Below, one piece after another: positions 1 to 39,437 of a stretch of 39,437 bases of DNA. Position numbers and translations under genes: made by a program. The stretch's first letter is position 1, and every line of letters starts with the position of its first letter. Under the pieces are notes generated by a model. It ran no database searches and was not told the DNA's origin. It was given only the letters and a program-made list of their open reading frames with translations. This DNA is from Candidatus Aenigmatarchaeota archaeon (GTDB lineage Archaea; Aenigmatarchaeota; Aenigmatarchaeia; CG10238-14; SCSR01): the NCBI GenBank assembly GCA_018304615.1, contig JAGVVV010000012.1, positions 1 to 39,437 on the forward strand, written 5' to 3'.

Positions 1-18
1 GTTTTTAGCTGTGCTTAG

Positions 19-258
19 CTATGCAGTTAGCAGAATGTATCCTGTCGTAACTACCATTATGATAAATCCTGCGATAATCAGCAAAATGATGACCATCACT
101 TGGGTGGGTCCAGTCAGCCTGTCGCAAATTTCAGTCCTCGTCTCCGGCACTTTGCAGTTATCGCCTAGCTTTGTTATAGAATCAAAGATGTAAAAAAGCA
201 TGAAGATTGATACGAAGACAACCAGGAGGCCGATTATGACTTTTGTCGATCCAAGCAT
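19..258 (-). CDS. Small two-TM membrane protein, unknown function
   Basis: About 79 residues. I see two hydrophobic segments, roughly residues 6-27 (starting near VIIGLLVVF) and 54-77 (VMVIILLIIAGFIIMVV). Between them is a short polar loop containing two cysteines (NC..., EIC) that could form a disulfide if the loop is outside. The ORF track starts one codon earlier at a TTG; I chose the ATG at 258 because it is the better codon and a G-run (GGGGGT) lies just upstream. It follows the RNase P gene by 14 bases on the same strand, so the two are probably co-transcribed. I do not recognise a family. Confidence 0.6.
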   Translation of the reverse strand: MLGSTKVIIGLLVVFVSIFMLFYIFDSITKLGDNCKVPETRTEICDRLTGPTQVMVIILLIIAGFIIMVVTTGYILLTA

Positions 259-272
259 CAATTATACCCCCA

Positions 273-605
273 TTATTTACGCAACTTGTAAGGCTGCCTA
301 TAAATTGTATTGCAGTTTTTGCATTTAATAATCAGCAATTTTCTCTTGCTGTCCAAACGAACTGTTGAAGTCGCTCCTGGCAGAAGCAGACAGTTGCATT
401 TTTTGCAGAACTTTCTTTTCTGCTCTTTCCGCATCCGAACATTGTAACGCAGACTGATTTTTCTCGCCAGTTCCACATATCTTTGCGCCAGTGAAGGGTT
501 TTTTCGGAATTCCTTCTCTGCCAGCGCCAGAAGTATTCCGATTCTTTCCTTCGCGATGTCCTGTTGCCAGTCAGGTTTTTTCATTCGTTTCCTCAATTTC
601 ACCAT
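273..605 (-). CDS. rnp4: Ribonuclease P protein component 4 (Rpr2/Rpp21 family)
   Basis: A 110-residue basic protein. Archaeal RNase P is an RNA with several protein subunits; Rnp4 (the Rpp21 homologue) supports 5' maturation of pre-tRNA together with Rnp1. The sequence shows the two expected parts: an N-terminal helical region (AKERIGILLALAEKEF, then RYVELARKISLRYNVR) and a C-terminal zinc ribbon with CKKC near residue 68 and CKNC near residue 96. The basic tail KKCN...LLPGATSTVRL matches the family's 'C-x2-C, PG, R' layout. Length is normal for the family. It lies about 50 bases downstream of a tRNA-Pro gene on the same strand. The ATG at 605 is a clear start; no Shine-Dalgarno is visible. 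Confidence 0.92.
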   Translation of the reverse strand: MVKLRKRMKKPDWQQDIAKERIGILLALAEKEFRKNPSLAQRYVELARKISLRYNVRMRKEQKRKFCKKCNCLLLPGATSTVRLDSKRKLLIIKCKNCNTIYRQPYKLRK

Positions 606-631
606 AACAATTATTTCTCGATTTCTCGACT

Positions 632-654
632 AAAAAGAAAAAGTGAAGGAAAAA
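632..654 (-). terminator. T-rich terminator after tRNA-Pro(UGG)
   Basis: Immediately 3' of the tRNA, the minus strand reads as several T-runs (TTTTT CC TTCAC TTTTT C TTTTT) with no strong hairpin. Archaeal RNA polymerase commonly terminates at such oligo-T tracts. The Rnp4 start lies about 27 bases further on, so readthrough or a separate promoter is possible. Confidence 0.45.
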
Positions 655-655
655 T

Positions 656-754
656 GGGGTCGCTGGGATTTGAACCCAGGTCTCAAGCGATCTTGAGCTG
701 CCAAAAGCAAGCTTCCCAAGGCTCGAAGCCTAAACCAAGCTAGCCGACGACCCC
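656..754 (-). tRNA. tRNA-Pro (anticodon UGG) with a 25-nt archaeal intron
   Basis: A 99-nt gene folding as a type I tRNA once 25 nt are removed. Acceptor GGGGTCG/CGACCCC is followed by A as discriminator. The D stem is GGCT/GGCT (two G-U pairs), the D loop has G18G19, and the T arm is CTGGG-TTCAAAT-CCCAG. The anticodon stem is CGAGC/GCTTG, with loop CTTGGG before and C after the intron, giving anticodon TGG. The intron occupies 690-714 and interrupts positions 37/38. It forms a canonical bulge-helix-bulge: CTTG pairs with CAAG (4 bp), flanked by 3-nt bulges GGA and ATC, with an AGCT/AGCT intron stem. Cutting after the second base of each bulge restores the anticodon loop. A TATA-like box lies about 35 nt upstream. 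Confidence 0.92.
690..714 (-). other. tRNA-Pro(UGG) intron
   Basis: The predicted 25-nt intron at canonical position 37/38. The pairing CTTG (exon 32-35) with CAAG (intron 3' part) gives the 4-bp central helix, and the flanking 3-nt bulges carry the two splice sites expected for the archaeal tRNA splicing endonuclease. Confidence 0.85.
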
Positions 755-785
755 TAAAACCTACAACAAAGTTAACACTATCAGT

Positions 786-793
786 TATTTAAA
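786..793 (-). promoter_or_regulatory. TATA-like box for tRNA-Pro(UGG)
   Basis: The minus strand reads TTTAAATA about 32-39 nt before the mature tRNA 5' end, matching an archaeal TATA box allowing for a short 5' leader removed by RNase P. Confidence 0.45.
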
Positions 794-812
794 CAATAGT
801 AAAAATTGGCAG

Positions 813-1382
813 TCATCTGTATCCACGTTTAAATCCATAAAATTTGGCTATATTGTAAAAAAGTGAGTTAGTAAGACCAAAATAAAACAGCATCCAGTTC
901 GATGTCATAAATGAATAGATGAAAACCAATGGCACATAGGAGAATATGTCGTAATAGAAAACATAATAGAATTTCTTGAAAATATTTTTAAAAAACGATA
1001 TTTCAGATTTTCCACCTGAAAGTTTTCGTATAAAGTCTCGAACAGTGCCTATTGTGACAAAAATCAGAAAGAAAGGAAAGAATATCATCGGAACGAATGT
1101 CTGATAAAGAAGGAAAACAATGATTATGATTGATGCTGCTATTACGTGATTAATGTAGTCAATCTTCATTCTAGGAATGAAACCCACGACTGTCGCGAGT
1201 ATCAAATTCGCAATCGAAGAATCAGAAGTTACAAGCAGCGAACCGAAAATTCCCCAGAGAAAACCAAAGATAATCGAATCCCCTTTGAAAAATTTCAGTC
1301 CATGTTCGTTAAGCAAGTCAGCAATTTTCATAGTAATTCCGAAAATTCCTGAGTATACAAGGACTAAAACCAGTTCAGCCAT
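813..1382 (-). CDS. Multi-pass membrane protein, unknown function
   Basis: About 189 residues starting at MAEL. The ORF track begins three codons upstream at a TTG; the in-frame ATG at 1382 is the likelier start. I see about five hydrophobic stretches: an N-terminal segment, the segment around IIFGFLWGIFGSLLV, one around NLILATVVGFI, a long one around IIIIVFLLYQTFVPMIFFPFFLIFV, and C-terminal aromatic-rich segments. A short charged cytosolic loop (VRDFIRKLSGGKSE) sits before the last part, and the protein ends in basic residues (FKRGYR). It is the last gene of the minus-strand run before the tRNA and follows the FG-GAP gene by about 40 bases. I do not recognise the family. Confidence 0.6.
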   Translation of the reverse strand: MAELVLVLVYSGIFGITMKIADLLNEHGLKFFKGDSIIFGFLWGIFGSLLVTSDSSIANLILATVVGFIPRMKIDYINHVIAASIIIIVFLLYQTFVPMIFFPFFLIFVTIGTVRDFIRKLSGGKSEISFFKNIFKKFYYVFYYDIFSYVPLVFIYSFMTSNWMLFYFGLTNSLFYNIAKFYGFKRGYR

Positions 1383-1421
1383 AGTTCTCAATTATTATTT
1401 TCTGTAAAGTCACCTAAATAA

Positions 1422-2753
1422 TCATTTTATTTTTCCAACATCCATTCCCAAAACAGAATTCTGGTCCAATATTTGGGGGTTCCATGTTTTCTGGCTTTCA
1501 TCGTACTTGTAGATAATCAGGAATCCGTAAGGAGTGGTCTCCCATCCAAATATGTTGTCTTGAGGTTTTATTTTGTCCAGTGCAAGGCTCGTATCAGCCT
1601 CACCTCCAACTATTATCTCTAATTTTCCGTCATTGTCAATGTCTTTTGCTTTTACATCCAAACTGTTGTAATTCAAACCTTTTATTACAGTATATTTCTC
1701 GAAAATTTGAGAAACATTCCCAATCAACGTTGGCTGAAACTTGCTTCCGTCCCATTCCAAATTATAAACAAGCGCGCCCGGAACTCCAGTCGCAAGAACA
1801 ATTTGCTTCCTGCCTTTTGAATAAATGTCCTGGAAATCAAGCCCTTTCATGTTTTTGTCATATGATTGGTTGAAAATTAAAGTAGAAGACCAATTGCCAT
1901 TATCATTTAACAAGAACAATTTTCCGGGCACTGCGCCAATCAAAATCTTGTTTTTTCCAGAATAGTCAATATCGTCTACTAATATGCTTCGATCTTGCAA
2001 ACCCTTGCTGTCGTGAATAGTAGTCCTGCTCCATTTTTTGCCATCGAAACTGTAAACATTCACGAAGCTTATAGGCGGGCCGGAAGTGTATTCCAATGGT
2101 GAAGATTCGGTAGCCACGATCTCATTTTTCCCGTCATTTTGAACATCTGCAATTTTAACCATGTGAATGGATGTCTGGTCGACCGTGCTGTAAGTCAGTT
2201 TCTCGACAGGCACTCTGTGATTTGTGTTTTGTTGGGAGTCGATCTGACCAATGAAATTTCTTTCTATCTCGTCTCTATTCCACTTCGTTCCATCCCATTT
2301 GTATACCCTAATAATTCCTTCACCATGCGTGCCAAGAACAATTGCATTCTTTCCTTCATTGTAAACGTCCCCTATTGCTATATCTTTGCACCTCAAATCG
2401 ACGTTGGAATCTATCACGTCCTTCTTCCAACCGCTGGCAGCCAGCTCGTAAGCAACAATTTGGCAGCCATAAGGAGTTGAAAAGAAACTGTTTCCAACAC
2501 CAGCAACTATGACATTCTTTCCTTTGTTATACACATCGCCGATTCTAACGGTCCAGACCAAATTGTAACCTGTGTCGATCTCGCTGCGTTTGTAAGAGGA
2601 GATAGGGCCATCAAAAGCATAAATCATTATTTTTCCGGGATTACCTGTACCGGTCACGATAACTTCCATCTCATTGGATGCGACAAAAAATTGAAACAAA
2701 AAAACCAAAAAAAGAATCAGAAGAAATAGCAGGATAAAATACCTATTCCTCAT
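1422..2753 (-). CDS. Membrane-anchored FG-GAP/VCBS-type beta-propeller protein
   Basis: 443 residues. Residues 5-25 form one hydrophobic anchor or uncleaved signal; the rest is extracellular. I see six repeats of a 'D-[VI]-x-[NYD]-x-G-K-x-x-I-[VLI]' motif with D at about residues 73, 129, 203, 261, 309 and 371 (for example DVYNEGKNAIV, DIDNDGKLEII), spaced 48-74 residues apart. A partial strand EVIVTGTG sits near residue 30. This is the FG-GAP/integrin-like propeller pattern, with the acidic/Gly loops usually binding Ca2+; the N-terminal strand could close a seven-bladed ring. Such propellers usually bind other surface molecules, so a binding or structural role is inferred, not shown. It has its own TATA-like box (2775-2782) and lies downstream of two sulfatase-like enzymes. 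Confidence 0.8.
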   Translation of the reverse strand: MRNRYFILLFLLILFLVFLFQFFVASNEMEVIVTGTGNPGKIMIYAFDGPISSYKRSEIDTGYNLVWTVRIGDVYNKGKNVIVAGVGNSFFSTPYGCQIVAYELAASGWKKDVIDSNVDLRCKDIAIGDVYNEGKNAIVLGTHGEGIIRVYKWDGTKWNRDEIERNFIGQIDSQQNTNHRVPVEKLTYSTVDQTSIHMVKIADVQNDGKNEIVATESSPLEYTSGPPISFVNVYSFDGKKWSRTTIHDSKGLQDRSILVDDIDYSGKNKILIGAVPGKLFLLNDNGNWSSTLIFNQSYDKNMKGLDFQDIYSKGRKQIVLATGVPGALVYNLEWDGSKFQPTLIGNVSQIFEKYTVIKGLNYNSLDVKAKDIDNDGKLEIIVGGEADTSLALDKIKPQDNIFGWETTPYGFLIIYKYDESQKTWNPQILDQNSVLGMDVGKIK

Positions 2754-2774
2754 AAATTTTTGTTAATTCTTAAC

Positions 2775-2782
2775 AATATAAA
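2775..2782 (-). promoter_or_regulatory. TATA-like box for the FG-GAP gene
   Basis: The minus strand reads TTTATATT 22-29 nt before the ATG at 2753, the spacing expected for a nearly leaderless archaeal transcript. Confidence 0.5.
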
Positions 2783-2801
2783 CAAAAACAGGGGAGGAAG
2801 A

Positions 2802-2814
2802 CAAAAAATAAAAA
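2802..2814 (-). terminator. Oligo-T terminator after the sulfatase-like gene
   Basis: The minus strand reads ATTTTTATTTTTTG about 40 nt past the stop of the gene ending at 2851 and before the FG-GAP promoter. No hairpin is evident; the call rests on the T-runs. Confidence 0.4.
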
Positions 2815-2850
2815 TGATATGGAGGCAACATGTAGATAACGATCTGACAT

Positions 2851-4407
2851 CTAGGCATAACCAGCTTCTCTCAATCTAGCGGAAGCTTCTTCAGGGTTAA
2901 TCACGAAAATTTTACCTTCCTCGGACTCAAAGTCACTGATTATTTCCCGTAATTCTTGCGCGATGTCGCGCCTTGTTGAAACAAGATTCATATGTTCATT
3001 CCTGTCATTGGCAACGTTATATAACTCCTCTGTGCCGTTTGGATAAGTCATCAATTTCCAGGTTTCATTCGCCACAAATTTTGCCTGGTATGTGAACCCG
3101 AAAATATATTTGTGTAAGTTGGAATCGCTGCCGGAAATTAAAGGCACTAAACTCCTGCCATGCATCGAAGCTGAATCTGGAATTCGTATTCCGACAATGT
3201 CCAAAATTGTAGGAAGTATGTCAACTGCCGAAACTAAAGCGTTTATTCTCTTTCCTTCGGGTTTCTGCGGGTTGTAGATTATGAGAGGGACATGAACTAA
3301 TTCTTCATGCAGAGAGCGCGGGTAATGACCAAAATCCCCGTGGTCGCCTATTTCCTGCCCATGATCAGACAAAATGATAATAACAGTTTTGTTCAGGATA
3401 GAACTCGCATTCAGCATGGCGATAAATCTTCCAATCTCTTCATCGGCTTTTAAAATGCTCTCGTCATAAAGAGCATTGAGATATCTAACGTCATTTGTAT
3501 CGCTTAAATTCATCGAATCGCGATATGCTCCTACCCAATACTCGAAATTGCCATAAAACAATCCCTCCTTGCCAGGTTTAATCATCAGATGGATGTCATT
3601 CCATTTTTTGTAAGTAAATGTACCATTGATAAGCTCTCTCAATTTGCCAACATTTTCCTCTCCAAATATCTCATAAATTACATCAGGCTCACCATCGAGA
3701 GCATCTCTCAGTTGCTTGAATCTGCCGGCATTTAATCTTTCCTTAGTATCCAGAATGGTTCCGTTGTAATCAGAATAAAATTTCGCCTTTTCGCCGCTTT
3801 GACGAATATTCGGCTCATGCACAACAAAGGTATGAAGAAACATGTAAAATTTCTTGCCAGAATTTTTCAAAATCCAGCTCAGCGGCTCTGTGAAATTGAT
3901 GTTACCTAGAGAGTTATTTTCATCGATAGTGTAATCTATGCCACGATTGAATCCGAGACTTAAGTTCAAAACCTCGCTATCTAATGGAGACACCCACACG
4001 TTTGTATAATTTCTAGCTTTGAGATATTCCGGAAGTGTTGTGATATTTTCGGGCAACCTAGTGTAAAGAATATTAACTCCGTGCTTATTCGGATAGACGC
4101 CTGTGAAAATTGACATGTGGCTCGGCAATGTCCATGATGCCGTAGCATACGCATTTTCAAACAGAACTCCATTGCTTGCAAGTCGATCAATGTTCGGATT
4201 TATGTTTAGAAAATAGCTGTAAGAGGAAAGGTGATCGAATCTAAAAGTATCGATTAAAATTATGATGACGTTACAATCAGGGCAAGAAAAATCGTTTTGC
4301 TTTTGCGCGTTCAGGTTATTTTGATTTGAATATTGATACTGATAAATTGCCAACAAAGATGATGAAAATATAAAAAGTATAATGATAAAAGCTGAGGGAA
4401 AATTCAT
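2851..4407 (-). CDS. Sulfatase-like hydrolase/transferase (alkaline phosphatase superfamily), membrane-anchored
   Basis: 518 residues with an N-terminal TM anchor (about 7-23), a short spacer, then the catalytic domain starting at a C-x2-C pair (C42/C45). Metal-binding and core motifs are present: LIDTFRFDH (D53), LSDHG (D348/H349) and DFGH (H361). The nucleophile position reads SWTLPSH, so Thr93 sits where true sulfatases have Cys/Ser in C-x-P-S-R, and His replaces Arg. It is therefore unlikely to carry formylglycine and may be a phosphodiesterase or phosphotransferase acting on surface polymers; that is inference. Several N-x-S/T sequons fit an extracellular location. It follows a 495-residue paralogue by about 37 bases on the same strand, so the pair is probably co-transcribed. 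Confidence 0.85.
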   Translation of the reverse strand: MNFPSAFIIILFIFSSSLLAIYQYQYSNQNNLNAQKQNDFSCPDCNVIIILIDTFRFDHLSSYSYFLNINPNIDRLASNGVLFENAYATASWTLPSHMSIFTGVYPNKHGVNILYTRLPENITTLPEYLKARNYTNVWVSPLDSEVLNLSLGFNRGIDYTIDENNSLGNINFTEPLSWILKNSGKKFYMFLHTFVVHEPNIRQSGEKAKFYSDYNGTILDTKERLNAGRFKQLRDALDGEPDVIYEIFGEENVGKLRELINGTFTYKKWNDIHLMIKPGKEGLFYGNFEYWVGAYRDSMNLSDTNDVRYLNALYDESILKADEEIGRFIAMLNASSILNKTVIIILSDHGQEIGDHGDFGHYPRSLHEELVHVPLIIYNPQKPEGKRINALVSAVDILPTILDIVGIRIPDSASMHGRSLVPLISGSDSNLHKYIFGFTYQAKFVANETWKLMTYPNGTEELYNVANDRNEHMNLVSTRRDIAQELREIISDFESEEGKIFVINPEEASARLREAGYA

Positions 4408-4444
4408 AAATATATATTAATCAATTCACCATAAAAAAGTTCGA

Positions 4445-5932
4445 TTATTCTTGCACTTCGCCCACGTAAGATTGGGACATTAGCTTTTGAATCGCATTTG
4501 TATTTGTCTCATTAATGAAGCTAAACAGAGCAAATTTGAGTTCCTCATCCCTTGTCGCATTTCTTCCGTAAATGTTCAGTGTTTCATGAGGATCCGTTCT
4601 CCAGTTGTAAAGTTCGAAAGTGTTGTTCGCAGGTCTGAAAATGAGCTTGTATGTGTCTGACCGTACAACAAGGGCTTTTGCAAGAAAATTGCTGTCCGCA
4701 AATACGAAGTTATTTACCTCTTTTCCATTTGCAATAGCTGGAACAAGGTTTTTGCCAGCTAAATTTGCCTCAGAAGGTATTGACACGTTGACCAGATCTA
4801 ATATGGTAGGCATCACGTCTATTAAGCCAGCCATGCTGCTGACGGCTGCCGGACTTCTGTTCGGAATATGAATCATCATTACAACCTGCAAAACGCTATC
4901 GTAGACGTTTCTATGCGACCACAACCCTTTTTCAAACAAGTTCTCGCCATGATCAGAAACAACAACGACAATAGTTTTTTCTAACAGGTTTTTGCTCTTC
5001 AAATATGAAAATAAGTTCCCAAGGGCAGTATCCGCACTGAATACTCCAGCATCGTATCTGGAAATTATATATCCCAAATCAGAGTCATTAAACTTCACAG
5101 TTTTTTTTCCAGTATTTCCTGAAAAGTTTGCGTCAACACGAATCTCGTAGTGATCATCAACTTTTTGAATTGAATTTAACTCGCGATATGTGAACAAAAC
5201 ATCCTTTAGAGGTCCTGAATAGTTGGAGTAAAACGATGTATCGGAGATATCCTTTCTTAAGTAAGGCGCATGAACGTCATATCCGTGCAGGAAAACAAAA
5301 AATTTCTCGTTTCTATTCTCGTCTATCCATTTTATTCCCTGCGACAAAGTCCGATTGAAAGTGCCACCTGTTTCGATATATTCAGAATATCCATAAGCAT
5401 CATGCATCGAACTTTCGATTTGGACATTCGAATCATACGAAAAATAGTTTTCGAAGCCATTGCCGAAACCGAATTTTGGACCAACATAGATGTCGCCGAC
5501 AAAAGCTGCGGTCTTGTAGCCAGAATCCCTCATGACTTTGGCCAACGTGACAGTAGAAGCATTTAATGAGTCGTAAACGGTTTCATTATACTCATTCAGG
5601 ACTTTATGCTGCGCAGGGTAGAGGGAAGTAAAAATTGTAGCGTGCGATGGCAGAGTCCATGAGGTTTGTGAAAAGACATTTGTGAAAATTATGGCATTTT
5701 TGGCAAAATTGTCGAGATTTGGCGTTGTGTTTCTTGGATAACCATAAGCACCTACATGATCGGCACGCAATGTATCGACAGAAATTAAAATGACGTTGCA
5801 ATCCCTGCAAACTAAGTTATTATTTTCATTTCTAGATTTCATAGAGCCGTTAATCAAAAAAAATCCACCAATCAAAAAAATTACAACAATAAAATAAACA
5901 AAATACGCAGAACGGCTGAAAAGCAATTTCAT
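4445..5932 (-). CDS. Sulfatase-like hydrolase/transferase (alkaline phosphatase superfamily), paralogue
   Basis: 495 residues, clearly a paralogue of the downstream gene. It has an N-terminal TM helix (about 10-28), a CRDCNV pair (C42/C45), metal motif SVDTLRADH (D53), SWTLPSH with Thr93 at the nucleophile position, VVSDHGEN (D327/H328) and H340. The key residues up to Thr93 fall at the same numbers as in the paralogue, so the pair diverged by substitution more than by indels in this part. The Thr in place of the formylglycine Cys/Ser argues against a classic sulfatase. It is probably anchored in the membrane with the catalytic domain outside. Upstream lies an 11-bp tandem repeat and then tRNA-Pro(GGG). 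The ATG at 5932 is a good start, with no Shine-Dalgarno. Confidence 0.85.
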   Translation of the reverse strand: MKLLFSRSAYFVYFIVVIFLIGGFFLINGSMKSRNENNNLVCRDCNVILISVDTLRADHVGAYGYPRNTTPNLDNFAKNAIIFTNVFSQTSWTLPSHATIFTSLYPAQHKVLNEYNETVYDSLNASTVTLAKVMRDSGYKTAAFVGDIYVGPKFGFGNGFENYFSYDSNVQIESSMHDAYGYSEYIETGGTFNRTLSQGIKWIDENRNEKFFVFLHGYDVHAPYLRKDISDTSFYSNYSGPLKDVLFTYRELNSIQKVDDHYEIRVDANFSGNTGKKTVKFNDSDLGYIISRYDAGVFSADTALGNLFSYLKSKNLLEKTIVVVVSDHGENLFEKGLWSHRNVYDSVLQVVMMIHIPNRSPAAVSSMAGLIDVMPTILDLVNVSIPSEANLAGKNLVPAIANGKEVNNFVFADSNFLAKALVVRSDTYKLIFRPANNTFELYNWRTDPHETLNIYGRNATRDEELKFALFSFINETNTNAIQKLMSQSYVGEVQE

Positions 5933-5954
5933 AAAAATGTATTGAAATTTGACA

Positions 5955-5976
5955 GGTATTAATTCGGTATTAATTC
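5955..5976. repeat. Tandem 11-bp direct repeat GGTATTAATTC x2
   Basis: Two perfect adjacent copies of GGTATTAATTC, 23-44 nt before the start of the sulfatase-like gene and just 3' of tRNA-Pro(GGG). The period of 11 bp is about one helical turn, so a dimeric regulator could bind both copies on one DNA face. It could also be chance in an AT-rich leader. Confidence 0.6.
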
Positions 5977-5983
5977 AATTCGT

Positions 5984-6057
5984 GGGGCTGCCGAGATTTC
6001 AACTCGGGTTGCCGCCACCCCAAGGCGGAGTACTAGAGCAAGCTATACTACAGCCCC
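5984..6057 (-). tRNA. tRNA-Pro (anticodon GGG)
   Basis: A 74-nt intronless tRNA. Acceptor GGGGCTG/CAGCCCC with discriminator A; D stem GTAT/GTAC; anticodon stem CCGCC/GGCGG with loop TTGGGGT (anticodon GGG); variable loop CAAC; T stem CCGAG/CTCGG. The D loop reads AGCTTGCTCTA, giving G18 C19, and the T loop reads TTGAAAT, giving G56. The near-invariant G19-C56 elbow pair is thus replaced by a complementary C19-G56, whereas the other tRNA-Pro in this window keeps G19/C56. The upstream region holds a weak TATA-like AAATACTA about 22-29 nt away, shared with the divergent HerA-like gene. Confidence 0.93.
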
Positions 6058-6088
6058 TTAATCAAACTCTAATAGAAATAGTATTTGT

Positions 6089-7402
6089 TTGGCAAAAACA
6101 AAAATAGGTTATATGGCGGTAGGAAGTTGGCAAAAGGAGCAAGAGGAGCTGCATAAAAAACAACCCGCGCGTTTCATTGAAGAGCAGCCGTTTGCAACAG
6201 TCGTAGGAAGACTGAAAGAAGATCAAGCCCGTTTCGGCACACAAGGCGTCGGTTACATCGGCAAGCATATCGTTGGCACTGGTGAGGACGCACATACCAC
6301 GACGAAAGTTCTGCTCGACTTGCTGAGGCCTCATATAATACTAATTTCGGGAAAACGCGGAACAGGAAAGTCATACCTCGGTGGAATAATTACAGAGGAG
6401 CTAGCACTACTGCCAAACGAATTCCGACAGAATGTTGCAGTTGTTATGGTGGACACGATGGGAATTTTCTGGAGCATGAAAAGGCCGAACGACCAGCAGA
6501 GCGAGCTGTTAAAGACGTGGAACCTCGAACCTCGTGGATTTGACAATGTAAAAGTTTTTGTTCCGTTCGAGCAGCAAGAAGAGTTTATTCGAGCGGGTAT
6601 ACCGATTGATGAAGGAATTTCAATTTTGCCTTACGAGTTTTCTGCAGAAGAATGGAGCCTTGCCTTCAACCTGAAGAGAACAGATCATATTGCGATAAGT
6701 CTTGAAAAAAATATTAACGAGCTGATTCGGGACGGGAAGAAATTTACAATCGATGATATCATCGCGAAAATAAGAGACGACGCAGGAACGTCGAAGGAAG
6801 TGAAGAATGCGCTGGATAACATGCTGACTGTCGCAGCACAGTGGGGAGTTTTCGGTGAACGCGGAATAAACATCGATGACCTTGTTGTGCCGGGACAGAT
6901 TTCAATTGTTGACGTGTCAAGACTGCGCGCGACAGAGGCGTGGAGCGTGCGAAACTTTCTGGTTGCAATACTTACGAGGAAAATTTATCAATATAGAGTT
7001 TTTGCAAGAAAAGAAGAGGAGGTCGCTAAGATTGAGGGAATAAAGACAACTGGAAAAAAGTATCCGATCGTTTGGCTTATCATCGACGAGGCGCACAACT
7101 TCTGCCCATCAGATTACGAAACTGTTTCCTCGTCCCCAATTCTAACAGTAGCAAAGCAAGGACGAGAGCCTGGTGTAAGTATGATAGTTATCACGCAGAT
7201 GCCGAATAAGATTCATCAAGACATCCTTAGCCAAACAGATCTCGTCATCTCTCACAGGCTCACATCGAAAGCGGATATAGAGGCTCTGCATGCAGTGATG
7301 CAGACGTATTTGTTCGAGGACATGTGGAAGTATATCAACCAACTGCCGAGATGGCCAGGCGCTGCAATAATTCTCGATGACGGAACGGCTGCCGTGATAT
7401 AA
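6089..7402 (+). CDS. HerA/FtsK-superfamily DNA-translocase-like ATPase (DUF87-type)
   Basis: 437 residues. Walker A GKRGTGKS is at about 88-95 and Walker B VWLIIDEAHNF at about 328-338, the latter with the acidic pair and a following AHNF typical of HerA/VirB4-type P-loop ATPases. Further conserved stretches are KQGREPGVSMIVITQMP (sensor-like) and LVISHRLTSKADIEAL (candidate arginine finger). No membrane segment is seen, so the protein is cytoplasmic. Family members form hexameric rings moving DNA or protein, but the role here is unknown; no NurA nuclease is adjacent. The ORF starts at TTG (6089); an ATG at 6113 (MAVGSWQKEQ) is a credible alternative. Its stop overlaps the next ATG by one base (taATG), so it is translationally coupled to a GT-C glycosyltransferase. 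Confidence 0.85.
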   Translation: MAKTKIGYMAVGSWQKEQEELHKKQPARFIEEQPFATVVGRLKEDQARFGTQGVGYIGKHIVGTGEDAHTTTKVLLDLLRPHIILISGKRGTGKSYLGGIITEELALLPNEFRQNVAVVMVDTMGIFWSMKRPNDQQSELLKTWNLEPRGFDNVKVFVPFEQQEEFIRAGIPIDEGISILPYEFSAEEWSLAFNLKRTDHIAISLEKNINELIRDGKKFTIDDIIAKIRDDAGTSKEVKNALDNMLTVAAQWGVFGERGINIDDLVVPGQISIVDVSRLRATEAWSVRNFLVAILTRKIYQYRVFARKEEEVAKIEGIKTTGKKYPIVWLIIDEAHNFCPSDYETVSSSPILTVAKQGREPGVSMIVITQMPNKIHQDILSQTDLVISHRLTSKADIEALHAVMQTYLFEDMWKYINQLPRWPGAAIILDDGTAAVI

Positions 7403-9003
7403 TGAATTTGACTTTAAGAGTTGAAAGAGAAACAAAAGTCTTGCTAATTATTCTGATTTTGGCGTTGCTTTTGAGAGTTTGGAGAATGTGGGACTGGCCG
7501 CTGATACTATCCGAAGCAAATGTCTACTTTTACACTGTTGACATGATAAAAGGTGCAATACCCTTTTACGACTCTTCCTTCAGAGTTCAACATGGACCGA
7601 TGATGACCTACGTCTTGGCTCCGTCAGTCTACTTGTTTGGAAATAATCTCTTCTTTGTCAGGCTGCCATTCGTTATCCTAAGCGTTTTTTCGGTTTTTTT
7701 GCTTTACACATTTACTAAAAAATATTATGACAAAAATGTGGCCCTACTTGCCGCCTTTATTCTTGCAACGACACCGAACGATGTTTTGAACAGCAGTACG
7801 GCTATTAGCATTGTCCTCGTTCCAGTCTTCATTCTGCTCGCATTAAATGCATTCCAAAAATTCACCGAGTCGAGAAAAAATAGAAACATCTATCTTTATG
7901 TATTTTCCTTCATTTTAGGACTTGGATTCATTACAAGAATTTCATTTCTATTCTTCATTATAGCATTCGTATTAACGACAAAATTTTCGACAATGTCCGC
8001 GAAGAATATCATAAAAGGAAGAAGAAGTTTGCTGTATGCGCTGCTTTTCTTTCTTCTGGCAACTTCGCCTTTTGTTTACTACAATTTAACAAATGACTTT
8101 CCTGCGATTAATTTTTTCAAAAATAATTTCCCCACAACGACTGAAGGTGTTAATCTACTTGATTCAAGCGGGAATATCTTCAACGGATTTTTCACATTCA
8201 CGAAATTTATGGATGAAAGCTCTCGATTCTCAATCAACCAAGAATTTTTAGCTGGCAACCATTATTATTTATCAATTTTATTTTTTATTTCCTTATTCAT
8301 TTTTATTAAAATACCATTGGCTAAGTTTTTTGACAAAAAAAAATTCGACACCTTTTCAAAAGCCTCAAGAAAAAATCTTTACATATTTCTCAACTTCTCA
8401 ATTCTGTTCATTCTCATCTCCACAATAACCACGACCAGCTTCTATGACACGGAATTCATGATGCTTTTTCCTTTTTATGCGATGATAGTCAGCTGGTCTT
8501 TGATTTCATTAATTAGAATGCTTAAAATGAAGGTCTTTCATGCCCTAATTTTAGTTGCCCTTATTTTTTCGCCTGTATTAATCATTTTCGTTACAAATGT
8601 CGATAAAAATTTTGCGGCTATTAAAAGTGAAGGGTGTGATGAAATAATTCCGCTGCTAATGACCTATTCTGAAAACAACAGAGACGTGGTGCTTGTTTTT
8701 GACGCAACAACTAACTTGCAGACATTCCGTTTCTATAAACCTGACGCAAATGCAGACACGTTGATGTTCTACACATATAACGCGAAGCAGTTTTATGAAA
8801 CGATTATCCGATATGTGAACGATAAAAACGCAGTTTTCATATTTGTAAAGGACGAATGCAACGAAAGCTGGATAAAAGGCAGAGGTGTGTATGAAAATTT
8901 TGTTAATTATTTAGAGCAAAATAATAAAACATCGATTTTGCAGCAAGTGCCAGGTACAACGAATGTGACAATCTTACCGTTGCAAATTCTGAAACTGGCA
9001 TGA
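7402..9003 (+). CDS. GT-C membrane glycosyltransferase, PMT/ArnT-like (GT39/GT83 type)
   Basis: 533 residues. The first half to two thirds is many TM helices; the last third (from about residue 410) is a soluble extracytoplasmic domain. GT-C enzymes move a sugar from a polyprenyl-phosphate donor to an acceptor outside the membrane. The first extracytoplasmic loop, where PMT/ArnT enzymes carry a D-E motif, reads WPLILSEAN (E38), so Glu is kept but the preceding Asp is Ser. QHGPM in the same loop and TPNDVLNSS follow. The C-terminal part has TYSEN and DECNESW. It is a close paralogue of the gene at 12856-14427. It starts inside the HerA-like stop codon and is followed by T-runs (terminator). 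Confidence 0.82.
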   Translation: MNLTLRVERETKVLLIILILALLLRVWRMWDWPLILSEANVYFYTVDMIKGAIPFYDSSFRVQHGPMMTYVLAPSVYLFGNNLFFVRLPFVILSVFSVFLLYTFTKKYYDKNVALLAAFILATTPNDVLNSSTAISIVLVPVFILLALNAFQKFTESRKNRNIYLYVFSFILGLGFITRISFLFFIIAFVLTTKFSTMSAKNIIKGRRSLLYALLFFLLATSPFVYYNLTNDFPAINFFKNNFPTTTEGVNLLDSSGNIFNGFFTFTKFMDESSRFSINQEFLAGNHYYLSILFFISLFIFIKIPLAKFFDKKKFDTFSKASRKNLYIFLNFSILFILISTITTTSFYDTEFMMLFPFYAMIVSWSLISLIRMLKMKVFHALILVALIFSPVLIIFVTNVDKNFAAIKSEGCDEIIPLLMTYSENNRDVVLVFDATTNLQTFRFYKPDANADTLMFYTYNAKQFYETIIRYVNDKNAVFIFVKDECNESWIKGRGVYENFVNYLEQNNKTSILQQVPGTTNVTILPLQILKLA

Positions 9004-9004
9004 T

Positions 9005-9028
9005 CTTTTTACTTTTTAACCTTTTTTA
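9005..9028 (+). terminator. Oligo-T tract after the GT-C gene
   Basis: Three T-runs (CTTTTTAC, TTTTTAACC, TTTTTTAT) directly follow the stop codon, consistent with an archaeal oligo-T terminator. The end of the tract (TTTTTTATA) could also act as a TATA element for the next gene. Confidence 0.4.
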
Positions 9029-9031
9029 TAA

Positions 9032-9036
9032 GGAGG
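9032..9036 (+). promoter_or_regulatory. Strong Shine-Dalgarno (GGAGG) before the Pro/Gln-rich gene
   Basis: AAGGAGGAGAA lies 13 bases before the ATG at 9050. It is one of few strong Shine-Dalgarno matches in the window and fixes this start. Confidence 0.6.
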
Positions 9037-9049
9037 AGAACTACTAAAT

Positions 9050-10306
9050 ATGGAAGAGGACGTAAAAAAGTGGTTGAGGAAAAAAATTGAAGAAGGCTCC
9101 AAACCGCAGACTATTCCATCTGTTCCCCAGCAACCAAGACCGCAACAAAGACCTGTTCCTATTCAGCAACGCCCATTTCAACCAATTCAACCACTGCAAC
9201 CAACTCAGCCAACTCAACGAATTCAACAACCAATTCAGAAATCAGTTCAACCAATCCAACCAATTCAGCAAATTTCTTCACGTTATAATCCCCCTTCCTC
9301 CCCGCCGCCTTCACCAGAATCACCAAAAACAATTCCAACAGCTCAACAACCACCACCATCTCCTGTTGGGGAAGCAAAACCGAAATCAGGATTTCCAAAA
9401 TTATTGTTAATAGGAATTATTACCATTGTGATTCTTAGTGCGGCAGGGTCAGTGTTTTACTTTTTCGGTTTCGGCTCGTTTCTGACAATAACAACACCGA
9501 CGATATTCACAATAATAGGCTCAAATCAAAATCAAAGCAACGAGTATAAGGTCTCTTTTTTACACAATGAAAATCCAATCGATAGTTCCAAATTCAATTA
9601 TAAAAGTCTCACATATGGTGTTTTTCTATACGATGATTCTTCCAGTTGTCCTTATAAAATTTCGAGAGTTGTAGAAAATACTAATGCCCTTCAATACATA
9701 TTAACAAGCAATTCAAAAATCGATGGAAAAACATTGAAAGATTATGAAAATGAAAAGGATTATGCAATTGCCTTTTTTGTCCTAGCTCAGCACTCTTCAG
9801 AAGATTCAACAAATTCTTTTCGCGCTGAAATGTCTGCCACTGACGACACGGATGCGTCAGAGGCTTATCAGGAACTTCCAAAATTATCTCAAGACGTTTC
9901 GTTTTATTTTGATGTACCAATTCTCAACGAATCGAAATTCCAACGTTCGACAAATGGCAACAACGTTACTATTAAGGCTGAATTAGCAGATGACTGGAGC
10001 AAGAATCCAAAAATTTTCTGCAGACTTGAACGCAATTATGACGCGGCTACAGATAGCAACCTGCAAGATTGCAGTGCTGGGCTGAAAAGTGAGTGCAGAA
10101 GAGCAGCAACTGCCTGCGGTTCAAATGAGAAAGTGTTGTATAGGGCCGCGGCGACTAAAGACGGCAGAAAAATAGAGTGCATTTTATCCTCGACAGACAT
10201 AACTAAAGGCAAAAATTATGACGTAATTTTTCTTGCGTTTGATGAGATAAATCAAAATCTCTCAGCAATTTATATAATGAATAGCACCTTGACTGTGACA
10301 ACATAA
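9050..10306 (+). CDS. Bitopic membrane protein with Pro/Gln-rich cytoplasmic region
   Basis: 418 residues in four parts: a short charged helix (DVKKWLRKKIEEG, residues 4-16), a low-complexity P/Q-rich stretch (about 20-108, full of QPIQP/QPTQ units), one TM helix (about 116-140), and a soluble domain of about 275 residues. The C-terminal domain has several cysteines (SSCPYK, FCRLER, QDCSAG, SECRRAATAC, IECILS) that could form disulfides, plus several N-x-S/T sequons, so it is probably extracellular with the P/Q region inside. The P/Q tract may be a flexible interaction arm. A GGAGG site fixes the start. It follows the HerA/GT-C pair. I do not recognise the C-terminal domain. Confidence 0.75.
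   Translation: MEEDVKKWLRKKIEEGSKPQTIPSVPQQPRPQQRPVPIQQRPFQPIQPLQPTQPTQRIQQPIQKSVQPIQPIQQISSRYNPPSSPPPSPESPKTIPTAQQPPPSPVGEAKPKSGFPKLLLIGIITIVILSAAGSVFYFFGFGSFLTITTPTIFTIIGSNQNQSNEYKVSFLHNENPIDSSKFNYKSLTYGVFLYDDSSSCPYKISRVVENTNALQYILTSNSKIDGKTLKDYENEKDYAIAFFVLAQHSSEDSTNSFRAEMSATDDTDASEAYQELPKLSQDVSFYFDVPILNESKFQRSTNGNNVTIKAELADDWSKNPKIFCRLERNYDAATDSNLQDCSAGLKSECRRAATACGSNEKVLYRAAATKDGRKIECILSSTDITKGKNYDVIFLAFDEINQNLSAIYIMNSTLTVTT
9131..9271 (+). repeat. Degenerate P/Q-coding repeat tract
   Basis: The DNA is a run of imperfect CAACCAATT/CAACCAACT-like nonamers coding for QPIQP, QPTQ and QRIQQ. It encodes about residues 28-74 of the bitopic protein. Such tracts can change length by slippage; no frameshift is seen here. 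Confidence 0.7.
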
Positions 10307-10357
10307 AGTTAGTACAACATGACAGTATACGGTTTGTGACAGAGGATTGGAATAAAC

Positions 10358-11047
10358 ATGATTTTTACAACCAGTTGGGATGATGGCAATATAGCAGATA
10401 TCAGATTAGCAAAATTACTGACTCAATACGATATAAAAGGCACCTTTTACATTCCTATAAATTGGAAATTTAGGTCTTTATCAGACTCAGGACTTAAAAA
10501 GATATCAAAATATTTCGAAATTGGTTCACATTCGTTTTCGCATATTGATATGACGAGTACTAACTTTAGGCAGGTTATTTTCGAGTTCACGAAATCCAAA
10601 GAACTTTTGGAAAAGGTTGCTAGAACCGAAGTCAAATGCTTTGCTTACCCGTTTGGCAAGGCAAATGAAAAAATAGCAGGAATGCTTAGAAAAACAGATT
10701 ACGTATATGGTCGAACTTCTAAGGAGTTTGATCTAAATATGCCAAAAAATCCATACAAAGCTGGCATTTCTATTTCAGTATCGAACAACAAAATTAAAAC
10801 TTTGCATCCCAAGGGATTTTTTATTTCATTCAAAAATAATTTCAAATGGCAAAAAATTGCAAAAAGCTTATTTCTACACGCATTAAGAAAAAACAAAGTA
10901 TTTCATCTTCATGGGCACTCATGGGAAATTGAAAATGAGAACAATTGGGAAAACCTGGCAGAATTTATCAATTTTGTTGCAAAGTGCAAAGATGTTGAAT
11001 TTGTCACAAATGGAGAAATGGCTTACCAGCACCAGAATAAAATTTAA
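10358..11047 (+). CDS. Polysaccharide deacetylase (NodB/CE4 family), no signal peptide
   Basis: 229 residues. CE4 enzymes remove N- or O-acetyl groups from sugars using a metal held by a D-H-H triad. The sequence shows TSWDDG (D8/D9) near the start, GSHSFSH (H58, H62), AYPFG around residue 97, and a late HLHGHSWE, all in family order. There is no signal peptide or TM helix, so it probably acts in the cytoplasm, on a nucleotide-linked or lipid-linked sugar, rather than on exported polymer; that is inference. It starts a new region after the P/Q protein and overlaps the convergent epimerase gene by 44 bases at the 3' end. Confidence 0.85.
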   Translation: MIFTTSWDDGNIADIRLAKLLTQYDIKGTFYIPINWKFRSLSDSGLKKISKYFEIGSHSFSHIDMTSTNFRQVIFEFTKSKELLEKVARTEVKCFAYPFGKANEKIAGMLRKTDYVYGRTSKEFDLNMPKNPYKAGISISVSNNKIKTLHPKGFFISFKNNFKWQKIAKSLFLHALRKNKVFHLHGHSWEIENENNWENLAEFINFVAKCKDVEFVTNGEMAYQHQNKI

Positions 11048-11894
11048 TAGTTTCATTAATCCCCTGTTCCAGCGAATACCTTGGCTCGAAGTTCAACTCA
11101 TTCCGAATTTTGGTAATATCAATTGCTCCTTGGTGAACTTCTTTACCATTACCTACAACATTTACAATTTTTGAATTAGGAATGATTTTCTGAATAACTT
11201 TCGACATTTCAAATATAGTCACCCCATTACCAGTTCCTACATTAAAGATGCCTGGCACCTCTTCATCTATAGCTAAATTTATTGCATGTATCAAGTCGCT
11301 GACAAACAAAAAATCTCTTCTATAAATTCCATTATCGACCAAAGTAATGGTTTCATTAGAAAGCGCTTTCTTTACAAATAAAGTAACAACATCATCTCCC
11401 ATTGGACCGTAGGAGATAGTCGGCCGCAAAATAGTTAATGGGACATTGGTATCACCAATTATTTCCCTGCCGATTTTCTCAGCTAAAAATTTTGAAAGTC
11501 CATAAAGAGATACAGGATTAATAGGATGATTTTCATCTGCAGGCTCATAAACAAATGTCCCATATATTGCTGTTGACGATAAATGTACAAGCGGCATTTC
11601 TAAATCTCTACAAATTTCAAATAATTTTACTGTAGCTAGAGAATTAATATTAAACGCTTCATAATAATTTTGAGATGAAACCTTTTTTATTGCAGCGAGG
11701 TTTACAATTTTATCAGCATCAATATCTTTTATTTTATCTCCTAACGAAGCATCCAAAATGCTTCCGCTCTGAAACTCTACGTTTTGATTGGGTTTCTGAA
11801 CATCAAAAACAGTTACATCCTTATTCCCATCACTCAGGTGCTTCACTAAATGAGATCCAATAAAACCAGAACCTCCCATGATTAAGACTTTCAT
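11004..11894 (-). CDS. NAD-dependent epimerase/dehydratase (extended SDR, UDP-sugar type)
   Basis: 296 residues. The N-terminal Rossmann motif GGSGFIGSH (7-15), an FDV acidic strand end (D31) suggesting NAD preference, catalytic Ser107 (HLSSTA) and Y131-x3-K135 (SLYGLSK) are all present. Downstream are RDFLFVSDL and FNVGTG, typical of UDP-glucose 4-epimerase/dTDP-glucose dehydratase relatives. It probably interconverts a nucleotide sugar for the surrounding glycan genes; the exact sugar is unknown. It is divergent from the GT2 gene at 11928 (33-base gap with TTTAAAT motifs that could serve both) and overlaps the deacetylase 3' end by 44 bases. Confidence 0.87.
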   Translation of the reverse strand: MKVLIMGGSGFIGSHLVKHLSDGNKDVTVFDVQKPNQNVEFQSGSILDASLGDKIKDIDADKIVNLAAIKKVSSQNYYEAFNINSLATVKLFEICRDLEMPLVHLSSTAIYGTFVYEPADENHPINPVSLYGLSKFLAEKIGREIIGDTNVPLTILRPTISYGPMGDDVVTLFVKKALSNETITLVDNGIYRRDFLFVSDLIHAINLAIDEEVPGIFNVGTGNGVTIFEMSKVIQKIIPNSKIVNVVGNGKEVHQGAIDITKIRNELNFEPRYSLEQGINETIKFYSGAGKPFLHL

Positions 11895-11927
11895 ATTATT
11901 AAGTTTACATTTAAATAATTAATTTAA

Positions 11928-12779
11928 ATGAGGCCTTCTGTAACAATTGGAATTCCTGTCAATAATGAAGAAAAGAACATAGGAAGTATATTAAATTACC
12001 TAAATAAAAGTAAATGTGCTTTCGAATTAAAAGAAATTCTAGTTGTATGCAGTGGTTGCACCGATAGAAGTGTAGAAATTGTTCAAGAAAAAATGAAATT
12101 GAATAATAAAATAAGACTAATTATTGAAAAGGAACGAAAAGGTAAATTTTCTGCCATGAACAAAATTTTGAGTCGGTCAAAAGGAGAAATCATAATTTTC
12201 GTAAATGGAGATGCAATGCCAAAAGGAAACTCGTTAGACCTTTTGTTCCAAGGATTTAAAGATGTTCGGGTAGGTGTTGCTACAGGAAAAGCTATTCCTA
12301 AACAGTCCAAACATTCTTTGGCAGGATATTTTCATAATTTAATATGTGACATTCATCATGAACTTGCACTTCGTTTTCCAAAAATGGGAGATGTATGGGC
12401 AGTCCGCACAGGATTGGTGGAAAAAATACCAGAAAAAATACTAAATGATGACGCTTACATTGCTAATTTCATAGCAAAAACTCATAAAATAGTATATCAA
12501 CCTAAATCGGAGCATTTCATTTTGGAAAAACTAAGCTTGAAAATGTACATAAAGGAAAGGCGGCGTAATGCACAGGGATACATTCAACTATCGAAACTTG
12601 GAATGCATAAAAATATTCCGCTTAATTTTCTTATTAATTTGGTTCTGCATCAATTAATGAAAGAACCAGAAAGATTTTTTTATATTTTTTTAGCTGTGAT
12701 AATTGAAATTTCTTCTCACCTATTAGCGTTTGGCGATATTGCAAGAGGAAAAATAGATTATAAGTGGGAACGAGAATAA
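11928..12779 (+). CDS. Glycosyltransferase family 2
   Basis: 283 residues, GT-A fold. The N-terminus VTIGIPVNNEEKNIG is the classic GT2 opening. An SGCTDRS loop follows (nucleotide-binding region), then KGKFSAMNK and the D-x-D-equivalent FVNGDA near residue 90. The later MGDVWAVRTGLVEK and DDAY fit the acceptor side, and KERRRNAQG resembles the Q/R-rich motif of processive GT2 enzymes. The C-terminal region has one or two hydrophobic stretches (FYIFLAVIIEISSHLLAF) that may contact the membrane. It probably adds a sugar to a lipid-linked intermediate. It is divergent from the epimerase gene and 76 bases upstream of the second PMT-like gene. Confidence 0.87.
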   Translation: MRPSVTIGIPVNNEEKNIGSILNYLNKSKCAFELKEILVVCSGCTDRSVEIVQEKMKLNNKIRLIIEKERKGKFSAMNKILSRSKGEIIIFVNGDAMPKGNSLDLLFQGFKDVRVGVATGKAIPKQSKHSLAGYFHNLICDIHHELALRFPKMGDVWAVRTGLVEKIPEKILNDDAYIANFIAKTHKIVYQPKSEHFILEKLSLKMYIKERRRNAQGYIQLSKLGMHKNIPLNFLINLVLHQLMKEPERFFYIFLAVIIEISSHLLAFGDIARGKIDYKWERE

Positions 12780-12821
12780 TGAATCAAAGCTCAAGTTCAA
12801 TTTTAATTTCAATATGCGAAG

Positions 12822-12827
12822 TATAAA
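12822..12827 (+). promoter_or_regulatory. TATA-like box for the second PMT-like gene
   Basis: TATAAA about 29-34 nt before the ATG at 12856, suggesting a nearly leaderless transcript separate from the GT2 gene. Confidence 0.45.
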
Positions 12828-12855
12828 TTAATCAATCATCGACGATTATACTATT

Positions 12856-14427
12856 ATGAAAAGGATGACGCAAAAAATTAAACCGAGTATATTTTTAATC
12901 CTAATAATAATTTTTGCAACATTCTTACGAATACAGAGGATGTTGGAATGGCCAGTAGTAAGCTTCGAAGCTCTGCATATGAATTTCGCGATGGAAATTT
13001 TACAAGGAACAAGACATATTTACGAACCCGTAATGTATCATCAAGGTCCCATGATTTTGTATTTTTTACTTCCCTCAACTTTTCTCTTTAAAGATAACGT
13101 TTTCTTGCTTCGATTATCATTAGTTTCAATAAATATCCTTTCCATCTTATTGCTCTATTTATTTACGAAAAAATTTTACAATAAAAAAATCGCATTACTG
13201 ACAGCATTTGTTCTTGCAGTGACTCCTAACGACATTTTAAACAGTAGTTTAGTATTCGAAACCACACTCGTAACTTTTTTTATTCTACTTTCCATCAATT
13301 TACTTTACAAATTTATTTCAAATAAAAAAATTTACTACTTATACCTTTTTGCAGTAGTGTTGGGATTTGGATTGTCTACTAGACTAAGCTTTCTTTTTTT
13401 TGTAATAGCATTATTTATCGCCTTGAAATTATATCCACCAAATAAGTTAGCGCAAATAAAAAAGCAAATAAAGATAAACCAGCTCATTCCACTTTTATTA
13501 TTTTTCCTGTTAGGTGCATTTCCGATTCTTTACTGGAATTTGCTAAACAATTTTGCAACACTAACTTTCGTCTTATCAAGTATTCCAACAACAAATTATG
13601 GTGTTAGCTTACTCGATTTCAAAGGCAATGTTTTAACCAGTTATCACGATTTTATAAAATTTTTAGATCATGAAGAAAGGATTATACCTACTACTTTTGA
13701 AAGCATTCCACATACATACGGCGCATTATTTCTTATTTCGCTACTCATTTTTATTTTTTTACCAATATTAAGACTTCGACGCAGTAAATTTGCTGAAGTT
13801 CTTAGTAAAAATTTACTTATTTTTCTAATATTCATCTTATTTTTGACACTAAAATCAACATTGACGGTTTCAGTTTTCGCTTCAGAAGATTTCTTACCAC
13901 TACTTCCAATTTACTCAATCATAATAGCTTGGAGTGTATATACGACTTTTATTTTTTTGAAGAATACAAAAGTGTTTTTATTGCTTTTGTTAATTTTTCT
14001 TTTTTCACTCAATTTTGTAGTATTTTTTTCAAACTTAGATCAAAATCTTTCCCAGGTTAAAGATAATCCATGCTATTCGATAATTCCGAAATTATTAACA
14101 TATTCAGAAAATTCATCGAGCAATATTTTAGTTTTCAGCACAAATCGCTATAGAGAAATTTTCAAATTTTACCAGCCAAATGCAAAAACATTCTACTTAG
14201 AAGGAAGATTTGGAACCATGGATCGGACAAATATTCCATGGAATGAAATAATCAAACAAAAAAATGCAACATATGTATTCGTCATAGAAAGCTGCGATCC
14301 ATATTGGGCAAGAAACATCGAATTAGACTTCATAGAATTTTTGGCTAAAAACAATAAAAAATTGCTTTTAGAAAAAAATATCACCCTTGATAATGTTCCG
14401 TTATTAACACTTTTTAAGGTTGCTTGA
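12856..14427 (+). CDS. GT-C membrane glycosyltransferase, PMT/ArnT-like (paralogue)
   Basis: 523 residues with the same plan as the gene at 7402: many TM helices, then a C-terminal extracytoplasmic domain from about residue 405. Shared landmarks are loop-1 WPVVSFEAL (E38, same position), HQGPM, TKKFYNKKIALLTAF, TPNDILNSS, and the late TYSENSS and IESCDPYW. As in the paralogue, the first Asp of the usual D-E pair is absent. It probably uses a polyprenyl-phosphate sugar. It is AT-richer than the 7402 copy. It overlaps the convergent spermidine-synthase-like gene by 14 bases at the 3' end. Confidence 0.82.
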   Translation: MKRMTQKIKPSIFLILIIIFATFLRIQRMLEWPVVSFEALHMNFAMEILQGTRHIYEPVMYHQGPMILYFLLPSTFLFKDNVFLLRLSLVSINILSILLLYLFTKKFYNKKIALLTAFVLAVTPNDILNSSLVFETTLVTFFILLSINLLYKFISNKKIYYLYLFAVVLGFGLSTRLSFLFFVIALFIALKLYPPNKLAQIKKQIKINQLIPLLLFFLLGAFPILYWNLLNNFATLTFVLSSIPTTNYGVSLLDFKGNVLTSYHDFIKFLDHEERIIPTTFESIPHTYGALFLISLLIFIFLPILRLRRSKFAEVLSKNLLIFLIFILFLTLKSTLTVSVFASEDFLPLLPIYSIIIAWSVYTTFIFLKNTKVFLLLLLIFLFSLNFVVFFSNLDQNLSQVKDNPCYSIIPKLLTYSENSSSNILVFSTNRYREIFKFYQPNAKTFYLEGRFGTMDRTNIPWNEIIKQKNATYVFVIESCDPYWARNIELDFIEFLAKNNKKLLLEKNITLDNVPLLTLFKVA

Positions 14428-16603
14428 TTTTGAGCAAAACAATCAAAGAAATAAAATAAAACAAGGCAACAACTGATATCCCAACGTTAAACCCATATAT
14501 AGGAGATAAAACTAAGGCAAGTGTCGAGCCGAAAGAGGCAAAGGCGGCATTTATCGAGATAGTATATGGAATAAAGTGCGTTTGCTGCGCTTCCTTCATT
14601 TTTTCTAATACAATGGGGAATGGAAAGCCCAAAAGAAATGATATGGGAGCTACAATTACCAAGACAATAAGGGATTTCTCTAAAATTGTCAAATGAGTAA
14701 AATTTTCGAAAATTGAAGGTAATAGATAAATTAAAGAAAAAATAATTAGTACGTCTAGAAACATTAGATATAAATCCAGTTTATAAGAAAACATTTTTGA
14801 AAAATACCCTCCTAATCCACTTGATAACATCATAGTCGCTAAAACAATAATAAAAGCATTGATAGGACTTTCCAAAAATAAAGAAAATTTTTGCACTAAA
14901 ATCACTTGCAATAACAAATATCCCATTCCAATGAGCGAGAAATATATAAGCAAACTAACTTTTTCTTTATTAAAATTCAACGAACGAACTGAAAAAGAAA
15001 TAGGTAGAATTGCGAATAAAAATAAAATGGCAACATTATTTAAAAACAATTCCTTTAACTGAGAATGATTAGAATCCATTTCAAATGGATATGGTTTATC
15101 GTCTGTTGGTACGTACGAAAGATTATTTAACTGTCCTTTGGATGCAATAATTTTTTGTTCATATGCAGTTTTAACGTTTGTACCTGGAAAATATCCAAAA
15201 TAAATAGGGATGCTATAACTTTTATTTAACATTTCAAATTCAGTCGATGAAAACTCCGACTTTTTTACTAGGGTATAACCACTTCCTAAATCTGGCTCAA
15301 ATGAAAAGAAAACAATGTTTTTTTCTGGTCCATCATAACCCATTTCTTTCATTGCAGTGAAGACAGTGTCAATAAATTGAAAAGTAAAACCCTGACCAAA
15401 TTTCAAGGCAAAAAATCCGTCGTTCTTCAAACATTTAATATAATCTTTTACTGCTTCTTTTGTGTATAAATAATTTTCAGTTAACGCAGGTGACAAAGCA
15501 ACGCCAGTATGATAATCTGCATGTCCGAGATGGATTATATCAAACTCGTTCTCGCAATTACTAACATAAGCTCTGCCATCTTTTGTGTAAATATCTGCTA
15601 ATCCATAAACATTGCCTGAGATATTGGCTAACTCGTTTTGCATCAAAGAAACAAAATTTGGATCTATTTCGACAGCAACTATTTTTTCTGCACCTGCTGC
15701 TTTTGCTGTTGATATATCTCTGCCGCCTCCAGGACCTATCACCAAGACTTCTGGTTTCATCCGCATTTTGAAAATTGGATATACTCTATCGAGAACAGTG
15801 GAACGGTTAGCAACACGAGTTTGTCCAATACCATTTGTGTATAGAAAAAGTTCATTAGATTCATTAGTAACATCTGCACGTGATAAAACACTCCATTTTG
15901 TATATAGCACTTTAGCAGTCTTATCAGAAACTATTATGTTTATAAGATGATTATCTATGAATTCGGTTTCTGTATTATTTGTAGCGAAAGTTAAAACATC
16001 AAAATAGTGAACTTTCGAGTTAAATGAAAGGATTCCTAAGAAAATTAGTGATAAAAATAAAGACGGTAAAAAAAAGGCGGGCCTTTTATAATAAAAAATT
16101 AGTAATGGAATGATAACAATGAAAGCTGATATCAAAAGTAAATCTTCACCCGTAAACATTCCAAAAGCAAAAAAACTTATTACAATGCCTAATCCAGAAC
16201 CCACTATATTTAAAGCGTAAATAATATTTTTTCGCGAGTAATATTTGAATGAAAATGTAATTATGAAACCTGAAAAAAGAAATGGTAATGCCAAGAAAAA
16301 CGATCTTAGAAAAACACCTTTTGAATAGATAACACCAAAATACGCGGCAAAAATGGATAATGACAAAAGAAAAATTGACGGAATGAAAATCTTTTGAGAT
16401 ATTTTTCTTGTGACTAAGAGAGAACCCAAACTAACTCCCAAAAAGGCCGGTGGCAATACTTGCAATACCGTAGTAAAAGAAGAGACAAAGTCTACAATCC
16501 TGTAAAATACAATTTCTAAAATTAGCATGACAGTCGAGACGACAAATACAAGAGCCAAAAGCAAGTCATTTTTCAATAACTTTTTCCTTGTATTAGACTT
16601 CAT
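14414..16603 (-). CDS. Membrane protein with central spermidine-synthase-like SAM domain
   Basis: 729 residues. About six or seven TM helices at the N-terminus (to about residue 195), a soluble domain (about 200-520), then more TM helices (about 525-725). The central domain has a Rossmann motif VLVIGPGGGRD (about 287-296), VAVEIDPN and FDIIHLGHADYHTG, resembling 'fused MFS/spermidine synthase' proteins. The motif reads GGGRD instead of the GGGDG of true spermidine synthases, so polyamine synthesis is doubtful; another SAM-dependent or non-catalytic role is possible. The N-terminal LILEIVFYRIV is typical of the family's first helix. It is divergent from the methyltransferase at 16643 and may serve surface-glycan modification (inference). 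Confidence 0.75.
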   Translation of the reverse strand: MKSNTRKKLLKNDLLLALVFVVSTVMLILEIVFYRIVDFVSSFTTVLQVLPPAFLGVSLGSLLVTRKISQKIFIPSIFLLSLSIFAAYFGVIYSKGVFLRSFFLALPFLFSGFIITFSFKYYSRKNIIYALNIVGSGLGIVISFFAFGMFTGEDLLLISAFIVIIPLLIFYYKRPAFFLPSLFLSLIFLGILSFNSKVHYFDVLTFATNNTETEFIDNHLINIIVSDKTAKVLYTKWSVLSRADVTNESNELFLYTNGIGQTRVANRSTVLDRVYPIFKMRMKPEVLVIGPGGGRDISTAKAAGAEKIVAVEIDPNFVSLMQNELANISGNVYGLADIYTKDGRAYVSNCENEFDIIHLGHADYHTGVALSPALTENYLYTKEAVKDYIKCLKNDGFFALKFGQGFTFQFIDTVFTAMKEMGYDGPEKNIVFFSFEPDLGSGYTLVKKSEFSSTEFEMLNKSYSIPIYFGYFPGTNVKTAYEQKIIASKGQLNNLSYVPTDDKPYPFEMDSNHSQLKELFLNNVAILFLFAILPISFSVRSLNFNKEKVSLLIYFSLIGMGYLLLQVILVQKFSLFLESPINAFIIVLATMMLSSGLGGYFSKMFSYKLDLYLMFLDVLIIFSLIYLLPSIFENFTHLTILEKSLIVLVIVAPISFLLGFPFPIVLEKMKEAQQTHFIPYTISINAAFASFGSTLALVLSPIYGFNVGISVVALFYFISLIVLLKIKQP

Positions 16604-16613
16604 AGATACATAA

Positions 16614-16622
16614 TTAATATAT
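16614..16622. promoter_or_regulatory. Shared divergent TATA-like element
   Basis: TTAATATAT lies 21-29 nt before the ATG at 16643 and reads as a TATA-like AATATATTA on the other strand toward the gene starting at 16603. The whole intergenic region is only 39 bases, so the two promoters must overlap. Confidence 0.35.
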
Positions 16623-16642
16623 TATTCACTTTAATTGCATAT

Positions 16643-17416
16643 ATGAACCACAGCCAACCTGAATTAAATAAATTACAAAGAAGGTTTTTTGAGGAAGATA
16701 TAAAAAGGCAATTGCACTATCTTCAACACCCTTTGCACAGATACCAAAAAGAAAGAAGATATATGCATGCAATAGAAATGGCACAGATAAATGAAACTGA
16801 TACTATTCTCGAAGTTGGCTGTGCAATTGGCTACCAAATACCACTAATAGTTGGAAAATGCAAAAAGTATGTTGGCATAGATTTTTCGGAAAGTGCTATA
16901 AAATTGAACCGCAAGAGAAACAAATCACCAAAAGTAAAAGTATTATGCATGGATGCGAGAAAGATAAAATTCAAAAAAAATCTTTTTGATGTTGTCCTGT
17001 TGATAGATGTCATTGAAGATTTATACGATCAAGAAAAAGTTTTATCTCAAATAAAAAAGGTTCTTAAACCGGGCGGCAGATTGGTAGTTTCTGCCCCAAA
17101 TGAAAAAAGCCTTTACGGACTAGCAAAAAATATTTGGAATAAGCCAAAATGGTTCGATCGATCAATAGTTCCGCCCATACATAGATGGTACGATAAAAAT
17201 TTGCTGATAGAAATTTTGAGCAAGCATGGTTTCATTGTAACTGATGTAAGAGGATCTTTTTTTCTACCGCCATTTTTCACAGGGAAGCGTTATTTAATAC
17301 CTTCGTATAAAATTATTCCAAAAATATATAATTTCTTCGAAAATTTTCTAAGTCGAAGTATAAAATCTTTAGGCTATCATATAATAATATGCGCTAAAAA
17401 TAGTGAGAATGCATGA
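16643..17416 (+). CDS. SAM-dependent class I methyltransferase
   Basis: 257 residues. Motif I ILEVGCAIGYQ (about 55-65), acidic strand 2 end YVGIDFSES, motif II-like MDARKIKF, VVLLIDVIEDL, and LKPGGRLVVSAPN follow the standard methyltransferase-11 order. The C-terminal part (from about residue 160) has HRWYDKNLLIEILSKHGF, typical of small-molecule or sugar methyltransferases. There is no membrane segment except a mildly hydrophobic end. Its stop overlaps the next start (ATGA), so it is translationally coupled to a DegT aminotransferase; methylation of an amino sugar is plausible but not shown. Confidence 0.85.
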   Translation: MNHSQPELNKLQRRFFEEDIKRQLHYLQHPLHRYQKERRYMHAIEMAQINETDTILEVGCAIGYQIPLIVGKCKKYVGIDFSESAIKLNRKRNKSPKVKVLCMDARKIKFKKNLFDVVLLIDVIEDLYDQEKVLSQIKKVLKPGGRLVVSAPNEKSLYGLAKNIWNKPKWFDRSIVPPIHRWYDKNLLIEILSKHGFIVTDVRGSFFLPPFFTGKRYLIPSYKIIPKIYNFFENFLSRSIKSLGYHIIICAKNSENA

Positions 17417-18627
17417 AAAAAATTATATCGAGCATCAATATAACTGAGCCACCAGTAAGATTTACAGATATTTTAAGAAGTTTCATTAAAGAGGGGTTTT
17501 CAAAAGAAACTTATGTGGAAGTTTTCGAGAAAGAATTTGCCAAATATATTGGCGTAAGACATGCATTTGCTGTTTCTTCGGGAAGGTACGCGATGCAGCT
17601 CATACTCAAGTCGCTAAATCTAGATAGAGGATCGGAAGTCATCGTTCCTTCCTACACATTTCATCAGTTGCCAGAAATCATAAAAAGAATTGGTCTGAAA
17701 CCAGTATTTGTTGATATTGACACAACCACGTTCAACTTAGACCCTGAGAAAGTAGAAGAAAAAATCACGAAAAATACGCGAGTAATACTCGCTACACACC
17801 TTTTTGGATTGCCTTGTGACATGAGCAGAATTAAGCGAATTGCAAAGAAATATGGTCTTTACGTGATAGAAGATTGCGCTCACTCGCTTGGTTCTGAATT
17901 TAAGGGAAAAAAAGTTGGCTCAATTGGAGATGCCGGATATTTTAGTTTAGGCATTACTAAGCAAATCAACACTTTCGGTGGAGGAGTAATAACAACTGAT
18001 AGTGATGAATTAGCAAACAAAATGAGAAGGGAAATTAGCAAAATGCAATCCTCAACAGTCGGCTTGCTCAGAAAAATTTTAGCTGGATATATTGCCCACT
18101 TTGCATTAAATACAAAAATTAACTATTTAACATTGAGTCTATACAAATCGAACAAGTTGAAAGAAAAAATAAAAACTCTTTATGACAGAACGCATGGAAG
18201 CCATTCAACAAAGGAATTGCGCTTCACAGATTTGCAAGCAGCATTAGGCTTGAAGCAACTAAGAAAAATTGACAATACGAATATTGAAATGTCAAGAAAA
18301 GTTCTGCTTTACATAAAATTATTAAAAAATGTTCCTGGAATGACAATATCTAAAAACTTCAAGGATAGAAAGCACTCATATTACAATTTTGTCGTTTTAT
18401 TAAACGAGGATGCATCGAAACTTGCAGAATTTTTGTGGAAAAATAAGATTTTTACGCCAATAAGAAACGATATAATGCAGAATTGCACATGGGAATTACC
18501 TGAAAATTATGCCGCGACAAAAAAAATTATTCAAAATGCAATCAAACTTCCTCTATATCAAAACATAAATGACAAAGAAATAAGAAACATCGCCAACTTG
18601 ATTAAGTCCTTTCAGCTTCAGCTATAA
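17413..18627 (+). CDS. DegT/DnrJ/EryC1/StrS-family aminotransferase
   Basis: 404 residues. PLP-dependent sugar aminotransferase fold: SSGRYAMQL near residue 56, VIVPSYTFHQ, PVFVDID, the PLP-contacting IEDCAHS (D154), and the Schiff-base lysine K183 in GITKQINTFGGG. These enzymes usually transfer an amino group from glutamate to a keto-sugar nucleotide. The segment after the lysine reads FGGG rather than the more common GEGG. It begins inside the methyltransferase stop (ATGA), and the SDR gene follows after 25 bases, so these form one operon with GT2 at the end (16643-20604). Confidence 0.88.
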   Translation: MKKIISSINITEPPVRFTDILRSFIKEGFSKETYVEVFEKEFAKYIGVRHAFAVSSGRYAMQLILKSLNLDRGSEVIVPSYTFHQLPEIIKRIGLKPVFVDIDTTTFNLDPEKVEEKITKNTRVILATHLFGLPCDMSRIKRIAKKYGLYVIEDCAHSLGSEFKGKKVGSIGDAGYFSLGITKQINTFGGGVITTDSDELANKMRREISKMQSSTVGLLRKILAGYIAHFALNTKINYLTLSLYKSNKLKEKIKTLYDRTHGSHSTKELRFTDLQAALGLKQLRKIDNTNIEMSRKVLLYIKLLKNVPGMTISKNFKDRKHSYYNFVVLLNEDASKLAEFLWKNKIFTPIRNDIMQNCTWELPENYAATKKIIQNAIKLPLYQNINDKEIRNIANLIKSFQLQL

Positions 18628-18652
18628 AAAATAGACTGCATATATAAAATCT

Positions 18653-19603
18653 ATGAGATGGGATGATAAGAAAGTATTGATAACAGGAATCAATGGATTC
18701 ATCGGTTCAAATTTGGCCAAACGTCTTCTCGATTTAAATGCTGATGTGATTGGCGTTGACAATTTTGAATACTCAAATAAAATATGGCTAAATGAAATCT
18801 CAAATAAAATAAGTTTCTTCGAAGCGGACGTTTCAAAAAATGCAGATTTAGAGAAGTTAAAAAACCTGGACATAGATTTCATTTTTCACTTCGGGTCACC
18901 GTCATCATCAATTCTTTTTAACAGATTTCCTAAAAAATGTTTCATGAAAACCATAGAAGGTATGAAAAATGTTCTAGATCTATCGAAAGCTATCAATGTG
19001 AGAAAAATCGTTTTTCCGTCCTCTGGAAGCGTCTATGGAATAGAATTCACAAAAATATCCAACCTGAATATGCAGGATATGAGAAAAGTAAATCTGTACG
19101 CCTTGGCAAAAATCGCCTGCGAATCACTAGCTATCTCCTACGCAGAAATTAATTGGATTGGACTGAGAATCTTCACGGGGTATGGTCCTAGGGAGGAAAA
19201 GAAGGAAGGATATGCTAGTGTCGTTTATACGTTCATAAAATGCATAATGGAAGGAAAAAGTCCAATAATTTATGGCGACGGGAGTCAGACAAGAGACTTC
19301 ATATACATTGACAACATAGTAGATGCAATATTAAAATCCGCTGAAATAAACTTTAATGGAATAATCGACATCGGAACTGGCGAAGAAATATCGTTTTCAC
19401 AACTAGTTGATTTGATCCAAAAGATTGTTGCAAAGGAAATCAAACCTGTCTATAAAGCTACAGAAAATGTTTACGCGGAAAATATTAAAGCAAATACTAT
19501 ACTGATGAAAAAAATTCTAGAAATAGAACCCAAAAAAGTTGATGAAGGAATAAAAAATTTTGTTCATTATTTGGAAAATAAACCGGAGGTAGTCAAACGA
19601 TAA
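18653..19603 (+). CDS. NAD-dependent epimerase/dehydratase (extended SDR)
   Basis: 316 residues. Rossmann GINGFIGSN (12-20), acidic GVDNFEY, catalytic FPSSGSVYG (Ser around 124) and Y149-x3-K153 (LYALAK), followed by YGDGSQTRDFIYIDN and DIGTGEE. The layout matches UDP-glucose 4-epimerase/UDP-glucuronate decarboxylase relatives. With the preceding aminotransferase it could build an amino sugar. It is a paralogue, not a copy, of the SDR at 11004. A GGAGGT near its 3' end serves the next gene, whose start overlaps its stop by one base. Confidence 0.88.
   Translation: MRWDDKKVLITGINGFIGSNLAKRLLDLNADVIGVDNFEYSNKIWLNEISNKISFFEADVSKNADLEKLKNLDIDFIFHFGSPSSSILFNRFPKKCFMKTIEGMKNVLDLSKAINVRKIVFPSSGSVYGIEFTKISNLNMQDMRKVNLYALAKIACESLAISYAEINWIGLRIFTGYGPREEKKEGYASVVYTFIKCIMEGKSPIIYGDGSQTRDFIYIDNIVDAILKSAEINFNGIIDIGTGEEISFSQLVDLIQKIVAKEIKPVYKATENVYAENIKANTILMKKILEIEPKKVDEGIKNFVHYLENKPEVVKR
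19585..19590 (+). promoter_or_regulatory. Shine-Dalgarno GGAGGT inside the SDR 3' end
   Basis: GGAGGT lies 12 bases before the ATG at 19603, inside the SDR coding region. It fixes the start of the GT2 gene and shows that operon-internal genes use Shine-Dalgarno sites. Confidence 0.6.
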
Positions 19604-20604
19604 TGAAACCTTTTTTCTCCATAATAATACCATGCAGAAATAATAGAGAAACGATAAAATTTACAATTAAATCATTGCAAGGAATGAATTATCCTAAAAA
19701 TAAATTCGAAGTAATAATAGTCGATTCGTCAGATGATAATACAAAAAATATTTTATATAAAATAAAAAGTAAAAATTTCAGAATAATTAATAATCCGATA
19801 AAAGTAGGAAGGAATTCAAATATCTCGAGAAATATCGGAGCGCGACAAAGCAAATATGACAACCTTATTTTCCTTGATGCTGATTGCACTGTTAGTAAAA
19901 ATTGGCTGAATGATTATGCACAATATGTTGAAATAGATGCCGCCGGAGGGGCATTGAAAGCAAAAGGAACAAATATGTTTTCTAAATACCTAAATTACTC
20001 TCTGATGTCGTTAAGACTTGAACCTGAGAGAGAGCAAATAATTACAGCAGAAAATTTCCATAAATTACAGATTCCACGTGGAGGGAATTTTTTTATTAAA
20101 AAATCTGTATTAAAAAAAGCTGGTTTTTTTGATGAGGCAACTCCATCCTTTGATGAACTTGAACTTTTTTATAGACTTGTAAGGAAAGGACACAAAATAT
20201 TAATTATTCCATCAGCCAATGTTGAAACCTTTAGCGCTTCAGAACTTAAGACTTTACTTGGCAGTTTCATTAGATGGGGTAAGGGTCTTGGCTATTTCAC
20301 AATTAAATACATCCATTCCAATTACGTAAAAACTAGATTTTCGCAATTTCTTATATTTGATTTGCTTCTCCTTTTTTATGCGTTATTAATGAGTCGATAT
20401 TTCCAATTTGGAATATACGCAATAATAGCCTCAATTTTTCTGTTTTGGATTTACTATAGAATTTTTGTTTATAGGAAAAGCAATCTCGATATTCTAGCTT
20501 TTATTTGCTTTGATGTTTTAGCATTTGTCGTTGTTCAATTTTCTGCGGCATATTTTATTTTAAAAAGTAAAGTTTATTCATCCTTCAGAAAACTTTTTAA
20601 CTAA
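19603..20604 (+). CDS. Glycosyltransferase family 2 with C-terminal membrane segments
   Basis: 333 residues. The GT-A start FSIIIPCRNNRETIK, VDSSDDNTK, FLDADCT (D-x-D equivalent near residue 90) and PRGGNFFIKKSVL are typical GT2. PSFDELELFYRLVRKG supplies the conserved E-D-like acceptor motif. The C-terminus (about 240-325) has three hydrophobic stretches, so the enzyme is probably bound at the inner membrane face. It is the last gene of the methyltransferase-DegT-SDR-GT2 operon and overlaps the convergent aminotransferase by 27 bases. Confidence 0.87.
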   Translation: MKPFFSIIIPCRNNRETIKFTIKSLQGMNYPKNKFEVIIVDSSDDNTKNILYKIKSKNFRIINNPIKVGRNSNISRNIGARQSKYDNLIFLDADCTVSKNWLNDYAQYVEIDAAGGALKAKGTNMFSKYLNYSLMSLRLEPEREQIITAENFHKLQIPRGGNFFIKKSVLKKAGFFDEATPSFDELELFYRLVRKGHKILIIPSANVETFSASELKTLLGSFIRWGKGLGYFTIKYIHSNYVKTRFSQFLIFDLLLLFYALLMSRYFQFGIYAIIASIFLFWIYYRIFVYRKSNLDILAFICFDVLAFVVVQFSAAYFILKSKVYSSFRKLFN

Positions 20605-21732
20605 TTTTGCAACCCTAACAATTTCTTCGTCTTTAAACCATGGATTCAAAGGAAGTGAAAGGAATTCTCTTTGACATGCTTCCGCCACAGGAAAATCTCC
20701 TGGTTTATGCCCAAGATAGGAGAAGGATTTTGTTAAATGAATAAGGTATGGATAATGAACCCATGTCTGAATTCTATTTCTCAGCAGAAAGTTTCTCAAT
20801 TTTTCCCTCTTTTTTGTTCTTATCACAAATCTGTAGAATCCATGTTTCACTTTTTTGTCAACTCTTGGCAACACTATGTTTGTATCGCCTAAAATTTCAT
20901 AATAGAGTTTCCCCAAGTGTCTCCTCTTTTCAATCCACTTTTCAAAAAATGGAAGTTTGGCTTTCAAGAAAACTATTTGAATCGCATCCAAATATGCAGG
21001 AGTTCTCTTGCTTTTCAACATGAATGGATTGTCGTAATTTGTCTCAGAGTCAGTTAAAACTCTTATTTTTTCAACTAATTCCTTATTATTCGTAACAACA
21101 ATACCCCCATTGCCAAAACCGCCCAATAATTTATTCAGATAAAAGCTGAAGCATCCTATGTCGCCAATAGGTACTTTTTTTCCTTTGTAAGTCACTCCAT
21201 GAGCCTGAGAGGAATCTTCTATAACTTCCAGATTTTGCTTTCTGGCAATTTTCAGAATTTCATCCATTTCACAAACATCTCCGAATAGATGGACAGGCAT
21301 TATAGCTTTTGTTTTATCAGTGATTTTATCCTCCATCAGAATTTCGTCAATCAGGTAGCTTTGGGAGTTAATGTCTACTAAAACCGGTTTTGCACCAACA
21401 TTTGCAATTGCGATGGTTGTAGAAATATTTGTGTTAGTGGTTGTGATCACTTCATCTCCTGATTCAATTCCACAACCTAGAAGCGTACATTGAAGAGCAG
21501 CCGTGCCTGACGACATTCCTATAGCGTACTTCTTATTGCAAAATTTTGCAAAAATTCTTGCAAAATCATCTTCATATTTCTCAATCTCAAAAAAATCCTT
21601 AAAGGATAGAACAGTGTTTAATTCCTCCAGAAGATTTGATCTTATTTCCTTATTCTGGCGGTCAAAATTTTCAAATGACCAAAAAAATCTTTTCGCTAAT
21701 TTAATGAAGAGATTTCTATATAATGGCAACAT
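20578..21732 (-). CDS. DegT/DnrJ/EryC1/StrS-family aminotransferase (second)
   Basis: 384 residues. GMSSGTAALQ near residue 72, EVITTTNTNIST, PVLVDIN, the PLP-contacting IEDSSQAHG (D173), and lysine K201 in FYLNKLLGGFGNGG. The C-terminal RNRIQTWVHYPYLIHL is typical of StrS-like sugar aminotransferases. It shares the fold with the gene at 17413 but is clearly divergent. The N-terminal 40 residues are an extra basic/aromatic extension. It lies downstream of the broken radical SAM gene and CapK-like ligase on the minus strand (42-base gap), so these may have been one operon. Confidence 0.87.
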   Translation of the reverse strand: MLPLYRNLFIKLAKRFFWSFENFDRQNKEIRSNLLEELNTVLSFKDFFEIEKYEDDFARIFAKFCNKKYAIGMSSGTAALQCTLLGCGIESGDEVITTTNTNISTTIAIANVGAKPVLVDINSQSYLIDEILMEDKITDKTKAIMPVHLFGDVCEMDEILKIARKQNLEVIEDSSQAHGVTYKGKKVPIGDIGCFSFYLNKLLGGFGNGGIVVTNNKELVEKIRVLTDSETNYDNPFMLKSKRTPAYLDAIQIVFLKAKLPFFEKWIEKRRHLGKLYYEILGDTNIVLPRVDKKVKHGFYRFVIRTKKREKLRNFLLRNRIQTWVHYPYLIHLTKSFSYLGHKPGDFPVAEACQREFLSLPLNPWFKDEEIVRVAKLVKKFSEG

Positions 21733-21774
21733 CGTGATCCCAAGTTAATTATTAAATTTTCAACTATAAACCTC

Positions 21775-22805
21775 TTATTTGCTAATTAATTTGAAAATCG
21801 AATTTAAGTTAAGAGAATAAAGTAAATCATTGTTAGTGTCATGTGAATAGTTAGAATTACATGTGTGCTTCTTATTTAGCATTTTGAAAGCTTTCACGAA
21901 ACCAAATCTCGTCCCGTTTATTCCTTCATTCAAATTGAATAAACAAGGCGCAACAATTCCATTGGGTAGCAATCTACAATAAAGAACCCCAGCAAAACTT
22001 TTTACCTTCGTTTTTTTACCTTCCAATTGTTTGATTGCTTCGATATAAAGTGAGGACGATCTGTCAAGTAATTCTGTCTTCTTGTCGAAGTCTATAATCA
22101 ATTTTAACGCCTGAATATTTTTTCCGATTTCAGTTTCATATTTTTGAATGAAATCCTTGTTAAAATCATGCGTATAAATTACGTTGAAACTTATTTTTAC
22201 TTCATTTTCGATAGAAAAATCAAAAAGTTTTCTCAAACCTTCAAAATCGTTTTTCATGTTCTGCTCTGACAAAACAGAAATAACAGATACCTGTTTGCCA
22301 TCGTCCTTTGTCAAATCAATCGCTTCAACAACTTTATCATAAGTTCCTATGCCCCTCATCGCTTCGTGAATTTCTCTCGGACCATCAAGAGATATAAAAA
22401 TTTTATCCACTGAATCTAACTCATTTCGCCTATATTTGTAAAGCAACCCGTTGGTGTTCAGTTCGACTGAATTTATGCCACATTCCTTTGTAAAATCTGC
22501 CAAAGGTCCCAAATCTTTTCGTAGCAGAGGTTCACCACCAGTAAAACTCCAGGAAACTGTTCCAGCCTTTTCAATTCCCTTATTTTGACTTCTGGCAAAC
22601 CGCAATATTTACAACGTAGGTTGCAAGCAAAATTGATCATATGAGTAACATTCAGCGGTGTCTTACGACCAAAATTAGCGAGTAAAATTGGAATTAAAGA
22701 TTTCCAAAAAATTCTCTTCGAGAAGACAGAATTCTGCATTAATAAGAAATGTTTTCCAAACCTTATTAATCTTGAAATTTTGAAATGATTAAAGTCAACT
22801 TTCAA
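21775..22805 (-). pseudogene. Radical SAM/SPASM-like protein, broken by a frame-disrupting lesion
   Basis: Two ORFs in different frames together make one radical SAM protein. The 5' piece (from the TTG at 22805) carries the cluster motif FACNLRCKYCGLP; the 3' piece carries SWSFTGGEPLLRKDLG, SLDGPREIHEAMRG, and a SPASM-like CRLLPNGIVAPCLF. The frame change lies around 22576-22590. Compared with the intact paralogue at 29365, about 14 residues between CxxxCxxC and GGEP are missing, so the lesion looks like a deletion of roughly 40 bases that is not a multiple of three. The gene overlaps the ligase stop by 11 bases. Either a true pseudogene or an assembly error; the rest of the sequence is well kept, implying a recent event. 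Confidence 0.8.
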
Positions 22806-24222
22806 ATAATTTCTTATTCACATTAGAAACCACGTGTCTAAATTTTCTTCCATGTGATATTTTATCAACAAGTTTAACTTTTATTTCAACATCGTTTCCC
22901 AAAAGATTTTTTACACGAGAAACAATCACCTTTTTAGTTTTTTCCGAAAAAAGCGACGTCGGCACTATAACCAAAGTGATCTTATCGATTTTTTCTTGGA
23001 TTACCCTGAATTGATTAACAGCTTTATTAAAGCCACCTTCTGCTGTGTCTATAGCCTGCAATATGGCCGCAATATCAGTTATGATTTTACCATCTTTCGA
23101 TACAAGTAAATCACTTTTTCTACCATGAACTTCCTCAAGCATTGTAAGTTTTCTACCACATGAGCATCCATCGTTTTCTATCGAGCTAATATCTTCGATA
23201 TTATATCTAATCAGTGGCATATCAAAGTTCGTAAAATCTGTTATTACTACTTCCCCTTTCTCGCCGTTGCTGAGAATTTCGTTATTTTTTACAACTTCAA
23301 CAATGTGGTTTTCCATATGTATGTGCAAACCATTTTGTTTGCACTCACTGGCAATAGTTCCAACCTCTGCAGCGGCACCATAATGATTGAAAACTTCAGC
23401 ATCCACCAACTTCTGAATAATTTTTTTTGGATATCCCTCTCCAGTCAATGTAATGCAACGTAAAGATTTTGGAAAGGTTACGTCAAAATGATCCTGAATT
23501 TCTGACAGATATAAAATTATATAAGGAAAAGTACGAATCAGTTTCGGTTGAAATTTTGTCATTGCATAAAATATTTTCAGTAATTCCTTTGTATCAAGAA
23601 CTTTAGGAGTCCAATGTAACCTATTAGAAATCAAGTACTTTAAACCTCTGAAGACCAGAGATTTCGTATTTATGAATGCACCTGTGAAGGAAGGTGGAAA
23701 TGCAATTCCCATTATTTTATCTTTTGCTGGATCACAGCCAGCCCACATGTATGTTCGCTGCAGAATAGCGTCCCTCCATTTGACCGCGTCAATACTCAAA
23801 AGACATCTTAAAGGTTTTCCTGTTGAACCGGAAGTAGAAGCCACTCTGTAAATTGTCCCCTTAGGAGGTATTATATCCTGAAAATTTTTTTTTACCTCAT
23901 CCTTTGATAGAATCGGGATTTTCGATACGTCTTCAAGTGATTTAATGTCAGAAGGCGTTATTCTAGCTTTTTTGAATTTCCGCTTGTATAACGGAATGTT
24001 GTTGTATGCATACCATACTACCTGTTTTAACTTCTTTAGTTGAAAATTTTTCAGTTCACGCAACTTAAACCATTGAGACCTTTGCAAAAAATTAAATTCT
24101 TGGTCGATGTATCCCAGTCTGAGTTGCCTTATCTGTGAAGCTGACAGAATTCGGTAATAATTTTTAGGAAGCAACTTCAATAAAGCACTAGTAACCTCTT
24201 GATCAACATTAAAATTTGGCAT
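22795..24222 (-). CDS. CapK/PaaK-like adenylate-forming ligase (phenylacetate-CoA-ligase family)
   Basis: 475 residues. ANL-superfamily markers are visible: the P-loop-like STSGSTGKP (about 130), LTGEGYP, FNHYGAAAEVGTIASEC, MPLIRYNIEDIS and a cysteine pair in DGCSCGRKL followed by HGRKSD. Members adenylate a carboxylic acid and often pass it to CoA; CapK-type relatives sit in capsule and exopolysaccharide loci. The substrate here is unknown; it may prepare an acyl or aryl group for glycan decoration (inference). Its stop overlaps the start of the broken radical SAM gene. It is divergent from the ABC transporter operon across a 44-base gap. Confidence 0.85.
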   Translation of the reverse strand: MPNFNVDQEVTSALLKLLPKNYYRILSASQIRQLRLGYIDQEFNFLQRSQWFKLRELKNFQLKKLKQVVWYAYNNIPLYKRKFKKARITPSDIKSLEDVSKIPILSKDEVKKNFQDIIPPKGTIYRVASTSGSTGKPLRCLLSIDAVKWRDAILQRTYMWAGCDPAKDKIMGIAFPPSFTGAFINTKSLVFRGLKYLISNRLHWTPKVLDTKELLKIFYAMTKFQPKLIRTFPYIILYLSEIQDHFDVTFPKSLRCITLTGEGYPKKIIQKLVDAEVFNHYGAAAEVGTIASECKQNGLHIHMENHIVEVVKNNEILSNGEKGEVVITDFTNFDMPLIRYNIEDISSIENDGCSCGRKLTMLEEVHGRKSDLLVSKDGKIITDIAAILQAIDTAEGGFNKAVNQFRVIQEKIDKITLVIVPTSLFSEKTKKVIVSRVKNLLGNDVEIKVKLVDKISHGRKFRHVVSNVNKKLFES

Positions 24223-24230
24223 AAAATAAT

Positions 24231-24238
24231 ATTTATAA
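24231..24238 (+). promoter_or_regulatory. TATA-like box for the ABC importer operon
   Basis: ATTTATAA lies 29-36 nt before the ATG at 24267 in the short intergenic region shared with the divergent ligase gene. Confidence 0.45.
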
Positions 24239-24266
24239 CTAAACTTATTATATTAATGTGAACTAA

Positions 24267-25247
24267 ATGGATTTTCAAAAAAAATTTACAAAAATTCTCT
24301 TTGTGACAGTAATAACAATATTTGTAGTTGTCATTTACGTTCAATATACCGATCAATATAAGCCGGTCAAAAATCTCAAAATGGGGATACAAGCTGGCAA
24401 AACTCTCAATTCATTTTTTCCAATATATGTCGCCGAAGAGAAGGGCTTCCTAAAAGAAGAAGGACTAAACATTACCTTTATACAACTAGGTCCTACAATG
24501 TCTACAAATGCTCTGATTTCAGGTAATATAGAATTTAGTTACGATCTTCCTGCCGCTATAAATGCAAAACTCGGCGGCGCTGATATCAAAGTCATCATGA
24601 TCTATTCAAACAATGACAATTTTCTTTATTCAAATTTTAGCTCTATTGAGGAACTTAAAGGAAAAAGAATTGCTGTAGCATCATTAGGTGGAGCTTCATA
24701 CACAAGATTGTATAACTTATTGAAGAGTGAAAGGTTAAAAATCAGTGATGTAGAAATTACTGTTATACCTGATGCAGGTCAAAGAATCAACGCTTTCAAA
24801 TCAGGTTTTATTGACGCAACAATTTCCCCGATACCTCCCAGCATTGCATTCCAACCAAATGAAGTTAAGATGATATTGTATTTGGGCAGCGATTCTCAAA
24901 CCACAATGGTAGGTGCAATTGTAACAACAGAAAAATATCTAAAGGAAAATCCTGAAACAGTAATGAAATTCACGACAGTCATAGCGAAAACGATAAAGTA
25001 TATTTATGAAGATAAAGAAGGAACGACAGAACTCATAAAATCTGGGTTGAATGCTAATGAAAAGCAGGCAATGGATATATACAAATTTATTTTAGCTCAT
25101 CATTATTATACGACAAAAACTGATTTGGAAAATCTTGATACAGAAATAAAAGAAATTGCCGAATCGACAGGAAAAAATGCAGTTCCTGCAACAGACTTTT
25201 ATGATTCAAATTTTGTCGATAAACTGCCTAAAGAATTACAGATATAA
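24267..25247 (+). CDS. ABC transporter substrate-binding protein (NMT1/THI5, SsuA/TauA-like)
   Basis: 326 residues. N-terminal TM anchor (about 11-26), then the periplasmic-binding domain beginning MGIQAGKTLNSFFPIYVAEEKGFLKEEGL, the classic NMT1/SsuA opening. ELKGKRIAVASLGGASY, VIPDAGQRINAFKSGFIDA and TTEKYLKENPE follow. Family members bind sulfonates, taurine, nitrate, or thiamine precursors; the ligand here cannot be read. It is the first gene of a three-gene importer operon (22 bases, then 3 bases between genes). Anchoring by an N-terminal helix is normal in archaea. Confidence 0.88.
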   Translation: MDFQKKFTKILFVTVITIFVVVIYVQYTDQYKPVKNLKMGIQAGKTLNSFFPIYVAEEKGFLKEEGLNITFIQLGPTMSTNALISGNIEFSYDLPAAINAKLGGADIKVIMIYSNNDNFLYSNFSSIEELKGKRIAVASLGGASYTRLYNLLKSERLKISDVEITVIPDAGQRINAFKSGFIDATISPIPPSIAFQPNEVKMILYLGSDSQTTMVGAIVTTEKYLKENPETVMKFTTVIAKTIKYIYEDKEGTTELIKSGLNANEKQAMDIYKFILAHHYYTTKTDLENLDTEIKEIAESTGKNAVPATDFYDSNFVDKLPKELQI

Positions 25248-25269
25248 ATGTAGACAATAAAAAATAATC

Positions 25270-25995
25270 ATGAAGATCCTCAAAATTAAAAATATTTCAA
25301 AATCGTTTGATAAACTAAAAGTTCTTCATAAGCTAAATTTCGAAGTAAAAAAAGGAGAATTTTTTTCCATAGTAGGACCAAATGGCTGCGGAAAAACTAC
25401 AATATTAAACATACTGGCTGGAATTTTGGTTCCGGATTCAGGCAAAATAATTTTGGAGAAAGAAGACATAACAGGTAAAATTAGTGGAAAATTAGGCTAT
25501 ATGCCGCAAAAAGATATTCTCTTGCCATGGAGAAACGTCTTTGATAATCTGAAACTAGTCACAGAAGTTCAAGAAAACGCAGCAAATACAAATTCATTAA
25601 TAAAAGAATATATGAAAAAACTAAACCTTCTTGCATTCAAAAAATTTTATCCTTACCAATTATCAGGGGGTTTTATAAAAAGAACATCATTGGCAAGGAC
25701 TTTAATATATAGCACAATCACTGGAGCTAATGTGATAATGCTTGACGAACCATTTTCAAATTTAGATGCTATGACAAAATATGATCTTAAAATGGATTTG
25801 GAGAAAATACTCAGAGAAGAAGGAAGAACAATAATTTTTGTCACGCATGACATAAGTGAAGCGATTTCGATTTCTGATAGAATCGTCATTTTCAAGAAGA
25901 GACCGGCAAGAATAAAGAAAATTTTTGATTTAAGAGAGATGGGAAAAGAAGGCTTGGAGGAAAAAATAATGAAAAATCTGAAGGATGAGATTTAA
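25270..25995 (+). CDS. ABC transporter ATPase (SsuB/TauB-like)
   Basis: 241 residues. Walker A GPNGCGKTT (36-44), Q-loop MPQKDILLPWRNV, signature LSGGFIKR (131-138), Walker B VIMLDEPF (155-162), D-loop NLDAMTK, and H-loop VTHD (H193). PW after the Q-loop is typical of the SsuB/TauB/NrtD group. The signature continues FIKR where most relatives have MRQR or MKQR, a modest deviation. It energises import by the neighbouring permease. Confidence 0.9.
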   Translation: MKILKIKNISKSFDKLKVLHKLNFEVKKGEFFSIVGPNGCGKTTILNILAGILVPDSGKIILEKEDITGKISGKLGYMPQKDILLPWRNVFDNLKLVTEVQENAANTNSLIKEYMKKLNLLAFKKFYPYQLSGGFIKRTSLARTLIYSTITGANVIMLDEPFSNLDAMTKYDLKMDLEKILREEGRTIIFVTHDISEAISISDRIVIFKKRPARIKKIFDLREMGKEGLEEKIMKNLKDEI

Positions 25996-25998
25996 CAA

Positions 25999-26778
25999 AT
26001 GTCACAAAATATAACAAAAAAGGAAAACAAAATGAAAGATCTATCATTATTTTTAATTTCACTAGTACTATTACTTTCTGCCTGGGAATGGTCAGTTAAT
26101 TCAGGTTATCTAAATATAATTTTTTTCAGCAAACCGTCATCGATTTTGCACGAATTTCTAAATCTGCTTAAAAGTGGCGAACTAATCAATCATCTTACAA
26201 TCACATTGCAGGAAGTTTTTATAGGATTCTTCATCGGAATTTTTGCTGGAATAGGAATGGGATTGCTATTCCGATGGAAACAAACTCTTGCAAAAATTTT
26301 CCTACCATACATTCAGTTTCTTTACAGTACTCCTTACGTCGCAATCGTGCCATTGCTGATGCTTTGGGTAGGAATCGACTTATTTTTTAAAATAGCATCA
26401 GTAGTGATAGCAGTTTTGCCGATAATGACCATCCAGACATACGAAGGCACAAGAACTGTTGAAAAAGATTTTGTAAATCTGCTTCGATCTATGAAATTTT
26501 CGAACTTCCAAATAGTCAAGAAAGTCGCTCTACCAAGTTCATTATTTTTTATTTTCACAGGAATGAGATTGTCGTTCGGGAGAGCAGTTGTTATAGCAAT
26601 TGTTGCTGAATTTCAGGCATCAACGGCTGGAATTGGTTATTTGATTCAGTATTCAGCACAGACATTTGACACGACAAAATTGCTAGTTGGAGTTTTTATA
26701 ATATCGCTCATTTCTGTTTTGATAATTCGTCTACTAGTTGCTTTAGAAAAATATATTATAAAATGGCATCCATCATAA
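25999..26778 (+). CDS. ABC transporter permease (SsuC/TauC-like)
   Basis: 259 residues with about six TM helices. The binding-protein-dependent permease signature is visible around the loop with EGTRTVEKDFVNLLRSMKFSNFQIVKKVALPSSLFFIFTGMRLSFGRAVVIAIVAE, the EAA-like cytoplasmic loop that contacts the ATPase (quoted here in part: ALPSSLFFIFTGMRL). The N-terminus has a short charged leader (SQNITKKENKMKD). It closes the importer operon; the next gene is convergent. Confidence 0.88.
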   Translation: MSQNITKKENKMKDLSLFLISLVLLLSAWEWSVNSGYLNIIFFSKPSSILHEFLNLLKSGELINHLTITLQEVFIGFFIGIFAGIGMGLLFRWKQTLAKIFLPYIQFLYSTPYVAIVPLLMLWVGIDLFFKIASVVIAVLPIMTIQTYEGTRTVEKDFVNLLRSMKFSNFQIVKKVALPSSLFFIFTGMRLSFGRAVVIAIVAEFQASTAGIGYLIQYSAQTFDTTKLLVGVFIISLISVLIIRLLVALEKYIIKWHPS

Positions 26779-26780
26779 TT

Positions 26781-27485
26781 CTATAATTTTTTTAGAAGAA
26801 AACTCCATGTATGAGCTGAAGGATCAAAGCCTTCTATTTTTTTATAACTAAATTTATTCCTGAAAATCTTCGAATATCCTAAGTTCATATAAAAAGGAAG
26901 GAAACCAACCGTACTCCATACTTTTATTACTTTTAAATCATTGAGCTCAAAATTTTTTACAATATTCTCAAAAGAGTAAAAGTAAACCCTCATCGTTTTA
27001 AAACCAAGTTTCATTATCGTCTGATAAAAAAGATTTATTGCTGCCTTATTGTTCTTGAAAGTGGCTAAATAAAGAAATCCTCCTTTCTTAGTAACTCTAC
27101 TCAATTCATTAATACTGTTCCCTAGTGAAGAAAGGTGCAAAAAAGTAGCAATGCATACGACTTTATCAAAGCTACTGTCCTTAAAGGGAAGAGAATTAAT
27201 GTCGCCAACCACAAGCTTACATCTTTTCCCAATCTGCATTTTTTTCAATCTTGTTCTCAGTAGCTTTATTGCTGTTGGCGATATATCCAATCCTGTAATT
27301 TTTATACCTCTCTTAGCAGCAGGAACAATAATTTTTCCATAAGAACCACAACCCGCATCTAATATTCTATCATCTTTTGCAACTCTTAACACATCAAGAA
27401 TTTCATCTCCACGATTCCAAAGTTCATCTTCTTTTGCATGGCTTTTAAATGAAAAGCGGCCTTTCATTGATAATTCTTCATTCAC
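26781..27485 (-). CDS. SAM-dependent class I methyltransferase
   Basis: 234 residues from a GTG at 27485; an ATG at 27467 (MKGRFS) is a likely alternative because the divergent gene starts only nine bases away. Motif I ILDAGCGSYG (41-50), GLDISPTA, VGDINSLPF, VCIATFLHLS, and TKKGGFLYLATF match methyltransferase-11/25 enzymes such as tRNA or small-molecule methyltransferases (the N-terminal ELWNRGDEIL also recalls Trm9-like proteins, but this is weak). It is convergent with the ABC permease (2-base gap) and divergent from a GT-C gene. The target is unknown; sugar methylation is suggested by context only. Confidence 0.83.
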   Translation of the reverse strand: MNEELSMKGRFSFKSHAKEDELWNRGDEILDVLRVAKDDRILDAGCGSYGKIIVPAAKRGIKITGLDISPTAIKLLRTRLKKMQIGKRCKLVVGDINSLPFKDSSFDKVVCIATFLHLSSLGNSINELSRVTKKGGFLYLATFKNNKAAINLFYQTIMKLGFKTMRVYFYSFENIVKNFELNDLKVIKVWSTVGFLPFYMNLGYSKIFRNKFSYKKIEGFDPSAHTWSFLLKKL

Positions 27486-27494
27486 ATAATCAAA

Positions 27495-29249
27495 TTGACA
27501 AGCACAGAAATTAAAATATTTCTAATTTTTTTCATTATTTATGCCATTTTCATTCATTGGAACGGCTGGGATGAGAACAGTAGATATTTCTTGACAAGAG
27601 CAATTGTTGATGAACACAGATTTGAAATTGATACATTTGCTAATCAAACCTCGGATCGAACTGTTGTTGATGGACATTACTATTCCGATAAGGATCCTGG
27701 AATATCGATGGTAGCATCAATACCTTACGGAATTTTCAAATTTTTCTTTCATGATGATAGCAGAAAAGAAAATCAAGTATTTATCACGAATACGATAGGT
27801 AAAGTATCGATATATGATATACTAAATCCTGGTTATTTTACCTTATATTCCATGGCAATTGTTATTATTTTCACCTCTGTACTATTCTCATCCCTAACAG
27901 TTGTCTTGCTATATAAAATGACAAACTTTTTCACAAATAAGAAAAAAATTAAGTTACTATTTGCTGCAACAGCCGGATTGGCGACTACTATCTTCCCATA
28001 CGCATTGGTCTTCACAGACAATGCAATGGCTACATTTTTTGCACTATTTGGATTCTATTTTCTTCTAAAAAAGAAATATGAAAACGTAGAACAAAAGAAA
28101 TATTCTTTTTTTGCAGGACTTTGTTTCGGCATAGGTGCCATAACAAGTATTTTTATTGTAATTATTTCTTTTGTAGCATTTATCTATCTCTTCATTTCTT
28201 ATAACAAGAAAAATCGTTATTTGACGGTTTTCATTTTAGGATTTCTATTAATATTTTCGGTCTCTCTAACCTATAATTTCATCATCTTTAAAAATCCCTT
28301 TGTTTTGTATCATTTTTATATCGATACAAATCTCTTTATTTTTTCCCAGCAACATTTTTATGCTCTTTGGAAAGAATTTATTCCGGAACCTTACATCTTT
28401 TGGAGACTACTTTTCGATCCCTATAAGGGTATATTTTTTTACTATCCGATTCTTTTGATTTCAGTTTACGGCTTATATTTGATGCGCAAGACAATGAAAC
28501 CCGAAATATTATTTATAGTTTTAGTCCTTGCATTCAACATTGTCTTAAATTCTACTGTAAGTAGTTCGTGGTGGGGTGGAGGATTCTTCGGTCCTCGTCA
28601 TTTGACATATTTTGTCCCGTTCTTTTTGCTTCCGCTTATTTTCGTTTTAGACCAAAAAAGTAAAAGCAAGTGGATAAAATCTATATTCGTATTGACACTT
28701 GCCTTCTCGATTCTGGTAAACTTCGCTGGATTGAGGAAGCCAGCCCAGGAAATAGTAGGTGATGATAAGTTGCGTGTAGCAAACCAATACGAATCAAAAA
28801 TTAATTCGTTCGAAATTTTACTAAATCCATTATTCGATTATTACTTCCCAGAATTTTTCAACAGCGGCCCGAGGAGTAGAATACTAGAAACTGTCTCTGA
28901 TTGCGATAACTTGGTTGATATAAGGGAGCCAAACCCTATCTATCCGGATAAATGCATTAATCCTATATCTGCGTACGGAGAAATGGTCCTTCCACCAAAC
29001 TCTTCTATAAAATTCTGCGCATGTGCGTTGTATGCTGGAGGAGATGGTGTCGATGTTAACGTTGGAATTGATGGAAAGAATCACACGATTCATATAGATT
29101 CGAACAAGTGCATAAAGGAAATTTGGCAAAGTCCTTTCAACGATGGTAAAAAGCATAAAGTAACAATAGAACCAGTTGTTTATGGGATATGCGATTATGA
29201 AGGAGCAATAATCAGAGAATTTACAGTCATTAACAATACTAATCAATAG
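27495..29249 (+). CDS. GT-C-type membrane glycosyltransferase with D-E loop motif
   Basis: 584 residues from a TTG start (no closer ATG). The N-terminal two thirds has about ten TM helices; the last 160 or so residues form an extracytoplasmic domain with paired cysteines (SDCDNL, DKCINP, KFCACAL, NKCIKE, GICDYE). The first loop has WDENSRY (D26/E27), a proper GT-C acidic pair, and DGHYYSDKDPG, a motif seen in this type of PMT-related enzyme. GGGFFGPRHLTYF lies in a later loop. It probably uses a polyprenyl-phosphate sugar outside the cell. Its start lies nine bases from the divergent methyltransferase. Confidence 0.78.
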   Translation: MTSTEIKIFLIFFIIYAIFIHWNGWDENSRYFLTRAIVDEHRFEIDTFANQTSDRTVVDGHYYSDKDPGISMVASIPYGIFKFFFHDDSRKENQVFITNTIGKVSIYDILNPGYFTLYSMAIVIIFTSVLFSSLTVVLLYKMTNFFTNKKKIKLLFAATAGLATTIFPYALVFTDNAMATFFALFGFYFLLKKKYENVEQKKYSFFAGLCFGIGAITSIFIVIISFVAFIYLFISYNKKNRYLTVFILGFLLIFSVSLTYNFIIFKNPFVLYHFYIDTNLFIFSQQHFYALWKEFIPEPYIFWRLLFDPYKGIFFYYPILLISVYGLYLMRKTMKPEILFIVLVLAFNIVLNSTVSSSWWGGGFFGPRHLTYFVPFFLLPLIFVLDQKSKSKWIKSIFVLTLAFSILVNFAGLRKPAQEIVGDDKLRVANQYESKINSFEILLNPLFDYYFPEFFNSGPRSRILETVSDCDNLVDIREPNPIYPDKCINPISAYGEMVLPPNSSIKFCACALYAGGDGVDVNVGIDGKNHTIHIDSNKCIKEIWQSPFNDGKKHKVTIEPVVYGICDYEGAIIREFTVINNTNQ

Positions 29250-29364
29250 ATCGATGGTTCAATATTAACGACGGCGACCGAAAAAAATATATCCGCTAGC
29301 AAATGAAATAACTGTAGAGGAATCCTTTAGAGATTGATGAATTCAAAAAGAGCAATTGATTATC

Positions 29365-30366
29365 ATGCATAAAGCATTGCTTAAGAAAACAATTCGCGCT
29401 GTATTGCGAGAGAAATTGATGAAAAGGAAGACTCCTTTCATTTCTGCTTTCGAAATCCTTTATCGCTGCAATTTGCTCTGCGAGTTTTGCCGAATTCCCC
29501 TGAATAAAAAATATGAAATGACTACAGACGAATTAAAAACGGCGATAAGAGAATTTTCTGAGGCCGGAATGGGCATTGCAATATTCACTGGCGGCGAACC
29601 AACATTACGCGACGACCTAGGTGAACTTATCAACTATACGAAAAGTTTCGGAGTGTTTACTCATCTTGTAACAAACGGAACTTACTTGTCAAAAAGAATA
29701 AATCTCGTCAAAGATGTTGATTCGCTTTCCATTTCAATTGATGGGCCAAAAGAAATTCATGATAAGCTGCGAGGGCCTGGAGTTTTTGACAGAGCAATGG
29801 AAGGCCTGAAGACGGCGAAAGAGCATGGAACATTCGTTCATCTGATGTCAATCATAACTCAGGACAACGTCAAAAATGACGGTGAAGGAATCAAGCAGCT
29901 AATTGACATTTCACGCAAGCATGACGTGATGATAAACTTCCAACCGATTTATTCCGATCAATACAACAAGCTTGACCTGGCAAAAGTTTTTCCGCAACGT
30001 GATGAACTGATTCATGCAATTGAAATGATTGAACAATACAAGAAAGAGACTGGAAACGTGATGGCTTCATTTGCCTACCTGCGCGCGCTGAAAAATATTG
30101 ATAAAATAAAATGGAGTTGCAAGGCCGGACAGTTGTATTCATTCGTATTTCCAGACGGTAAGGTTGCACCGTGCTATTTCAAGGAAAACAGCACTATGAA
30201 CGGTCTAGAACACGGCTTCATAAATGCTTTCAACAAATTGCCATCGATAAATGAAAACGGCGGTTGCTGCAAGCGGCTTTGTCACGGATATCGCGAATAC
30301 AATCTTGTTTTCGATATGAACTTCCAAAGCCTAGCGAACGCACTTAAAAATCTCGTTATGCACTGA
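29365..30366 (+). CDS. Radical SAM protein with SPASM-like C-terminus
   Basis: 333 residues from the ATG at 29365; the ORF track's TTG at 29356 is less likely. The 4Fe-4S motif is CNLLCEFC, followed by IFTGGEPTLRDDLGE (SAM contact), VTNGTYL, and SIDGPKEIHDKLRG. The C-terminal CKAGQLY..FPDGKVAPCYF and CCKRLCHGYREY supply extra cysteines like a SPASM/twitch auxiliary cluster. Members carry out radical modifications of peptides or sugars; the substrate is not readable. It is the intact relative of the broken copy at 21775-22805, so this locus retains at least one functional gene. Confidence 0.87.
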   Translation: MHKALLKKTIRAVLREKLMKRKTPFISAFEILYRCNLLCEFCRIPLNKKYEMTTDELKTAIREFSEAGMGIAIFTGGEPTLRDDLGELINYTKSFGVFTHLVTNGTYLSKRINLVKDVDSLSISIDGPKEIHDKLRGPGVFDRAMEGLKTAKEHGTFVHLMSIITQDNVKNDGEGIKQLIDISRKHDVMINFQPIYSDQYNKLDLAKVFPQRDELIHAIEMIEQYKKETGNVMASFAYLRALKNIDKIKWSCKAGQLYSFVFPDGKVAPCYFKENSTMNGLEHGFINAFNKLPSINENGGCCKRLCHGYREYNLVFDMNFQSLANALKNLVMH

Positions 30367-30371
30367 ATTTC

Positions 30372-30380
30372 AAATATTTA
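30372..30380 (+). promoter_or_regulatory. TATA-like box for the PTPS-related membrane gene
   Basis: AAATATTTA lies 26-34 nt before the ATG at 30406. Confidence 0.4.
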
Positions 30381-30405
30381 CACTTGAATAATTCATCTTA
30401 ATAAT

Positions 30406-32544
30406 ATGCCAAAATTGGAACCAAAAGTTCTGGCAATTTTCGCCATACTTCTGCTGAGCTACTACTACATTTTCGCAATAACGCCATTGTTTAATATTCA
30501 GCTTCTTCTTTTGACAGTGGGTGTGACATTTTTATATTTCCATTTTGTCAAACCGGAAGCAAAACAAAGAATAATGAATTTTTTGGAAAGCAGGTCCAAT
30601 TTACTTTTTATTTTCCTATTGCTACTGTCACTAGCAATACTTTACAATGGAGGATTGTTTAAGGAAGGAATTGTCGTTTTCCAGGATTATTCCTTCCATT
30701 ATTTTCGAACATATCTTTTGACGCACGTGTTGCTACCGAAATTTGGAAGTGTAGTGGGGTGGACACAATATTTCCAAGCAGGAATGCCAGAATTTTACGA
30801 CTATCCTCCTTTGAGTTATTTAATAACATCAGGATTTTACTACTTACTATCAGGAAAGGTGCTGCTTGAAACTTTATTCAGAATAACTATTGCAATTGCC
30901 TTTTTGCTACCGACAATCGGAATTTACAAATTAACTAAAACACTTACACAAAAGAAAGTGATTGCGCTATTTGCAGCATTTTTATGGCTAGGATTTCCCC
31001 ACAATCAATTTGTCTACGGCAATTACACAACTTACTTCGCGCTGGGCTGGGTTTTTCTAGGACTGTGCTTCTTTTTTGATTACCTAAAAGAAAAAAAGTT
31101 GCATCACCTACTTTTATCGACAACACTTTTTGCGTTCACGCTTCTTTCCAATCCAATGATACTCGTCCCAACATTTTTCGTTATTATTTTCAGCCTGCGA
31201 AAATTAGCATTAAGGGACTTTCTAGTCCTATCAATCGGAATTTTCCTAATTTCGTTTATATGGTTCGTACAAATTTATGAAGGATACGAATATCTGTCAC
31301 AGATTCACACCCAAACATTACTTGCATTTCCGGAATGGTTCAACATCTACAATCAGTTCTTTGTCCGCTTCTTGTATCTTACCCCCGCAGTTTTCTTTTT
31401 AATATTTATTGGAATGTTCTTCAAAACAGACAAATCAATAGAGCGACTCCTCCATTCGCTAATACTCATAATCATTTTCCTCATAGCAGTCGAACAACTT
31501 CAGCCGCATATTAACTTCCTTTCAACACTTCAGCCAGAAAAAACCGTTTTGTTTTTGCGTGGGATAATGATAATTGTTACAGTTTTCTTTGCATATACGA
31601 TCGTAAGCTCGAAAGAAATGTCAAAAAATAGGTTAATAGAAAATGCTCTCAGCAGTTTGATAGTCACGGCAATAATACTTTCTTCGCTTGTTTACCTTCC
31701 TTATTTGCTTACCTCATGGAGCAACGTTTATGATTCGGATTTCGTCAAAATTGTCGGCTATTATAAATCATTCGGCGGCAAAGAGGTCTTTTCATACGCC
31801 CCACTCGGGTCTTTGATTGAAACGTTTGACTTCATAAAAAGAACTGCAACCGTTGAATCAAGAATTTTATTTGAAAACTCCAAGGAAGGCAATCTCGGAT
31901 ACGCAACTCTTTCACTAGGTCCTCTATTGACAGGCAAGAATTTCATTGGAGGACAATTTTTCCAGATTGAGCTAAATGACCAGAACGCTAACGCGATATC
32001 CGGGAAAATTTTGGGGAAAAGTATAACAAATTATACAGCTGAGGAATTCGAAAGTAAGTTGAACGCATTTAATATAGGCTATATTGCCGCATGGAGCAAC
32101 GATTTTGTCAGCTTTCTGAAATCTCATCCAGAAACACTCCAACTGCGTTTCACAAGCAGTGATAATTTCCTTTATGTATTCGAGTACGCAAAAAGCGAAA
32201 AAAAATATGCAGCAAGCAACAACAAATTAATGGTGATAAATACAATCGTCATTGACGACAATTTAATGGAATTTGAAATTAAAAATGCAAGAATCGGCGA
32301 CAAAATTTTGCTTAAAGAAACATACAATACCCATTGGAAAGTATTTGTTGACGAAGAAAGTGTTAAACCAGATAAAGAAGAGCTGCATTTGATGTCAATA
32401 AAATCGCCGAGAAATGGAGATTATACGTTAAAAATTGTTTACGAAAAAACCCCTCAAGAAATAATTGCTCCTATTGTGACACTACTTTCGTTAATTACGA
32501 TTTTGGTAATGGCAGCTTATTATAAGTGGAAATTGAAAAAGTGA
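30406..32544 (+). CDS. Large multi-TM protein, PTPS-related/GT-C-like
   Basis: 712 residues with about a dozen TM helices in the first 430 residues, then a large extracytoplasmic region and a final TM helix (about 685-705) with a basic tail. Loop 1 has FQDYSFHYFR (D94, H98) followed by GWTQYFQAGMPEFYDYPPLSY, the acidic-then-YPPL layout of PTPS-related (PF10131-type) and YfhO-like membrane proteins, which are GT-C-like. No WWDYG motif is seen, so it is not an obvious AglB/STT3 oligosaccharyltransferase. The C-terminal KETYNTHWKVFVDEE...GDYTLKIVYEK fits the YfhO-like end. A lipid-linked sugar transferase role is inferred. Four bases separate it from the GT4 gene. Confidence 0.7.
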   Translation: MPKLEPKVLAIFAILLLSYYYIFAITPLFNIQLLLLTVGVTFLYFHFVKPEAKQRIMNFLESRSNLLFIFLLLLSLAILYNGGLFKEGIVVFQDYSFHYFRTYLLTHVLLPKFGSVVGWTQYFQAGMPEFYDYPPLSYLITSGFYYLLSGKVLLETLFRITIAIAFLLPTIGIYKLTKTLTQKKVIALFAAFLWLGFPHNQFVYGNYTTYFALGWVFLGLCFFFDYLKEKKLHHLLLSTTLFAFTLLSNPMILVPTFFVIIFSLRKLALRDFLVLSIGIFLISFIWFVQIYEGYEYLSQIHTQTLLAFPEWFNIYNQFFVRFLYLTPAVFFLIFIGMFFKTDKSIERLLHSLILIIIFLIAVEQLQPHINFLSTLQPEKTVLFLRGIMIIVTVFFAYTIVSSKEMSKNRLIENALSSLIVTAIILSSLVYLPYLLTSWSNVYDSDFVKIVGYYKSFGGKEVFSYAPLGSLIETFDFIKRTATVESRILFENSKEGNLGYATLSLGPLLTGKNFIGGQFFQIELNDQNANAISGKILGKSITNYTAEEFESKLNAFNIGYIAAWSNDFVSFLKSHPETLQLRFTSSDNFLYVFEYAKSEKKYAASNNKLMVINTIVIDDNLMEFEIKNARIGDKILLKETYNTHWKVFVDEESVKPDKEELHLMSIKSPRNGDYTLKIVYEKTPQEIIAPIVTLLSLITILVMAAYYKWKLKK

Positions 32545-32548
32545 TTGC

Positions 32549-33688
32549 ATGAAAATAACAATTGTCACGCATTCAATTTATCCTGATTCAATAGGCGGAA
32601 GAGAAAAATATGTTTATTATCTTGCTGACGTCCTAGGTAAGCGTGGCCATGAAGTCAAAGTCTTCACTTGCTCAAAAGGTTTTGCAAGCAGAGTGAAGAA
32701 ATATAAAAATTTTGCAGTTTATTATTTTCCGAGTTTAGACATACCGCTGAAGGAGGCTGTTTACAGAATTCCTGTTTTGATGTTGGACAAGTTGCTGAAA
32801 GATGATGCTGATATTTTTCACGTGTACGACCTTCATCATTTCACAAGTTTCGTCACAGCATTGGCCGCGCATGTGAAGAAAAAGCCTCTCATAATAACCG
32901 AGTGTGGTTATCCACCGCTCGAAGGCCTGATGCACTATCTAATCAAGATTTACGACAAAACACTTCTGAAATATATAGAAAGAAGATCGAACAAATTTAT
33001 TGCAGTTTCAGATTTCATTTCAAATGAGCTTAATGAAAGATACAATGTACCGCGAGGAAAAATTACAAGAATATACAACGCAATCGACACCGGCAACTTT
33101 CGTATAAGAAATCAGCAATTCAAAAAGCGTTACAATCTGAGCAACAAGCGGATAATTCTCGGTGTTGGGAGGTTAACTAAAGAAAAGGGATTCCAGCATC
33201 TCATTAAGGCTTTCAAAAAAATTAGTACAAAGTTTCCCGATACAACACTCGTTATTATTGGACCGAATAAGAGCTACAAACACCTGCTTGACAAATTGAT
33301 AAAGGATTTAGGACTTGGAAAAAAAGTGATTCTCACAGGAGCGATTGATGAAGAATTGGTAAAGGACGCAATCAGAAGCTGCGAAATGTTGGTCATACCG
33401 TCCGAATACGAACCACTTCCGCTCGTTGCTTTCGAGGCGCTGTCATACGGGAAACCTGTCATAGCGACATCCGTCGGAGGCATGCCGGAAATCTTCAATC
33501 ACAAAATCAATGGGTTGATGGCAAAACCTAGAAGCCCAGACGATCTTGCTGAAAAGATCAAGATTCTATTGACAAACAAGAAGCTAAAAGCAAAAATCAC
33601 CGCTAATTCGGAGAAAACTCTTAAAAAGTTCGATTGGCGCAAGACTGTCAGCAAGATAGAGGAGATTTATGAAAATTTTGCCGAATAA
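32549..33688 (+). CDS. Glycosyltransferase family 4 (GT-B)
   Basis: 379 residues. N-terminal domain opens with IVTHSIYPDSIGGREKYVYYLADVLGKRGHEV, typical GT4. The C-terminal domain has GVGRLTKEKGFQHLIKAF, VIIGP, VILTGAI and the E-x7-E motif EPLPLVAFE inside IPSEYEPLPLVAFEALSYGKPVIATSVGGMPE. It is a retaining GT-B enzyme using a nucleotide sugar in the cytoplasm. It lies four bases after the large membrane protein, and the next GT-C gene starts inside its last codons (20-base overlap), so the three are co-transcribed. Confidence 0.92.
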   Translation: MKITIVTHSIYPDSIGGREKYVYYLADVLGKRGHEVKVFTCSKGFASRVKKYKNFAVYYFPSLDIPLKEAVYRIPVLMLDKLLKDDADIFHVYDLHHFTSFVTALAAHVKKKPLIITECGYPPLEGLMHYLIKIYDKTLLKYIERRSNKFIAVSDFISNELNERYNVPRGKITRIYNAIDTGNFRIRNQQFKKRYNLSNKRIILGVGRLTKEKGFQHLIKAFKKISTKFPDTTLVIIGPNKSYKHLLDKLIKDLGLGKKVILTGAIDEELVKDAIRSCEMLVIPSEYEPLPLVAFEALSYGKPVIATSVGGMPEIFNHKINGLMAKPRSPDDLAEKIKILLTNKKLKAKITANSEKTLKKFDWRKTVSKIEEIYENFAE

Positions 33689-34754
33689 ATTAAAATTAAA
33701 TAAAAAACAAATTGCAGTCGCACTTTCATTAATTGCAATTCTTTTGCTCAAACTGGCCTCAATACATCCCTCATTTTCCGACGAAAACCTCTACTATGCA
33801 ATGGGGAAAATTGTAAGCGAAGGTCAGCGGCCGTATCTTGATTTCAATTTCGTCCATCCTCCCTTGCAGCTGTATTTCATTGCGACCGTTTTCAAAATCT
33901 TTGGATCTACTCTGACAGCTGCGAAACTTCTGCCTTTGTTGGCAAGCACAATAACAGTTGTTTTGATTTACCTAATTTCGAGAAAAATTTTTGATGAAAA
34001 ATCAGCCTTCTTTTCGTCAATGCTCTTCATTCTCACCCCTGCATTTCTGGCCTTTTCCGACCAAGGATACGGCATCTGGGAGTCGCTGCTGTTCCTCTAT
34101 TTGTCGCTTTACCTCGTGTTGAAACAGAAGTACGAGCTGTCAGCAATTTCTTTTTCCATTGCCATTTTCACACGCTACCTGTCTATTTTGTTCTTCCCCC
34201 TTATGCTTCTAGTTTTGTACCAGCAAAAAATAAAATGGAAGAGATTCGCGCTACTTTCCGCGGCAATTTCAGCAATATTTTTCGTTGCCTTTTATTTAAT
34301 CTATGGTTTCAATTTCATCGACCAGACCGTCTACTTCCAGATTTTCGCCAAGACAAACCTCAGCATCCTGCCAAAGCTTCCCCTTCAATATCTCGGTTTC
34401 GGCTTCCTCATCTCGCTGGCAATAGGAGTTTCGAAAAAGGACAAACTGACAATACTCTTCTCCGCATATCCGCTTTTCATCGACGCATTGATCTTCTCCG
34501 GCTTTACCGTAATCATCTACCATTATTTTCTTATTTCGCTCTCGTTCATCATGCTTGCAGTTGGCGGAGCTTTCACCCTAGCCGGAGATAAACTAGTAAA
34601 GGCTGGAATTATTGGAATCGTTCTCGTTTCCATTTACCACAACTATTCGACTATCGATTATTACCAAAATCCTGTTTATGCGAATCGTTTTTACGAGATT
34701 GCTAACTACGTTGCTGCCAATGCAACTACCTTGACTCTTTCCTCAGCTACTTGA
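33669..34754 (+). CDS. PMT/ArnT-like GT-C glycosyltransferase, 5' part (frameshifted gene)
   Basis: 361 residues with about ten TM helices. The first loop has the intact acidic pair SDENLYY (D38/E39) and FVHPPLQLYF, the clearest PMT_2/ArnT-type motif in the window. The reading frame stops at 34754, but the same protein continues in another frame from about 34733 (see next entry), so the natural gene is about 33669-34936. The join is near NATT before DSFLSYLIYKDE. The frameshift removes the extracytoplasmic C-terminal tail, which may or may not be needed. It overlaps the GT4 gene by 20 bases. Confidence 0.78.
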   Translation: MKILPNKLKLNKKQIAVALSLIAILLLKLASIHPSFSDENLYYAMGKIVSEGQRPYLDFNFVHPPLQLYFIATVFKIFGSTLTAAKLLPLLASTITVVLIYLISRKIFDEKSAFFSSMLFILTPAFLAFSDQGYGIWESLLFLYLSLYLVLKQKYELSAISFSIAIFTRYLSILFFPLMLLVLYQQKIKWKRFALLSAAISAIFFVAFYLIYGFNFIDQTVYFQIFAKTNLSILPKLPLQYLGFGFLISLAIGVSKKDKLTILFSAYPLFIDALIFSGFTVIIYHYFLISLSFIMLAVGGAFTLAGDKLVKAGIIGIVLVSIYHNYSTIDYYQNPVYANRFYEIANYVAANATTLTLSSAT

Positions 34755-34936
34755 TTTACAAGGACGAGCGGTCGGTCGTTGCGAATCTTGAGAGAGAGGA
34801 ACCGAAGTTCATTATCGACATGAACGGATATTACGAAAGCAATGCTATTTTCAGCAGGTACTTGTCAGAGAAATATCAGCGAACTATGGAATTTCCTGGA
34901 ACTCCTACATACATACTTTATGAGCGAAAAGGCTGA
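34733..34936 (+). pseudogene. 3' fragment of the PMT/ArnT-like gene (out of frame)
   Basis: About 67 residues beginning DSFLSYLIYKDERSV and ending at the TGA at 34936. They read as the expected C-terminal extracytoplasmic tail of the preceding GT-C enzyme. The ORF track's start (TTG at 34751) is an artefact of the frame change; no ribosome site is visible. The join suggests loss of a few bases, not a multiple of three, near 34730-34735. Confidence 0.7.
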
Positions 34937-34940
34937 TTCT

Positions 34941-34960
34941 GAACTCAATTGAACTCAATT
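34941..34960. repeat. Tandem 10-bp repeat GAACTCAATT x2
   Basis: Two perfect adjacent copies of GAACTCAATT just after the broken GT-C gene. Function unknown; possibly part of a 3' end or regulator site. Confidence 0.55.
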
Positions 34961-34983
34961 TCTATTCAATAGAAGCTTTTTTC
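34960..34983 (+). terminator. Hairpin plus T-tract terminator
   Basis: TTCTATTCAATAGAA is a perfect 7-bp inverted repeat with a 1-base centre (the loop would need to open to about 3 bases), followed by GCTTTTTTC. It lies between the GT-C gene and the surface-protein gene, as expected for a terminator. Confidence 0.5.
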
Positions 34984-34994
34984 AGTCGCTTTTC

Positions 34995-35005
34995 AAATAT
35001 ATTTT
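34995..35005 (+). promoter_or_regulatory. TATA-like box for the surface-protein gene
   Basis: AAATATATTTT lies 20-30 nt before the GTG start at 35025. A GGTGGG just before the start may act as a weak Shine-Dalgarno. Confidence 0.45.
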
Positions 35006-35024
35006 AACAGCTGGTGGGTTTTCA

Positions 35025-36938
35025 GTGAAAGACGGAATAGAGATTAATGACATAGTCGTGGTTCGATTCTCTCAATTTTTCCACAACAAAAAGGCTCTTT
35101 CTTCAGTTTTCATCTATTCTTTCGTGCTTATTTTCTTCACAATTTACGTGCTTTATTTTTCGCGCTTCGTTCAGTATTCTTTCGCCGCAACTCCGATATT
35201 CACTCAGAACCAATCGACTCCAACATCTCCGAATACATTTTCCAATTGGGCAAATATTTCCTTCTCAGTAAATATTACTGCAAACGGTGCAGGAGCTGCC
35301 GGTCCAATAGATGCGAATGGTGTTATCTTTCAAATCGGAAGAAACATAAGCTTCACATATCAAAACATAACGAAATGTGCAACTCCTGCAGAAATTGCAT
35401 GCACTTGGAACACCAGTCCGACTGTCTGGATTATCAACTTCACTCCTCAGACCTTCGACCAGGCAGGCGTCAGCAACTTCACATGGTTTTCTAACGACAG
35501 CAACAATTTTGGAAACAAAACGCAAACTGTTAGGTATACTTTGAATAAAGCAAATCCTTCTTCAGCGATGGTGATCCAATCAAACGTCACTTCGCCAATT
35601 GCATACATAACAGCAAGCGATGTGGGAGGGACTGAGAGCAACACCTCCGACAACGATCTGACTTACACCCTTTATCGCGGCAACTCGACCTTCAGCGACG
35701 GGACGTCTCCGTGGAACGACACAGCACGGCTTGGAGGAGGAACTTATGCATACAACTTCTCGACAACAGGAGGGACGAACTACACGGCTGGCAGCGCAAG
35801 CAACTTCACGCTAGTTGTCGATAAGAAATCACCGACTCTTACATTTACTCTCGACAGCTCTGCAAGCTCGCCTCAGCAAAAAACCTATTCCGGATTTTCA
35901 CAAACTTCTTCTCTGGCAACGACGTGCGGCTTTCCAGGAAATGAAGGAACATATCCGACATGCACGCTTTATCGCAGCGATGTTTCTCTCGGGACAGGCA
36001 ACGCTTCTGCGACAACTGCGGAAGGAAACTCGACAATATTTTACAATTATACTTCAGCGGCGGCTGCGAACTGGACGGCATCTTCTCTCAACAGAACTCT
36101 GCTAGTGCTGAAGGGGGGACCGAGGCTCAACCTTTCTATTAACGTCAGCTCGCCGATAACTTATCCGAGCGGTGCGAATGCGAAAGGCGGCAACTGCACG
36201 ATGATCGGCGCGACAGACGCGTCATGCACTCTGTACGTCGGCAACACTTCCATAACGAACTCTTCGACTCCGTCCGTAACCCTTGCCTGGACATCTTACA
36301 ACATTCTGCCTGGTGCGGGTACGATTGCCTTCAACTTCTCGGTCGCCACAAGCGCAAACTGGACTGCTGCGTCGGCAAGCAACGTCACTCTTGTGACAGA
36401 CAAAGGCTCTCAAGGTGTTTCTGTCTCATTTTCTCCCAGTGCGACAGTGACTTATCCCACTTCAACAACGACTTCATGCTCACGCACTTCCGGCGATTCT
36501 TCATCGACAATAACCCTTTTCAGAAACGGGACGAACGTAGCGAGTGGAACTTCATCGCCGCAGTCAGAAATAATTACACTGGGAGTTGGAACTTACAACT
36601 ATAGCTGCGTGATTTCGTCAACAGCCAACTACAGCGAAGCAACGACGGTTAATAACATTCTCACAGTTTCGTCAGACACTCCAATTCTTACAGTGACTTT
36701 TGATCCGAGCGCTTTCGAGGCCTACGGCACTTCAACCACGGCTCAAGGAAATGGATGTGTGTCTGAATTAACATGCAAACTGCATAGAAACGATACTGTG
36801 GTTGCGACCTCGCCAACAACGTCAGAAACAATTACATTAGGAGTCGGTAATTATTCTTACGTATACAACACATCAGGAAATGCCAATTATTCATCTGCAA
36901 CTTCTGCTTCAACAATTCTTTCGCTTGCTCTCGAGTAG
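35025..36938 (+). CDS. Repetitive surface protein, 5' part (frameshifted gene)
   Basis: 637 residues from a GTG. Residues about 25-52 form a hydrophobic signal/anchor (FVLIFFTIYVLYF) followed by YSFAATPIF, a plausible signal-peptidase site. The rest is a row of about 85-100-residue Ig-like (MBG-like) repeats, each with a CTLYR/TLFRNGT strand, a GxGTYxYN turn and a NYTxxS end. N-x-S/T sequons are very common, so the mature protein is probably heavily N-glycosylated and exposed at the cell surface. The frame ends at a TAG (36936-36938), but the repeat array continues in another frame from about 36926. GC content is visibly higher than in the glycan genes. Confidence 0.8.
   Translation: MKDGIEINDIVVVRFSQFFHNKKALSSVFIYSFVLIFFTIYVLYFSRFVQYSFAATPIFTQNQSTPTSPNTFSNWANISFSVNITANGAGAAGPIDANGVIFQIGRNISFTYQNITKCATPAEIACTWNTSPTVWIINFTPQTFDQAGVSNFTWFSNDSNNFGNKTQTVRYTLNKANPSSAMVIQSNVTSPIAYITASDVGGTESNTSDNDLTYTLYRGNSTFSDGTSPWNDTARLGGGTYAYNFSTTGGTNYTAGSASNFTLVVDKKSPTLTFTLDSSASSPQQKTYSGFSQTSSLATTCGFPGNEGTYPTCTLYRSDVSLGTGNASATTAEGNSTIFYNYTSAAAANWTASSLNRTLLVLKGGPRLNLSINVSSPITYPSGANAKGGNCTMIGATDASCTLYVGNTSITNSSTPSVTLAWTSYNILPGAGTIAFNFSVATSANWTAASASNVTLVTDKGSQGVSVSFSPSATVTYPTSTTTSCSRTSGDSSSTITLFRNGTNVASGTSSPQSEIITLGVGTYNYSCVISSTANYSEATTVNNILTVSSDTPILTVTFDPSAFEAYGTSTTAQGNGCVSELTCKLHRNDTVVATSPTTSETITLGVGNYSYVYNTSGNANYSSATSASTILSLALE
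36511..36577 (+). repeat. Exact 67-nt direct repeat, copy 1
   Basis: Identical base for base to 36960-37026. It codes for the TLFRNGTNVASG...SEII part of a surface-protein repeat unit. Other units of the array have diverged, so this identity is recent. Confidence 0.9.
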
Positions 36939-38740
36939 CCGGCGATCCAGGGTCAACGTTAACCCTTTTCAGAAACGGGACGAACGTAGCGAGTGGAACT
37001 TCATCGCCGCAGTCAGAAATAATTACTCTCGGCGGCGGTAACTACAATTATACGTGCACAATCAGCGCAACTCAAAACTACACTGCCAGATCGTCAGTTG
37101 AAAATATTTTGACTATAACGAAAGGAATTCAGTCTCTGTCTGTTTCGTTTGCTCCGGGTGCAACAACGACTTATCCGATTCAAACCACGACGAGCTGCAG
37201 CAGAATTTCCGGTGATTCGTCCGCCACACTGACGCTGATCAGAAATGGAATAAACGTTGCCAGCGGCACGTCTTCGCCTCAGTCTGAAAACATCCGCCTC
37301 GGGGCAGCCACGTACAACTATTCATGCACAATCAGCACCACTGCCAACTATTCAGCAAATTCGACAATTGACAACAATTTGCTTGTCAGCCAGAACACTT
37401 CCACTGCCAACTTCATGAACCTGACTTTGAACAGCAGCGAGACGAATAGAAGTTACACTTATCCTGCCGCGTCGAACGCGACGGGCTGGTTCGACTCCAC
37501 GGCATACGTCGCTTCGCCGATCACTTTCACGCTTTATAGAAACTCAACAACAGTCGGCTCTACAAATCCAATAAAGCAGGAAACCAGTCTTGCAGTCGGA
37601 GCTTACAATTACACATACCACACAGCCGAAAACACAAACTATTCCACGGCGAGAAAGAATTATTTCCTGACAATCAGTCCAGCCTCTTCATCTGTCACGG
37701 TCAGCTTCTCTCCGTCTTCGACTGTCTATTATCCAACTGCAACAACCGCCTCGTGCTCGCGCATAAGCGGCGACTCGTCGTCGACGCTGACTCTCTACAG
37801 AAACTCCACGCAGGTTGCAACAGGATCATCCTCACCCACTTCAGAAGCCGCAATCACTCTCGGTGCTGCAAACTACAATTATACATGCACTCAAAGCTCC
37901 ACAGAAAACTACTCAAGCAGTTCGTCAGTTGAAAATATTTTGACTGTTACTAAGGGTGACACATCTACACGCCTCTTTTTGAACGGGACTGAAGGAAACA
38001 AGGCATATAGCTCTGGAGGGTGGGCAAACTTCACTGCGACTGTCAACGTCTCAGGAAAAACTGTTCAGATAACTTCTTCATATCCAGGCTTCGGAACTCA
38101 GCAAGGAACTACACCGTTTAGCTATGAGAAGCGTTTGATTTCTGAAGGGACGTTCAGCGTCACTGCGGATTTCAACGGCGATGCAAACTATTCTTCAAGC
38201 AGCCAATCCTACAATGCAATCATTGCTCTCGACTGCGTGCTGAAAGGATATGCCTACCATGCAGATACTGGCAATCCGATAACCAGCGGCACTGCAACTT
38301 ACATCGTGAAGGAAACTGGGGCGACTGATTCCGCGGCAATAACTGATGGTTATTTCGAAATTCCATGCTCGCTTCCGGACGTTCCTAAGAACAGAGTCAC
38401 AATAGGCATTTTCATCAACTCAAGCGACAACAGGGCAGGCTACGCGCAGCTAATAACGCGCGGCGGGCCATTCCCTGCGGAAACTCAGAGCTGCGTGGCC
38501 AAGGAATGGGTCTTCAATGGAACGGCGACGGATACAATCAGCGGAAACACGATAGGCGCGGGCAATGTCAGCATTTCGGTGTTCGGAACCTCGTACAGCA
38601 ACACCACTCACTTCTCTAGAGGGTTGTGGAGCATAAACATCTACCCATGCCTGATATCAGGAGAATTGTACACGTTCCAATTCGCCGTGACAGGGGAAAA
38701 CAAAATAGCCGTGACGTTCCTGAAACAAGTGGCGAAATAA
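36926..38740 (+). CDS. Repetitive surface protein, 3' part (out of frame with 5' part)
   Basis: About 604 residues if read from the first codon that matches a repeat unit (CSRVAGDPGSTLTLFRNG); the ORF track's TTG at 37109 lies mid-repeat and is not a natural start. It holds further Ig-like units (CSRISGDSS, GTSSPQSE, NYTCTIS repeated), then two C-terminal domains beginning VLKGYAYHADTGNPITSG and FNGTATDTISGNTIGAG, like carboxypeptidase-regulatory-type folds with paired cysteines. No C-terminal TM helix or LPXTG-like signal is seen, so anchoring would rely on the N-terminal segment. Many sequons. Together with the 5' part the intact protein would be about 1,240 residues. Confidence 0.78.
   Translation, partial: CSRVAGDPGSTLTLFRNGTNVASGTSSPQSEIITLGGGNYNYTCTISATQNYTARSSVENILTITKGIQSLSVSFAPGATTTYPIQTTTSCSRISGDSSATLTLIRNGINVASGTSSPQSENIRLGAATYNYSCTISTTANYSANSTIDNNLLVSQNTSTANFMNLTLNSSETNRSYTYPAASNATGWFDSTAYVASPITFTLYRNSTTVGSTNPIKQETSLAVGAYNYTYHTAENTNYSTARKNYFLTISPASSSVTVSFSPSSTVYYPTATTASCSRISGDSSSTLTLYRNSTQVATGSSSPTSEAAITLGAANYNYTCTQSSTENYSSSSSVENILTVTKGDTSTRLFLNGTEGNKAYSSGGWANFTATVNVSGKTVQITSSYPGFGTQQGTTPFSYEKRLISEGTFSVTADFNGDANYSSSSQSYNAIIALDCVLKGYAYHADTGNPITSGTATYIVKETGATDSAAITDGYFEIPCSLPDVPKNRVTIGIFINSSDNRAGYAQLITRGGPFPAETQSCVAKEWVFNGTATDTISGNTIGAGNVSISVFGTSYSNTTHFSRGLWSINIYPCLISGELYTFQFAVTGENKIAVTFLKQVAK
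36960..37026 (+). repeat. Exact 67-nt direct repeat, copy 2
   Basis: Identical to 36511-36577 and begins about 22 bases after the frameshift that splits the surface-protein gene. Confidence 0.9.
37091..37114 (+). repeat. 24-nt direct repeat, copy 1 (copy 2 at 37922-37945)
   Basis: TCGTCAGTTGAAAATATTTT plus GACT occurs exactly at 37091-37114 and 37922-37945, coding for SSVENILT in two repeat units of the surface protein. Confidence 0.85.
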
Positions 38741-38812
38741 ATTTATACCATACAAAAACCAAATTTAAAAAGTAAAGATTAGATTAAAGATGAACGATGA
38801 AGTGATGGACAA

Positions 38813-39277
38813 ATGGCAAGCGATTCAAGCAGAAATATTGTAATAATCGTGGCTCTTCTCGTCGTTGCGGCAGTTGTTTATTTCCTATTTGTCAAAGGCG
38901 GTTTGCCTGGTTTTCCTGTTCTTGGTCCAGGCCAGCAAGTCACTTATACAAGCAACAAGACAATTGTTCAAAGTGCAGAGACAGGGATTGAAATGTATCC
39001 TTCAGACGGACAGGTAATCAAGGGGCTCATGACGATAAAGTTGACGAAAGCCCCTGCAGACACAGCGGAAGTCTGGTTCGGTTTTGTACCGAAAAGCCAG
39101 TACGCATCGACGACTGATCCTAACCTTGGATTTGATCCTGACGGTGGCAACGGCTGGAGTCTCGACTTCAACACAAAGGACATCATCAACGGCGAATATA
39201 CAATCTTCATCGTTCCGAAAGACGCGAACAAGAGTCCTATAGACAGGATTTTCGCGAACGTGATTGTAGAAAATTAA
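38813..39277 (+). CDS. Small membrane-anchored extracellular protein
   Basis: 154 residues. One TM helix (about 9-27, IVIIVALLVVAAVVYFLFV) near the N-terminus, a Gly/Pro-rich linker, and a C-terminal domain of about 100 residues with alternating strands (GLMTIKLTKAPADTAEVWFGFVP, YTIFIVPKDANKS), like a small Ig/fibronectin-type beta sandwich. N-out/C-out topology is not decided by the sequence, but the sequons (SNKT, ANKS) suggest the C-terminal domain is outside. It follows the repetitive surface protein by 72 bases. I do not recognise the family. The ATG at 38813 is preceded by a weak GTGATGG. Confidence 0.7.
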   Translation: MASDSSRNIVIIVALLVVAAVVYFLFVKGGLPGFPVLGPGQQVTYTSNKTIVQSAETGIEMYPSDGQVIKGLMTIKLTKAPADTAEVWFGFVPKSQYASTTDPNLGFDPDGGNGWSLDFNTKDIINGEYTIFIVPKDANKSPIDRIFANVIVEN

Positions 39278-39307
39278 ATTAATTGCAGAAAATTAATTTT
39301 TCCTTTC

Positions 39308-39437
39308 CTAACTTTCCTTCTCCATTTCCATGAGAGCTTTTATCCGTTTGAAAGTAAGTGGGTGTGTCCTGAAAATTTCGCTGATGCGCGCGAAGGGGTT
39401 TTTCTTCTCCCATTCCATTGCTTCTCTCAGCTCCTTC
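39308..39437 (-). CDS. HtpX-like M48 family metalloprotease, C-terminal end (partial)
   Basis: Not in the ORF track. The minus strand from the window edge reads 42 codons, KELREAMEWEKKNPFARISEIFRTHPLTFKRIKAL..., ending at TAG (39308-39310). The FRTHPLTFKRIKAL segment matches the conserved end of M48 proteases (F-x-THP-x-x-x-x-R-I-x-x-L). The active-site HEXXH would lie beyond the window. HtpX-type proteases are membrane-bound quality-control enzymes. It is convergent with the small surface protein. Confidence 0.75.
   Translation of the reverse strand, partial: KELREAMEWEKKNPFARISEIFRTHPLTFKRIKALMEMEKES

Follow-up and report, generated by a model that had tools for sequence, protein, structure and literature searches.

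A natural, compensated C19-G56 elbow pair in a tRNA-Pro(GGG) gene from an archaeal family without detectable Trm56

Introduction

Few contacts in biology are as strongly conserved as the tertiary pair G19-C56, the outermost contact between the D loop and the T loop of tRNA. Its readers include several aminoacyl-tRNA synthetases as well as RNase P, RNase Z and elements of the ribosome. Recognition of the elbow is mainly by stacking against the flat surface that the 19-56 pair turns outward (PMC4810234), and the T-loop anchor of archaeal RNase P RNA stacks on the same surface (PMC6565675). Some contacts are base-specific: an arginine of L1 contacts N2 of G19 (PMC3602588), and C56G alone blocks the plant enzyme PRORP1 (PMC5039416). 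The same replacement abolishes methylation of tRNA-Ser by Trm56 in P. abyssi, while in some archaea a C/D guide RNA directs the formation of Cm56 instead (PMC5372735). The reversed pair has been made in the laboratory; in mitochondrial tRNA-Ser(UGA), the G19C mutant loses aminoacylation by SerRS and C19:G56 restores it (PMC10412605), while normal charging is reported for a G19C/C56G tRNA in work cited in PMC3602588.

Here we describe a gene in which this pair is reversed. The window is the whole stretch of DNA that was analysed, 39,437 nucleotides of contig JAGVVV010000012.1 from a Candidatus Aenigmatarchaeota archaeon (GCA_018304615.1), called contig C22 of assembly G000 below.

Results

The tRNA-Pro(GGG) gene and its elbow

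The following features of the window are needed to read the elbow.

5983..6057, minus strand: tRNA-Pro(GGG) gene, mature positions 1-73, CCA not encoded (ARAGORN, Infernal and alignment)
6019..6021, minus strand: anticodon GGG, reading CCU/CCC
6038, minus strand (g on the plus strand): C19, which is G in all other orthologues read
6000, minus strand (c on the plus strand): G56, which is C in all other orthologues read
655..754, minus strand: second tRNA-Pro, anticodon UGG by reading of the sequence, with an intron of about 25 nt and canonical G19-C56

The only tRNA that ARAGORN finds in the window is a minus-strand tRNA-Pro(ggg), and a whole-genome Infernal search with RF00005 scores 5983-6057 at 50.3 bits; the initial annotation had recognized the gene but gave 5984-6057 and no strand, and is corrected here on both points. 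On the minus strand the gene reads GGGGCTG TA GTAT AGCTTGCTCTA GTAC T CCGCC TTGGGGT GGCGG CAAC CCGAG TTGAAAT CTCGG CAGCCCC A, with stems that form a 7-4-5-5 bp cloverleaf around the GGG anticodon. Outside the elbow pair the signature bases are standard (U8-A14, G15-C48, G18-U55, U54-A58 and A57), bearing out the earlier description of the rest of the cloverleaf, and both programs recognize the gene as a tRNA. The minimum free-energy fold of the free RNA is not the cloverleaf, which is common for unmodified tRNAs. Within the main ORFs of the window, CCU and CCC make up 170 of the 435 proline codons.

G15 and G18 are the only G residues of the D loop, AGCTTGCTCTA; with no GG present, C19 is unambiguous, and the T loop, TTGAAAT, gives G56. 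Another placement of G19 was considered and is ruled out, because the D loop lacks a GG and the column passes from G to C without a gap against the orthologues. Positions 19 and 56 thus form a Watson-Crick pair of CG rather than GC identity, as originally proposed. The window gene is the sole exception among the 35 tRNAs found in the assembly, the other 34 of which carry C56. The second tRNA-Pro of the window, offered earlier as an internal control, serves well as one, having both the D-loop GG and C56. This intron-bearing gene was overlooked by the ARAGORN scan of the window; its counterpart on contig C9 of the same assembly is intronless.

Covariation with orthologues

The alignment comprised nine tRNA-Pro(GGG) genes drawn from the assembly and from relatives. 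Standard pairs occupy 99.5% of the stem and elbow cells, compared with 82% in shuffles, and positions 19 and 56 are paired in all nine genes (eight GC and one CG). The window gene differs from its homologues in genomes G035 and G008 at 8-9 of 75 nt; against G035, the closest, all eight differences resolve into four compensated pairs, of which three lie in helices and the fourth is the 19-56 elbow pair. Its stems contain no mismatched pair in the alignment with the orthologues, and neither broken stems nor uncompensated changes, the marks of a pseudogene, are present. Judged from this alignment, the pattern of compensated differences is the mark that selection on a structure leaves, and not that of error or decay.

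An error in sequencing or assembly, or a pseudogene in decay, would fit the fact that a single metagenome assembly is available, with no other such tRNA-Pro in 156 genomes of the phylum or in a GTDB scan, and the initial annotation had held that absence from all relatives would suggest a sequencing error. The swap is indeed absent from the relatives, yet the paired changes speak against that conclusion: chance or error would have to supply two complementary transversions at exactly the two contacting positions, 38 nt apart, in a gene whose stems lack mismatches and whose every other difference from G035 is compensated. We regard this explanation as exceedingly improbable.

Frequency of the swap

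A tRNA-Pro pattern that allowed G or C at positions 19 and 56, with two mismatches, matched tRNA-Pro genes in the majority of the order's 36 genomes examined. Among these, C19/G56 occurred only in the window gene, no intermediate with a mismatched 19-56 was seen, and every tRNA-Pro(GGG) read from a relative had G19-C56. A wider swapped-Pro pattern returned no further tRNA-Pro with C19-G56 from 156 genomes of the phylum, and the matches to a GGG-specific pattern in GTDB and viral contigs were all non-tRNA: the GTDB-wide match L088 has no cloverleaf and resembles coding sequence, and the viral match L155 likewise has no cloverleaf. A general swapped-elbow pattern, which sees only about a quarter of tRNAs (its canonical form matches 8 of the 35 in the assembly), gave 28 other matches in the phylum, none of which folds as a tRNA. 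Since such patterns miss intron-bearing genes and unusual loops, these searches bound the frequency of the swap, known at present from one species only, and do not prove it unique.

The literature searched, mostly open-access papers, yielded no natural tRNA with C19-G56. The sole text match, in a tmRNA structure paper, concerns an ordinary A-site tRNA and is probably a transposed label.

Absence of Trm56 from the family

Trm56, the C56 2'-O-methylase (PF01994), was undetected in this assembly, which is 89% complete and to which the window contig may not belong, as it may derive from another species. It was found in none of the 16 genomes of the family, this assembly included, compared with 15 of 20 other genomes of the order and all four archaeal controls (Fisher p of about 3e-6 for the family against the rest of the order, with relatives that are not independent). 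Loss of the enzyme from the lineage is probable. The enzyme requires C at position 56, where the window tRNA carries G. The earlier proposal that Trm56 could not act on this tRNA stands in so far as C56G abolishes its activity (PMC5372735), although the point is weaker in a family in which the enzyme is undetected in all 16 genomes, so that the tRNA probably has no such enzyme to evade.

Other unusual elbows in the family

All but one of the 130 tRNAs read from six other genomes of the family carry C56. The exception, L176, is an orphan tRNA-Thr(UGU) at G010 C55:29092-29164, next to polysaccharide genes, with the compensated pair U19-A56; a canonical Thr(UGU) gene with an intron, L200, is present in G010 too, and the homologues of L176 in the order are partial only. 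A second orphan, the tRNA-His(GUG) L253 at G008 C33:15754-15825, has the D loop AGAAGCTC, which places an apparent C19 opposite C56, and G008 also has a canonical tRNA-His, L188. L278, which seemed to lack the GG, was set aside because it has a D-loop intron instead.

Within this sample, which is limited to Trm56-less genomes of the family, the exceptions are no more than suggestive of an elbow loosened more widely. A more specific proposal is that in the Trm56-less family the identity of the 19-56 pair is free to change as long as pairing is kept, giving C19-G56 in an essential tRNA-Pro and U19-A56 in an orphan tRNA-Thr; we put it forward tentatively, as possible but doubtful. If it were true, the methylase, and not the fold alone, would help to hold G19-C56 constant in archaea.

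Gene neighbourhood

Three protein-coding genes of the window are relevant to the position of the swapped gene.

6089..7402, plus strand: HerA-like ATPase, divergent from tRNA-Pro(GGG), with the same layout in relatives
4445..5932, minus strand: sulfatase-family membrane protein, downstream of tRNA-Pro(GGG)
273..605, minus strand: RNase P protein RPP21 (Pfam Rpr2), with a second copy at C9:36361-36591

The HerA/tRNA-Pro(GGG) arrangement is found in six relatives (G005, G008, G009, G010, G012 and G015), usually with RPP21 near. Because this linkage is kept, the swapped gene is to be read as the positional orthologue of an ordinary gene and not as a stray copy; by synteny, it is the orthologue of the family's HerA-linked tRNA-Pro(GGG). 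RPP21 adjoins tRNA-Pro genes in the window (273-754) and in several relatives, among them G005, G008, G012 and G022.

Two copies of the locus in one assembly

Over its full length the window contig matches C9:1-37 kb, with protein identities of about 25-73%, and no other pair of contigs in the assembly shows a comparable match on that scale. C9 carries a canonical tRNA-Pro(GGG), at C9:29362-29436, and a canonical tRNA-Pro(UGG). The assembly has two copies of RPP21, compared with one full match in each of the 15 other genomes of the family; G008 has an extra, sub-threshold RPP21 fragment. GC3 is higher on the C22 copy in five of five gene pairs, and C22 is an outlier in composition, with C9:1-30 kb partly outlying too. 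The two HerA copies are sister sequences, each the closest relative of the other (96/93 support). We conclude from these comparisons that C22 is probably a mis-binned contig of a sister species. In that case the canonical C9 gene resides in another cell, and in its own cell the swapped tRNA may have no other GGG tRNA beside it to read CCU and CCC.

If C22 instead belongs to this genome, the swapped tRNA is a redundant paralogue: the contig would be a diverged, duplicated or laterally acquired surface-polysaccharide locus, on which the tRNA is under relaxed selection while the C9 gene does the work. The canonical gene in the same assembly, the sister relationship of the HerA copies, and the orphan, redundant tRNAs with odd elbows elsewhere in the family (Thr L176 and His L253) are all consistent with such a history. 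It accords less well with the parallel between C22 and C9 throughout 1-37 kb, including RPP21, which is otherwise single-copy in the family, or with the consistent GC3 difference and outlying composition of C22 (C9:1-30 kb being partly outlying also), and a relaxed copy would rarely keep a compensated pair in an otherwise perfect cloverleaf. We therefore think a redundant paralogue unlikely, and favour the mis-binned sister species.

Two further features of the assembly were observed. Contig C18 (6052 bp) has a GC content of 22.6%, compared with about 40% for the assembly, and its end is 74% protein-identical to the end of C9; it perhaps belongs with C22. A tRNA-like gene, L021 (G000 C8:52427-52500), has a GUU anticodon, A1 opposite A72, and G73, and looks odd for an elongator tRNA.

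Discussion

The reading that we consider likely is that the window encodes an archaeal tRNA-Pro(GGG) that works, inherited vertically as the orthologue of a gene found throughout the family, whose elbow flipped from G19-C56 to C19-G56 by two compensating substitutions, with the probable loss of Trm56 lifting one constraint. We hold the compensatory inversion to be neutral or near-neutral, and infer that the tRNA is expressed and functional. The elbow should still form, because a Watson-Crick pair of either orientation can stack on R57, and C19-G56 would continue to show a flat face to RNase P RNA and to the ribosome. Since readers mostly stack, and C19-G56 variants are still charged, the reversed pair should be tolerated; its cost should lie in the loss of base-specific contacts, such as that between the L1 arginine and N2 of G19. 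The bearing of the swap on recognition by RNase P, raised in the initial annotation, is likewise an inference.

Loss of Trm56, which demands C at position 56, would have lifted the constraint on the identity of the base pair, though not on pairing itself, and so possibly allowed the flip. Bacteria and eukaryotes are not known to have Trm56, yet keep G19-C56, and loss of the enzyme can therefore be only permissive and not a sufficient cause.

The flip might instead be adaptive, the altered elbow surface evading a tRNA-targeting enzyme or tuning a reader such as L1, RNase P or ProRS, and the base specificity of L1 for G19 (PMC3602588) and of plant PRORP1, blocked by C56G alone (PMC5039416), lends this some plausibility. 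However, only one isoacceptor is affected in the assembly, and neither a candidate enzyme nor a matching co-variant was found. An adaptive origin is thus very unlikely in our view, and the near-neutral inversion remains the preferred reading.

The gene represents a known molecule in a rare natural form and not a new kind of molecule. Its value is that it distinguishes a requirement for pairing as such from a requirement for G19-C56 specifically, and does so in a lineage that appears to lack the enzyme by which C56 is checked. The family-wide absence of Trm56 is the most interesting addition to the original observation, since an enzyme whose specificity would forbid G56 is apparently absent from the lineage.

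Compared with the other tRNA-Pro(GGG) genes of the family (for example L034, L014 and L048), the window gene has the same length, cloverleaf, anticodon, A73, U8-A14, G15-C48, G18-U55, U54-A58 and flanking HerA-like gene, and differs in having C19-G56 where they have G19-C56. It shares with L176 a compensated elbow of altered identity in a Trm56-less family genome, but L176 is an extra copy beside L200 and has U-A, not C-G. Natural tRNAs with R15/A48 and A54/A58 also show isoacceptor-specific changes of conserved tertiary pairs; these do not involve 19-56, however, and are widespread and conserved, whereas the present swap has been found once. The closest counterparts are the engineered C19-G56 tRNAs (PMC10412605 and the variant cited in PMC3602588), which carry the same double change and a Watson-Crick elbow and, as those sources describe the mutants, retain aminoacylation. 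They are laboratory mutants of other tRNAs from other organisms, while the window gene is natural: a compensated inversion in an apparently functional, possibly unique tRNA, and so an in vivo counterpart to the classic double mutant.
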